Shown: positions 1 to 64,000 of the stretch, piece by piece | Position numbering within the stretch: position 1 is the stretch's first letter | Layout of the letters: the number at the start of each line of letters is the position of its first letter | From: Malania oleifera | Taxonomy: Eukaryota > Streptophyta > Magnoliopsida > Santalales > Ximeniaceae | DNA: 64,000 bases | Direction: 5' to 3' | Assembly: GCF_029873635.1 (NCBI RefSeq) | Contig: NC_080423.1 | Location: 110,253,087 to 110,317,086, forward strand | Program-made: the position numbers and the translations under genes | Notes under the pieces: model-generated | What the model was told of the DNA's origin: nothing | The model's input: only the letters and a program-made list of their open reading frames with translations | Database searches by the model: none

Positions 1-1135
1 TTTAAGAACCCTGAGGACTAATTGTATTGTAAGCACGGTACAGTTGTTAGGGAATTACTATTTGGCCATGTGCACCCACATTGTACTAAGAGGTGTAGGG
101 TGGTTTCAGTCGACTGGCCTACGTAAAGGTTGTACCTTCCTTGGGGTCCGGACCGGGAAGTGATAAGGCAATTGGACCTGTAATTGGGTTGTGGATGCCT
201 GTAGACGTATTTAACAGATGATTACTTTGACTTTGTCTGGGTTGATCCCCTAGGGCATAGTCCAACCTTTGGACCGCACAACTTGTCATGGGGGTTAAGT
301 ATGTCATTAGTCCCAATGAGTGTCTTTAATGCATATAAGTTAATTTACATAAATGGTGCTATTATTCATTGAACTGGTTTATACTAAGGAAGCAAATACA
401 TATTATTCAACTGTAAAGGTGTGAGTACATACATGTATGCGAATTAAAATGCATGAATGTTTATGGTGGAGTAAAACTCTCTGTCTGAGAGCTTACTCAG
501 TAAGGTGAGTGCCCTGGTAAGTATCAGTTGTAGCCTCACCCAATTAAAAATGGCAATGTTACCAACAGTATCAGAGCAAAGAGGCATTACATGAATGGGA
601 GTGTAATCTCCCCTATCCTCGGAAACTCTTGCTTATAAATGTTTATGTGTGTGTAAATATAGTCTGCATGTGTTTTTCTCAGTTGTTGTTGATTTACAAA
701 TAGTTATATTTTGCATACATTAAAACTCATGTTGGCCACACACTGATATTAACTTAATTTGCCTTACTGAGAAGTGTCTCAACCTAATTTATAAATCATC
801 TTTTCAGGACCATCTCGAGATTGAGCTTAGCAAGTTTTGGGCAGAGTGATAGCTAGTTTTTGTGAATGTCTGTAGTAACTCTAATGTGTTTCAGTTATGT
901 TTGAAGTCTCCGATATGTATTATGGTTGTATGGATTGAGTTAGTTCTCTTTTTTCTATTGAATTGTGATATGGATATTTCGAGATCTTTATGTATAAAAG
1001 TAGTTTAGAACTCTAGTAATGTTTTGGAGAATGTATTATTTATTTCCACTACTTTTATATAATGAATATGGTATCAGGTACACAGACGTCACTAAAGTAG
1101 CACCCTGGGTCCCACGTGGAGGGTTAGGATGTTAC
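1..1135 (+). mobile_element. Ty3/gypsy-type LTR remnant (5' end outside window)
   Basis: No coding potential is visible. The segment has the layout of a chromovirus LTR: a phrase 'cttactgagaagtgtctcaacc' near 762, a short purine-rich 'caggaccatctcgag' tail near 805, and an end in GGATGTTACA at about 1126-1135. The same phrase order occurs in the better defined gypsy LTR at 40919-42857 and, reversed, in 61.3-63.0 kb. The left end is cut by the window, so length, age and completeness are unknown. Identification rests on layout only. Confidence 0.35.
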
Positions 1136-2897
1136 ATTTTGGGTCAAATTTAAGGCAAAATAGTAAATTTGAAATGCCCTCGATCGACCACCTCGGTCGA
1201 ACGAACCACTGTGTCGTGGAGTCAACTTTTGACCAAGCTCTGGTCGACAGAACCGAAAAGACTAAGCCTCGGTCGACCGAACCCTAGGCAGTGTAAAAGC
1301 TTTAGTCCACCAAACAAGTTAGAAGTCAATATGTTAACTTCTCTCGGTTGACCGTTCTGTTTTGAACACACCGCCTTCGATCGACCGAAGCAACACATGT
1401 CTGAGACTCCAACTGTTTGGTCGACCGTTTGTGTTGTTCAAATTGGTCACGGTTGACCAAACCATATGAGCAATCAGCCAAACCTTAGCCATGGTCGACC
1501 AAACCTACGAAGGGTTCAAAATCGTCTCGAGACGGTCGACCATATCTGCAGTTCAAAAGTGTCACGGTCAACCGAACATAGTTATACGGTCGTCCGGCCT
1601 TGAATATGGTTGACCGAACCTCTCGGGTTGGCAAGATTTTTACCATGGTTAAACTGGATTATTTTTAATTAAACATTTTTAAAAATTTTCAAAAATACCC
1701 ATTGAATCCCTAACGGTTATATTTTTTGGAAAAACTATATATACTCCCTCATTTGTTCAAATTAAAAGAGATTAGCAAAGTGATTAGTTAAAATCCTCTG
1801 AAAATTTTATTGTGCTAAAATCTTTCATACTCCCACATTTTCATAAACTCATTGTTAAAATTCTTTCTCATACTCTATGGATTACCTATTTTAGAAAGAG
1901 TGCATTGTGTTCTTCATTTTCATTTGTAAAGTTATTGCAATTTGAGGATTGAGTGAATACTCATATATTGTGGGCATGTATACATTTCTTTAAAGCTTAA
2001 ACTCTCTTATACTTGTATTGGTTGATATTGATTTTTGAGAGTTAGCTAAAGTTTCTCCCATTGTATTTTCATTCATAAATATATCTTGGGAAAAACTATT
2101 CATAGTTTGAGAACTTGCATCCTTATTGCAAGATTCAAAAGCTTGTTTTGTGTTTTTGATAAAAATATTTTTGCAGGCTTAAATCTTAATATCTATTGTG
2201 CTTAATATTTGATAAAATATTTTGAGATATTTTTAAAGCACCTTTAATTATTCATTTATTGAATATACTATATTGAATCAAAAGGTCTCACTCTCAAATT
2301 ATCATATAATTTATTTAATTGAAAGATATATTTGATATACTCACTTGAGCATTAACTTTTATCATATTTGAGTGCATTGGTTGTATTGTGCTTATTGTGG
2401 TACATATATGCTTAGCGTAAGAAGCATCTTGATTGTACACAAATTTTATATTATTTGATTATATTACAGGCAAGACCTGAGGGGGTGTTGATCTAACCCG
2501 TAAGGATCAAGTTGTAAAGGTTGGGGTCAGTCCTATGAATTTGACCTGGGGTTTCTCACGCCCAGTAAAAAGAGGGTGTTGTAAACTGTGTCGCTCCACT
2601 CGGTAAGAGAGTATCAGTGGAATCTTCTTACTTGTGAGCTTGAGGCGGGGACGCAGGCAGTATTGGCCAAACCCCGATATCATATCTTGTGCTTCCTTAT
2701 TTCCTACACATGTATGTTATATTTGATATATTGTGAATGCTAAGTATGATTTAATTTTCACATATTATTTTTATCTGTGCAATTGATATATGCTTAGAAA
2801 GACCTTAGGTTGTGTATTACTGATATCTGATTTAACTTATGAAGAAGTTTTAAAATTCCAATTCACCCTCATCTTGAAAATACACAAATTCCAACAC
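1136..2897 (+). mobile_element. Probable SIRE/Maximus-like copia LTR remnant
   Basis: The left part (1170-1625) is packed with variants of GGTCGACCGAAC. The right part carries a block near 2640-2700 ('gaggcggggacgcaggca', then 'ggccaaaccccgata') that I associate with the R/U5 part of long copia LTRs. It ends near 'caaattccaaca' at about 2897. No reading frame, primer-binding site or partner LTR is visible, so it would be a solo or truncated LTR. The family assignment is from memory of layout. Confidence 0.38.
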
Positions 2898-3413
2898 GCA
2901 TCTTTCGATCATTTTACAAGATTTAAAATCGAAATCTCTTAAATAATTCAACCTCTAAGCAATTGTTAGATATCCATTATAGAACGAAGATAAGTTATAA
3001 ATTGACTTAGATTTTTTTTTTTCTTAAATTTTTTTCTCCTAATGTTTTATCATTGTAGAAAGGGTGGGTAGAATATAACCAATTGCTTTCTAAAATGCAA
3101 AAAATTGAACTTGGTAAGTGGAAAGATGATGTGAGGGCTCCAAAGACAAACACGTGTCACACTACAACAATTTGTGTCTATCCTATCCTATTTCTAATAA
3201 CAATGATATCATATGTAGACTTATTTTTCTCTTGTTCATTTCAAATGTATGACACCATGACTATTATTTTTACTAAAATAGGTATAAACACTTGCAGCCT
3301 GTTCAAAACAATCATAAGCAATTGCAGTGGAAAATTTGTTCCCATTTGAAATTAAATTTTTTTAAAAATACATTAGGTAAATAAAAAACTTCTTCTTCTT
3401 CTTCTTCTTCTTC

Positions 3414-3453
<40 letters not shown>

Positions 3454-3598
3454 ATACTTTTATGTTGTTTTTAGAGTATTGAAATCGAGATAACAAGTAT
3501 TATGTTCAAAATAGAAGTAAACATTTGTTGAGATAGTGTTTGGAAGCATGAATTTTAGAATTTAAATTTGGATTTTTTGAATTTAAATGAAATTCAAC

Positions 3599-3634
<36 letters not shown>

Positions 3635-4386
3635 GAATAAAATAAATTCACACGAGTTCAAATTTAAGGTTTGAGCATAAGGCGAGAGTTAAAGTATTAA
3701 AAAAAATAATTATTTTAAATTATTTTTTAGTGTTCGGAAACATGACTTTTACAATTTAAATTTGGATTAATTCAAATTTAAGGAGAATTCTGTGCACGCT
3801 CCAAACATAAAGTGAGAATTAAAGTATTAAAAAAATGGTCATTTTAAATTTTTTTGTGAAGCAGTCATCTTTAATTGTTGAAAAAGAGAGGAATTTTTTT
3901 TTTCTTGGGGATTCTAAAATTAAAATATTGTATCTTTAAGAATACATAGTTTAAGCTTTAGATTTAGAAGTAATAATGTCTATTTTTATGTAATTTTATG
4001 ATAATAAAATAAAAATCATTGGGTAAGGATATAATAATTAGGGGAGAAATCACTCGTACAAACAATTTTGTTATTTTTAATAATATAAAATAGTATAAGA
4101 AAAACATCTTTAAGGGTAGACATTCTATATGAATCAAACGTCGGGAGTGCATTCCAATTAAGTTATAACAAAATAATTGGATACCCTTAAGCTGTTTGAT
4201 TAGACTGGTGAATTCTAGTATAACTGAGTTGCAAGTTCTCTCGAGTGTAACTCAGTCGTAGGTTCTTAAAACTTGAGTTTGACTTGATTAAATTCAATTA
4301 CATGTGTACAACATATTCACTAAATTACTTCTGTAACATAGAATTAAAAAATCATAAAAGGTCGATTAAGTTCGTAAAAGTAGTCT

Positions 4387-4421
<35 letters not shown>

Positions 4422-7265
4422 CCTAGCAACTACGGTATGTTTGAGCCCGGGTTTTGTTAAAATAAGGTCGAGTTGTCAAAGAAGTGGCAAAAGAGGCCAA
4501 AAAAAAAAAAAAAGGAAAGAAAGAAAACCAAACGTGAAGTGAGAAAGTAGAAGAAGGGCATTGTAAGGAGATCATAGAAGGACACAACACAAATCATCAG
4601 CGAAAGAAAAGAAAAGAAAAGAAAAGAAAGTGAAGGGTAGTGTGTACGCATATATTAAATAACGGAAAAGTTTTTGATAGAGAAGCAATCTGAGACCCAT
4701 AACCGTTGCGTTCAAACGGGCTGTGCAGTTCGGGTGTTGTACGCTTGCCGACGTACAATGCGTAGTTGCGTGCCGTGTCAAGTCCTTTACATATTGTTTT
4801 TCGTTTTTGTTTGGGCTTTTATGTTCTTTACCAAAATTTTCTTGTGTGGATCAATGAGAAAAATATGTGACCCATATTAAAAATTTGGGAAAATTTTAAA
4901 TAAATAAAAACAAGTTTTGATAGAATTAAATAAGAACAAATAAGATATATGTTGTCAGGATTAAATAAGACTAATCACATTGCGACACATTGACGTTGAC
5001 TCTTCTATTACGAAAAAAGTTAAGGTTTCAGTCTTTGTATCTTTAGACTCTTATAAACACTTTTTTTTTTATCTTTGTGTGGAGGTAGATTTCTCTAATC
5101 CAAAACATATGTTCTTATGAAAAAAAATGCTTTCTCTTGAGCGTCATTAGGAATCACTGGTGGACTTGTTAAATTTTGCGTCAACACAAGTGATATAGAT
5201 AGTAATCGATAAAGAAGTCTTATGATTTCTAGGGTTTGGTCCAAATGGTCATGGGACTTCTTGGTAATAGGAGGTCTTAGATAATAATTTATGCATAAAG
5301 GTTATCAAGAGAGACCATGGATCTGAATTAATTTGGTATTGTCAAATGAAATTTGAAGGATTGTCCCATCATTGTACGTCTAATAATTTGCTTCAAGTAA
5401 TTATTAATTAATAAATAGTATCTTAACGATTTGACCATTAACAATGTTTTATGTTTAAATAATTTAATTAGTGGCAAAAATTTTAAGAATGGAAATGAGT
5501 AATTCTCTTCGTGTGTAGTCTATATCCATGTGGGTCTTCTAGACCAAAACTTTTTCTTTTTACCAAAATAGTCAAAAGAATCGAACAAGAAGTAGTTTAG
5601 CTACCGTTTGAATTTTAGTAGCTACCATTTACATTAATTAATTTTTTTATTTTATGTTTTTTTAAATCTCAAATAACTTTAAGAATAAAAAATATTTAAA
5701 TTTAATTAAAAATAAGAATAGAAAATTTATTTATTTGTTTGTTACATATTTTATTTTATTTTTTCTCTCATATTCCTTCATAACCAAACATAAATATTAA
5801 AACCATTGAACCTCATAACTATCAATATGAAATTCTATAGAACATTGACTAGATGCCAAATCATTTAGGGCTTGACCTTAAAATTAGTAATTTATTGTAT
5901 TTTAAATTATTATCAAGTTAATTAAAATAAAAGTTATAAAAATATATAATATACATAAATTATTATTTAAAAAATATAACTTACTCCACAAATCAAATGG
6001 GTTTATTTTTTTAAAAAAGTTTTGACTTCTAATATATAAAGAGTGCATCGTTTTCAACTTGCATCATTTGTTACATTACAATGACACTTAATTTTGCATA
6101 TAAAAGAAACTTTACTACTCAAAGTAGTATGTTTCAATTTTAGCATATTAATACTATAAATTTTTTTATAGAAAAATAAATGGACTCCTCAATTTTCAAT
6201 ATTTGACATGTATTTATTATGAATGATGGAACGATCATGATAAATCATATTATTAATTAATTACATTGATAAGGATAAAGTATGTCAACATTTAATAAGG
6301 AGCCATCGGCAAATGACTTAAGCCACTTAAAAATAAAACGAAAAAAAGATGAAGGGTCTTATGCCCCACATAGAGACAATAATCCCAAATTGATAAGGCC
6401 ATTTAAGTCATATTACGAAATATAAATAGGAAATTAGGCAAAGTAAGGAGGAGTATACATTACATAGGAAAATACTTGATGACAAGGGTCTGTGTTTTTA
6501 TGGGTCTACATGACAACTTTAGAGTAAATGAAATAGTCCTCTTACCACGTGGACCCATGATGACACAGACCTATGTATAAATTTGCAGATCATATAATAA
6601 AATATGCTTTAAGTTCTTAGTATATACACAATGTCAAGCTGTAAGACTATATAGCATAAGCCCACTAATAGGTCGTGTGTAATATTGAAACTGTAAGTTG
6701 AATATAAGTAACTTTGATCAATTAAATTTATGATAATTTTTATTTGTTGATAGTTCCTAAAGATACTGAGATTTCTTATTTTCTTTTTTCAAGATATAAG
6801 TGATCACTAATGACATATGAAATTGAATACTAAAGCTCGATTTTTAGCATCAACAAAGGAGAAGTATTATTTTTTTTATTAAGTCACGTAATGATGTGAA
6901 TGTAAAGGCGGTCTTTTACAATCTTTACCCTTGGAGAAAATTTTAGCCAAGTGTATTTATATTTTTCAAAATTTCCTTGCTCAAAAACAAAATAAAAAAT
7001 GAACTTTTTTTCTTACCAAATGAAGAGGGGAAAAAATTCAAAAAGGCTAAAAGGGAAAATAACCAAGTCTATGGTCTACAATACCACAAATTTGCAATAG
7101 CCGATCATTAAGCCTAATACCAATCCCACCACACGGTACCAAACCAAACACTACTCATGAATTTAGCAACAGATCCACTGACCACTACTCTCCTGGCTAG
7201 CCTCTTATTCAGATTTCGACAGCCCTGTTCACATCACTTTCTCTCCCTCAAAACACGTATACAGA
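2898..7265. other. AT-rich intergenic DNA with microsatellites
   Basis: No convincing exon is seen. It contains a CTT then ATT microsatellite (about 3387-3452), TA runs at 3600-3630 and 4388-4421, and a decayed direct repeat (about 3536-3720 and 3725-3850) sharing 'gaatttaaatttggatt' and 'gttaaagtattaaaaaaa' phrases. A hairpin-forming inverted repeat lies at 6485-6575 and is listed separately. Short open frames here look random. Confidence 0.6.
6485..6575. repeat. Imperfect inverted repeat, miRNA- or MITE-like hairpin
   Basis: The 5' arm at 6485-6513 (AGGGTCTGTGTTTTTATGGG and onwards) is complementary to the 3' arm at 6546-6575 (read in reverse, AGGTCTGTGTCATCATGGGTC). About 27 bp pair with a few mismatches around a loop of roughly 32 nt. 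It does not match a plant miRNA family I recognise and no target-site duplication is evident. Confidence 0.45.
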
Positions 7266-7440
7266 GTCTCTCTCTCTCTCTCTCTCTCTTTCAAATAGCT
7301 CCAAAAAATTAAGCTCCTCCCTCTCTTTCAGACAGCCACAGCAGCGCTGTTCTCTCTCTCTCTCTCTCTTCTCTGTTTCTGCCCTTTTCTGCTCCACAGC
7401 TAGACCTTCCATACCGGAAGATCTGATAGCTCAATCATCA
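7266..7440 (+). promoter_or_regulatory. CT-rich leader of the CASP-like gene
   Basis: Two pyrimidine tracts, at about 7268-7290 and 7352-7370, consist of CT dinucleotide repeats just upstream of the ATG at 7441. Such Y-patch or CT-rich 5' leaders are common in plant housekeeping and membrane-protein genes. I see no clear TATA box at the expected distance, so the transcription start is not fixed. Confidence 0.45.
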
Positions 7441-8261
7441 ATGGCGATCACCGGCGACAAATTCACGCAAAACCCACTTCAGAAAACCCAGAAAATTTTC
7501 CAGGTAGCCCAAATTTTCCTGAGAATCTTAGCATTCGCCACGGCATTGACCGCCACATGCCTCATGGTGACCAACAAGCAGAGCACTGTGATATTTGGGA
7601 TCGAGATCGATGCTAAGTACAGCTACTCATCTGCTTTCAAGTAAGATTTCATTCATACAAACACTTTTCATGATGATATAATAATAACACCCACGAAATT
7701 TCAGGCAAAATTTCAAGTTTTTCTGATCCGAATTTCATTTTTTAAATTGGGTTGCTCGATATTCTCCGTAGGTTCTTTGCGTTGGCGAATGCTGTTGCGT
7801 GTGCCTTCTGTGTGGTCTCCCTGTTCCTCGCCTTCTTCCTCGCTCGCCAGGGCTCAATTAACCCTTCTACCTACTTTCTATTGTTTCTTCATGATCTGGT
7901 GATTCATTAATTTTTTTTAAAAAAAAAATTGTTTAATTCATACATATATAACATTATTGAGATTCAGGGATTAACTAATTTGTAGAGCTATTAATTAATT
8001 ATTTTTATTTTTGATATTTATGTATTGAAGATGATGATGGGTTTGGTGCTGGCGGCGTGTGCGGCGGCGACGGCGATAGGGTACGTGGGGCAGTACGGGA
8101 ACCGGCACACCGGCTGGGTTTCCATCTGCAACCAGTTCGGCAAGTTCTGCCGGCGAAGCACCATCTCCGTCGTCCTCTCCTACCTCTCTTTCATTTCCCT
8201 GCTTTTGCTTTCCGTCATCTCCGCCTACATGTCCAGACACTACCACAGCATCCCTCTTTGA
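7441..8261 (+). CDS. CASP-like membrane protein (CASPL1 group), three exons
   Basis: Exons are 7441-7640, 7772-7898 and 8031-8261. Each intron begins GT and ends AG, and the joined frame gives 185 residues with stop TGA at 8259-8261. The product has four hydrophobic segments: about residues 22-42 (IFLRILAFATALTATCLMV), 66-87 (FFALANAVACAFCVVSLFLA), 103-125 (around FLLFLHDL then MMMGLVLAACAAATAIGYVG) and 152-172 (ISVVLSYLSFISLLLLSVIS). The motif YVGQYGNRHTGWVSICNQFGKFC after the third segment is diagnostic of the Casparian strip membrane domain protein-like (CASPL, MARVEL-related) family, subgroup 1. Family members are small tetraspan plasma-membrane proteins; CASPs themselves scaffold the Casparian strip, while the role of most CASPLs is unknown. 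The length fits the family and nothing looks broken. Confidence 0.92.
7641..7771 (+). other. Intron 1 of CASP-like gene
   Basis: Donor AA|GTAAGA at 7641 and acceptor CCGTAG| at 7771. The split codon AA|G restores lysine followed by FFALANAV. The intron is AT-rich, unlike the GC-richer exons on both sides. Confidence 0.88.
7899..8030 (+). other. Intron 2 of CASP-like gene
   Basis: Donor CTG|GTGATT at 7899 and acceptor TTGAAG| at 8030. It joins in phase 0, FLLFLHDL to MMMGLVLA, as expected for the third membrane segment of CASPL1 proteins. Without splicing the frame would stop at 7909. Confidence 0.85.
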
Positions 8262-9517
8262 CTTTTCAGTATTACTCACTAGATGCTCCTCTTGATCATG
8301 ATCAGAAAGATAGAACACAGTTGTCTTGATGACGTTGATGTTGATGGTGATGACGATGAGGAATTGCTGGTGTTGATGTAATCGTGCAAACGGGTTTCTT
8401 CTCAGATGGGCTGTTTCTGTTTTGTGTTTCAAGTATTTTGGGTTTTTGTAGTTGAAGTATTAAAAATAGGATGTGAGCTTGATGAGAATTGGGATTACCA
8501 AAACAAATTAATACATGGTAATGATCTGAGGTATGAGATTTTGAACGTTTAAGATTTTTAAATTTTGTGTATTTGATTTTTCTTAGTTTTTCATCGTATT
8601 AAAATAAGTTTTTATTTTTAATATTATTTAATATAAAAATATAATAAAAATATATTTTCTTCTTAATTTTTTTTCCTTCCCTTTTTCAAACAAAATCCTT
8701 AATCCAAAGAGCCTTAAAAGTTCTCTATAATAGACGACCAACCGAGAGAACTAGGTCACGACTTGGATGATCTCGTCTCTCATTAATGATTGTCTTTGAT
8801 TAAACTTTAAAGTACTATAATTATGATTAAACTTTAATGCTTATGATTCTACAACTTGTTTAATGCAATTATAAAACTAAAACCGAGTAAAATCCATTGC
8901 AAGGTCCATAATGATGAGGAACTATCATGAAAAAATTAATATAAAAAAATATTTTTAAATTTATTTATTTAATATATTAATTTTTGGTGTGTTATATAAT
9001 ATTAATTTTAGTTAAAACCCACTTTAGCTTTTTGAAGTTTGGTGTTGGGAGCAAATGAGTTGGAGAGGTGTCCTCTGCCCTCTGGCCTCTTCCTGCTTCC
9101 AAATCTCCAAAAGTGCTACAAAACAAACACACCACACATCACATCTAAAATATTACATATTGCTTGAGGGTTGTTCACACTTGAAAAGTTTTTTTCCTTA
9201 ACTTTTTCAAAAATAAAAAATAAAAAAATAAAATATACCATGCCCAATTTTAGATTTTGAATTTAAATTTATATGAATTTGAAAGAAATTAAACACAAAT
9301 TTATACTGTGTTTTGTACTGATCTATATAAATGTAAGCTTGAGACCTGAATTGTAAGGTAAGATTTTACTCGTATTAAGAATTTAGAAAGAACGCTTATT
9401 TTTCATTTGTTCTAATATAATTATAAATTTAAAAAAATTAAATCTTAACGATATGTAAAAGAAAATTTTTTATTATATTATTTTCTTTTTAACTTTTTCT
9501 GATAATCAAATATGAAA

Positions 9518-9556
<39 letters not shown>

Positions 9557-10035
9557 CAAGTCCCAAAGAGGACTAACTTGTTTTTTGTTTTTAATGAAAT
9601 AGTGATCATTTATCCCATTAATTATCTTTTTTCTTGATGACCATTTTGGCTTTTTCTTTGAGAGAGCGTAGTTAAAGACAATTTTGGTAATTAATCTTGA
9701 TATTTGTAATTTCTTATTACTTGTACGATATTATATATAGTCTCTTTGGAAAAAAAAAATACTCGTATGAAACGATCCTTACACATAAGAACTGAAACCA
9801 ACCAATTGCAAAATATTTTATTCACAATTAAATAAAAAATTATTAGTTAAATAGTCTAATCATGTTACCTTACATCTTGTATATATATATTCTTGAACAA
9901 TTTTAATCTGATAAATTTTTAAGTTAATAGCATTTCAAAATAAATTTGTATAATATGTTCTAAAATTCGATTGGGCTCAAATGTTAGGTTAACCTAAATT
10001 GTGACATAATTAGGTTATCTAAGATATGATTAATG
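8262..10035. other. 3' flank of CASP-like gene, then AT-rich intergenic DNA
   Basis: The first 250 bases or so are the likely 3' UTR of the CASP-like gene; no single poly(A) signal stands out. The remainder is AT-rich with a TA run at 9524-9552. I see no exon or recognisable element. Confidence 0.5.
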
Positions 10036-10048
10036 ATATAAATGGGTC

Positions 10049-10459
10049 GCCTCCATGGTCATGGCGCGGTGGAAAGACTTCAACAAGTAAGAAGAAGCAT
10101 CAGGAATTCAATTTCATGTAGATATACTCACGAAGTTAGCGGTACATGTAGATGGTGAGAGTTTATTCTGTGAACCAGCGGGGACTATGGATGGTGAGAG
10201 TTCGCTCTATGAGTCAAAGGGGACTGTGGATGGTAAGAGTTCTCTATGAGCCAGTAGGGACACGTAGATGGTAATGGAAATGTGTCCCAGGGTTCGGATT
10301 GGCCGAACGTCCAACTGATGCATAGAAGCTGTGTCCGCATTCTGGATTTTACCTTGATCAGCGAGACCTGAGGGCGGGGGATGTTGATCTGTAGGTTTAG
10401 TGCCGCACCAGAGGGTCCGAATGGCTCATTGGTGGTTGGAGTTCCTATGTAATCAAAAT
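10049..10459 (+). mobile_element. SINE-like retroposon, copy 1, flanked by a 13-bp duplication
   Basis: A 411-bp insert lies between ATATAAATGGGTC (10036-10048) and ATATAAATGAGTC (10460-10472), a 13-bp direct repeat with one mismatch, typical of LINE-mobilised insertions. It starts GCCTCCATGGTCATGGCGCG and ends CTATGTAATCAAAAT. Inside are three imperfect 38-bp repeats ('ggtgagagtt...gggactatggat', about 10154-10270). A second copy, inverted relative to this one, lies at 22200-22435. The open frame across it on the minus strand is not protein-like. No family name is recognised. Confidence 0.55.
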
Positions 10460-10472
10460 ATATAAATGAGTC

Positions 10473-12250
10473 CAAATATTAACGTGACATCTTACAATTG
10501 CTGGTTTTAAATCTAGTTGCGACAACTGTCCCTTAAATGCCTTCCTTATGATTATTTTTAATTAAATTCACAAAGTATTTAAATGACTATTAGATATATG
10601 TTTGACATCATTAAGCATGATTAATAGCCCTATTTTCCAAAAAATAAAAATGGAATTTGAGAAGTGGACCTCCTTCATAGGAACTTTACTAAGATCCTCT
10701 TTGAAATTTTAAATTTTCATTAAAGTCTTTTGAATTTGGAGCTGCTTGGGTTTAAATAAAATTTAATATATAATTTATATGTTGAATTTGTTCAAGCAAA
10801 GATCTCAAAAAAAAAAGAAGCATAAAAGATAAAATATTTTGTGATTTATTACACTAGCTTGAGGTCCACCTAATGATTATTATCATAATTTGTCTTACAA
10901 TAAATCTCGATTTATTGATTTGGCAAGAAATAAATTAGACTATCATTTTTTGTATTATACTTTCTAATATAGGTTCACGCTCCATTGCTATGCGTCCGAA
11001 AATAGCACTAGAAACTTTTTATGTTCAAATATTTGTCACATAATAACAGCACATTATTGTGAGTAAAATGATGTGTTGCGATTTTAAATGAGATCTTTTT
11101 ATTCATTACGTGTCAAAATGTTAATAGGCAAAATACATATATTATGCAACAAAAAATAGAAGAGGAGCCTATGCCTATAAAATAAACTCAGAGAATGGAG
11201 GGGGAAAGAGGGGAAGAGTAAACTCTCCTACAACCCCTGAGGTCGCAGAAGAAAATGTTGGAAGATAAAAGAGACTCACTTATAGTAAAATTACGATAGT
11301 GGTTCATATTTATAGGGCGATCTAATTAAGGTTAGTAGCATCGGAGAAAGTTAAGAGACCCCAGTTGATCATCCAAGTAAACACTTCTTGAATGATCAAG
11401 ACCTTATTTGTATTGGGATAGTGCTCTTTAATCTCTCCGAAGAATTATATTTGAAGAGAAGAAGAGGCCACTTGAAGTTCGTAAGATATGAGAAGACTTT
11501 TGCATGAAGGACAAGAGGCCTAAGTTGGTGAAATCTTTCCGAGGATGAAAGCAAGTCTAGTTGTGCATTAAGAGATTGATTTGCAATAAAACCTCTTATG
11601 ATTCTTATTAACTTTTGAATAATCTAATTAAAATATAGAAGACAAAGTTAACTAGCTGGTCAAACCAAAATCATTGTGATGATGAAAGACCTAACTATGC
11701 ATCAGGAGAGTACTTTCCCTTCAACTAAGACCTACTGTTCATATATCATAGTATTTGAACATTTAGAGCTTTTTTTTTTTTTAAATTTTCTAAAAGAGAA
11801 ATTTAATTTTGAGTTATTTTTATTTGTAATTGAGTTTCAAACTAAGAATACTTATTTTCAGTACAATAGAGATTTTCTTACAAATTTGCGGATGTAGACA
11901 CTTCTGAACCAAATTAACGTGTTTCATTTTTATATTATTTTATTATCGTGTGTGGATAATCCCATTTCCCGAATAATCTTCCTTAGTTTCACTTCAATTA
12001 TATAAATAACACCACAAACAACATTTTCCTTTTATATATGCATTTATATTATTCTCTCCTCATCTTTAAAAAAAAAAAAAATTACTAAATTTTTTTTTCT
12101 TTTCACTAGTAGCATTCTAACATTGTATTAACCCTGCTACAATATAATCAGAAAAATACATGAAAAGAAATTGAATTATGTTTGAGAGCATGAATTTTTA
12201 ATGGTAAACTTCAATGTGATTTTACACTTTCAATTATTTAAATTAACATA
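10473..12250. other. AT-rich intergenic DNA
   Basis: No exon, RNA gene or named repeat can be supported. A somewhat less AT-rich patch at about 11180-11600 has 'ctacaacccctgaggtcgcag' and short purine-rich phrases but no open frame of note. It could be an old retroelement spacer. Confidence 0.45.
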
Positions 12251-12540
12251 TGTTGAGAATTAACAACAAATTCCCGAAACCTGTGAGAAACAAAATAAAA
12301 AAAGAATACAGGTAAAAAAAAAAAATCAATCACACGCACAGGACAATATTTACGTGGTTCGATAATTTTACCTACGTCCACGGAGTTGCAAGGATTTCAC
12401 TATTATCAGGAAGAAAAATACAGAGAGTGTGGCGGTACAATATTCTCTCTCCCTCTCTCTCGCTTTCTGGCAAAGTGTGACCACTTACCTTAATCACCCA
12501 AAAAATAATCATTTTATATGCTGCATATCGGTTCCGAATG
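12251..12540. mobile_element. LTR-retrotransposon end fragment
   Basis: Contains 'tatttacgtggttcgataat', 'cctacgtccacggag' and 'gcaaggatttcactatt' (about 12348-12405), a phrase set common at the ends of plant LTR elements. A more diverged relative with 'gtaattcgatagcatgcc' and 'aaatttcattattatag' lies near 23730-23960. It begins TGTTGAG at 12251. Boundaries and orientation are not certain. Confidence 0.4.
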
Positions 12541-13048
12541 GGCTACAAAATGGGCCCAAAAAATTTTCCCCCAGAAGTACGACTTGGGCCGCTTAGTCCA
12601 TGAACACAATAAGCCTTAGGATAGAAATCTTTCATTAAAGAAAAATCGAATCATCATCCAGATTGAATGCAACTAGGCTCCACAAAAGCCAAACAACATA
12701 AATTTGAATTTAAGCACTAAACCCCAAATATAAGGCTAGGTTAGGAAATTGGAATGGAGGGAAGGATGCATGGAGATGCAGTGCCATAAGAGAAGAAATT
12801 AATATGGATGCAGTAAGTAGGCTGGTTGAGTTGGATACTCCAATCCTAGCACATGGGGTTTTTTTCAATATAGCCCCTTTTCTGATTTCTACATTTAAAG
12901 CCATTATAGAGAGTTGGGAGTGTCTTCACGAATAAGACCCATCCCTAAGCATGTTCATATGAAAGTCTCTGCTCCCTTTTTCATTTTGGGAAAAAGTTGA
13001 TCCACCCATGCATCTGTTGCAATGCTCATCACTTCTTCTTCTTCTTCT

Positions 13049-13088
<40 letters not shown>

Positions 13089-13627
13089 AAATTTATTTTT
13101 TGTGTTTTGTTGTTATTTTTTAATTAATAAAAGTGCATCTAATTGTAAATTGATTAAATATTTTGAGACAATTGAGGAAAATAACTCATAATATTATTTT
13201 TTGATTCATGTAGTTAATCGAGCTTGAATTGTGTAATAAGGATATACACAGTTCTTCTCTCCTTTACTAAGATTGGTCAAAAATATATATATATTTTTTT
13301 AAAAGGCTTGTCTTTTTTCAAAAATATAAGAATAAATTTGTATCTTTTTGACAAATTTCAAGAGAGGTCTTTAGAATTTTTGAAACTCTAATGAATTATA
13401 TCTTTTGCCCTAAGAAAAATGAAAATGAAAACTAACTCTTTTCACCATCCATTCTAACAGCAATAAAGAATCCAGAGAAGAAAAATACAAAATAAGAATC
13501 GCAGAAACACCTTCTTCAATGATCCCACCTATGCTTGAGCAGTGGTGCATGCGAAATCACCTTTTTTTTTTATCTCAATAATGTAATGCCAGTGTGTGTT
13601 GCGGAATGTTTATGATTCTTAAAGAAG
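12541..13627. other. Intergenic DNA with CTT/CT microsatellite
   Basis: A CTT run followed by a long CT run occupies about 13029-13087. The rest, including an open frame at 12710-12904 on the minus strand, does not look coding. Confidence 0.5.
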
Positions 13628-13794
13628 CTAGCTAGCTGGTGCAGGCATTTCCATTTGAAGAACTTCTACTTGCTTCTTTAGAGCTGCAGATTTTGGATGC
13701 CTCCCCATTTCTGAATATCTTGTTTTTTCTTCCTTAATGCTTGGACGGCTATTCTTCCAAGGCCAGTCTGATTTACTCAATTCATTAATGTCTG
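13628..13794 (-). CDS. Candidate terminal exon of an unrecognised small protein
   Basis: Read on the minus strand, an acceptor GGCTGCAG (at 13795-13802) is followed by about 55 open codons ending in TAG at 13628-13630. The peptide runs DINELSKSDWPWKNSRPSIK, then EEKTRYSEMGRHPKSAALKK, then QVEVLQMEMPAPAS. It is hydrophilic, rich in K/E with a WPW motif, and noticeably less AT-biased than its flanks. I could not find a convincing upstream exon: just 5' lie interstitial telomere-like repeats. It could be a real last exon, a pseudogene relic or chance. I do not recognise the family. Confidence 0.33.
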
Positions 13795-13809
13795 CTGCAG
13801 CCAGGGAAA

Positions 13810-13887
13810 GGGTTTAGGGTTTAGCATTCAGTATGGCTTGGAATCTTGGGTTTAGGGTTTAGGGTTTAGGTATGGTTTGGAATCTTA
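13810..13887 (+). repeat. Interstitial telomere-type repeats (TTTAGGG)
   Basis: GGGTTTAGGGTTTA at 13810-13823 and a run of three units of GGGTTTA plus GG at 13848-13870. They are separated and followed by two near-identical 16-bp phrases, TATGGCTTGGAATCTT (13832-13847) and TATGGTTTGGAATCTT (13871-13886). So a module of telomere repeat plus 16-mer is duplicated. On the minus strand this reads AAACCCTAA, the plant telo-box. Confidence 0.8.
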
Positions 13888-15229
13888 TCCAATGCAGCAA
13901 TCTCCTCTAAGTATGGCTTTAGGAAAAGAACAGGGGATTATTGCTCTGTTTTGGGTTTTGAATGCCTCTATAAGAGTGATATTCTATGAACTGAGAAAAT
14001 CCCAAATGTCCACATTTGAAGGGTGTTGAAAATTTTATGTGATAATTATCATATTTTATGTTGGTGGACAGAATCAGGACTGTTCAAATTCATGGGAGGG
14101 GGATCATTGAAATCACTTATAGAAAAAAGTACTTATTTAAACAGTAGTATGAAATTACTTATTATAAGTATTTTTTCAAGTGATTATTCTTTTTTTAGAA
14201 AAAAAATACAATTTTTTTTTTCAAAAAATACTTATTTTTCTTTAAAAATAATTTGAGAAAATAGTTTTTTTTTTTTTTTTAAAATGAGTACTTATGAGTG
14301 TTAATCAAACACAAGTATTTATAAAAAGTACTAATTATTTTAAGATGTTCCAAAAATGAGACCAAGAAGTCTTCTCCTAGCTAGTTTTGCTATATAGTTG
14401 TGCTATGTCGATCGTATGTTAATAGTACTTTCCCGATACTGGCCGAGTCTGAATTTAATTCATGAGACAAACACACCTTTTAGGACTAGGGAACAACTAA
14501 AAAGGAAAATGGCTCAAGGTTAGGAGTGCCAAACAAATGAGAAAAATAAAGAAAATATCATTTGATTTGATTTTTGCTTGTGTTTTTGCAGAGTTAAAAA
14601 GGAATATTATACCGCTCTTGATTGGTTCAACTGGGATGAATTGTGAAGTGATGGCCATTTCTAGCAAAACCCTGTTTGTCTACAAATTTCAAATTTCAAA
14701 TTTCAGAGTTGTTTTTATTTTTATTGTAAATCGCAGAGTTACAAGCAATCCGGTGGTGATCATAAATGACAGTTTTTTTTTTTTATATAATTTCTTTTTG
14801 GGAAAGTAATGGGTAGTGGGCCAAAGCCAAGAAAATTCATTCTGGGCTAGTCTGAGGGAGCCCTAAATTTGCAGGGCTTCATTTCAGAACTGGGCCTAAT
14901 GCTACTGCCTACGCAGCCCATACACTCATATTAAATGAATAGGCTGATGCATGGGAGCTAATAGGCCCATTTCTAGAGGTGATTTATCCCAAAAAAAAAA
15001 CACAAAAAAAAGAAAAGTTACTGGAGCACGTTGCCAGTACTAAAGGAGTGGCAATTGGCTAGTTTTGTCGGTATCAGAAATCATAAGTTATGACTGTCCT
15101 TCCCAGAAAAATTAATTCTCAATTTAGGTAAAAGTGTAACTGGGGTAAATCAACTGGGATGTTGCTTGGGTTAGTCTTGCTTCAACTTCATTCGACTCTA
15201 TTTAACAGTCGGAAGTTCATGTTCAAGCT
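13888..15229. other. AT-rich intergenic DNA
   Basis: The stretch 14060-14350 is rich in 'aaaagtacttatt' and its complements, resembling a decayed palindromic MITE with unclear ends. A less AT-rich patch at 14815-14960 has no convincing exon. Nothing else can be supported. Confidence 0.4.
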
Positions 15230-15583
15230 TAAGACTTGATTGAATGGAACTTAAGTATCCTATTATGTTAATCTAACTCAAAAGAAAGTTTGGGCTTCAA
15301 TTATGTGAAATGACTTTTATAAGATAAACTCACGAAATCGGTAGACTAGAATAGATAATACCTCATCTGAGTTGAGTCCAAGACCGTGCTACTTTGATGA
15401 GGGCATCAAAAATTAGATTAGGAAAAATATTAGTCTCATATCGGATGTGTCTTAGAAAAATCTTAAGCTTTTGAAGATAATTTGAGCTTCAACTAGGTGA
15501 GATGCCATTTATAATACAAGCACCTGAGGCCGGTCGATCAAAATCGACAATATTTCACTAAAGTTGAGCCCAAGACCATTACA
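15230..15583 (+). mobile_element. TRIM retrotransposon copy, old
   Basis: Two direct repeats of about 150 bp (roughly 15240-15392 and 15425-15583) share 'gcttcaa(t/c)ta(t/g)gtgaaatg', 'tttataa', 'gagttgagtccaagaccgt' and the end TTACA. The same sequence, in the opposite orientation, forms the two LTRs of the outer TRIM at 27324-28070. Terminal-repeat retrotransposons in miniature carry no genes. The ends are worn, so limits are approximate. Confidence 0.55.
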
Positions 15584-16523
15584 GCTACCATGGGCTGGGA
15601 ATGAAGAGTCAGAACTCAAAATTGTTATATACTGCTTGCTAAAGGAAAATTCAGACAAACAATTGGATCCATCTTCTGTTTCTCTGTAGCATATTTACAG
15701 CATAGAATTGCCTTTCAAAACTTTCTAGGTACTAATATACCACACTTGTTTTATGGAATAGAATGGAGCAAAATAAAAAATAAAGTATGCAGAAAACAGA
15801 TAACAAATTCAATTCAAATCTATTCCCACCATATTCAGACTTTGGAACCAAACTTGACATAATCCCTGTTAGATTGGGACACCGAAATCTGCTACATAAA
15901 TTGGTCTTGCACATATATTGAACTTTCTTTTTTGGGGTAGAAAGGATAAATGTGAACTTGAAGGCTTGTTTAGCGGCTATTCACAGTAGGGTAATTCCTG
16001 TTCAGCAAATTTAAGAAAGAACAAGAAAAAAAAAGTGAAAGGTGTTGATCTGGTTTTTTTTTTTTTTTTAAATATTATTTGGGTATTGTTTGAATGTTTT
16101 CAGGGTATCAATCTCGGCATAAAACATTTTACCAAAAATAGAATGATAATTTTAGATTATGTAGTCATAATCTAAATGTGGCATATCCATTGATGATTAT
16201 TTGAGCATTTTCTAGGCTGAAAATGAATTTCTGGGGTATTTCCTGGACTATAAATCAGTTAATTAACTTCAGATCAAGAAGATAAATCAAAGGATCGAAA
16301 CCCCCCCCACAAAAAAATGGACATGACAGGATTTTGGATCTGTCATCACTTCCATTAGTTGATTTAATTCCATACATGAAATTCACTGTATTCAGGACTT
16401 GTTTATTGGGTTGTTGGAATTTTGGTGTCAAGTATCAATACATTAGTATTTTCATGGTACGAAGCAACCTTTACCCTTAAAGATGCAATGATTCTCAGAT
16501 GGTTTCTCTTCCTCGCAGAGCCA

Positions 16524-16657
16524 TTAATGAGTCTTTTCGAAGGGGAATTGGCTGAAATGGTGAATGAGAATGACGGCGAGGAGAAAGCCTAGGATCGGGG
16601 AGGCAGCAGTTTCATCAAAGAGATTGCCAACAACAACGAGTTTGTCTTCCACAGACC
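16524..16657 (-). CDS. Candidate terminal exon with one hydrophobic segment, unrecognised
   Basis: On the minus strand a good acceptor context (branch-like CTAAC, then GGCACAG) precedes an open exon that ends in TAA at 16524-16526. The peptide is SVEDKLVVVGNLFDETAASP followed by ILGFLLAVILIHHFSQFPFEKTH, so it has one membrane-like segment near the C terminus. Base composition is clearly richer in GC than the surroundings. The open frame extends 5' through the acceptor to an ATG at 16706, so an unspliced 60-residue reading is also possible. No upstream exon is certain and the family is not recognised. Confidence 0.33.
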
Positions 16658-16749
16658 CTGTGCCTGTGTTAGAAAAGGGGATATGGCCACATTTTGTGAA
16701 ATTCAATAATCTAATCGCAACAATTTAAAGTTTAGTAAACTCAATACCT

Positions 16750-17636
16750 AGATCAAGATTAATGGAGGTTTTTCCTTTTTTACACCCTCTTTTCCTATTC
16801 GGGATAGCATTAGGGTTACAGAAATTTGCCCCTTATGTTGTGCCTTTTTTCTTAGTCATTGTTTATCTTCCCTTTTGCTTGTTCTTAAGCAGTTGGGTTG
16901 CCTCTGAATTTCAGAAAAGTAACATAAGGACTATAACACCAAAGGGGTTTCCCTGAAAAAGATTATGTTTTGAGCTTTAGAAATGGTCATTTTCTTTGAA
17001 GACAGATTATCAATCTCGTGCTTCAAAGGCAGTAGAAGACGGACCATTCTTGCACTATTTATTGAATTTGTGCTCTCTTTTACCAAATATGCCTTTCTTA
17101 GAACACAAAGTAAGGTTTTCTTTATTTTTCTTTTTCTTTTTAATTAAAAAAATGGCAGGGAGGTAGGGAGAGGGGTAGGGAGAATAGGTGCATGCTAAGT
17201 TACCTCCTCAAAGGGCACATGGGCAAGTGCAGATGGTAGACCGAAGACAAATGCACATGGATTAAATCCACCACAACATGAATAATCACCTAATAGACGG
17301 CTATAACCCACCAACCTAACTGAAATTAAGGGTCAAAAAGAGTAACTTGATTTAGGTTGAATATAGACTGGTTCAAAGAGCCATGGGATATAATATTTAC
17401 ATGTGTAGACTCGAATGAGAGGTCAGAGAGGAAAATCAGGCTAAATCCCTTGACATTTTTTTTTGTAATAAACTACTAGTCACTAAGGGCAGTTGTAAAA
17501 GATGACATTTGGGGTCCATATAACAACTGTCACCTGTTTTTTACCAACACTATACAAACTTATGGATGGTTAAACAGATTGGTTCTGCAAACGTTCATCT
17601 CATAAATTTTTATGCAACCCATTTATGATATCCCTT
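16750..17636. other. Intergenic DNA
   Basis: An open frame of 64 codons at 16762-16956 (+) is hydrophobic but has no recognisable motif and lies in a T-rich stretch. I regard it as chance. The remainder to 17636 has nothing I can support. Confidence 0.4.
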
Positions 17637-17713
17637 CTCTAACACTACACATGCTAAGAGTGGGGCTAACACTACACATGCTAAGAGTTGGGGGGGGGGG
17701 GGGGGGGGGGGGG
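17637..17713 (+). repeat. 22-bp direct repeat followed by a run of 24 G
   Basis: CTAACACTACACATGCTAAGAG occurs twice (17637-17658 and 17666-17687) separated by a short G-containing spacer. It is followed by an uninterrupted run of 24 G at 17690-17713. The run abuts the plastid-derived insert and would be a strong G-quadruplex former. It is also a place where assemblies commonly mis-size a homopolymer. Confidence 0.9.
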
Positions 17714-18000
17714 CCCATGGAGACACGGTGGGGGCGTGTACCTCACAGGTACACAGGATCAAAGCATGTGGCTACGTACCACGGTGTTGGGGGTTCAAAT
17801 CCCCCCTCATCCACAACCAGCCCAAAGGGGAAGGTGCCCTCTGGGGGTGGGAAAATCATGATCAGGATAGCAGAACAAAGCTACGGAACTTAGGTATGGG
17901 TCTTTTGTCTAAACAGGAAATGATGGTAGAGGCATTTGAACTTTCTCAACCACAACCAAGAGGAAAAGTCAAGACAATTAGTGACTGTGGATTAGATTGG
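17714..18000 (+). other. Nuclear plastid DNA insertion (NUPT), trnR-ACG and downstream spacer
   Basis: From about 17714 the sequence follows, from memory, the plastid region around trnR-ACG: the tRNA itself, then 'cacaaccagcccaaa', 'ccctctgggggtgggaaaat', 'catgatcaggatagcag' and 'ggaacttaggtatgggtctt'. Differences from the plastid form I recall are mostly CpG-to-TpG or CpG-to-CpA changes, the usual decay of methylated nuclear inserts. The right end is vague; resemblance fades after about 17940. An open frame across it (17728-18270) is not a gene. Confidence 0.75.
17732..17813 (+). pseudogene. Plastid trnR-ACG relic
   Basis: Aligns with plastid tRNA-Arg(ACG): acceptor start GGGCGTGTA, anticodon arm GTGGCTACGTACCAC with anticodon ACG retained, T arm GGGGGTTCAAATCCCCC. 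An insertion of about 8-9 nt disrupts the D arm. The acceptor stem no longer pairs well (GGGCGTG against CTCATCC). It is therefore a relic inside nuclear DNA and not a working tRNA gene. Confidence 0.8.
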
Positions 18001-18614
18001 ATTAGCAGAGCAGGGCAGAAGTTGAACACATTACCGGGAGTTAAAAATTCTCGATGTCTAAGTTGCTCTAAATTGAGAAACAGTAAGAAAAGGAATCAGA
18101 TTTTCAAGTCCCTAATCTCATTTTTGGTTCTTTTTTTTAGCATCTTAACTCTACTAACAAAGGTCACTAGTCTCCATGCCCCTGCAATAAGCAAGCTCAC
18201 AATCAACACAAATGATACTCATGAATCTTGTTCCAGCAAAATTTATGAATTTGGCATTAACAATATGTAAAAATTGTTCAAAGAAACAGAAAATGATGAA
18301 GTGAAGATCAAATCAACTCAACACACTTGAGAAGTGAAGTAAAAGAGAAATGAACACAAAAGGAATCAATCATTATTAATTTATTAAATTTTGGGGACAA
18401 AAACATGAACTCTAACCAGTTAGGTCACCAAACCAGAATTTGATCTCTACAAAGAAGATTTCATCAGCAATCAGGCTAGAAACTTTTTACTTTTCTAGGA
18501 CAAATTGAAATGAAAACTATGAACATTAAAAAGAAGCCAAGAATAAAAACAGGAACACAACTATGGTACATACAGATGAAGGGATCATCATCATCCCCAA
18601 GTTCCTTTTCCATA
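18001..18614. other. 3' flank of the ARM-repeat gene
   Basis: Contains the probable 3' UTR of the minus-strand ARM gene, which would run leftward from 18614. No separate gene can be supported; the minus-strand open frame 18476-18694 overlaps the ARM gene end in another frame and is a shadow. Confidence 0.4.
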
Positions 18615-20291
18615 TTATTTTTGTGATCTAGAAAAAACACCCCATACTTTACTCCGGCCCAGGCTCTCCAAAAGCTTCCTGGCACCTTCGACATCCATCT
18701 CCACGAGTTTCTTCAAGTACCCACAAGCTCCAGCAGCAACCATCTGTTTCCTGCACTTCTTTGAATGCACAAGCAAGGCTAAAACAGAAACAGGGTACTT
18801 CTTATCCAAACTCTGCATTGGATCCAAAAGCTGAACCACACTCACCATCCCTCTTTCATCCTTCCTAAAAATCTTCTTATTTTCTGCACATGACAACAGA
18901 TTTGACAATGCCTTCACAGCAGCTTCCTTCTCTTCAAAGGCTTTACCCTCCAACATTCCAATCAGAGCAGAAACACACCCGCATTCCCCCATCTCCTTCC
19001 TCATTTTCGGGCTAAACCCGAGCTCATTAACTGCATGAGCAGCGGCTATTCTCACTCCCAACACCCCACAATTCAAAACCCCCACAAGCCTGCTCACAAA
19101 CCCATCAGAAACAAGAGCTTCGGCCACTGACCGGCACGAAGCCAAGGTCTCCGCCATCTCCACCGCCACTTCGAGACTCCGAACCACCAGTGCCCCATCC
19201 CAGAAAGTCTTCAAACACTCAATCCCTCCCTCCCTAGCAACCAAAAGTTTCAAGTTCACATCATCTGATACCAAATTGCACAAACACCCAATTGCATTTT
19301 CCTGGGCTAATACAGTGCCAGAAGAAGAAACCCTAATAAGGACTGGAATCGCACTCTCCTCCATGAAATTCTCCTTGCATTCTTTAAAATTAGCAAGATT
19401 TCTCAGAACACCAGCAGCCAGGGCTTGCGAAGAAGGCGTTCCGGACTCGCAAATCTCTAACAGAGATGAAATCCCGCCCCTGGACCCGACCAATCTCGCG
19501 TTCTCCTTCGAGAAGGTGAGAGACTGGAGGGTTAAACAAGCTTTCTCCTTTGAAATTCCACTTCCCGATTCGAGAACTCGGAGAAGATGGTTCAGGAGGA
19601 AAACCCCCTCCGCTAACAAAACATTTTTGCTGCTTTCCACCATCGAAACCCTAGAAATCGCTGAAATCGTCTTCTCCTTCATCTCCGAATCGAGAAGATG
19701 GTTTGAATCGAGCAATCGAACCAGGACGGGCACCACACCCTGAGCGACGGCGATCATAACGTGCTTATCGTCCTCCTGAATTAACCTCAGCAGCGAGTCC
19801 ATTGCCGATTTCTTCGATTCCTGATTCCCTATCTGCAGCCGAGTTATCAAACTCCTCGACTCAACCCGTACGGCCTCGCGCTTCGAACTCATCGACTCAC
19901 CGGGGCCGGGAAAGAGGCCGTCCTGAAGCACGCCGCTCCTAATCAAGACCTCCCCATCTCTAATATGTCGATCGAGCTTCGCCGAGATCGCGTCGACTTC
20001 GCTCTGTGTCTTCAGTTTCCCTTCCGTCAAGGTTGGGTCCCGGCACTTCCCAGCGAGCGAAACGGCGTCGGTGAGCGTTTGCGAGAGCGAATTGAGAAGC
20101 TCCGCGGACAAAGCACAAGAAAAGAAGCCCGGAAAATCGGAGAAATCGCAACATTGTGATTGGAGATCGGCGAGCTTTGCTTTGATAACAGACCATTTCC
20201 CCTTGAAGTTCTGCACGCAAGGTATTTCTTCCGAGAGAGACGAGATCAGCTTCTTCACGACCTCCACTTGGTCATCCTCTGGTCTTTCCAT
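18615..20291 (-). CDS. Armadillo-repeat protein, intronless, 558 residues
   Basis: A single open frame from ATG at 20291 to the stop at 18615. Residues 1-110 form a helical N-terminal region (MERPEDDQVEVVKKLISSLS, then a K/L/D-rich stretch). From about residue 150 onward come tandem armadillo repeats with typical phrases: QGVVPVLVRLLDSNH (~185), GGISSLLEICESG (~272), ESAIPVLIRVSSSGTVLAQENAIGCLCNLV (~315), CVSALIGMLEGKAFEEKEAAVKALSNLL (~440). There is no U-box, so it is not a PUB E3 ligase. It resembles the plant ARM-superfamily (vacuolar protein 8-like) proteins of about 550-570 residues whose cellular role is unclear; ARM domains mediate protein binding. The gene is GC-richer than its surroundings and appears whole. 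The upstream ATG context and lack of an earlier in-frame start support this start. Confidence 0.9.
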   Translation of the reverse strand: MERPEDDQVEVVKKLISSLSEEIPCVQNFKGKWSVIKAKLADLQSQCCDFSDFPGFFSCALSAELLNSLSQTLTDAVSLAGKCRDPTLTEGKLKTQSEVDAISAKLDRHIRDGEVLIRSGVLQDGLFPGPGESMSSKREAVRVESRSLITRLQIGNQESKKSAMDSLLRLIQEDDKHVMIAVAQGVVPVLVRLLDSNHLLDSEMKEKTISAISRVSMVESSKNVLLAEGVFLLNHLLRVLESGSGISKEKACLTLQSLTFSKENARLVGSRGGISSLLEICESGTPSSQALAAGVLRNLANFKECKENFMEESAIPVLIRVSSSGTVLAQENAIGCLCNLVSDDVNLKLLVAREGGIECLKTFWDGALVVRSLEVAVEMAETLASCRSVAEALVSDGFVSRLVGVLNCGVLGVRIAAAHAVNELGFSPKMRKEMGECGCVSALIGMLEGKAFEEKEAAVKALSNLLSCAENKKIFRKDERGMVSVVQLLDPMQSLDKKYPVSVLALLVHSKKCRKQMVAAGACGYLKKLVEMDVEGARKLLESLGRSKVWGVFSRSQK

Positions 20292-20640
20292 GGTGGGTAC
20301 TCAGAGAGCGAGAGATTCACACTTTAAAGCCTACCCAACATACCCACTTAGTGATTTTCAGGTATTTTCATGTCCGCTACTCTCCCCGACGATCACAGTT
20401 TCTACGGAGAAGAGACGAAGAAGAAAAGTAGAAGAGACAGACTAGGTCTTAAGAGTCTACGCTCTACAGAGAGAGAGAGAGAGAGAGAGATGGTGACAGT
20501 TTAGAACCTACACATTTGGTCGTTTTCCGGTAAACCCACGGCGGCTACTCCCAGTAGACTACCACAGTTTCAACGAAGGATAGAGATGGAGAGAGAGTTG
20601 CAGAGGAAATGGCGAGAAGAAGAAGAAGAAGAAGAAGGTG
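20292..20640 (-). promoter_or_regulatory. 5' leader and proximal promoter of ARM-repeat gene
   Basis: On the gene's strand this is CT-rich: a long CT run at 20469-20490 and a TTC run near 20618-20636. CT microsatellite leaders are common in plant 5' UTRs. I see no clear TATA box. On the plus strand the same stretch reads as GA and GAA repeats, which create spurious open frames. Confidence 0.45.
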
Positions 20641-22199
20641 AGCACTGAGTCGGAAGAAGTCTAATTATGGTTGTGTTTTTTTTTTGGCCCGTGACTTCCC
20701 CGCGAAGAAACAGATGATAAAAATGTACTTTTTTATATTAACAATTTTCTATTTGTGTTGTTATTTTTAACTATTTATCAAAAACTTAAAAAATAAATTT
20801 TATAAATTTTAATTATTTTTTAAAATTTTAATTAAAAATTTTAATATTTAAAAATAACTTTTTATTAAATTATTTATTTTACGTATTTTAAAATTAAATA
20901 AGTATATAAATTTAAATATAATTTTAAAATATATACACAAATTACAAAAAATAACAATAAAGCTAAAATAGTTTTAAAATATATATTATTTATAATTTTA
21001 TTATTTTAATTATGTAAAATTATTTTTAATACCACACGAGTCTTGAATTTCCATTTTTGTGGCTAGGGTTGGGTTTGCACGCGCTGGAGATGCGCGTGAT
21101 TCGGAGAAGTAGGCCCGCTTAATGGGCCTGCCGATGTTAACAAGTGGGCCGGGCCCATAATAATTATAATAATGAGGAACTTTTATAAGCCAGATAGGTC
21201 ACCTGGTCCATGGAAACTTCAAAGCGGGCTACGTCTCCTTCTCTCCTCGACTTCTGGTCCAATAATAATTAATTAAAAATATTAATAAATACTGCTAACA
21301 TCACAGGTCAGTACTGCACATCTTTATGTCACGGACACATCATTCTTCATTGTTTGCTGCGAACAAGCCAACGCAGTGAAAAGGGAGAATGTAAAGTGCG
21401 CTGCCCGTGACGATATCGGGAATGTGGATTGTTCACAGACCACCGTTGGATTTTTTATTAATGTATAATCGAGCTAAAAAAAATATATTTCTTTTTCTAG
21501 CAAACCCATAGATCACAAAATATGATTTGAATATTAAATATGATTAACAATTTTTTGGGCCAAAGATACTGACATCCCTTAAAATTTGATAAAAAAAAAA
21601 AAAGAAATTCTTAAGTTTTAAAATTTTCATTAATCTCCCTCGAAATTTCAAAAATATCATAAATTTTTCATGAGATTTGACAAAAAGATACAAACGTTTT
21701 CTTAAAAAAACTTGTCTTTTAGCAAAATATAAGAGGAAGCTTGTGTTTTTTTGTCAAACCTCAAAAGAGATTTCTAAAATTCTTGAAATCTCAGAGGAAG
21801 TATCTGAGATTTTTAAAATCTCAAAAAAGGTGTCTGTTTTTCGTTAAACTTAAGGAAATGTCAATATCTTTTATCCTTATTTTTTTGAGATATAATTAAT
21901 AAATAAATATTAGGGTAAAAGATAATTGACCTCTCCTAAAGTGTAAGAAATTTTAGGCACTTGCTTAAGTTTTTAGGAATTTTAAAAACCTTTCCGACAT
22001 TTGTCAAAAAGACGCAAACCTGCATTTGTATTTATATATATATAAGTTTTCTTAGGGGAGGTTTATGTCTTTTTCGATAAATTTCAAAATAGATCTATGG
22101 TATATTTGAAATCTTAAAGAAAATTTGTAACTTTTTTTAAAACTTTGAGAGATGTTTCTGTCTATATATATATTTATTTAGTTATTTATTTATTTATTT
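20641..22199. other. AT-rich intergenic DNA with decayed repeats
   Basis: A GC-richer island at 21055-21430 has no recognisable exon. From 21540 to 22160 there are several diverged phrases of the type 'gataaaaaga(c/t)a(c/t)aaa' and 'tttcaaaa' on both strands, suggesting piled-up old MITE fragments without clear ends. Confidence 0.4.
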
Positions 22200-22435
22200 A
22201 CATAGGAACTTCAACCACCAATGAGCCCTTCAGACCCCCTGGTGCGGCACCAAAATTACGGATCAACGTCTTTCGTCCCCAGGTCTCGCTGATCAGGGTA
22301 AAGTCCGGATGCGGGCAGGGCACGACTTCTATACATCAGTTGGATGTTCGGTCAACCCAACTCCTATGACACATCTCCATTACCATCCACAGTCTCCGCT
22401 GACTCGCGAACTCTTACCGTCTACTTGTTAAATCT
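22200..22435 (-). mobile_element. SINE-like retroposon, copy 2 (5' truncated)
   Basis: Reverse-complement match to the insert at 10049-10459: shares 'aggaacttcaaccaccaatg', 'tggtgcggcac', 'aggtctcgctgatcagg' and 'catcagttggatgttcgg'. On its own strand it ends in CTATGTAAATAAATAAATAA, an A-rich tail, which supports a retroposon. It keeps only one of the three internal 38-bp repeats and lacks the 5' end. Confidence 0.55.
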
Positions 22436-22440
22436 TAAGA

Positions 22441-22790
22441 GAGGTTAGTGTTTTAGTATAGTGATAAGATTGTTCTGGTTAAATAATTTTTGAGATTTTA
22501 AAAAACTCAATTTTTGTTTTTTTAGGAAACTTTTTAAAAGTTAAGAATTTAAAATTTAAAAAGCTACAAGTTAGTTTCTACCTTAGGGTTATTCTCTTTT
22601 TTGGGTATTAAATACTAGTATAGTGATAAGATTGTCCTGGTTAAATAATTTTTGAGATTTTAAAAACGCAGTTTTAGTTTTTCTAGGAAGCTTTTTAGAA
22701 GTTAAGAATTTAAAATTTAAAAAGTTATAAGTTAGTTTCTACCCAAGGGTTATTCTCTTTTCTGGGTATCATTAGATTTTATAAAAAAAA
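22441..22790 (+). repeat. Tandem duplication of about 160 bp
   Basis: Two copies, about 22455-22610 and 22614-22772, share 'tagtatagtgataagattgt', 'ggttaaataatttttgagat', 'aagaatttaaaatttaaaaa' and 'gggttattctctttt'. A third, more diverged copy of the middle part lies at about 23125-23220. No coding potential. Confidence 0.75.
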
Positions 22791-23854
22791 AATATTATCA
22801 AATTATTTATTGCATATATTAAGAAGATGTATCTATTTTGATCATTTTAAGTAGTTTAATTAAATTATAACATTTTTACCAAATATTTTAATTTCCCTTA
22901 TTTTTTTCATTAATAAAAAGAGTGAGCCAATAATTTTTATAATAACCCAAATAAGTTTGTTTCATTAATTTAATTTTCAAAATTTCTTTTTGTTTGTTAG
23001 ATAAGTCAAATTGTACCTTAATTTTGTTGTTAAGATTCAAAATGGTTTGAATATATTTTCAAGATTTTAGAGAATCAAAGTTTTTTTTTGTTAAGGTTTT
23101 GAGGAAACTTTGAAATTGGTTTGAATCTACTTTTTTTAGATTTTAAAAAATCCAAGGTTTAGTTTTCTAAAAAAACCTTTCTAAAAGTAATAATTTAAAA
23201 TTTTAAAATGTAAAATTAGTGTGACATTAATTTTTTTTTTATAATAATAGCATCACCAAATTAATTTTTTTGTAATATATATTAAAATAACATATTTATC
23301 TTGATCATATAAAATATTTGAATTAAATTGTAATTTTTTTCTACCACAATTTTTGTAGAAACCCAAATTGATTTGGTTGTGTAATTTCAATTCCAAGAAT
23401 TTCTTTTTGTTCATTAAAAAAGTCAAATTAACCTTAATCTTGTCGTTAAAATTCAAATTGATTTGAATATTTTTACCTTTGTTTTGGAGTCTAAAATTCT
23501 ATCAAGGGTGATTGAAATTTAAGAAAGGCAAATTTAACTAAATTTTGAAAAAAAATAAAATTCGCAATAAGTAAAATAAGTAATTACAATTCACAATCAT
23601 GTGCTTCACGATATTCTATAATCATGAAAAGAAATGACCTAAAAAGAATTTATTAGTTTACTAATTTACTTCTAATTTAAAATTTTCTTTAATTATAATT
23701 TTTGTTCAAAAATGTACGACAATTGTGATGAATAATACTGAAAAACAAAGAGATCGAGCAACAAAAACACACGAATTTAATGTAATTCGATAGCATGCCA
23801 ACATTTACAAGAGCGAGCGACAGCTAAATTTCATTATTATAGAAAGTAAGGTTA

Positions 23855-23897
<43 letters not shown>

Positions 23898-25170
23898 CTA
23901 ACTCTAACTATACAAAGGTATTAAAAAATATCCCAAATACCCTTGTACCATATACCGCGGTGCTCCCGCACCCCCAACCCATTAATTGTCCCAACCAATA
24001 GAACGATAAGTTTCAAACTCAAAAAACTGATGTCAAACAAAACCGTCAACAATTTCATTAAACCGAGGACGATTTTCTTCAAGCCAACTTTCTCATTTTC
24101 TTCACCCTGCTTTCTCTGTGCACATATGATATAAACCACATATTACAACAATTTTTAAGGATTTGGTTTTGAAATAGTATGACAAAAAATACATATGAAA
24201 TTGTCTCACTTTTTTGTTCAAAAATCAATATGTTTTGTTTTGAAATTGTTTTGAATAGCATATTCAATTCACATTTGACAGCGATTAAATGATTAAATAC
24301 TCACACATGCATATTCAATTTTATGAAGACTTTCTAAGTCTTAACCTTTGATTTATTAAAAATTAATTTTTTAAAAATTCTTCATAATTGAAATTTTTAA
24401 ATTTTTTTATTCGCTTTTGACGGAAATTTCATTCGAAACACGTTCTTGCACGTTTTACAACTGATAGCACTTTATTTTAAATAATAATTTTAAAAACCCT
24501 TGTAAAATCACATGAGAATTTTTACCTAGTCTTTCTTTATAACTTAAAAAAAAAAATAGTAAAAGTGCTGAATTTCTTCATTTTTCCCTTTTCTATTTTC
24601 TAAAATTAAATTTTCAAGCATTTAATGCACTATACAAAGACACACTACTAATATTGTTAAAAAAACGAATTAGGAAATAGTTTAAGCATTGATTGTCCCT
24701 TCGAGTGCCTAAAAACAAGGAAAATAAAAGAAAATAAATCTTATAAATGATCAAGGTTCCCTTTAAAACTTGAAAAATATTAAGAAAAGAAAAGAAAATT
24801 TTAAAAGAATTCACTATGTCATATTTTCTTGTCAAGCAAATGAGAAAGAAAATAAAAAATAAAATTTTAATTTAAAAATTATTACTATCGATACGTAAAA
24901 TATTTGCAATAAGGAAACCATTTAGGAATCTATCAGTGCATAACTTAAGATAATTAAATGGGGCAATAAAGGCTTGTGATTCTTAGGCCCTAAGTATGGA
25001 ACGTTAACTCTCGTAACATCCATGAAATTAAGGGTATGTGGCATTGAATGCCGCAAGTGTCTTTGTTATTATAAAAATGACTTCAAGAGGGACATAGACG
25101 AGTAACAAGCTACAAGCTCATAATCTCACAATCCCCCGATCATGTACTTTCTACCTAATTCATCATTTTT
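22791..25170. other. AT-rich intergenic DNA
   Basis: Includes an LTR-end-like fragment at about 23730-23960 related to 12251-12540, interrupted by a TA run at 23860-23892. A CT-poor, GC-richer patch (23945-24010) has no exon. Short open frames at 23253-24835 are in AT-rich sequence with no motifs. Confidence 0.45.
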
Positions 25171-25320
25171 TCGTGCTCTCTCAATCCTAACTTAGAGTGT
25201 CGAAAAAAGCCCTAGGAGACTATCGAGGGTCTCCCAAGCTTATTTTTCTTCTTAGTTGCATTTGACTAACACATTCTACTAAAGCGAAGATCAGGTGCGA
25301 TCAATACTTATCATTTTTTT
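25171..25320 (+). mobile_element. Possible LTR (U5) remnant
   Basis: The run 'tcaatcctaacttagagtgt', 'cgaaaaaagccctaggagac' and 'gagggtctcccaag' has the style of the R/U5 part of plant gypsy LTRs. No partner LTR, primer-binding site or coding part is nearby, so this is a weak call. Confidence 0.25.
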
Positions 25321-27318
25321 CCTAATTTTTAATTAAAAAAATTTTATTTTTAATAATATTTGATTGGTTAATTATATTCTATTCGTATGTATATTAAGGG
25401 TACCCGTAGTAATGTATCTAATATTTTCTTCAAAAAAAATAATACATCCTTTTTCTTAGGCTTCTAATTCTTGAAGCACTATTTAAAAGCTTGTTCTATT
25501 TATTTTATTTTATTTTCATTTGTTTGCATCAAAATCTACACAATAAAAACTTTAAAATGACGTAAAAAATAATATATGTAATTTACGACTCAAATAATTA
25601 ACTTTTGTCAAAATTATTAAACAATTAATTATTCCTATTCCTGAATCAAATGATTAAATGATTTTAAGATATGTAATTTTAAATAATAGGCAATCACTCT
25701 CTTTCGTTTGACTAGCTCTCAATCAGTGAGAAGCTAAGACTTATGAACTTGCGATGTTGACACTTCAATGCTTCTTAGTTCTTGCATAATTGCATTGTAT
25801 GGTCAACGGATTTGTTGATGAGCCAATTAAAAAAAAAAATCTCTTTTAATTTCCTAGTGAATCCCACTTCACCAAATAAATAGTTAAATAAAATTATTTA
25901 ATTAATTCGTTGATTACTTGTATTAGGTTTTAAATTTGTCATTTTGATTAGAAATAGAATATTGGAAATTAAACTTTTAATCTTCGTGGTCCAAGAAATT
26001 AGGAGGAAGCATTTGGTGGATAATATTAAATATTTTTTATGTTAATTAAATTAATCAAAATTTTTAATTAAACTATTTTTATATATCAATCAAACTAAAC
26101 TAGTTTAATTTTTATACCAAGAATTAAAAAACTTATTCAATTGATAATGATCGATTAATTTGGTGAACAAAACTTTAACTAAAATATTATTTCGATTAAT
26201 CTTAATAAATTTCTTGTAAATATATGCAAACATAAATTGACGAAGAGACTTAAATGCTTAAAAAATTTCATGGCAAAATTACTCAGGATTGACAATATAA
26301 ATTACCACATAATAAAAAAATTTTCTTTTTCCTAAGAGTGACGTTGAACATCACGAGTCGGCGACCATCACGACCCCCATAGGCAAGAGGAGATCGGTTG
26401 CAGTACTGTGGGCCCTACTTGCTATATATATATATTCAATCTCTTCAGTCACGTGGGCCCATAATGACTCGAGCCTGTACTCCTCAACATTTTCCTTTTT
26501 CCTAATATGTACGAAATTAAGTTTTTAAGCCTAATTTCTCTTAAAGTATCATAAAGTTACTTTTTAAAAAGAAGTCGGAACTTTTCTTAAACTTTGTGAG
26601 CAAGTATTAATAGCAAAATTAAAATTACCTTTTCGGCTAACAAAAACAGTCAAGTTCTCTTTGAATAAAATCTAAGACTAAAGACTCTTTTAATTGAAAA
26701 TAATTTCATTATAAGTTGTAAGTGAAAAATGAAATTGTATTTTATAAACAAAATAACTAAAAATTTAGTTGAATATTATTTTCTCTCTAAGAGTTCAAAA
26801 TTAAAATAAAATTTTGAATTATTGAATAAGTTAGTAAAGTGATACTTTAAAATTAATATCATCCAAAAGCTGCACTTCGAATTAAAATTATAACTCATGA
26901 ACATGTGGACATAAAGAACATGACAAATGTATGAAATTTAATTGGTTACAACCTTTTATTGTTAATAATTAATGTTCCATTTGGTTCAAAAATATTTCAA
27001 TTAAAATTTTTCTTTATATTAAATATTAACAAAAATAAAATTTTGAATAAATATAATTAAAATTAAAAAAAATTAAATATTAATGAAGTATAAAATTAAA
27101 TATTTATTTATTAATTTATTATATATTTACTTTTTTTTCTCATTTCCTTTCACGACCAAAAATAAAACTCAATCTATATAAGATCGTTCCCTTTATAAAA
27201 ATCAAATTGGACGGCCAATTAACCTCCAACTATATTTTACATATTAGAAAGGAGAAAAAGTCTAACTATTCAAATTATTGTTTACTCAGAGAATTAATTC
27301 TCTCTTTCAAGTAAGTTG
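25321..27318. other. AT-rich intergenic DNA
   Basis: No exon can be supported. A GC-richer island at 26330-26500 contains 'gtcacgtgggcccataatga' and a TA run but no frame. It faintly echoes the hairpin arms at 6485-6575, not enough to call a repeat. Confidence 0.45.
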
Positions 27319-27323
27319 CATAT

Positions 27324-28070
27324 TGTAACTACGGTGAGGTATTATCCGCTTTAGTTTACTGTTCTCACAAATTTGTCTTATAAAAGACATCTCACATAAT
27401 TGAAGTCTAAACTATTCTTATAAACCTAAGATCTTCCTAATACACATTTGATATGAAACTATGACATGTTCACCTGTCCAATTTTTGACACCCTCGTCAG
27501 AGTAGCTTAAACCTTTTTGTACGACCAATCCACATGATAGTGTTGGGTGGTCTTGGGCCTTCTCAACCCCAAAAGTTAGCTCATGGGGTGAGACTTTCCC
27601 TCACACTTAATAACTAACCATCAGCCCCTTCCACAACCGATGTGGGATAACCCTAACAATCTCTCCCTCACATATTGAGGTCTCTTTCAGCAAGGCAACC
27701 ATCGAGGTCTCCCCTAGTACGACACACTAGAGAGAATGTTGGTGAACCAAGCTCTAATACCTGTATTGGGTGGTCTTGGGTCTTCTCAACCTCAAAAGTT
27801 AGCTCATGGGGCGAGACTTTCCTCACACTTAATAACTAACCACCAGCCCCTTTCACACCCGATGTAGGATAACCCTAATAGATAGTACCTTCAGGATGAC
27901 TCTGATAATAAATGTAACGGTCTTGGATCCAACTCTGGTGAAGAATTGTCTGCTTTGACCTACTAGTCTTATGAGTTTGTCCTATAAAAGACACCTCACA
28001 TAATTTAAATCCAAACTATCCTTGTAAATCTAAGATCTCTCTAGTACACATTCAATATAGGACCGTGACA
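27324..28070 (-). mobile_element. Outer TRIM retrotransposon, hosting a second TRIM
   Basis: The LTRs are 27324-27466 and 27913-28070, both beginning TGTAAC and ending TGACA on the plus strand. They share 'ataaaagacatctcacataa', 'taagatct' and 'gtacacatt'. Just inside the right LTR is 'gactctgataataaa', a worn complement of the initiator-Met tRNA primer site, so the element is in minus orientation. A different TRIM (27541-27880) sits in its interior. LTR divergence is high, so the insertion is old. No target duplication is clear. Confidence 0.65.
27541..27880 (-). mobile_element. Inner TRIM retrotransposon with target duplication GATAG
   Basis: The LTRs 27541-27658 and 27764-27880 (117-118 bp) begin TGTTGGG/TATTGGG and end CCCTAACA/CCCTAATA. 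The perfect 5-bp repeat GATAG flanks the element (27536-27540 and 27881-27885). Next to the right LTR, 'ccaagctctaatacct' is the complement of a tRNA-Met primer site, so orientation is minus. The interior is only about 105 bp and non-coding, as usual for TRIMs. The LTRs differ at roughly 10 of 118 positions by eye, suggesting a few million years. Confidence 0.8.
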
Positions 28071-28332
28071 CTTTATCATTAGTTGAGGCTAATTTTGAAA
28101 CGAATGTTAACATTAAATGGCATTAATTTAAGGTAGATAGTAATATTTAATTTACCAAAAAAAAAGTTTAACATGAAATGCAAACCCTCCCTATAAATTA
28201 ACATAATATGGATGCATTAAGCACATACTAGACATTTCTCTTCATACATGACCTGTTTTCTTACCTCATCGAAATATTCAGAAGACTTGATATTTTTGAA
28301 CTTCATTTATGGAAGAGATATAATAGGTCTAA

Positions 28333-28466
28333 CATAAATAATAAGAGCCAACCAAGTTAGCCAAGGATGATTCGCTCGTAAGTATCAAGTTAAGAACATC
28401 TGCACAACGTATATAGATGATATTTAGCAAATCATCCTTGGCTACCAACTCGACTCTTATCTATAT
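28333..28466 (-). ncRNA. MIR169: MIR169 hairpin with near-canonical miRNA core
   Basis: The minus-strand transcript folds into a long stem. The 5' arm carries TAGCCAAGGATGATTTGCT (ending at 28444 on the plus strand); the 3' arm covers the complement of TAGCCAAGGATGATTCGCTC (28358-28377). Pairing extends outward through ATAAGAG/CTCTTAT. Known plant miR169 is UAGCCAAGGAUGACUUGCCUG; this differs near the 3' half only. miR169 targets NF-YA transcription-factor mRNAs. The flanking 'ggtctaacat' is the complement of the 'atgctagacc' found after every plus-strand hairpin downstream, so it is a member of the same repeated locus, inverted. Expression cannot be judged from sequence. The 5' arm on the opposite strand also looks like miR169 because the stem is nearly perfect. 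Confidence 0.72.
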
Positions 28467-29825
28467 GCAAGACCACTCTTCATAGCTCGGTGTCAATCCA
28501 TAAGCATTCGATTTTATTTTGTGATATGTTGTGATGAATGGAGGGATCACCCACAATGCTATTTATAGCAATATTTTACAAGTCTTCAACTAAAATATTG
28601 CATGCTCTCAAAGCCAATAATAGAATATATTCTCATGAAATTTATTTATTTAAAAAAAAAAAGGAAAAAGTTTGGGAATATTGTTTTAAATATTTTGATG
28701 CTTTAAAGCATGATCTACTAGCTTGTTGGATTGTAGCATTAGTGGGAATTCAATATTGTCAGCCAATTGTTAATGAATCAACTTTTATTAATTAATTGGG
28801 TCTCTTCTCCCACTAACCCTTGCAAAACCCAACCAATCCATGTACTAATATATTAGTTTTTTTTTTCTTCTAAAAATATTATTCTAATAATTAAAAAATA
28901 AAATTCATCAAAATATATTTCAAATATGTTAGAACATGATTAAAATATGCTATAAGTAATTATATATTATAATGCATCAGCTTTGCCCAATAGCGTCGTA
29001 ATAAACATTATTCATTAACAATCTATATCAACTTAAACTTTAAGATGAATCAATTCTTTAATATCATGATATCTGAGATCTTGTGACAAAAGATTTAATT
29101 TTTGATGCTTATTTTTTCATTCTTTTAATTAATAATAAACAATTAAAATTTCAGTATAAGGTTTAACATTACTATGCTTTCTCCAAGCCCAATATACCTT
29201 TTCGTAAAAGGTTATTAGAAATAATTTTAAACTATTTCTAAAACCTGCATCTACCGAATTAATTTTTTCAATGAATTGGTTCTTTGACATTTCATATGGT
29301 TATGAAGTAAGTGGCCTATGTATTGTAAAAATATTTTTTTATATAATGAATAAAATTGCAAGCTTTGCTTTTTTGAACGATAATTTAAAATAATATTTTT
29401 AAAATGATTAAAAAAAATTGTGTTCAATTTTTGTTATTGCATCTATTTGTCCCCCAAAAAAAGAAAAATTTTTTTTTTCTTGTTGTCTATGTTCAATTTT
29501 TTATGTTCAACTGTATTTGACACCCATTCATGGAGGGTAGTGGAAAGAACATGACATAGAGAATCAATATCTTCATCTTCTCATCATAAGAATATATGCC
29601 ACTCTGAGGTTGAAAAGAATCCAAGTCCATGATCATGAGATGACAAACAAAATGGTATGAAAGAGATAATTAATATTATGGCAAGGTGGGCGAAGAATAC
29701 TAATTAATATTATTATAAATTACATGTTAGGGCAATTTTAACATTGTAATGTTGTATATGTTCGTCATTTGGTTATAAATACTAAGTTTATTGGTGAGTT
29801 TCGATATTGAAGATGGGTGGTCGTC
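28467..29825. other. AT-rich intergenic DNA
   Basis: No exon or named repeat can be supported. An open frame at 28538-28795 (+) is AT-rich with an internal poly-lysine run from a homopolymer and no motif. Confidence 0.4.
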
Positions 29826-29989
29826 CATGAAGATCAAGAGTGAAGTTTTAATAGGTAATGGTGACTTTCGAATCCCAAATTCAAGCCCTTAGATATACAT
29901 AAATGGTTTTGTAAGGTGTCCATAATAAGTTTTTTTTAGAAAAATTATCCTTGGTTGACTTCATCATATACAACTCTTATCATTCATGT
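29826..29989 (+). ncRNA. Decayed MIR169-like hairpin unit
   Basis: Keeps the outer frame of the family: 'catgaagatcaagagt' at the left base, 'ttatccttggttgacttc' on the right arm (canonical miR169 complement CATCCTTGG) and 'cattcatgtt' at the right base. The left arm is largely lost. Probably non-functional. Listed because it shows the plus-strand series began with the canonical rather than the shifted core. Confidence 0.45.
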
Positions 29990-30125
29990 TGCACTGCTTC
30001 TATCTTGTTAACGAAACTTTAAAGACAAATAAACTCTCAATATTGCAAACCTGTTATCAATGTGGACATGTATATTGACGAATTAGGAAGGGGAAGTCCT
30101 ATATGAAGAAGAAGTCTTGTTTGGA

Positions 30126-30408
30126 TGGATAGATAGGGTCTCGTTTCCATTCGTCATTAGATCAACTCTAAAGTTTCGTTTGATGTATTTTATTTTGATT
30201 TTGGTTGTGTTTATATTTTTATCTTCTTTGTTAGTTATATTTAGTTTTGTTGTCCTAATTTGATTGGTTGTTGGGGTTGGTTTTTTTTTAGAGGATTTTT
30301 ATGTACTCTCCCTTTTGTTTTATCTTGTAACCACGGTATTCTTCCGTCAAAAGTGAGGGTATATTAATAAATAAATAGAGGTGCCGCCCTCTTTTAGTAA
30401 AAAAAAAA
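30126..30408 (+). mobile_element. 5'-truncated L1 LINE 3' end with target duplication
   Basis: Flanked by GAAGTCTTGTTTGGA (30111-30125 and 30409-30423), a 15-bp perfect duplication. It ends GGTGCCGCCCTCTTTTAG plus a poly(A) tract. The same terminus ends the L1 fragment at 46430-46862, so both come from one L1 family. It inserted just beside the left arm of a MIR169-like hairpin. Confidence 0.85.
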
Positions 30409-30422
30409 GAAGTCTTGTTTGG

Positions 30423-30520
30423 AAGCGAAGGATGACTTGCTAGTGCATTGTACTATCTATGTGTGAGTGTATATATATTGACAAGCATCATTTGCCTTAC
30501 TAATTGGCTCGTGTCTTTCA
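30423..30520 (+). ncRNA. MIR169-like hairpin with canonical-type core, worn
   Basis: The 5' arm AAGCGAAGGATGACTTGCTA (30423-30442) differs from miR169 by C-to-G at position 5. The 3' arm ACAAGCATCATTTGCCTTAC (30481-30500) pairs with bulges. The family base is present: 'gaagtcttgttt' before and 'ctttcatgttagacctt' after. An L1 fragment lies immediately 5' of the arm. Pairing is imperfect, so processing is doubtful. Confidence 0.5.
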
Positions 30521-30694
30521 TGTTAGACCTTGCTCCTCTATAAACTAAACTCTACTAGTTGGCTAAAATATTAGCACCCATTTGTTCAATCTTTGTGCAA
30601 TCCTCCCTCCCCCTCCCAAAAAAAAAAAAAATGAAAAAGAAATGTAACGTGAAGGTTGAACAATCAGTCACATGGTGCATAAGAAGTCAATGTG

Positions 30695-31258
30695 TTCGAA
30701 TAAAGGCCATGAGTGTGGCTTACACTCTTCTTGACACGAATGTCACCTAATTTTCAGACGATAGAGGTTAGCTATACAAGATTAAAGCATGACTAGTGAT
30801 CGCCAATGTACAAAATTTATGACATGAAGGAAAAACACGTATTGAATAAATATCATGAGTGTGACTTACACTCAGCCTAACACGAATGTCACCTAATCAT
30901 TAGACGATAGAGGTCATCTCAACAAGCATAGAGCATGACTAGTGATCGCCAATGTATAAAATTTATGACATGAAGAAAAAACGTGTATTGGATAAAGGTC
31001 ATGAGTGTGACAACACGAATGTCACCTAATCATAAGACGACAGAGGTCATCTCAACAAGCATAGAGCATGACTAGTGATTGCCAATGTATAAAATTTATG
31101 ACATAAAGTAAAAAACATGTATTGAATAAAGGTCATGAGTGTGACTTACACTCTGCCTAACACGAATGTCACCTAATCATCAGACGACAAATGTCATCTC
31201 AACAAACATAGAGCATGACTAGTGACCGCCAATGTACAAAATTTATGACATGGAGGAA
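30695..31258 (+). repeat. Minisatellite, four copies of about 145 bp
   Basis: Copies begin near 30697, 30844, 30989 and 31124 with 'gaataaaggtcatgagtgtg'. Each continues 'aacacgaatgtcacctaatc', 'agacgatagaggtcatct', 'agcatgactagtgatcgcca', 'atgtataaaatttatgacat'. Periods are about 147, 145 and 135; the third copy lacks a piece near its start. A worn part of a fifth unit follows to about 31300. No reading frame is conserved. Confidence 0.9.
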
Positions 31259-31300
31259 ACTCGATAAAATAACACAAATGTCGTCCAATCATCAAATAAT

Positions 31301-31918
31301 GTTCTTTCCAATAAAAATATTGATGCAAAAAATAACATAAAAGTTCGTCTAGTTTCATTTTGTTGTTCAGTATTTTTATACTCAATAACTAATTAATATA
31401 CATATATATACACACACAAATTAAGGGAGGATGAGTGCAAGTGAGAGGTCTGGTTTGAGTACTGAAGAAGCTTGGAATAATGAACCAATGCACTGAATTG
31501 GCACTGTCATCAAATTCAACTTTTGAAAGTTGAGGCCCCAAATTAAAGCTAAAAAATATGCCTTCCCAAACAGAGGAAAGCAGAAAAGTATTGGGTTGAC
31601 ACATTAACAAATTGGGGTTTATATATGATAAGGTCGTAAAGTAAGAGAAGAGAAATAAAAGGAAAAGGAAAAAGTGGGAAAAGTCATCACTAAAAAAATG
31701 ATAAAATGGCTTTGTGAGAGTTGTGTGATTCTTTGTTATAAAGCCAGCATTGGTCAAATATTTTTCTCTTTCATAGTACACAGGGGATGTCATCCAACTC
31801 TCTTTGAACAACTTTTACCCTTTGGTCAAGCCAAAATTTGGATTTACTTATATATTTTTTATAATTAAAAATAAAATAAGATAACTAGATTGAGAGTGTT
31901 AAGAGAGATTATTGTTGA
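31301..31918. other. Far-upstream region of MIR169-like block A
   Basis: The part 31470-31880 ('gcactgaattggca', 'caaattcaac', 'tttgaacaacttttaccctttggtcaagcc', 'aaaatttggatt') is homologous to 46860-47165. It lies about 2.1 kb before the TATA box of its block, as the other copy does. This is the main evidence that a whole locus was duplicated. The open frames here are not protein-like. Confidence 0.6.
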
Positions 31919-32145
31919 TTAAAAGTACTTTTTTTTTTGGATTACGCACCGAGTTTCCACGTGTCCATTTTACGGTCCACGTGACTAATCTCGCGCCCCT
32001 TGAAGCCGACCCACAACTCCAAAGGGAGATTAAAAGTACTTTTTTTTTTTTTTATTTTATTACGCACCGGGTATCCACGCGTCCGTTTTATGATCTGCTT
32101 GACTAATCTTGGGTCCCTTGAAGTTGACCCAACAACTCCAAAAGT
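31919..32145 (+). repeat. Tandem duplication of about 115 bp
   Basis: Two copies (about 31919-32030 and 32031-32145) share 'gattaaaagtact' plus a T run, 'attacgcaccg', 'tccacg(t/c)gtcc', 'gactaatct' and 'ccttgaag(c/t)(c/t)gaccca'. Some CpG sites differ by transitions. Non-coding. Confidence 0.8.
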
Positions 32146-32365
32146 ACTTCTTGATCCTGTGCTTGATGGTTCAAACTTTTAGGCAAGTTCGTTTTTTTGA
32201 CGTCTTATAAGAAACAAGAGTTTGATTTGCAACTTCGTAATTGCATTGGCTAAGTTGCTTAACTCCCGCATTCGTTTTTATGCTAACACCGTGGTGCTTC
32301 AACTTATTCTCCCATATTAAAATAATCACTCCATTAGATCATTTAAGCTTATGTAATAATACTTA

Positions 32366-32497
32366 TGTTTGGGGAGCCATTAAATTTAAATTTGTATTGG
32401 ATTTGGATAAAATGTGATACAAAATTGTATTAAAATTTGTTCAAATTTACCCAAATCCAAATCTAAGTTCCAAAATCAAAGCTCCCAAACGCAGCGT
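32366..32497. mobile_element. Small palindromic MITE
   Basis: The ends TGTTTGGGGAGCC and GGAGC-type complement (CTCCCAAACG) pair, and pairing continues inward through 'ggatttggat' and 'atccaaatc', giving a near full-length hairpin of about 130 bp. Such short foldback elements are very common in plant DNA. No target duplication is certain. Confidence 0.5.
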
Positions 32498-33540
32498 AAA
32501 GTGTGAAGGAATATATGCTTTGATTTTGTAATAAAATTCTAGGATTTTGTGTTGAATAAACACAATTTTTTGCATTAGTTTAAGAATAAATATTTCCCAA
32601 TGGGAAAAATTATGCAACTAACTTCCTTTTTCTTTTTCTTTCTTTTTTTGATATTTTCAATATGGGCTTAGGGAAATGAATAAAGTTTTTTTTTTTGGAA
32701 ATAATGATTAAATTAATGTAAGACATTACGATTTTTCAAGAATTTCAGTTGGACAGGAGGTACCACTGCTAAGTTGATTTTCTTATGATGTTCATACTCT
32801 CATTACTTATTAGGGGGCAACACAAGGATTTCACAAAACGGACTCAAATAATAGTCATGTGACCTAATTACAGATATGAAACGGTTTTTTTCCCCCCTCT
32901 TTGAGACTTTAGAGAGTTAAATGTCATGGACCAAAGTTCATGAAGCAATATGCAATCAAGTGAAACTTTAGGGAATAGCTGTGTGTACAAAATGAACTCA
33001 AGGTACTTGTCACATGAGCTGACAATTGTGAGTCCATTTGACGGCAAAATGAGCTTAGGCATGATATCATAATATTTTGAAAGTATAAAGAATTTAAATG
33101 CTACAAAAGTTCGGGTAGCAATATACAATCTGCAAAAATTCACAAATTAACCACGTAATTTAACCTAAAAATTAATATTTTAGCACAAAATATTACAAGG
33201 ATATGTTATAGATACCTAAAAATCACTTTTATGGCCACATCTAACAAATTAAATATCTAGATAAATTAGCTCTTTGACAACAAATATTTAATATATATAT
33301 ATATATATATATATTTACAAAAGAGATTAAAGTATGTTTAAGATATGTATGATCATGATCATGATCAAAATGATACCAAGATATTGATGTTCTAATTATA
33401 TAGACCAGATAAAAACCAATTAATTGCGTATATTTGAAATGAGTGGAATGTATTCCATCATAAGTTTGAGCATCAATTATAAGATGATCAAAATAAATTA
33501 GATGTGACATGCATGTAATTTGAAATCGAATCTAATATAT
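32498..33540. other. AT-rich region upstream of the block A promoter
   Basis: A TA run lies at 33292-33314. Two minus-strand open frames (32868-33143, 33241-33510) lack motifs. No element can be supported. Confidence 0.4.
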
Positions 33541-33557
33541 TCTCATTCCCCTTTAGC

Positions 33558-33565
33558 TATAAATA
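33558..33565 (+). promoter_or_regulatory. TATA box of MIR169-like block A
   Basis: TATAAATA in 'gctataaataatggcat'. The same phrase 'gctataaataatagcat' with matching downstream 'tccatc', 'gaagga' and 'gtgtatgata' occurs at 49136 in block B, at the same distance before the first hairpin (about 160-180 bp). Conservation in both copies supports a shared pri-miRNA promoter. Confidence 0.6.
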
Positions 33566-33733
33566 ATGGCATGGCTTTTGGGAGCCTCAATTGTGTCCAT
33601 CCATCACAATATTATAGAAGGATGGAGTTAAAATTGATACAAAAATAGAGTAGCCGTGTATGATAACGAAGAGGATGAGTTGATAAAGCATAATGCAATT
33701 ATGCAAAATACATACCAAGGAAGAGTGGTCATG

Positions 33734-33893
33734 CATGAAGACAAAGAGTCGAGTTTGGTAGCCAAGAATGAGTTGCCGAATTCCACCTTAAGGCCTTTAT
33801 ATTTAGATATAAAGAGCAGCCTTGCAAGAAGCCCTTAATTTGGCAGTTAGGCACTCATTCTTGGCTAACCTAGTTGACCCTTGTCATTCATGC
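33734..33893 (+). ncRNA. MIR169-like hairpin A1
   Basis: The 5' arm TAGCCAAGAATGAGTTGCCG (33759-33778) pairs with the 3' arm GGCACTCATTCTTGGCTAAC (33850-33869). The stem continues outward to 'catgaag' and 'cattcatg' at the base, with a loop near 70 nt. Compared with miR169 the core has G-to-A at position 9 and C-to-G at position 14. It lies about 170 bp downstream of a TATA box, first in its block. Confidence 0.65.
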
Positions 33894-34123
33894 TAGATCT
33901 ACTACTTTATCCACAAAAGTTAAGACTCTAATTAACATTTTCAATATGTATATTCTCAATGGTATATCTTCAATCTATGTGAAACAAATATGAAGTGGGA
34001 GGTTACATATATTGATGATGATGATGACGACAACGACGACGATGAGGATAGTGAAGAAGAGAATGATTATGATGAGTCAATCAAGACAAATGATTCAAGT
34101 TATATTGAGAAAAAGTGGCTTTA

Positions 34124-34419
34124 CATGAAGATAAAGAGTCAAGTCTAGTGGCCAAGAATGAGTTGCCTAATTTCACCTTAAGGTGTATTTATGTATGTAT
34201 ACATAAACCACAAGATATACTACTCATTAAAGCTTGTGACTTCCCTATTGAAGGCATGGGAAGAAGTGTAGGATAGGGATGAACTACCTTCCATTGGGTA
34301 ACTCAAGCCTGATGTGGGCATTCCTATCAAGTAAAAACAAAATATTTGTGTAGGAAGCTCTTTATTTGACATTTAGACACTCATTCTTTGCTAACTTTGT
34401 TGACCATTGTCATTCATGT
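34124..34419 (+). ncRNA. MIR169-like hairpin A2 with a long loop
   Basis: The 5' arm TGGCCAAGAATGAGTTGCCT (34149-34168) and the 3' arm ACACTCATTCTTTGCTAAC (34376-34394). The distance between arms is about 205 nt instead of about 70, so the loop has gained sequence. Spacing from hairpin A1 is about 390 bp. The long loop makes efficient processing less likely. Confidence 0.5.
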
Positions 34420-34508
34420 CAAACCTACTATATTTTTTTTTACTAATAAAGTAAAACTCTAATTGTTATTCCAATTTGAATGTCTTGTCTTTGTATAAAA
34501 GAGATATA

Positions 34509-35165
34509 TGTTGTGTGTCCCTCCTTGTGGGGCCCTTGACTTGAAAGCTGCACCATTCTTTAATGTTTTTGGCTTCCCAGGAAGGAAAATAGCTGCAACA
34601 TGCTTTTTGTTTTAGGCTCCAAGGCCTCACGCGCAAGGGTAGCATGCTGCCCCTTCATCTCCTTTTTTACCATCTTGTCTTGTAATAGCAAATAGTCTAC
34701 GCAACCAGCTGCCCTCTCCACTCTCTCTGTTTTTTTTATTGACGGAAACACCACACAGCTCCTCACGCCAACGTCTGCAGCCAATGCGGATCGTCTTCTC
34801 CGCTGCAGGCTGCTGTTCTTCCCTACTCCAGTTGTGTGTGTTATTTACAGCATATTTGGATTTCTTTTATTGTGGTCATTTGGTTGGTTCTTTGGAACTT
34901 TGTTCATAATATTTGGTGAGGCATTTCCATCTTGTTACATTTGTTTATACACTCTTGTGTATTTGTAAGGCTTGTACCTTTTTTGTATCCACTTTGTACA
35001 ACATATTTGGTGATAATGGATTTGGACCGCCGTGCCCCATGGACGTACCTCAACATTTGAGGGAACCACGTTAAATTTTGTGTGTCTCATTTTATTTATT
35101 CATTTTTCATTACTCCATTGATTTACTTGTGGGAATTAGTTCATATTTAATATTCTTCCCTAACA
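34509..35165 (+). repeat. 5' LTR of the copia element
   Basis: 657 bp, TGTTGTGTGTCC to TTCCCTAACA, with matching inverted ends TGTTG/CTAACA. It is some 11 bp longer than its partner because of one internal indel. Confidence 0.92.
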
Positions 35166-38100
35166 AGTGGTATCAGAGCCGTGTTATTTGTACGCATTAA
35201 ATTTGTGTAAATCATGGATGGTAATGTTGGCCGTATGATTAACTTCAATGGAAACAATTGGGTAACTTGGAAAACAAAAATGCAAGATCTTTTATTTTTC
35301 AAAGATTTGGATGGGCCTATTGAGGGTGATAGCCGAGACTAAAGACATGAGTGATGATGAGTGGAATAGGTTTAATAGGAAAATCGTTGGTGTTATCCGG
35401 CAATGGATTGATGATAGTGTTTTTCATCATGTTTCTACCGAAATTTCGGCATATGAATTGTGGAAAAAACTAGAGTCTTTATGATAGAAAGTTGGCTACA
35501 AATAAAACTTTTCTTTTCCGAAAATTGGTGAATTTGAAATATAAAGATGGTGGTCTTATTACTGAGCATTTGAATGAGATGAAAAATATTATCAATCAGT
35601 TTGCTACTATGAAAATAATTTTTGATGATAAATTGCAGGTCTTAATGCTTCTTAACTCTTTGCCGGAAAGTTGGGAGACTTTGGTTGTGACTGTTAGTAA
35701 TTCGGCTCCCGATGGAATTGTTACTATGAATCAAGTAACTAGCAGCTTGTTAAATGAAGAAATTAGAAGAAAATCAGTTGGCTCTTCTCATTCAGAGGCA
35801 CTTGTGATAGAAAACCGGGGGAGAGGTAGAAGTAAAAGTAGATATTCTCACCGTAATGATAAATCAAGAGGTTGATCCAGCTCAGTTTCGAAAAAAAATA
35901 TTGAGTGCCACTATTGTCATAAAAAGGGGCATATGAAGCGGGAGTATAGAAAATTGAAATTTAAGGAGCAAAACAAAAAGAAAAATTTTGAGAAAAAACA
36001 TGAAAACACAACTTTAGTTGCATCTGATGGTGATCTCATGGTTGTTTGTGATGAAAGTAGCACTAATTTGACAAGTGAAGAGACTGATTGGGTTATTGAT
36101 TCCGGTGCATCATTCCATGTCACTTCTTAGGGAGATTTCTTCACCTCTTATTCCAAAGAAAATTATGGATTTGTTCAGATGGGAAATGAAGGTTTGTCAA
36201 AAATTGTTGGCATTGGAAATGTTTGTTTGGAAACAAATCTTGGATGTAAGTTAGTGCTCAAAGATGTGAGACATGTACCCGATATTCGACTAAATTTGAT
36301 ATCTACCGGAAAGCTTGATGATGAAAGGTTGACAACCATTTTGGTAATGGAAAATGGAAGCTCACAAAGGGTAATTTGGTGGTGGCTAAAGGCAAGAAAA
36401 CCGGTACACTTTATATGATGCAAGGTAAAATTGGTAATGGTGTTATGAATGCAATTGAAAGTCATTCTTCCACTGATTTTTGGCATAAGCGGCTTGGGCA
36501 CATGAGTGAAAAAGCAATGCCGTTTTTGTTAAAAAAGAAGCTCCTACCCGAGATGAAAGGTACCTTTCTTAAAGCTTGTGTTCATTGTTTGGCCGGTAAG
36601 CAACATAGAGCTCATTTTCGTACAAAGTTTGTTACTAAAAAATCTAATGTTTTAGATTTGATACATTCAGATATATGTGGTCCTTTGAAAGTTAAATCTC
36701 ATGGTGGTGCACTTTATTTTGTTACCTTTATTGATGATTGTTCAAGAAAAGTTTGGGCTTACACTTTGAAGACTAAAGATCAAGTCTTAGATGTGTTTAA
36801 GCATTTTCAAGTTAAAGTTGAAAGGGAGACCGGAAAGAAGGTGAAATGTGTGCGCTCGGATAATGGTGGAGAGTACATTGGCCCATTTGATGCATATTGT
36901 TACAACCAAGGAATTAGACATCAAAAGACCGTCAAGAAAACCCCTCAACAAAATGGTATTGCTAAAAGGATGAACCGCACTATACTAGAGAGAATGAGAT
37001 GTATGCTCTCTCATGCGAAGTTGCCAAAATCATTTTGGGGTGAAGCAATGAGGATGGCGATGGACTTGATTAATTTGTCTCCTTGAACTCCTTTACTTGG
37101 TGAAGTTCTTGAAAAAATTTGGAAAGGTAAGGATGTCACTTATGATCACTTGAAAGTGTTTGGTTGTCGTGCATTTGTTCACATTCCAAAAGATGAAAGA
37201 TCCAAACTTGATGACAAGACAATGCAATGTATTTTTCTTGGCTATGGGCATGATGAATTTGGATACAGATTGTGGGATCCGGTTGACAAGAAAATTGTTA
37301 GAAGCCGAGATGTTGTATTTTTTGAAGATCAAACAATTGAAGATTTTGGCACGGTTGAGCAACCACAATCTAATGGGAATGATTTTGTTGACTTAGACTT
37401 ACCTTCTCCACTTTTGGCACATGATGAAAATATGGAAGATGTTCTTCCACCTCTTGAAGATGTCGGAAATGATGAAATTCCTAATGATGTTGAAGATGAA
37501 AATGAGGGGGAGCAACAAGTTCAAGAGCAAGCTCAATTGAGAAGGTCTTCAAGAGAGTCAAGACCTTCATCTAAATATCCATCAAGTGACTATGTTACTC
37601 TAACAGATCAAGGGGAACCCGAAAGCTATCAAGAAGCCATGAACCATGAAAATAAAGTTGAATGGATGGAGGCTATGCAAGAGGAAATGAATTCTATAGT
37701 TGACAATCACACTTATGATTTGGTTAATCTTCCTCCTAGAAAGAAAGCTTTGAAAAATAAATGGGTGTTTAGACTGAAAAAGGATGGAAAGAATTTTTGG
37801 TACAAGGCTAGGCTTGTGGTAAAAGGCTTTGGTCAGAAAAAGGGAATTGACTTTGATAAAATATTCTCACCGATTGTAAAGATGTCATTTATTCGGGTTG
37901 TTCTTGGCATGGCAGCATACTTGAATTTAGAAGTTAAGCAACTAGATGTGAAAACCGCTTTCTTACATGGTGACTTTTAAAATGAAATTTACATGGAACA
38001 ACCGAATGACTTCAAATAAAAAGGGAAAGAGAATTTAGTGTGCAAATTAAAGAAAAGTTTGTATGAGTTGAAGCAAGCACCACAGAGATGGTACAAGAAA

Positions 38101-39191
38101 TTTGATTCTTTCATGATTGATCATGGTTACTCAAAAACCTCTTCGGATGATTGTGTGTTTGTGAAAAAATTTTCGGATGACACTTATATTATTCTCTTAC
38201 TCTATGTTGATGATATGCTCATTGTAGGACAGGACTTCTTCAAGATTGACAAATTGAAGTTGGAGTTGAGCAAGTCTTTTGCTATGAAAGACTTGGGACT
38301 AGCAAAACAAATTCTTAGTATGAGAACTGTTCGTGATCGTGAAAAAGGGCTAATTTGGTTGTCTCAAGAAAGTTACACTGAAAAAGTGCTTGAGAAGTTC
38401 AATATGGATAAAGCAAAACCCGTTGGTTGCCCACTTGCTAGTCTCTTCAAGCTTAGTTCAAAACAAAGTCCTACAAGTGAAAAAGACAAGGAAGAGATGA
38501 AGAAAAATCTTTATGCTTCGGCCGTTGGTTCCTTAATGCATGCAATGGTTTGCATAAGACCATATTTAGCTTATGTTGTTGGAGTTGTTAGTCGGTTTCT
38601 CTCTAATCCAGGAAAGGAGCATTGGTTAGCGGTAAAATGGATTCTCCAATACCTTAGAGGCACTTCAAAGGTGTGCTTGTTCTTTAGAAATGGTAAATCT
38701 ACGTTCCATGGATTTACGGATGCCAACATGGCCGGTGATGTTGATTCTAGAAAATCCACTTCGGGTTATTTGATGACTTTTGTAGGGGGAGCTGTGGCAT
38801 GACAATCTAAATTACAAAAATGTGTTGCTCTATCTACTACGAAAGTCGAGTTTATTGCCATTACGGAAGCTGGCAAAGAATTGCTTTGGTTGAAGAGATT
38901 CTTGAAAGAGTTGGGGATGGAACAGGAAAGGTATGTTCTTTATTGTGATAGCCAAAGTGCAATTCATTTGAGAAAGAATTCTATCTTCCATTCAAAGTCA
39001 AAACATATTGATGTTAGATATCATTGGATTCAGGATGTGTTGGATAAGAAATTATTGCAGCTTTACAAAATTCATACTGATGATAATGGTTCGGATATGA
39101 TGACTAAAGCATTGTCAAAAGACAAGCATGTGAAGTGTCGAGTTTTGGCCGGATTGGTGGAGTCGTACCCATAAGTCGGGAGGGGGAGATT

Positions 39192-39837
39192 TGTTGGGTG
39201 TCCCTCCTTGTGGGGCTCTTGACTTGAAAGCTGCACCATTCTTTAATGTTGTTGGCTTCCCAGAAAGGAAAACAGCTGCAGCATGCTTTTTGTTTTAGGC
39301 TCTAAGGCCTCATGCGCAGGGGTAGCATGCTACCCCTTCATCTCCTTTTTTACCATCTTGTCTTGTAACAGCAAATAGTCAACGCAACCAGCTGCCCTCT
39401 CCACTCTCTCTATTTTTTTTATTGACAGAAACACCACACAGCTCCTCACGCCAACGTCTGCAGCCAGTGCGGATCGTCTTCTCCGCTGCAGGCTACTGTT
39501 CTTCCCCACTCCAGCTCTGTGTGTTATTGGGATTTCTTTTATTGTGGTCTTTTGGTTGGTTCTTTGAAGCTTTATTCAGAATATTTGGTGAGGCATTTCC
39601 ATCTTGTTACATTTGTTTATACACTCTTGTGTATTTGTAAGGCTTGTACCTTTTTTGTATCCACTTTGTACAACATATTTGGTGATAGTGGATTTGGACC
39701 GCCATGCCCCGTGGACGTACCTCAACATTTGAGGGAACCACGTTAAATTTTGTGTGTCTCATTTTATTTATTCATTTTGCATTACTCCATTGATTTACTT
39801 GTGGGAATTAGTTCATATTTAATATTCTTCCCTAACA
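39192..39837 (+). repeat. 3' LTR of the copia element
   Basis: 646 bp, TGTTGGGTGTCC to TTCCCTAACA. It is colinear with the 5' LTR; most differences are transitions, many at CpG, consistent with methylated decay. Confidence 0.92.
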
Positions 39838-39927
39838 ATATGAAGTAAGACATCATATAATGGAGAAAAAAGTAGATGAGTGGATATAGAAAAATGCAAT
39901 TATTACATATTAAGGAAAAGTGATTTG

Positions 39928-40212
39928 CATGAGGATAACGATTCAAGTTTGGTGTTCAACAATGAGTTGCCCAATTCTGCTTTCAGGGCAATATAAAACA
40001 ATAATAACAAATCAAATCTTAAGTTCCCCATTAGGTGGGGTTGGCTACACGAATCCTTTTCCATCAATATACAATGATCATAGGCTCAAGCATGGAGTGG
40101 GTGGCAAGCCTAAGTCCTTATATCAAAAGAGCGCACAAAGGTTTTTCTTAAGGGATATATAATATATACATATATACATAGGCACTCATTTTTAGCAAAC
40201 TTGATTCCCATG
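39928..40212 (+). ncRNA. MIR169-like hairpin A3, disrupted by an RTE fragment
   Basis: The worn 5' arm 'caacaatgagttgcccaatt' (about 39957-39976) and the worn 3' arm 'ggcactcatttttagcaaac' (40181-40200) are separated by about 205 nt that includes RTE LINE sequence. The family bases 'gcatgagg' and 'cccatgccagacctac' are present. Not expected to be processed. Confidence 0.45.
39993..40105 (-). mobile_element. RTE LINE 3' end fragment inside a hairpin loop
   Basis: 'cttaagttccccattaggtg' followed by 'gggttggctacacgaatcc' matches the 3' end of the RTE LINE at 59.77 kb ('cttaagtcccattaggtata', 'gttggctacatgaatccc'). 'caataataacaaatc' at its left is a remnant of the simple-repeat tail. Orientation is minus. 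Confidence 0.7.
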
Positions 40213-40401
40213 CCAGACCTACTACTTCTCCTTCATGGATAAAAGTTGAAATTATAATCATTATTGCAATATATTCATTCACAGAAAAAGGGAAAAAGAA
40301 AAAAACAAAAAAACAAAAAAAACAAATGCTCTTATTTCTAATGAAGAAGGGTCAATAATAAAGAATGCAATTATAGCATATATCAAGGAAGGGTGGTCTT
40401 G

Positions 40402-40570
40402 CATGAATACAAAGAACTAAGTCTTGTAACCAAGAATTAGTCATGTAATTCCACATTAAGGTCTTTATATATATATATATATATATGAAGAGTATATGAT
40501 CCTATAGAAAGCCTTTAATGTGACATTCATGACTTATTCTTGGCTAACCTGCTTGGTTCTTTGTTGTTTT
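40402..40570 (+). ncRNA. Decayed MIR169-like hairpin A4
   Basis: The 5' arm 'gtaaccaagaattagtcatg' (40427-40446) and the 3' arm 'atgacttattcttggctaac' (40529-40548) still pair over most of their length, with a TA run in the loop. The core is altered relative to the other units. Confidence 0.45.
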
Positions 40571-40767
40571 CTCAAAACCTATTATATCAATTTTACTGAA
40601 AAAAGTTTATACTTAAATTGATATTTCAATAGGTACATTTTCAATGCTATGCCTTCGATCCACATAAAAGAGGTATGACATTGGACGTTCCAATTATTAA
40701 AGAAGAAGGTGACGATGAGTTAATAAAGAAGAATAAAATTTTGATATATTGAGGAAGAGTGGTCTAA

Positions 40768-40917
40768 CGCGAAGATAAAGAGTCAAGTTTGGTAGCTAAA
40801 AATGAATTGCGCAAGTCGTCCTTAAGGTCTTAATATGTATAAATAGAGAGTGGGCACATAAGAAGCTCTTAAAGTGTCATTAAGCACTCATTCTTGGTCA
40901 ACCTGATTGGACCTTTT
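40768..40917 (+). ncRNA. MIR169-like hairpin A5, abutting a gypsy LTR
   Basis: The 5' arm TAGCTAAAAATGAATTGCGC (40793-40812) and the 3' arm AAGCACTCATTCTTGGTCAA (40882-40901). The usual right flank is replaced at 40919 by the start of a gypsy LTR, so the insertion hit the base of this hairpin. Several mismatches in the stem. Confidence 0.45.
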
Positions 40918-40918
40918 T

Positions 40919-41939
40919 TGTAATAACCCAAGAAAATTAATCAGGGCTTCGTCGATGAACGCAAGGGATTCGTCGACGAAGGTACAAGAGGATCGCGTCG
41001 ACAAAGACGTGTCTCGTCGACGAGAAGATACCGAGAGACTATTTTTCCAAGTTCTGAATTTCGTCAACGAGGAAATAGCATTCATCGATGAACCTCCTTA
41101 TTGACCTCGTTGACGAGATAACGTGGCTCGTCGACGAAATCCATAGTATAAATAGCTCTAATCTCGGATTTTACGCACAATTTACAGCAAAATCTCTTCC
41201 CTCTCTCTCCTCTACGGTTCCTCTCTCCTCTCTCTTTGATTTCGGCCCCGTTAGTCGCCAAATTGACGATCTAAGACCACCACGACGCTCCTGGGAAAGT
41301 TCTCTCCAAGTCTGTCGTAACGGATCGTTGGTGGGACGAAATTGAATTTCATCCCAAATTCATGGTAAGATTTTTATGCATTATTTGACTTTTCAATAGT
41401 TGTAGGAAATGTAGTAATCAAAGAAATAATGATATTTTTTTCTAGTAAATGTGATTTTCAGAGTGTTGAGTGGAGAACCCTGTAGGTGTAAAACCCGTCA
41501 CAGTAGGAAATTTTAACAGGACTCAGGTAAGGAAAATATGTTATGTTAGGCAATTCTATTATGATTCAATACAAATCATATGTTTTTTTAGCAAATTATT
41601 GTTCAGACCATATATACAGTTTTTAGAGCTTGATAATATTGATATTTAACTGTGACATGAGTTTAATATTATATCAGCACAGGGTTTATATAATTTTCAG
41701 AATACCATGATTTACAGTATGCAGAAACTTGTATTTTACAGTATTTTCAGAATACTATGATATACAAACCACAGAACCATAACACTCAGTTACTACAACT
41801 AATCAGATATTTCAGTTATTTAGTTATGCAGATATCTCACATATTCAGTTATTACAGTTTATTCAGATCAATTTATATAATGTTATGGTTATTTCAGTTG
41901 TCACAAATCATGGTAAAAGGAGTATTTTAGAAATATCAG

Positions 41940-41989
<50 letters not shown>

Positions 41990-42857
41990 TCAGACCCTAA
42001 TGGACCATATTCATCCAGTAGAGCACGGTACCGTAGCTATATTCAGTTCAGAGTACAACCACTACTCAGATAGTATATGGTATTCAGAAGTCGATCGTGC
42101 CTATATTGTGACAGGCTCCCCATCAGATATAAGTTGAGGGGGCCGATCTGACTATCAGAGTTTAGTTGACTTACCCTGATCAGTCAGCCAGGTTAGGTCC
42201 CGCCTTCGGGCCACACAATCCTATCATAAGGGGTTAAATCATGACTTTCAGTTATCCATCCAAGGAATCTTTTTAGTTATTACATATATGTATGAATAGA
42301 TTTACAGAAAATAGTCATACCTATAGTTATTAGCAGTATTATGAATAAATATTCAAGAAAATCAGTTTATGTTAAGCAACATAGGTATGGTTTATATTGC
42401 AACAAGTATACAGGTTTGACTCAGCTGTGTTATTTATGGTGTTTTCTAAGTTAGATTTTACTAGCATGTAGCTCACCTACCACACACTAGCAATAGCATA
42501 TTTCTTCTTACTGAACGTCGTCTCATCCCAATAATTTGACATTTTTCAGGTGATCCAGTTAGGCGAGCAGGTCAGGCTCGCAGGTAGAGAGGCTACAGTG
42601 CTGCCCTGTCAATAGGATGAGTCTTTTGGGGAGGAGAGTATTTTTGTGGAGCCCTCGTTCAGTTATATATGTGTATTTTGAGAATATTCTGACACTCTTG
42701 TATTGTGTGTATATATATATGATTATGGATGTATGTGAATTCAGCTTCTTGCTGCTTAGGTTGTCAACTAGATTTGAATTAGCAGGTATCAGAGCAAAGT
42801 AAATTTCAGTATACATGAATATTAAATATTAAGAAAAATTTTTAGCAAGTCGTTACA
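40919..42857 (+). repeat. 5' LTR of the gypsy element
   Basis: 1939 bp, TGTAATAACCC to AGTCGTTACA, with inverted ends TGTAAT/GTTACA. A cluster of GTCGACGA-type motifs occupies 40945-41135, followed by TATAAATAG near 41147 and a CT-rich stretch typical of the transcription start. A TA run lies at 41943-41987. Confidence 0.85.
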
Positions 42858-44345
42858 GTTTGGTATCAGAACCTAGGTTGTTAGGTTGTGTAGACTTTAG
42901 AGTGCAGCGGAAGCAATACCAGAGTATAGAAGGGGATTTGAGGTTTGTTCTGTAAACTGAGTACAGGATTTCCGTGATGGTTTCTGTATTTTTCCTAGGG
43001 TGATGATTTCAGGAAAATCATAATAAACTATTGTCAGGACGTGTGTCTAGGTTGCAGAGCTGGATTTTGAATTAAAATCATGGAAAGTAGTTAACTATGA
43101 ATATAGGGTTCAAGTTGAATGAAATGAATTAGGTTTGTATAGGAGATAAGGTTCTTAAAGTGTGTTCCTTGTTTTTCAGGATGGATCCAGGAAACAATGG
43201 CACGAATTCTGGGGAAGATAGGCCAGGACCTTCCAATATAAGAGGTGGAGATACTGATGTCATACTGCATGACGTCACCCAGCAGATGATAGCTGAGATG
43301 GCTAGGAGCTCAGGGGAGCGTAGCTGCACGATCGAGCAGCTTACGCAGATAAAGTCTCCATCTTTTACTAGAGGTGACGACCCGATTATAGCTGAAAATT
43401 GGGTCTAGGACATTGAAGAGGCGTTGGTTGTGCTTCCATGTACGGATGAACAGAAGGTGGTATTTGCAGAGTTCAAACTAACAAGGGAAGCGAGGCACTG
43501 GTGGAGGTCAGCGCGACTGATTGAGGAGTAAAGGTCGGTTCCAATACCGGTGACATGGGATTGATTCAAGGAACTATTCTTCGAGCGATATTTTCCCACT
43601 ATCGTTCAGAGCGCAAAGACAGCAGAGTTTATGCATCTAGTACAAGGGCAGATGATCGTATCTCAATACGCAGCTCGATTATTGAGTTGTCGCATTTTGC
43701 CCCACATTTAGCACCAGATGAAAAGAAAAGGACAAGAAAGTTTGAAGAGGGTCTGAGGCAGAACTTGTTTGAGCAGGTGATTGGGTTCAAGGCTCAAACA
43801 TTTGTGAAGGTTGTAGACAGAGTTACGATTATTGAGAGTGGTATACAAAGAGGCATAGCAGCTCAGAGTCAAAGGAAGAGGCCTGCATTTCAGGGTTTCT
43901 AGGCTGGCTCCAGCAGAGGTTCATGGAGAGGAGGCCGTGATAGGGGAGATTAGAGACAAACAACAGGACCTCGCGAGAATCAGGGTGTGCAGACTTTCTC
44001 GATATGTCAAACATGTGGGAGACATCATTTGGAGGAATGCCAGGCAAGGAGAAATGTTTGCTACCATTGTGGGAAACCCGGTCATATGGCGCGTGCATGC
44101 CCAAGTCCGCTAGATCAGGTCCCAGCTCCCAGGCCGTATTGAGAAGGATATCAGGTGCCTCATGAAGGCCAGCAAAGGAATGTGGCCCCAGCGAGGGTTT
44201 ACGCTTTGACACCAGGTGATGCTGAGGCTGCCGCGGATGTGGTGACAGGTAGTGTTACTGTCTCATCATATCCAGTTATTATTTTATTTGATTCAGGTGC
44301 TACTCATTCCTTCGTCTCTACATCCTATGTTAAATTATCTGGAAG
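40919..44345 (+). mobile_element. Ty3/gypsy (Tekay/Del-like) element, truncated and broken
   Basis: The 5' LTR (40919-42857) is followed by a primer site TGGTATCAGAACC at 42861, a gag region (about 43.18-44.1 kb) whose retrotransposon-gag domain precedes a CCHC zinc knuckle (CYHCGKPGHMARAC near 44.06 kb), and the start of protease (DSGATHSF near 44.29 kb). Everything downstream, including the 3' LTR, is missing. This order and the knuckle fit a chromovirus of the Tekay/Del group. It has a handful of breaks besides the truncation. Age cannot be estimated without a partner LTR. It landed at the edge of a MIR169-like hairpin. Confidence 0.85.
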
Positions 44346-45320
44346 TGAGACCCAGTTATTTATTTTTTTCATTATTTCCAAATTCTGTTTTGCTAACATA
44401 TGTTTAACTAACATAATATTAGAGGCATGGTTGCCAATCCTCCACCATTATTGGTGCTTCCCCACGTCATCGCTTGTCGTCGTTTATCCTTTTTCACCAT
44501 TGGCACTCCACTACCAGCAAAGATCTCCCACCATCCACAAAATCTCTCTTTCAACCATTTCCCGTGCACCCAATCAACACCACTTGCCCATGTCATCATA
44601 AGATGCCTACTTCCTTGTTCACCTCTCTAGGTTTAGATCTGCACCTAGCTCTTTACTCTCCTCTTCTTGCTCAAATTTGCTCCTAACTCCTTGCTTATCT
44701 CTCCAAGCTCAAATATGCTCCTAGCTCCTTGCTCAAATATGCTCCTAACTCCTTGCACGCCTCTTCAAGCTCAAATATGCTTCTAGTTATTTACTCACCT
44801 CTTCGGGATCAAATATGCTCCTAGCTCCTTACTCCCCCCCCCCCCCTTCAAGCTCAGATAGCTTCTAGGATACTTAGCTCCATGTGCACCTCTCCAACCT
44901 TAAATTTGTGGACTACCATGACCACAAACGACCATGCTCCACCTTGCACTATTACCCCCTAAGTGCCTTATCCTAGTTGTTTTTAGCAGTCTGTTTTGAA
45001 ACACAAGTTGGTTTCTTTTCCTCCTTAAGTTTAAGAGGAGATGTCAATAAAAGACAACTATGTGTGTAAATTATACATACCTACCTAATATAAATTGGCC
45101 CATGTGACACATTATACCTACCTTGTATAAATTAACACATGTGATTCATGTGTGTAAATACTTGTCTTCTATGGATTAAACCATGTGATCTATGTGTGTA
45201 AGAACGAACATTGCATTAATTGAGCCCTTTAAGGCCCAAAGAAGACACAAACTATCATTCATTCATTCTTTCTTTCTTTCTTTCTTTCTTTCCTATCTAT
45301 GTTTTGCTAACAAATACAAT
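44346..45320. other. Unassigned insert with flanking 13-bp repeat and minisatellite
   Basis: TGTTTTGCTAACA occurs at 44386-44398 and 45300-45312, bracketing 901 bp. Inside, about 44625-44880 is a minisatellite built from 'caagctcaaatatgctccta' and 'gctccttgctc' phrases with a run of 13 C (44834-44846), and 45255-45293 is a TTTC run. The pair could be a target-site duplication of an unknown element. I do not recognise the insert. Confidence 0.4.
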
Positions 45321-45344
45321 TATACTAAATAAGGAAGAGCGGTC

Positions 45345-45525
45345 TTGCAAAGATAAAAAGATAGTTTGGTGGCCAAGAATGAGGTACCCATTTCCACTAG
45401 TTTGGTATCCAAGAATGAGTTGCCCATTTCCACCTTAAGGATATATATTTATAAATAAAATGGTCATGCAAGAAGCTTTCAAAATGGCATCCAGAGACTC
45501 ATTCAACCTACTTAGACTTTACTAT
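45345..45525 (+). ncRNA. Decayed MIR169-like hairpin A6 with a doubled 5' arm
   Basis: Two 5' arms in a row, TGGCCAAGAATGAGGTACCC (45370-45389) and TATCCAAGAATGAGTTGCCC (45406-45425), each followed by 'atttccac'. The 3' arm has lost its TTGGCTAA part ('gactcattcaacctact' near 45496), so the hairpin is not functional. Confidence 0.55.
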
Positions 45526-45609
45526 TCCTACTAAACCTACTAATACTTTATGTACAAAAGTTAAAACTTGTGCAATATATCCATTCATAGTTGTACGTCT
45601 ATAAAGAGA

Positions 45610-45765
45610 GGCTTTTTATGAAGACAGAGTCTAGTCTAGTAGATAAGAATGAGTTTTCAAATTACACAAACGTCTTTATATGCATATACATAGATAAAGA
45701 TCGATCATGTACAAAGCCCTTAATCTGGCATTCAACCAAAAAAATTTGTCTAACCTCTCAATCAC
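45610..45765 (+). ncRNA. Decayed MIR169-like hairpin A7
   Basis: The 5' arm 'tagataagaatgagttttca' (45640-45659) and a badly worn 3' arm 'ggcattcaaccaaaaaaatt' (about 45727-45746). The family frame ('aaagagaggctttttatgaag', 'gtctttatatgcatata') is still visible. Non-functional relic. Confidence 0.45.
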
Positions 45766-46429
45766 TAAACATCTACGATTGATGTCCAACAAAATAAGAT
45801 GAACCACAGTATCAACATCAAAGGGAACTTGCCCATATAATAGTAACTTTTAGCTCTCCAATTATAGTAAACAACAGCAACCTAACATAATTTGCGTACT
45901 ACATTAGTTTGACCATATCAATGAACAAAAAAACTAGCAAAAGTCCTCCATCCAACTAGTAAAAACACCCTTGGAAATTGAAGTGCAACAGTAAATTTTT
46001 AAGAAGATTCCTTGGTAGCACTACAACCAAAGAAGAGGCGACTCTTATTAGTGTGTCAAGAACACACCCATGTTATAGAAGGGCCTCTTGTCATTCAAAG
46101 CTTCAACCAAATTGAGGAAAGCCAAGACAAAATAATCTCCTTGGATATTAAATGATTCCATGCTGAGAAGAAAGTAAAAGCTCCTGAGATAGGCAATTAC
46201 AAAAGATATTTTTTAATGCTTATTAGAGAAAAAAAAAATGAGCAAATCTTGTACAGAATTTATAAACTATTACGTATAGATAAATTGATAGTGATAGGTA
46301 AATAATGAAAATGGTAGTAAGCATCACGATCTGATAGACATAAATATAAATTTAATTAACTCTTCAAATCTATTCTTAACTCTTATATAATATCAAATGC
46401 ACTGAATCGGTTTGAAACTTATTGGAATT
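45766..46429. other. AT-rich spacer
   Basis: No exon, hairpin or named element can be supported between the last block A unit and the L1 fragment. Confidence 0.4.
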
Positions 46430-46862
46430 GTGAGAAGAACTTATGTTAGCATTAAGAGGCATACAGTTCAAAGTGAAACATGTTTACAGGGAGACGAATA
46501 AAAGTGTAGATTTCTTTGCCAAATTAGGTAAATCTGGTATTTCTCAATCATATAGTTGCCAAGATGATCTTCCTCAACAAGTCAGGAAAATGATTCAATT
46601 AGACTTGTTGCATTTTCCTTCTTTGCGCTCATGACATTTTGTGTTATTACACTTTTAGTGGTTTAGTTTCTTAGTTTTTGGGTTGCTGGTGTTTGATTTT
46701 TTGGTTTTATTTATGTTGATTAAGTTAGTTTTAGGGTTTTGAAATTTACTTTTGTTGTCCCAAAGTCTTAAAATTAAAGCTACGGTTTTCTTTCGCCATA
46801 AGTGAGAGGTTTTCTAATAAAGTTAGGAGGTGCCGCCCTCTTTTACCAAAAAAAAAAAAAGC
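46430..46862 (+). mobile_element. 5'-truncated L1 LINE: RNase H end and 3' UTR
   Basis: The first 200 bases encode the end of a plant L1 RNase H domain (FKVKHVYRETNKSVDFFAKL at 46467-46526), ending in TGA at 46632-46634. A T-rich 3' UTR follows, ending GGTGCCGCCCTCTTTTACC and a poly(A) run at 46848-46860. The same 3' terminus is present at 30370-30408. It sits exactly at the left edge of sequence homologous to 31.47 kb, so it may have inserted at, or helped form, the duplication boundary. Confidence 0.8.
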
Positions 46863-49130
46863 ACTGAATTGGCATTATCCCCAAATTCAATATTTGTAAA
46901 GTTGGAAATGTCAATGCTGAAAGGTGCAGTACCAATTTTAAATAGTCCAAACAGAACAAAGCAAAAGTGTGGGTGATTATGCTTTCTTTTTTGGATATTG
47001 GGCATGGGTTGTCTGATTCTTGCTTTACAGCATTGGATAGAGTATTCTTATCTTTTTTCATGGTGCGCAGAGAACCTCATCAAGTGCCATTGAACAGTGA
47101 ACACCCTTTCGTGTTGTCAAATTTTGGATTTTTTTTTTTTTTTCATTCTATTGATTATAAATAAAATATTTTATATGTACTATTTTTGTGAGAGATAATT
47201 ATGAATTAACCACGCTTAATGGCTTAATATGCATTTTAAATTGTAGTAAAGAAAAATATAAATTTTTATTAGTAATTCTGAGATTCTATATTTTAATTAA
47301 TAAATTTAAGTATTAAAATGTTGTTTTAAAAAATATTTAAGTTATATAAGAAATTATGTAAATATAAATTTTAATTGTTACTCTTAAAAAAAACCAAATA
47401 GTTAAAATATATTTGTGTGAGATTAAGAGTAAAAATAATTACATTTTATATGTAATGGGCAAGGCATATACTTAAAAAAAAAGATTCCACATAAAAGCCA
47501 AGCTCCAAAAAGATAGATAGAAAGGTCCTATTTTATTTTATTTTTTCAAATTTTTTGCTGTAACAAAATTTCAAGAAGTTGCATAGCACAATAAAATAGG
47601 TGAGCTCTTTTCTTCATTGTGATATACATAGGAATATTTCAATGTACATAATTTTTAAAGTCTCATTTGAAATTCCAAAGAAAAAAAAATAGGGAAAGAA
47701 AAAAAAAATGTAAAGAAATTTACTTCTTCATATTAAATTATCAAAGAAAATGAGGAAAAAATAAGAAATATATTTAAATTAATGAATAATTTTTTTATTT
47801 ATGGATAATTAATATTTAATTTCAAAAAAAATTAACCAAGTTAGAACAAATTTTTATTTTCAATAATATTTAATATAAAAGAATACAACAGAAAATAAAA
47901 TTCCTTCTCATTTTTCTTTTCTTTATTTTCCTTTTTCTAATCATCCAAACAGACCTTTAAATAGTATATAAAATGATCCAATGCAATCAAATACCTGTTA
48001 GATTTCTTACTATTATTATATACCAAATCATCATTAGTCCCAAAAACAAAATTTATCATTGAGAATTAACATATAGTCTCTCACTTGTAATCAAATTAGA
48101 CTGTTTCTAACATCAATTTGGTCCATCTTACCGAAAAGTTATAGCACAATTAAATAGAATTGTTTCTCAAATTTCTAATGCAGTTGAATCAAACTACCAG
48201 AAAAATGTGAATAGTAACTCATCGAGGTGCAAGTTTCACAATGCTTTAACCTCAATTTCCAAAAATAAATTAAAATGAATACCATTGAAAAATGAAATTA
48301 AACAATTAAACTATACAACAAATAATAACTTTCTTATTTATGCTATACAGCAATTAACTATATTCATAACTCATACCAATCAATCTTTGTCCAAAACAAA
48401 TTGAAATTTTCAATGCATGAATATATTACAATTCAAAAGTTATTTTAATTATTTCACAAAAATAATACTGTCATCGCTAAAAAAAAATGATTTAGATACT
48501 TTCATGAATATAAGACCGAATAACTTTACACTTTTGGGTCAAATTGGTTATCAGTTGAACCAAATACATTAAACGTAACGAGTGGTATAAGACGATTTAA
48601 TCAGAAATTTCACGAATTGATCTTTGCCATCCCATTCTTCTCATTAAAAATTAAAACTAAAGCACAACTAAAAAAACTTGTTCAATGGCTAAAATTGCTG
48701 GATTAAATTAGCTTTTTCAGGAACAATATTCAAAAATATTTACTAAATACACTAAAATAAATATACAAACATGCCCGACCATGATTGAAATAACAATTAA
48801 CAAAGTTATTACAATCAAATATTGATCCTAATAGTCTAGAATAAATATTTAACCCCTAATTTTTCCCCTAACCTATATTCCTTTCCCTAAAAAATTTATC
48901 TCAAAACTGACCATATTCGTTCATGAATGGGAAGCCCCTGGAAACATACATTAACAGATCTTTTATTTCGACAAAGAATATATACCATTAAAAGTTTGAA
49001 AATTAACAATGACAGGACCAATCAACAAAAGGGAGGGGATAATATTATTGCCCACACAATGGGACAAAGGAAACAGAAAAATTAGCAAGTGAGATGCATA
49101 AACTTTGATTGCAATAGGTCTCATTCTGGT
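46863..49130. other. Upstream region of MIR169-like block B
   Basis: 46863-47165 is homologous to 31480-31870. The rest to 49130 is AT-rich without a supported exon. Short open frames here are random or homopolymer-driven. Confidence 0.5.
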
Positions 49131-49135
49131 TTGGC

Positions 49136-49143
49136 TATAAATA
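49136..49143 (+). promoter_or_regulatory. TATA box of MIR169-like block B
   Basis: TATAAATA in 'ggctataaataatagcat', about 160 bp before the base of the first of six tandem hairpins. It matches 33558-33565 together with its downstream leader. A transcription start near 49165-49175 would be expected from plant TATA spacing. Confidence 0.62.
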
Positions 49144-49293
49144 ATAGCATTGCAGTTGATAGCTTTAGTAGGATCCATCAACCAACGTAGTGTAGAAGGA
49201 AATGGAATCAGGGTTGTAGAAACAGAGCAGTTGTGTATGATAAAGAAGAAGACGAGCTGATAAGGACGGAATTATGGATGAAGAGTGGCCTTG

Positions 49294-49451
49294 CATGAAC
49301 ATGAAGAGTCAAGTTTGGCAGCCAAGAATGAGTTGCCCAATTCTACTGTAAGGTCTTTATATGTATATAAAAGAGTGGTCCTGTAGGAAGCCCTTGATCT
49401 AGCATTTAGGCACTCATTCTTGGCTAACCTGGTTGGCGCTTTTTGTTCATG
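49294..49451 (+). ncRNA. MIR169-like hairpin B1
   Basis: The 5' arm CAGCCAAGAATGAGTTGCCC (49319-49338) begins with the CAG that is typical of miR169a/b. The 3' arm GGCACTCATTCTTGGCTAAC (49409-49428). The stem extends to CATGAAC (49294-49300) against GTTCATG (49445-49451), so about 45 bp per arm with few bulges. The best preserved stem of the set and first after the promoter. Confidence 0.72.
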
Positions 49452-49648
49452 CTAGACCTACTACTTCATTTTCATGGACAAGCTAGAGTTGAAAATAAAA
49501 ATTTGTTATTTCAGTAGGTATATTCGTAGCAGGTATTTCTTTGATCTGCATAAAAGAGACGTAAAGTGGAAAGTTTCATGCAATGAAGAAGCAGGCATGG
49601 AGTTGATAGAAGAATGCAATTATGATATATTGAGGAAGAGTGGCCTTG

Positions 49649-49808
49649 CATCACGATAAAGGGTTAACTCTGGTAGCCAAGAATGAGTTGCCCAATTCCA
49701 CCTTCAGGTCTTTATATGTATGTATAAAGAGTGAAATCCTAGAAGGTCCTTACTTTGGCATTTAGGCACTCATTCTTGGCTAACCTAGTTGGCCCTTGTC
49801 GTTCATGC
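49649..49808 (+). ncRNA. MIR169-like hairpin B2
   Basis: The 5' arm TAGCCAAGAATGAGTTGCCC (49674-49693) and the 3' arm GGCACTCATTCTTGGCTAAC (49765-49784). The unit repeats about 355 bp after B1, with the shared spacer 'tatgatatattgaggaagag'. The base of the stem is slightly worn ('gcatcacg'). Confidence 0.7.
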
Positions 49809-50004
49809 TAGACCTACTACTTCACTTTCATGGACAAGCTAGAGTCTAAACTAAAAATTTGTTACTTTAGTAGGTATATCCACCGTGGGTATGTCTTTGA
49901 TCTGCATAAAAGAAACATGAAGTGGAAGGTTTCAAATGATGATGAAGAAGAAAAGGAGTTGACAAAAGAAAGCAATTATGATATATTGAGGAAGAGGGGC
50001 CTTG

Positions 50005-50165
50005 CATGAAGATAAAGGGTCAGCTCCGGTAGCCAAGAATGAGTTGCCCAATCTCATCTTAAGGTCTTTATATCTATGTATAAAGAGTGATATCCTAGGA
50101 AGTCCTTAATTTGGCATTTAGGCACTCATTGTTGGCTAAGCTGGTTGGCTCTTTTTGTTCATTCA
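50005..50165 (+). ncRNA. MIR169-like hairpin B3
   Basis: The 5' arm TAGCCAAGAATGAGTTGCCC (50030-50049) and the 3' arm GGCACTCATTGTTGGCTAAG (50121-50140), with two changes in the 3' arm producing mismatches. About 356 bp from B2. The miRNA arm itself is unchanged. Confidence 0.68.
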
Positions 50166-50354
50166 AGACCTACTACTTCATTTTCACAGACAATCTAGAG
50201 TCGAAACTAACTTTTTTATTTCAATAGGTATATTCACGCCAGTATTTCCTCAATCTGTATAAAAGGGAGATGAAGTGGAAGGTTTTGTATGATGAAAAAG
50301 CAGTCGAGTTGATAGAAGAAAGCAATTATGATATGTTGAGGAAGAGTGTTCTTG

Positions 50355-50512
50355 CATGAAGATAAAGAGTCAACTCTGGTAGCCAAGAATGAGTTGCCTA
50401 ATTCCACCTTAAGGTATTTATACATATATTTAAAGAGTGATCTTCTAGAAAGTCCTTAATCTAGCTATAGGCACTCATTCTTGGCTAACCTGGTTAGCCC
50501 TTTTTGTTCATG
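50355..50512 (+). ncRNA. MIR169-like hairpin B4
   Basis: The 5' arm TAGCCAAGAATGAGTTGCCT (50380-50399) and the 3' arm GGCACTCATTCTTGGCTAAC (50470-50489). The terminal CCT matches the miR169h-type 3' end better than its neighbours. About 350 bp from B3. Confidence 0.7.
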
Positions 50513-50709
50513 CTAGACCTACTATTTCATTCTATGGACAAGCTAGAGTCAAAACTCAAAATATTTCAAATTTTAACCGGCATATTTGCAGTTGTATTTC
50601 TTGGATCAACGTAAGAAAGACACGACATCGGAAGGTTTCACACGAGGATGATGAAGTTGACTCAATAAAGAAGAATGCAATTATGATATATTGAAAAAGA
50701 GTGGTCTTG

Positions 50710-50872
50710 CATGAAGATGAAGAGTCGAGTTTGGTAGCCAAGAATGAGTTGCCCAATTCGACCTTAAGGACTTCATGTGTGTATAAATAAAGAGTGGTCA
50801 CGCAGGAAGCCCTTAAATGCGATTTTTAAGCACTCATTCTTGGCTAACCTGAGCAGCCCTTATCATCCATGC
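50710..50872 (+). ncRNA. MIR169-like hairpin B5
   Basis: The 5' arm TAGCCAAGAATGAGTTGCCC (50735-50754) and the 3' arm AAGCACTCATTCTTGGCTAA (50828-50847). The outer stem right side has changed (CTGAGCAGCCC in place of CTGGTTGGCCC). About 355 bp from B4. Confidence 0.66.
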
Positions 50873-51011
50873 CAGACCTACTGCATTGACAAAAGCAGCA
50901 ATTCTGATCAATACTACAATACATGCATTCCCAGCACATCTCTGATCAATTCGATAGGAGTCCTACTTGATGAAGAAGAAGATTGACGCAAAAGAACACA
51001 ATTACAATATA

Positions 51012-51189
51012 CATTAAGAGGAAGATAAACAGCCAACTTTGGTAGCCAAGAATGAGTTGCCCCATTCAACCTTAAGATCCTTATGTGTGTGTGTGTAGAG
51101 CGACAGAAAGAGAGAGAGATCATATAAAGTCCATAATCTGGCATTAGGTACTCATTCTTCATTAACTTGGTTGGCCCTTTTCATTCATG
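51012..51189 (+). ncRNA. MIR169-like hairpin B6
   Basis: The 5' arm TAGCCAAGAATGAGTTGCCC (51043-51062) and the weaker 3' arm 'ggtactcattcttcattaac' (51147-51166). GT and GA runs lie in the loop (51084-51118). About 308 bp from B5. A partial further unit without arms follows to about 51355. Confidence 0.55.
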
Positions 51190-51360
51190 CTAGACATACT
51201 ACTGGACAAGCTAGAGTGAAAACCAAAATATTTGATATTTGAAATAAGTATGTTTCGGCGGTGTTTCTTCCATCCATGTAAAAGAGACGTGGAGTGGAAG
51301 GCTTCGTGCGATGAAGATGAAGAGGTTGATCCAATAAAGAAGAATGCAATAAAAAAGATT

Positions 51361-52585
51361 ATTTGTTGGTGGTGTTTGATTCATGTTTTCATTGAACATT
51401 TTGCCTATACTCCACTGCTCACTATCATTCTGTGGACTCTGCAATAAAATAACCTATTAGTTTTATGATCTGCACATGCATAGGTCAACAGTGCATGGAT
51501 AAAAAGAATAGAATGGAAGCCAGGACCAGACAAGGTTCATTTCTCCCAGACCATCCCCTACGTCATTCATTAAGAAGGTTCCTCCAAGATTGAAATATCA
51601 CATACAGTATGAAGTCAATGCATGTGCATGTATATAGGTGTTCTACTCTTAGACATTTTAGCACAGATACAATAAAATTTGTCAATTGCAATCCTAAACT
51701 TTAACCCCAAGCTTGAAAACTTCATGTTCGAACCTTAAATTTAGATTGGTATGAGTTTAAACAAAACCATGATATAGAATAATATTGAATTTCAACTAAA
51801 TCCATAAAAATTAAAGGCCTGAAATTGATACTCCCAAACATAATCTAAGAGAAATCATACATAAGCTGAAGCAAATTTCCTTTTTCCCCCCTCAAAAAAA
51901 CTCCTTAAGATCTCTAGTTTACGAACAGGTTAAACTGTGATTAACCAAGAATCCATTTCCACTGGGGATGATGATTTCCTTACAATAATATTTTTATTGG
52001 AAAATCTTGGGAAACAACAAGTGTAAAACCGAAGGAATGTAAGGTGCCCTACTAACATTTATGCTCAAACTCCCTACTTTATTTTATAATAAATTCCATG
52101 GTATTCTTAAAATAAATCACCAAAATTGGTTACATATCATTTCAAATAACTTCTAAATTCTGTTACTACATGGTAGAAACAATTACAATTTTGCCAACAG
52201 AAGTGCTAGAGAACAGAGACGATGAAATTAACTGCTTGAAAGAAATGGTGTTGCATTTCCACAAGAGAAAGTCGCCCCATTTTCTACAATCTACAGTTGA
52301 AGAAATTCACGTGCAGAGATGCAAATGCTTCATTTTTTTTTAATTTTTCCTATTATTCTTTCCAGTGATTTTCTTTGCCAAGCAGAAGAGTAATACTGCA
52401 ATCTCAACCGAAAAAAAGAGGGTATGAGGCGCAAAGGGATAGAAAATAATCAAATAATCTATAATCTAGAAGACCTAACCACAAGACCTGTTTAACTTGG
52501 GTTTGATTGCTTTGCCAAGGCAGCTTCACGTTCCTGATGACGACGTTCTCTCTGGAAAAATTCAATACACACTAATAAACATGAA
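51361..52585. other. Intergenic DNA right of the array
   Basis: No exon or named repeat can be supported. A short open frame at 52497-52685 runs into the L1 poly(A) end and is spurious. Confidence 0.4.
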
Positions 52586-52589
52586 TAAA

Positions 52590-55500
52590 CTGATTTTTTT
52601 TTTTAAGATAACAAAAACTTCATTAATGCAAGAAGGAAGAATTACAAGAGAGAGCATAAGCCATCCTCCTTTGTATCAAAAATAAACATAAAAAAAGAAA
52701 CTAAGTTTTTACATCCATGTTGCCTTCCAATCTCTCTAGGTATTGGACAGCGAAATACCCATAAAAACCCCCCAAAAGAATGAGCCCGTAATGCAGCTAG
52801 AAACAAAGCTTTCTCACCAAAAAAATGCATTGGAATCTTCATATCTCTGAAAATCCTGGCATTTCTTTCCAAAGAGTCCATAATATAGCAAAAACAACAC
52901 AAAACCATAACCCTTTCATTTTTTCTCTTCCTTCCAGAGTCCCAAAACTGTCCCAGTATGAAATCATAAGTAGTCTTCAGGGCCACCCAATCCTCACTGC
53001 TACAGGAAAACAAATTATTCCACAACACCCTTGCCACCTTGCAATGTATGAATGAATGACAACTAGTCCTACTTTACTTGCCACACATCAGACAAAACGT
53101 TAGGACTAAGAGCCTTATAGGGCTTCCTCATCTGAAGTCATTAGCATCAACTCTATTGAGAGCAGAAGTCGATATGGAAGCTCGAATATTAAAAGAGACA
53201 ACGGCCTTCCACACTACTTTCTGCAAATGAAAAGGATTGAGGATAATAGGTTTAGTCGGATAGACAAAAAAAAATTTTGAAAAGAAAAAACCTGAAGACC
53301 GGTACTAGGAATGAAAGAATTAAATCCCAAGACATAAGACCCCTCTCAAAAGAATAAAATTCAAAAATAGGAACATCATGCACCAGTGAAGGTCTATGCA
53401 ATGGAGTCACAAGGTATCCCAACTAAGTCTCACAAACCCACATATCGTCCCAAAAATTAACCCTATTCCCAACACCAACAAAAAAACAAGTGAGAGGAAA
53501 GAAATAGCCAGAAACTTGAGAGACAAATATGTAAGGGCATGCATGAGAACCAATTCCGCTCCCCTTAGTATCCCACCCATTCCTATGAATACCATACTTG
53601 CTCTTTATTACTTTATGCCATAATGAACCAGACTCTAAGGGGAATCTCTATAACCATTTGCCTCTAAAAGAGATGTTTTTAGAAACCAAACTACCGATGC
53701 CCAGGCCTCCCTCAGATTTTGGTCTCGTAGCTGCCCCCAGCTAACAAGATGATCCCATCTATCCTCCCCAATACCAGACCACATAAAATCTCTCATAAGG
53801 TGATATTAGAGAAACCAGTACCGATGAGAGTTACCCTACCACCCAAGGAAATATAAGCCTTTCTTCCATCCTTCTAGTCCCTTCCCTAACCTCTCAAGCA
53901 CGGATCCCAAAAAGCTGTGGACAATGAATTACCCCCAAGAGGACAGCCAGGATACAAAATGGGCCAAGACAACAAATGCAACCCGCTAGAGATCTAAAAA
54001 CCTCCAACTTCCTACTAATCAAATTAATGCCAACCAATTCAATTTTAACCAAATTAATTTTCAGTCCTGAAATCTTCTAAAAAAATTTTTAGCAGCATGA
54101 TTACCATCCAAAATTTCTCTATAAAGTTCTCTAAAAAGAAAATAATACCATCAACAAACTATAAGTGAGATACCTCCACCTTATACCTACCTACCTCGTA
54201 ACTCCAAACTCCAGGTCACACGACACAAGCCTACTTAAAACATCAACAACCTACATGAACAAGAAAGGAGATAAAAAATCCCTCAACTTAACCCCCTAAA
54301 CATTTTAAACCACTCACTATGCTTTCAATTAATAATCATAGACAAGTTGTTTGAACTAAGGCAACCTCTGATCCACTGACGCCATAAAAACCCAAACCCC
54401 TGCTTAACCATCACATTATCCAAGAACCCCCAATTAACCATATTGTACGCTTTCTCAAAATCTAATTTGAAAAATAATGTCCTCTCCTTTTAACATCCTC
54501 TATGACTTCAATAGCTACCAGAACTGCAGCTAGAACCTGTCTCTCTTAAACGGAAGCAGGCTAAGCTAATGAAATAGTTTCCCCCAACACCTCCCTAAGT
54601 CTCCTAGACAAGACTTTAATAAGAACCTTATAGATGCTAGGGACTAAACTGATTGTTCTGAAATCTCTCACCTTTCTTGACCACTCTTTTTTCAATGCCC
54701 TTACACACTATACCATTATTAAGAAATTCCCCCCCCCCCCCCCCCCCACCCTCTCCCACCCCAAAAAAAAAAACTTATCATGTCATCTGACATCCCAACA
54801 AGCCAAAGTGAAACCATTTGGCCCTAGAGCTTTATCCTTATCCATTTCCATCACCACCTTTCTTATCTCTTCCAATTCATGAGGCCTATCAAGCCAATTA
54901 GCATACTCTTCCCCAATGTTCCGAAGCAAGCCCCTCCACCATCAACATATTCCCACAATCGTCAAAGTAAAAGGAAGTGAAAACATTAGTAATGTGTTCC
55001 TCAATTTGCAACTGATCCCTCACCATAATACCCGGATCCTATTCCAAATCTTTAATCAGACATTTCTTCTCCTCCCATTAGCAACTCTAGTTTACAATCT
55101 AGTATTGGAATCCCCATCCTTGGCCCAACGAACCCCAGATTTCTAATGACACATTCTTTCTTCTATCAACAAAAATGCTTCCATCTCTTTATTGAGATGA
55201 GCCCTCCTCTCCCTCTCTTCCTCTCCCAATAAACCACATTTCTCTAATCTACCTAACCTTTCAAAGTATTCAAAATGTGTTTTTTAAATAGCAATTTAAA
55301 GTATTCAAATGTCATCCTTTGGATCCCTAATATTCCCAAACACCTCTTTGTTCCACACTTTAAGCCTATCTTTAATGAACTTCAGCTTTTTCATCACCCT
55401 AAAACCTACCAACCCCAAAACTAGACACTCCTTCCACCACTCCAAAATTCTTTCCCTAAAAGACAAATAAGTCAACCACATATTCCCAAAACTAAAGGGA

Positions 55501-56110
55501 ATGGGTCTCCACTGAATGCCTAGGATCCACAAAAATCGGGCATTGATTGGGGGGTAGGGCTAACCAGCACCTGTTGTACAATATTCGGAAACCTATATTC
55601 CCAAGCATCATAAAGAGGATTCTGTCAATGCTAAAACAAGCTCTATCACCTGAGCCCACCCAAATAAAGCCGCCATTATTAAGGGAAAATCTCTAAGGTT
55701 GCATTCCCAAATAAAATAATCAAATCTTTTTTATTCAGCCTGCAAACACCCCAATCTCTCTCTCGTATTACAAACAAAAATAAAATCACCCCTTGCCACC
55801 CATTGTGGGTTACAAAGACCAAACAAGCTAGCAAAACTCTTCGAAAAAACTATTTCGCTGAGAATAAATGGCAGGGCCGTACACAAAAGTAAACCACCAC
55901 CCCCCAACTCCCTTAATATCTAACAAAATGGATAGGGAAAATGAAACAAGAATACAGTCCATAACAAACAAACTCTAGTACCACCCACTGAGTCCCAGAA
56001 GATGGAAAAACCACCCACTCCCTAGACCTCGTATCTGAAATACTCCTAAAAATCTGGGGGGAGACTAATGTCCCCTAACTTGATTTCCTAGAGAAATTAA
56101 ATATCAGGAC
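52590..56110 (-). mobile_element. L1-type LINE, ORF2 remnant, minus strand
   Basis: The poly(A) end reads as a T run at 52592-52604 on the plus strand. In 5'-to-3' order on the minus strand there is an endonuclease part (about 55.55-56.1 kb, with VYGPA-type and later RPIPFSF phrases), a linker (FIKDRLKVWNKEVFGNIRD, 55.3-55.5 kb), reverse transcriptase (KLDFEKAYNMVNWGFL near 54.42-54.48 kb; an FVDGIIF form of the catalytic FADD box near 54.15 kb; LSPFLFM near 54.26 kb) and the C-terminal zinc-binding region (MARVLWNNLFSCSSEDWVAL at 52978-53037). Frameshifts and stops interrupt it throughout, the second catalytic Asp is lost, and ORF1 and the 5' end are missing. Not autonomous. Confidence 0.85.
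54729..54747 (+). repeat. Run of 19 C inside the L1 remnant
   Basis: A C19 homopolymer followed by CCCTCTCCC, inside the reverse-transcriptase part of the L1. A likely site of length error or an i-motif/G4 former. Confidence 0.9.
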
Positions 56111-56705
56111 CAACTCTATTAATCAAAATCTAACTAAATATATTGAAATTAGCATATCAATGAATGCATAGTGAACAAAGATTTCCATTTAATTTGCTAA
56201 GACCATACATGATACACACTGCCGACATTACACAAGTCCATATCACCTAGTACTGCCCAAACAAAATTTCTCTGCTTCTCTGTTAGCCATCCACTTACAT
56301 GAAAAATGATAGGAAAGTTCTCCTAATGACAAGTTCATCCAACTGGCAAATTTTACAAGGCCAAATGGGCATTAAGGTCTCACAAACACTGGTCAAATTG
56401 GCATTTAAAAAATTTGGGGTGAAAAAGAAGAAATATACATTACAGCTAATTTTCAGACAAACACGTATCTAGTTGAATAGCTTATAAAGACTTTCAAAAT
56501 TGTCTTTTTCTTTTGGTGGTGCGGTGAGAGGAAGGGGAGACTACATTCACCTCTATTATTTTGACAATTGTAGGCACCTCCTTCTAGTTTTTGAAACAAT
56601 GATCTCCCCTGAGGTGCAAAAGAGGTTTGATAACATCACGTATATTTTATTCAATAAGATAATCTTCAGTTAACATAGCCATTATTTTAATTCAATAGGA
56701 CCATT
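56111..56705. other. Intergenic DNA
   Basis: Nothing can be supported between the L1 5' truncation and the direct repeats to its right. Confidence 0.35.
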
Positions 56706-56709
56706 AATG

Positions 56710-57490
56710 TAAAGTTTTAGGTGCTTATATCATTGCTATAGATTTAGAAATTAGGATTTTTTTTTTCAAGTTTGGAAAATTTGGTTATTCTTGAAGTTTG
56801 GTTAATTTAAGAGTTATTTTGGGTGTTTCAAGTACTTCCAGGTTATTTTGTAATTATTCTTTTTATCTTTATTATTGGGTGTATGAGTAGTTTGTGTATT
56901 ATACCATGATGGGACAGGTATTATACTTGAATTCAGAAGTGTTTTCCCTCTCCCTCTATGTACAGTTTTTCCTCTTCCTTCCCTTTTCTTCTCCCCTTCT
57001 ATTCTGTCTCTTTCTTCCCCTAATTATATATCACTTCCCTAATTCTATTTCCCTATACATACATTTTCTCTTTCTGCTACTGTGCCATTTCAGGACTCGA
57101 GGTTGAGTTCTCTCCAACAGGGGGAGTTCCATGGAGGGCAACAATGAACTTTAGATGCTTATATTGTAGCTATTGATTTAGAAATTAGGATTTTAGTTAG
57201 TTTAGGATTATTTTGGGTCTTAAGTATTTAAAGGTTATTTTGCAATTAATTGTTCCCTTTGTAATGTTAGCTGGATAAGTAGTTTGTTATTGTACCATGA
57301 TGAGATAATTATCAGATTTGAATGCGTTAAGTGTTTCTCTTCCCTCTTCCTCTGCCTACAGTTTCTCCTCATCCTTCTTCTTCCTTCTTTCTCCTTCTGC
57401 TTCCCTTCTCTTCTCTCTTTCTTCCCTACTTCTCTCTCCATTCCCTTGTAATTCCCAATTGTCCTGCATCACTTAGCCTCCTCGAAGCTC
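56710..57490 (+). repeat. Pair of about 340-bp direct repeats, LTR-like
   Basis: Copies at about 56715-57080 and 57150-57480 share 'gatttagaaattaggatttt', 'ggttattttg', 'tagtttgt', 'accatgatg(g/a)ga' and long CT-rich ends. Between them is a short stretch with 'ccaacagggggagttccatg'. The spacing suggests a small LTR element or TRIM, but the ends are not clear. Confidence 0.5.
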
Positions 57491-57599
57491 ATAAGATTAT
57501 ACAATTTATTATTTAAGTTTTCGCATATTTGTTAAACATCTTTCAAGAAAAGGAAAGACAATTATTAATCACCCCTACCCAGGGAAAAAACAAACAAAA

Positions 57600-58010
57600 A
57601 AAAAGAAACATATATATACACACATGCACATTTAACCATGCCGTTGCATGGACTGCAATGTCCTAAACAAATGGGTTCAATTTCAATTAAGCCCCCACCA
57701 ACTAATCAAACTGATTACTACTTAATAATAATTTATATAATTAGATTCTTTAAATATTTTGAACATCCCTTAATTACTTCCCCCTGGTGGGAATTTTTTT
57801 TTTTTTTTTTTAAATAAAAAGAAAAGAGGATATATATACACACACACATGCACATTTAGCCATAGCACTGCATGGACTGCAATGTCCTATAGAAAAAAAT
57901 TCAATTTCAATTAAGCCCATCAACCAGTCAAGCTGATTATTATTTAATATTAACTTTTCTAATTAAATTCTTCAAATATTTTGAACATCCTTTAATGATT
58001 TTTATCTAAA
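57600..58010 (+). repeat. Tandem duplication of about 220 bp
   Basis: Copies at 57606-57783 and 57828-58005 share 'cacatgcacatttaaccat', 'gcatggactgcaatgtccta', 'tcaatttcaattaagccc' and 'aatattttgaacatcc'. Separated by a T run. Non-coding. Confidence 0.8.
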
Positions 58011-58041
58011 AGAAAATTTTTTTTAAAAAAAAAGTCATTAA

Positions 58042-58746
58042 TGGGACATTTGGTTTGCAAAATCAAAAAATATTCCCGCAGAATCACATTCTTAGGTATG
58101 CGATGTGTACCTCATTGGGATATTTTTAATTGATTTGCGTTGTAAGAGTCTCAGAAATGTACATGGGACGCTTCTGTCAATATTTGATTTAACATGAGAA
58201 CGCTAGTAGACTTTTCAAGAAGGTGACCACTATACCCTTGACCTAAGGATCGAAAACATATGAGAAACAATCATATTTTCAGCACAACAACCTATTAAGA
58301 ATATGGATTTAATTAAATCCATGCCCTAAAAATTTCAACCAACAAAAATTAAAAAACTCAACACTTAATAATCTAATTAACCAAAATAATTGGGCTCAAT
58401 TCTATTGTATTGTGTTATAATAATATTACTTGCATTTTTACTATTGATTTCTTTTTTTGCTGTTATATAATAATAGCATAGGATGGGAGCATTATTGTCT
58501 AACCAACCAAAATATTAAGGCAATTTGGTCCCAAAAACAGAAGCCTCATGGAAATGAGATTCCAATGAAACTCACACAGTGGGAGAAAAGAATAAAATTC
58601 CCATGCTTTGTGGGAATCCTTCAATTCCTAGGACTGTGAGATTACTGCCTTGTCAAATTCTAGCTCCAAAACAAGCATGGGAATGAGATGTGCTATGAAC
58701 AGCACATTCCTAGGAATATTAAAAGATGTTGTGAACCAAATGCCCC
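58042..58746. mobile_element. PIF/Harbinger-like MITE with TAA target duplication
   Basis: The left end GGGACATTTGGTTTGCAAAATC and right end GATGTTGTGAACCAAATGCCCC are imperfect inverted repeats. TAA lies on both sides (58039-58041 and 58747-58749). The subterminal 'cacattc...aggaa' phrases also mirror each other. No transposase is encoded, and the interior open frame is not protein-like. Confidence 0.55.
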
Positions 58747-59098
58747 TAAGGTTTTATTAGGATCTCCGTTTGGAAGATTAGTAACTTAGGAAAAGCATTC
58801 TAAATAGTCAGTGTCCGCAAATTGTTCATTAGAACATACAGATGTCTCCAAATCAGGATTATCCTTCAGAAGAGAGCCAGCTTAAAAAATGCTGGATTAC
58901 AAATTATGACACACGTATAAGGTAAGAAGACAGGCAAACTGCAGAACAGGCAAATGAAATAAAAAATGACACTTTTTTAACATCCAGAAGAAAACTGACA
59001 TTTCAAATCAATAAACAAATAGAAACAAAAACAGATGTAGTAATTTCCAGTTTCATTAGACAAACTAAAAGGAAAAAACTCAAATAACAGGAAGACAA

Positions 59099-59493
59099 TT
59101 ACAATGATCCGGGCGATGACAGTTTCCCAGCCAACCACCCAGGTGGATTCTGTCTCACTAACTTGCTGAGCCCCTTCATGTGTGAGCTCAGAAGCTAAAC
59201 ATTAGCACTTAATGGGAGATTTAAAGCAAATAATAGAACTTTTACTACTAAACATACATTTTTGCTCCAGTTGGGACAAAAAAAAAGTAATAAAGAGAGT
59301 TGATTATACTAAAAAATTGCATGTTCTCTTGTTCCAATTTGCAAAGAGACAATTAAGTTCAGGAGCATACCCTTCTTTCCCAATATGGAAGGAAACAAAC
59401 AAAATCATAGACTGGAGTAATAGTTGACGCCAAAATAACATTGAGTCCAGTAAACAGCAAGAGTGCTGTCATAGGGCGGGTTCTATGTGGCAT
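59099..59493 (-). CDS. Small single-pass membrane protein, two exons, 72 residues
   Basis: Exon 1 is 59371-59493 and encodes MPHRTRPMTALLLFTGLNVI then LASTITPVYDFVCFLPYWERR. Exon 2 is 59099-59194 and encodes LLSSHMKGLSKLVRQNPPGW then LAGKLSSPGSL and TAA. The intron (59195-59370) begins GTATGC and ends TTTAG, and both junctions are phase 0. The N-terminal half is a membrane segment between basic residues and a PYWERR motif. I recall short conserved plant proteins starting MPHRTRPMTALL with the same TPVYDFVCFLPYWERR block, function unknown to me; their usual C terminus may differ, so exon 2 may be one of several alternatives. Both exons are under 60 codons. Without splicing the frame would stop six bases past the donor. 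Confidence 0.62.
59195..59370 (-). other. Intron of the small membrane protein gene
   Basis: On the minus strand it opens AGG|GTATGC and closes GTTTAG|CTT. It is AT-rich (176 nt) and carries stop codons in the frame of exon 1. The open frame on the other strand (59212-59427) is a shadow. Confidence 0.6.
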
Positions 59494-59746
59494 TTTCCTT
59501 ATGTCTAAGCTTCAAGTTGCAATCACGAGCAGATGTTAAGAAATCAATCCCTGTTTGGATAATACACATAACTCATTATGCAAACCCACATGCTCAGTTA
59601 TGACAGAGAAACTATTTAAGTTAAAAAAAAATTAAGGTAAATACAAATATGTCCTATGATTGTGTTATCTAAAAAAATGCCTTATGAATTATATAGACAA
59701 ACTTGCCAGCAAGCACCAATAATAAGGCCAGTATTCAATGATTCAC

Positions 59747-61275
59747 AAATAATAATAATAATAATAATAATACAACAACAAGCCTTAAGTCCCATTAGGT
59801 ATAGTTGGCTACATGAATCCCTTTCCGCCAATTCACCCAATTTAGAGCATTTTCCTCTATTAGATTAAGGGCTATTAAATCCTTCCTCATTACCTCATTC
59901 CAAGTAATTTTAGGTCAACCCATATACTTTTTTATGCCAGAAACCATAACTAACTCAATCTTCCTCACACATGCTCTACTAGGCCTGCATTTTAAATGTC
60001 CAAACCATCTAAGTCGCCCTTCCCTTATCTCATTTTCAACAGGTGCTATGCCTAAATTTTTGCGTATATGCTCATTTCTTACTTTATCTTTTAATGCTAA
60101 ACCACTCATCCACCTTAGCATACGCATCTCAGCAACTTTCATTCTTTGTATATGTTGTTTCTTAGTTGCCCAACATTTTGAAGTCTGGACCATAAAGCAT
60201 AGCTGGCCCTATAGCCGTCTTATAAAATTTTCCTTTTAATTTTAAGGGTATTCTACAATCACACAACACACCTAACGCACTCCTCCATTTTACCCAACCT
60301 GCTTTAATTCTATGTACTACATCTTCTTCAATTTCCCCTTTCACTTGCATAATAGATCCAAGATATCTAAATCTATCGGTGCTATTAATCTCTTGATTAT
60401 CCAATCTTCTCTTTGTTGCTACTCCATGCATTACTGAAATTACACTTCATGTATTCAATCTTATTCCAATTTATCCTAAACCCTTTAGACTCTAATGTGG
60501 CTCTCCAAAGTTCTAACTTAGATTCCACTCCGCTCCTACTATCACCAATCAACACAATATCATCAATAAACAATATACACCAATGAATCTCATCTTGGAT
60601 ATTCCTAGTAATTTCATCAATTACTAAAGTAAAAAACATAAAGACTTAAAGTAGAACCTTGATGAACACCTATTGAGATTGGGAACTCTCTAGACTCTCC
60701 TCCTATGATCCTGATGCTAGTCATTACTCTATCATACATATCCTTAATGACCTTCGTATATCCACTGCAAACTCCCATATCTTCTAGTACCCACCAAAGC
60801 CCTTCCGTAGATACTCTATCATAAGCTTTCTCTAGATCAATAAAAACCATATGCAAGTCCTTCCTCTTTTCCCAAACTTTTCCATTAAACTTCTTAAAAG
60901 ATAAATAACTTCTATTATTGATCTCTCAGGTATTGAATCAAATTGATTTTTTGAAATCTTCATTTCTAATCTTATTCTATTTTTTTGACACCAACTCGTT
61001 GACTCCTCTAAAATAATATAGTCTAGCTCTTGCTTCAAAATTACCATCCTCAGTCACTCCTTTTTAGAAAGCCCCTCATGAATCTCATTCCTATCTAGCA
61101 CATTCAACTCAAAATAATCCCTTTTATAATTATAACATCTCCCAACACCTTGAATTTCCACTATTTAACCTCCTTTTCAACTCTTTTAGCTTCTTCATAA
61201 ATCTAAATCCTTCTCAACCAACAACATCATAACTACTCCAACACTCCCTAACCAAATTACAAAAACTATAATGAT
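59747..61275 (-). mobile_element. RTE-type LINE, 5' truncated, minus strand
   Basis: Encodes, in minus-strand order, the endonuclease-RT linker, RT block FDSIPERSIIEVIYLLRSLM (about 60.9 kb), HMVFIDLEKAYDRVSTEGLWW (60.80-60.85 kb), GGESREFPISIGVHQGSTLS (about 60.68 kb), the catalytic box as FIDDIVLIGDSRSGVESKLE (about 60.55 kb, FADD changed to FIDD), and the downstream KMLGN/WATKKQHIQRMKVAEMR part to 59915. The 3' end is 'cccattaggtatagttggct' (plus strand) followed by a TTG/TTA simple-repeat tail (59747-59780), the usual RTE terminus. Several frameshifts; not autonomous. A 3' fragment of the same family is at 39993-40105. Confidence 0.85.
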
Positions 61276-62960
61276 CAGTAAGGACCTGAACCCGAGTGGG
61301 TTCCTAAATATAAATTTTCTAGTGAAAGCAAATAAATCTAAATTATTTTTATTACCAGAGTACTAATTAACTTTATTACAAATATATATTTCAACTATTA
61401 AAATTAACATTCTTAAAATTCTAAAATACACAAACATATTCTAAAATTGCATTATGCTAAATTTTTATTCTACTCTACTCTCTCTATTCCCACCCATGCA
61501 CTTGCTACGCTAGATTTCTGGTACACTCTTCAGAATTATCTGAAATGTAAAATAATGATTGGGGTGAGACGATACTCAGTAAGTAAATAAGATTATTATT
61601 AATGTGTGGCCAAAATGAACTTTCATAATATTATAATTTCGTAAAATAATATTTAATATTGAAACTTCAAGACTACATTTAAAATAAATGTAAATTTTTA
61701 AAAAAAATTATAAAACTTTTAACATCAACTATAGCAGTAAAATTTTATAATTATACACTGCAACTGTTAAATTGAACTTGTTAATTTTAAAAATGTATCT
61801 ATAATACTTAATTATATATATGAATATTTTTCCTTATACGTTTCCTTCAGATCATTATTTAGGCACAAAAATGACCCTATTCACATAAACATATATTTTT
61901 CCTTCAAATCATCAATAGTACTATACACGTAATTAAATATGTATATACATATACTATTAAAACCTCCCTTAGGTCTGTTAATCGTAAGTCATGTTTACCT
62001 CCACGACTAGGTTGTACAGTTCAAAAACTTGACTTAACTAGCTAGTCGGCCGACCAAACTAAATTAATGTACATGATCATTAAGTAAGATTTTTCCTATT
62101 AAGTCCTGACCCGGAATCAAGTGTGCACTCAGAAGAAATCCACTACCATATATAATCATTCTGTAAACAGTATGGGTGCACTCTAATCCATTTAAACTTT
62201 AGGTTACGGTACCGAACATTTGTAATTTTCTGTATCCTCCGAGCCATAAGGTGTTTTGAAAACATCTTATTATATAATTTATGCAATTAAAATAATATCA
62301 TGAAGATCTCATTTTAACTTATATTTTTATGAAATGTGTAACGTAAAAATAAATTCATGTAGTTTTTATTCATATTTTCGTGAAATATGTAACATAAAAA
62401 TAAACTCATGCCACACGATTTTCGTGTTAGAAATATTTTCTTAAATAGAAATTAATGTTGTAAAATGTCCGAGGGGTTTAGAACATTTTTTAACTCAAAA
62501 ATAAATGCAAGTATATTAAAAAAAAAGCTGGTATAATTAAATATGCATAAAAATAAACTCAAAAAATTTTTATGAAAAATAACTAACATGATCAAAATTT
62601 ACTTACCATGACTTATTCCTGTGAAGCGGTCACACTAAACTTTCAACTCTTATAAGAGTGAGATTGGAAAAAGTGGAGAAATGAGAATTTAATGTATAAC
62701 AAAAATTCTCCTAACGCCACTCAATTTTTTTCTCACTCTTTTTTTCTTCTTTCCGTTTCTTTCTCATTTCTCTTCTGTCTTTCTTCATTCCTCACAACTC
62801 CTTATATAGCCGTGGGAGTAATGAGGATATGATATATAGAATCATTTATTTATTTGTTCTTTCATTATCCAATGGAGCATAAAAGGCGTGGATGATTGAG
62901 AAAGCATGGGAGTAAATGGGGATGGGTGAGTGGTGGGGTGATGATGGGTGAGTGGTGGGG
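61276..62960 (-). mobile_element. Ty3/gypsy-type LTR remnant, minus strand
   Basis: On the minus strand it has the chromovirus LTR layout: TATA-type CTATATAAGG with a following purine-rich start region (62770-62815), and near its end 'cttactgagtatcgtctcac' with 'cccaatcatt' (61560-61590), matching 'cttactgaacgtcgtctcat' in the 40919-42857 LTR. It ends near 'gggttcaggtcc' at 61285. No coding part is attached. Limits approximate. Confidence 0.45.
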
Positions 62961-62974
62961 TGACGGCTATCATT

Positions 62975-63005
<31 letters not shown>

Positions 63006-63294
63006 CATTATATTTCAATTGTGGGGGACATGGGGGCTGCTTACCTATTACATATTATATATATATATATATATATATATAGGATGGTAAGGCATGCGGC
63101 GGCTTTATATATATGTATATTATATGCATGTGCTTGTTTCATTATTTTTATTATTTCTAACAATTTATGTGCATGGCCACCTACTTTTTATATGTATATA
63201 TATATATATATATACACATACATTATACGCAAGTGATTGTTTTGTTGCTTTTATTGTTTATGACAATTCATGCAAGTGTATGCATAATCACCTA

Positions 63295-63332
<38 letters not shown>

Positions 63333-64000
63333 CATATATTTCTACAATATATGTCAATTAAAAAATATTATTTTATATATATATACCTATATATGTACAC
63401 TAATTGTGTCTACTCTGTTTATCCTATGAAATTCCACTTTGGCCAGGCCGACCTCCAGGGAGTGACTGAGCCGCAATGGTCTCTAAGCACTCGCTTAGAC
63501 AAGGTCTTTCTTAGACATCAATCATGGAATCAAGAATCCTAACAGATAAACACCTTCATATTGATATTAACTTAATGACCATTTTTATTTATTTTTTATT
63601 ATTATGCTTTGATCATATATACATTTTTTGGTCATTACATGATCCATCCACATATTCTCAAACTAAAATGGAGTTGGGCCTCTAGCCTTTATAGACTCCA
63701 ACCAAACACGAAACTAGTTAGAAATAGGCCCAGCTAGAATCTCCAGAGTGAGATTAGGAAACTTGTCCTCCCACTCTTCAGTAAGTAGAAATGATCAAAT
63801 CTACAAGCTATTGCTCTAACCCCCACCCCCCACCAGTCCAACTAAATGAAGCGCTCTACAACTAAATCTCTCTCCAACCATACTCTCTAATTAAGCAATA
63901 AAAACATTGCATACAAAACAAAAACCTCACACCAACATTTTTCTCTCACGAGAATCTCTCAAAGTTGAAGTCATCCTCAATCATTTACCCAGGATAAAAA
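62961..64000. other. Microsatellite-rich DNA and uncharacterised right end
   Basis: TA runs at 62976-63006, 63056-63082 and 63196-63214, and an ATT run at 63297-63331, generate spurious open frames. From 63430 to 64000 the sequence is less repetitive, but I see no supported exon. It may continue into something beyond the window. Confidence 0.45.

Follow-up and report, generated by a model that had tools for sequence, protein, structure and literature searches.

The stretch of DNA analysed here, referred to below as the window, comprises 64,000 nucleotides from Malania oleifera, a root-hemiparasitic tree of Santalales, and corresponds to C7:110253087-110317086 of the 1.494-Gb assembly. Between 49.28 and 51.20 kb it contains six MIR169-type units arranged head to tail, all on the plus strand, whose 5' arms begin at 49319, 49674, 50030, 50380, 50735 and 51043. 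These six starts match the original prediction, which had described a regularly spaced row of near-identical arms on one strand with a period of about 350 bp. Successive 5' arms are separated by 355, 356, 350, 355 and, at the end of the row, 308 bp, and TRF assigns a period of 356 bp across 49273-50851, in agreement with the predicted repeat length. Where 0.76 occurrences of the 12-mer AGCCAAGRATGA would be expected with one mismatch tolerated, the window has 23, a count that none of 100 shuffles reached. Polycistronic homologous miRNA clusters are made up of hairpins of a single family that sit close together on the same strand, and this is the arrangement found in the array. Comparison with the window as a whole places the array within a larger MIR169 family that extends from 28.3 to 51.2 kb.

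Folding each unit, a check that had been proposed together with the prediction, indicates that five of the six units can form a precursor hairpin on the plus strand. In unit 1 (49285..49465) the miR occupies 49319-49339 and the star begins at 49408 (MFE -66.5, z -5.3); in unit 2 (49640..49820) they lie at 49674-49694 and from 49764 (MFE -77.0, z -7.8); in unit 3 (49996..50176) at 50030-50050 and, with 2 edits in the star, from 50120 (MFE -70.1, z -5.6); in unit 4 (50346..50525) at 50380-50400 and from 50469 (MFE -63.5, z -6.6); and in unit 5 (50700..50885) at 50735-50755 and from 50828 (MFE -74.4, z -7.6). The z-scores of these five units thus run from -5.3 to -7.8, and for each unit none of 200 shuffles folded as low. 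Their duplexes leave one or two miR positions unpaired, and the stars are 20-21 nt long at a 2-nt overhang. Unit 6 (51020..51200, plus) has kept its 5' arm (51043-51063), but its 3' arm carries 4 edits, five miR positions are unpaired, the duplex dG is -16.2, and the fold is no better than that of shuffled sequence (z +0.6; 142 of 200 shuffles as low). The array therefore has five foldable hairpins and not the six working ones that had been claimed, because unit 6 no longer folds. The arms are conserved, as described, except that unit 1 opens with C instead of T; units 1, 2 and 4 match the originally quoted 3' arm letter for letter, units 3 and 5 depart from it by one change, and in unit 6 this arm is broken.

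Besides the array, this 23-kb MIR169 neighbourhood includes one intact copy (33.76 kb), one in inverted orientation (28.4 kb) and seven that have decayed. The intact copy, H33 (33541..33903, plus), bears a promoter with a TATA core at 33556, has its miR at 33759-33779 and folds with a z of -9.0; it matches Rfam MIR169_5 at 48 bits on the minus strand and MIR169_2 at 49.1 bits, just under the cut-off, on the plus strand. It belongs to a second row on the plus strand that continues with H34 (34103..34430), which has an insertion in the loop and edited arms, and with the decayed copies H39 (39867..40240), H40 (40341..40570; Rfam 37.8 bits, below cut-off) and H40b (40747..40918; 26.8 bits, below cut-off). 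Three fragments, H45a-c (45313..45732, plus), consist of 5' arm remnants without a good 3' arm. The inverted copy, H28 (28320..28569, minus), carries the isoform TAGCCAAGGATGATTTGCTAA and a TATA core at 28569-28560, and matches Rfam MIR169_2 at 55 bits on the minus strand. A further 45-bp match to the array is present at 29804. Between H28 and H33, at 30690-31259, lies a 146-bp tandem repeat of four copies, which gave no match to the MIR169 units when the window was compared with itself.

Within the putative promoter region of the array (49079..49243, plus), the TATA core GCTATAAATA occupies 49134-49143 and precedes the unit 1 miR by 185 nt. This 10-mer is found three times in 64 kb against 0.26 expected, each time on the sense strand at the head of H28, H33 or unit 1 and nowhere else in the window, at distances of 125, 203 and 185 nt from the respective miR. 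The regions preceding unit 1 and H33 align over the TATA core with a score of 61 (shuffled maximum 30; 0 of 1000 shuffles). The head of H28 aligns with the other two at scores of 23 and 24, which were reached by 21 and 18 of 1000 shuffles; as the rest of this alignment is weak, promoter homology at H28 rests on the 10-mer and its position. A single GCTATAAATA does therefore stand at the head of the array, where one TATA box had been predicted, but TATA-like strings also occur before units 2, 3 and 4 (CATAAAAG at 49549 and 49905, TATAAAA at 50258), 122-125 nt ahead of each miR. A string scan of the plus strand for the candidate poly(A) signal AATAAA located it after the row at 51333, 51348 and 51443 (region 51333..51448) and inside the row at 49494 (spacer 1), 50664 (spacer 4) and 50786 (unit 5).

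Since the spacers before units 2-4 contain TATA-like strings and spacers 1 and 4 contain AATAAA, separate or shorter transcripts have to be considered. The units may be transcribed individually or in smaller groups from the spacer elements, with no six-unit polycistron, and we assign to this reading roughly one chance in five. The transcription start site of rice miR169n, supported by RT-PCR, lies about 130 nt upstream (PMC2670843), which favours such initiation within spacers; against it, the conserved 10-mer is confined to the heads of H28, H33 and unit 1, and the spacers that precede units 5 and 6 contain none of the TATA-like strings scanned for. A single transcript covering the array is plausible.

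In each of the two rows headed by a promoter, it is the copies nearest the promoter that are intact. Relative to the consensus, the arms (miR/star) carry 0-1/0-2 edits in units 1-5 and H33, 1/4 in unit 6, 2/2 in H34, 4/3 in H39, 7/3 in H40 and 4/3 in H40b, and 3/7, 1/7 and 5/8 in H45a, H45b and H45c, the 3' arm scored for H45b being the same as that of H45a; for comparison, when 200 stretches of 50 nt were drawn at random, even the best match to the miR had 7 edits or more. Position in the row does not explain all of this decay, as H34 is decayed though second in its row and next after H33 behind the same promoter. A Copia LTR retrotransposon (34503-39838; LTR repeats 34503-35166 and 39186-39838) lies between H34 and H39, and because its joined flanks align with ordinary array spacer, it must have landed in a continuous MIR169 row. 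The two LTRs are 93.7% identical (K2P 0.051), which at the rates we assume would date the insertion to about 2-10 million years ago. The insertion was considered as the cause of the decay and rejected: LTR divergence predicts 1.06 edits per 42 arm bases, and H39, H40 and H40b have 7, 10 and 7, an excess over the age of the element with Poisson p values of 1e-4, 2e-7 and 1e-4, respectively. By this estimate the three copies had mostly decayed before Copia arrived, and the row is therefore not a clean experiment in which a promoter has been cut off.

The 5' arms of the array specify a local 21-nt isoform, (U/C)AGCCAAGAAUGAGUUGCC(C/U)A, which over positions 2-19 agrees with the canonical AGCCAAGGATGACTTGCC of this genome at 16 of 18 letters and departs from it at A9 and G14. 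In the whole 1.49-Gb assembly the exact 18-mer occurs eight times, seven of them in the window (units 1-6 and H33). The sole match outside is a complement at C1:114950054, 111 nt past the stop codon of an NF-YA gene; two exons of this gene match PF02045, and the site is exact at miR positions 2-19. NF-YA is the classic target of miR169. The C1 site itself matched no Rfam family. When one mismatch was allowed, 16 sites were found in the genome, two of them at NF-YA loci, C1 and C9:95.36. Across the genome PF02045 identifies 14 exons that make up seven NF-YA loci. Within about 1.5 kb of these exons, and with three isoforms tried, five loci have sites that score 3.0 or better, the locus at C9:85.46 has a weak one (5.0, canonical isoform), and that at C7:60.46 has none up to a score of 6.

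Expressed as a fraction of perfect pairing energy, the isoforms of the array and H33 reach 0.85-0.98 on the C1 gene, with which the array isoforms pair best, 0.81-0.88 on C9:95.36, and no more than 0.59-0.70 on the C6 and C2 genes. On the C1 site, canonical isoforms reach 0.69-0.77; the canonical C3 isoform, whose best partner is a different NF-YA gene, gives 0.69 there and 0.86 on C6, and the H28 isoform (G9, U14) pairs best with the C6 NF-YA gene, at 0.95. Several observations count against specificity: the array and canonical isoforms are about equal on C9:95.36, and the canonical C10 isoform scores 2.5 on C1, the same as units 2, 3 and 5 over all 21 letters. Moreover, every one of the four letters is found opposite miR position 14 among the six NF-YA sites, and C as well as U opposite position 9; of the eight variants that combine A or G at position 9 with any letter at position 14, five would match some NF-YA site by luck. 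For this reason we do not claim co-evolution of isoform and target. It is a speculative and rather unlikely proposal that the array represents a target-dedicated branch of miR169, in which A9 and G14 give a perfect match to one NF-YA gene at the expense of pairing with others, tandem amplification then raised the dose, and the family was split into private channels for single paralogous targets.

Conservation within the array is concentrated in the arms. Pairwise identity among the six units is 0.952 for the miR, 0.889 for the star, 0.71 and 0.80 for the lower stem, 0.66 for the loop and 0.61 for the spacer. Invariant columns make up 32 of 42 in miR plus star versus 96 of 311 elsewhere (p 2e-8), or 26 of 64 in the lower stem alone (p 3e-4), and the 7 of 333 windows that equal or beat the miR window are that window itself and its overlapping neighbours. 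The RNAalifold consensus of units 1-5, H33 and H28, from which unit 6 and the decayed copies were left out, contains 55 pairs, of which 7 are changed on both sides, one of these at miR position 9; its covariation term, taken at face value, is nevertheless slightly unfavourable at +2.09. None of the nine inner branches of the hairpin tree is well supported, and thus no order of duplication is claimed. Arm conservation could in part reflect shared recent ancestry, though loop and spacer are equally old. This difference in conservation within the same units, together with the exact NF-YA target and the retained promoter, makes it very improbable that the locus is an inverted-repeat satellite that feeds 24-nt siRNA, has no miRNA function and owes its conserved arms only to recent duplication, even though the tandem repeat adjoins decayed copies and an LTR element.

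Assignment to the MIR169 family is complicated by strand. Units 2-5, H33 and H28 exceed the curated cut-offs of Rfam MIR169 models with matches that all lie on the minus strand, among them MIR169_5 in units 2-5 and H33 (57 bits for unit 2 with MIR169_5, 56.6 for unit 3, 58 for unit 4 and 47.6 for unit 5). On the plus strand units 1-5 score 35.4-48.8 (48.8 for unit 4), under a cut-off of 50; neither strand of unit 1 reaches the cut-off (47.2 on plus, 40.5 on minus), and unit 6 has no listed match. Three features lead us to take the plus strand as sense: the promoter faces rightward, the 5' arm has the full miR169 length on this strand, and the exact NF-YA complement is found for this strand only. 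The best Rfam matches would point to the minus strand, from which reads of UUAGCCAAGAAUGAGUGCC would come, but that this strand is functional is very improbable, since the hairpin is nearly symmetric, several canonical MIR169 loci of the same genome likewise match Rfam on both strands, and the minus-strand 5' arm is short of one base. With this caveat on strand, the Rfam matches, the folding, the arm conservation and the exactly complementary NF-YA site in the same genome support the identification of the units as MIR169-like precursors.

Used as a DNA query, the array has relatives in this window only among the best candidates scored, if three short matches (42-43 bp) to its repetitive part are set aside. 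A genome search with RF00645 returned at least 43 matches, which after merging of overlaps give at least 24 hairpins on C3, single ones on C1, C10 and C12, and H28; these counts are lower bounds because the array, whose plus-strand scores are under the cut-off, is not listed. The hairpins on C3 form a second, canonical MIR169 cluster of 24 hairpins in 141 kb (C3:108598985-108740324), mostly in pairs, and the six copies read there have the canonical positions 2-19. Although it belongs to the same family and genome, this cluster consists mostly of pairs 179-278 bp apart and has both orientations, whereas the array is head-to-tail on one strand. Two of its pairs, at 108643 and 108655 kb, score identically, as would be expected if 12 kb had recently been duplicated. 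Ten matches to AGCCAAGRATGANTTGCC (L016-L019, L023, L024, L027-L030) have an AAGCC start in common; L016, L018, L023, L024 and L028 gave no match against Rfam, and some of the ten look by eye like coding sequence (GKSSLAL).

The array had been put forward as an undescribed system. Homologous MIR169 clusters have, however, been published from Arabidopsis, rice and soybean, and a larger one lies elsewhere in this genome, so that claim is not supported. Soybean has tandem loci on chromosomes 9 and 15 in which MIR169 genes are mixed with MIR169-like copies, a pattern read as birth and death, and its NF-YA targets were confirmed by 5'RACE (PMC3481472). The array resembles these loci in its mixture of tandem genes with MIR169-like copies and in its predicted NF-YA target; the soybean loci hold three and two named genes plus MIR169-like copies, whereas the array has six units with a regular 350-bp period, one isoform and one conserved promoter head. 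The rice pair MIR169n-o, with an RT-PCR-supported upstream start site, likewise arose by tandem duplication and targets NF-YA, but comprises two copies 3.7 kb apart instead of six (PMC2670843). Rows in which a single conserved miRNA is repeated are also known from Arabidopsis MIR169i-n and other homologous plant clusters, with up to eight copies in rice MIR395; a few such clusters have cluster-spanning ESTs, and in the passages of that report concerned with these clusters no regular 350-bp MIR169 row is mentioned (PMC2812943). For hickory, the corresponding passages report tandem miR166 and not a miR169 row (PMC5708078). Literature searches for the array isoform (18-mer and 16-mer, in both alphabets; supplements lay outside the search), and for the target string together with miR169 and NF-YA, returned nothing. 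No small-RNA or miRNA study of M. oleifera was found among the best-ranked matches, and neither "miRNA" nor "miR169" was found in the main text of its genome paper (PMC10199050). The array is a further example of a kind of cluster already known from plants, with an unusual regularity and a local isoform.

We consider it likely, with some reservation, that the array is a functional MIR169 cluster that has grown by tandem duplication, is probably polycistronic and specifies a local isoform. The features that suggest this, namely the hairpins, the arm conservation, the promoter shared with H33 and the exact target site, are present in the DNA itself. From general knowledge of plant miRNA biology we infer how transcription, processing, polycistrony, repression and dose might follow from them. 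RNA polymerase II would most likely initiate some 30 nt past the TATA box at 49134 and, reading rightward through several units, yield a pri-miRNA in which as many as five hairpins can fold, unit 6 being dead. DCL1 would cut each hairpin to release 21-nt 5'-arm miRNAs of one local isoform, and these would guide AGO1 to NF-YA 3' UTRs, above all that of the C1 gene, with which they could pair at every position from 2 to 19. Repetition of the hairpin would raise the dose.

With this isoform and the NF-YA site that matches it, one can ask whether an ancient miRNA family may be partitioned between paralogous targets, and the unit-specific end letters would allow the output of each copy to be counted. 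Letters 20-21 read UA in unit 4, GA in H33 and CA in units 2, 3 and 5, while unit 1 is set apart by its first letter. Furthermore, two rows in which copies are intact near the promoter and decayed further on offer a good place to study the life and death of tandem miRNA copies. A CASP-like protein of the window agrees with a Malania oleifera record at 100% over 46% of the query. Elsewhere in the window, the minus strand has a long open reading frame (18615-20300) for a protein with armadillo repeats and DUF7032.
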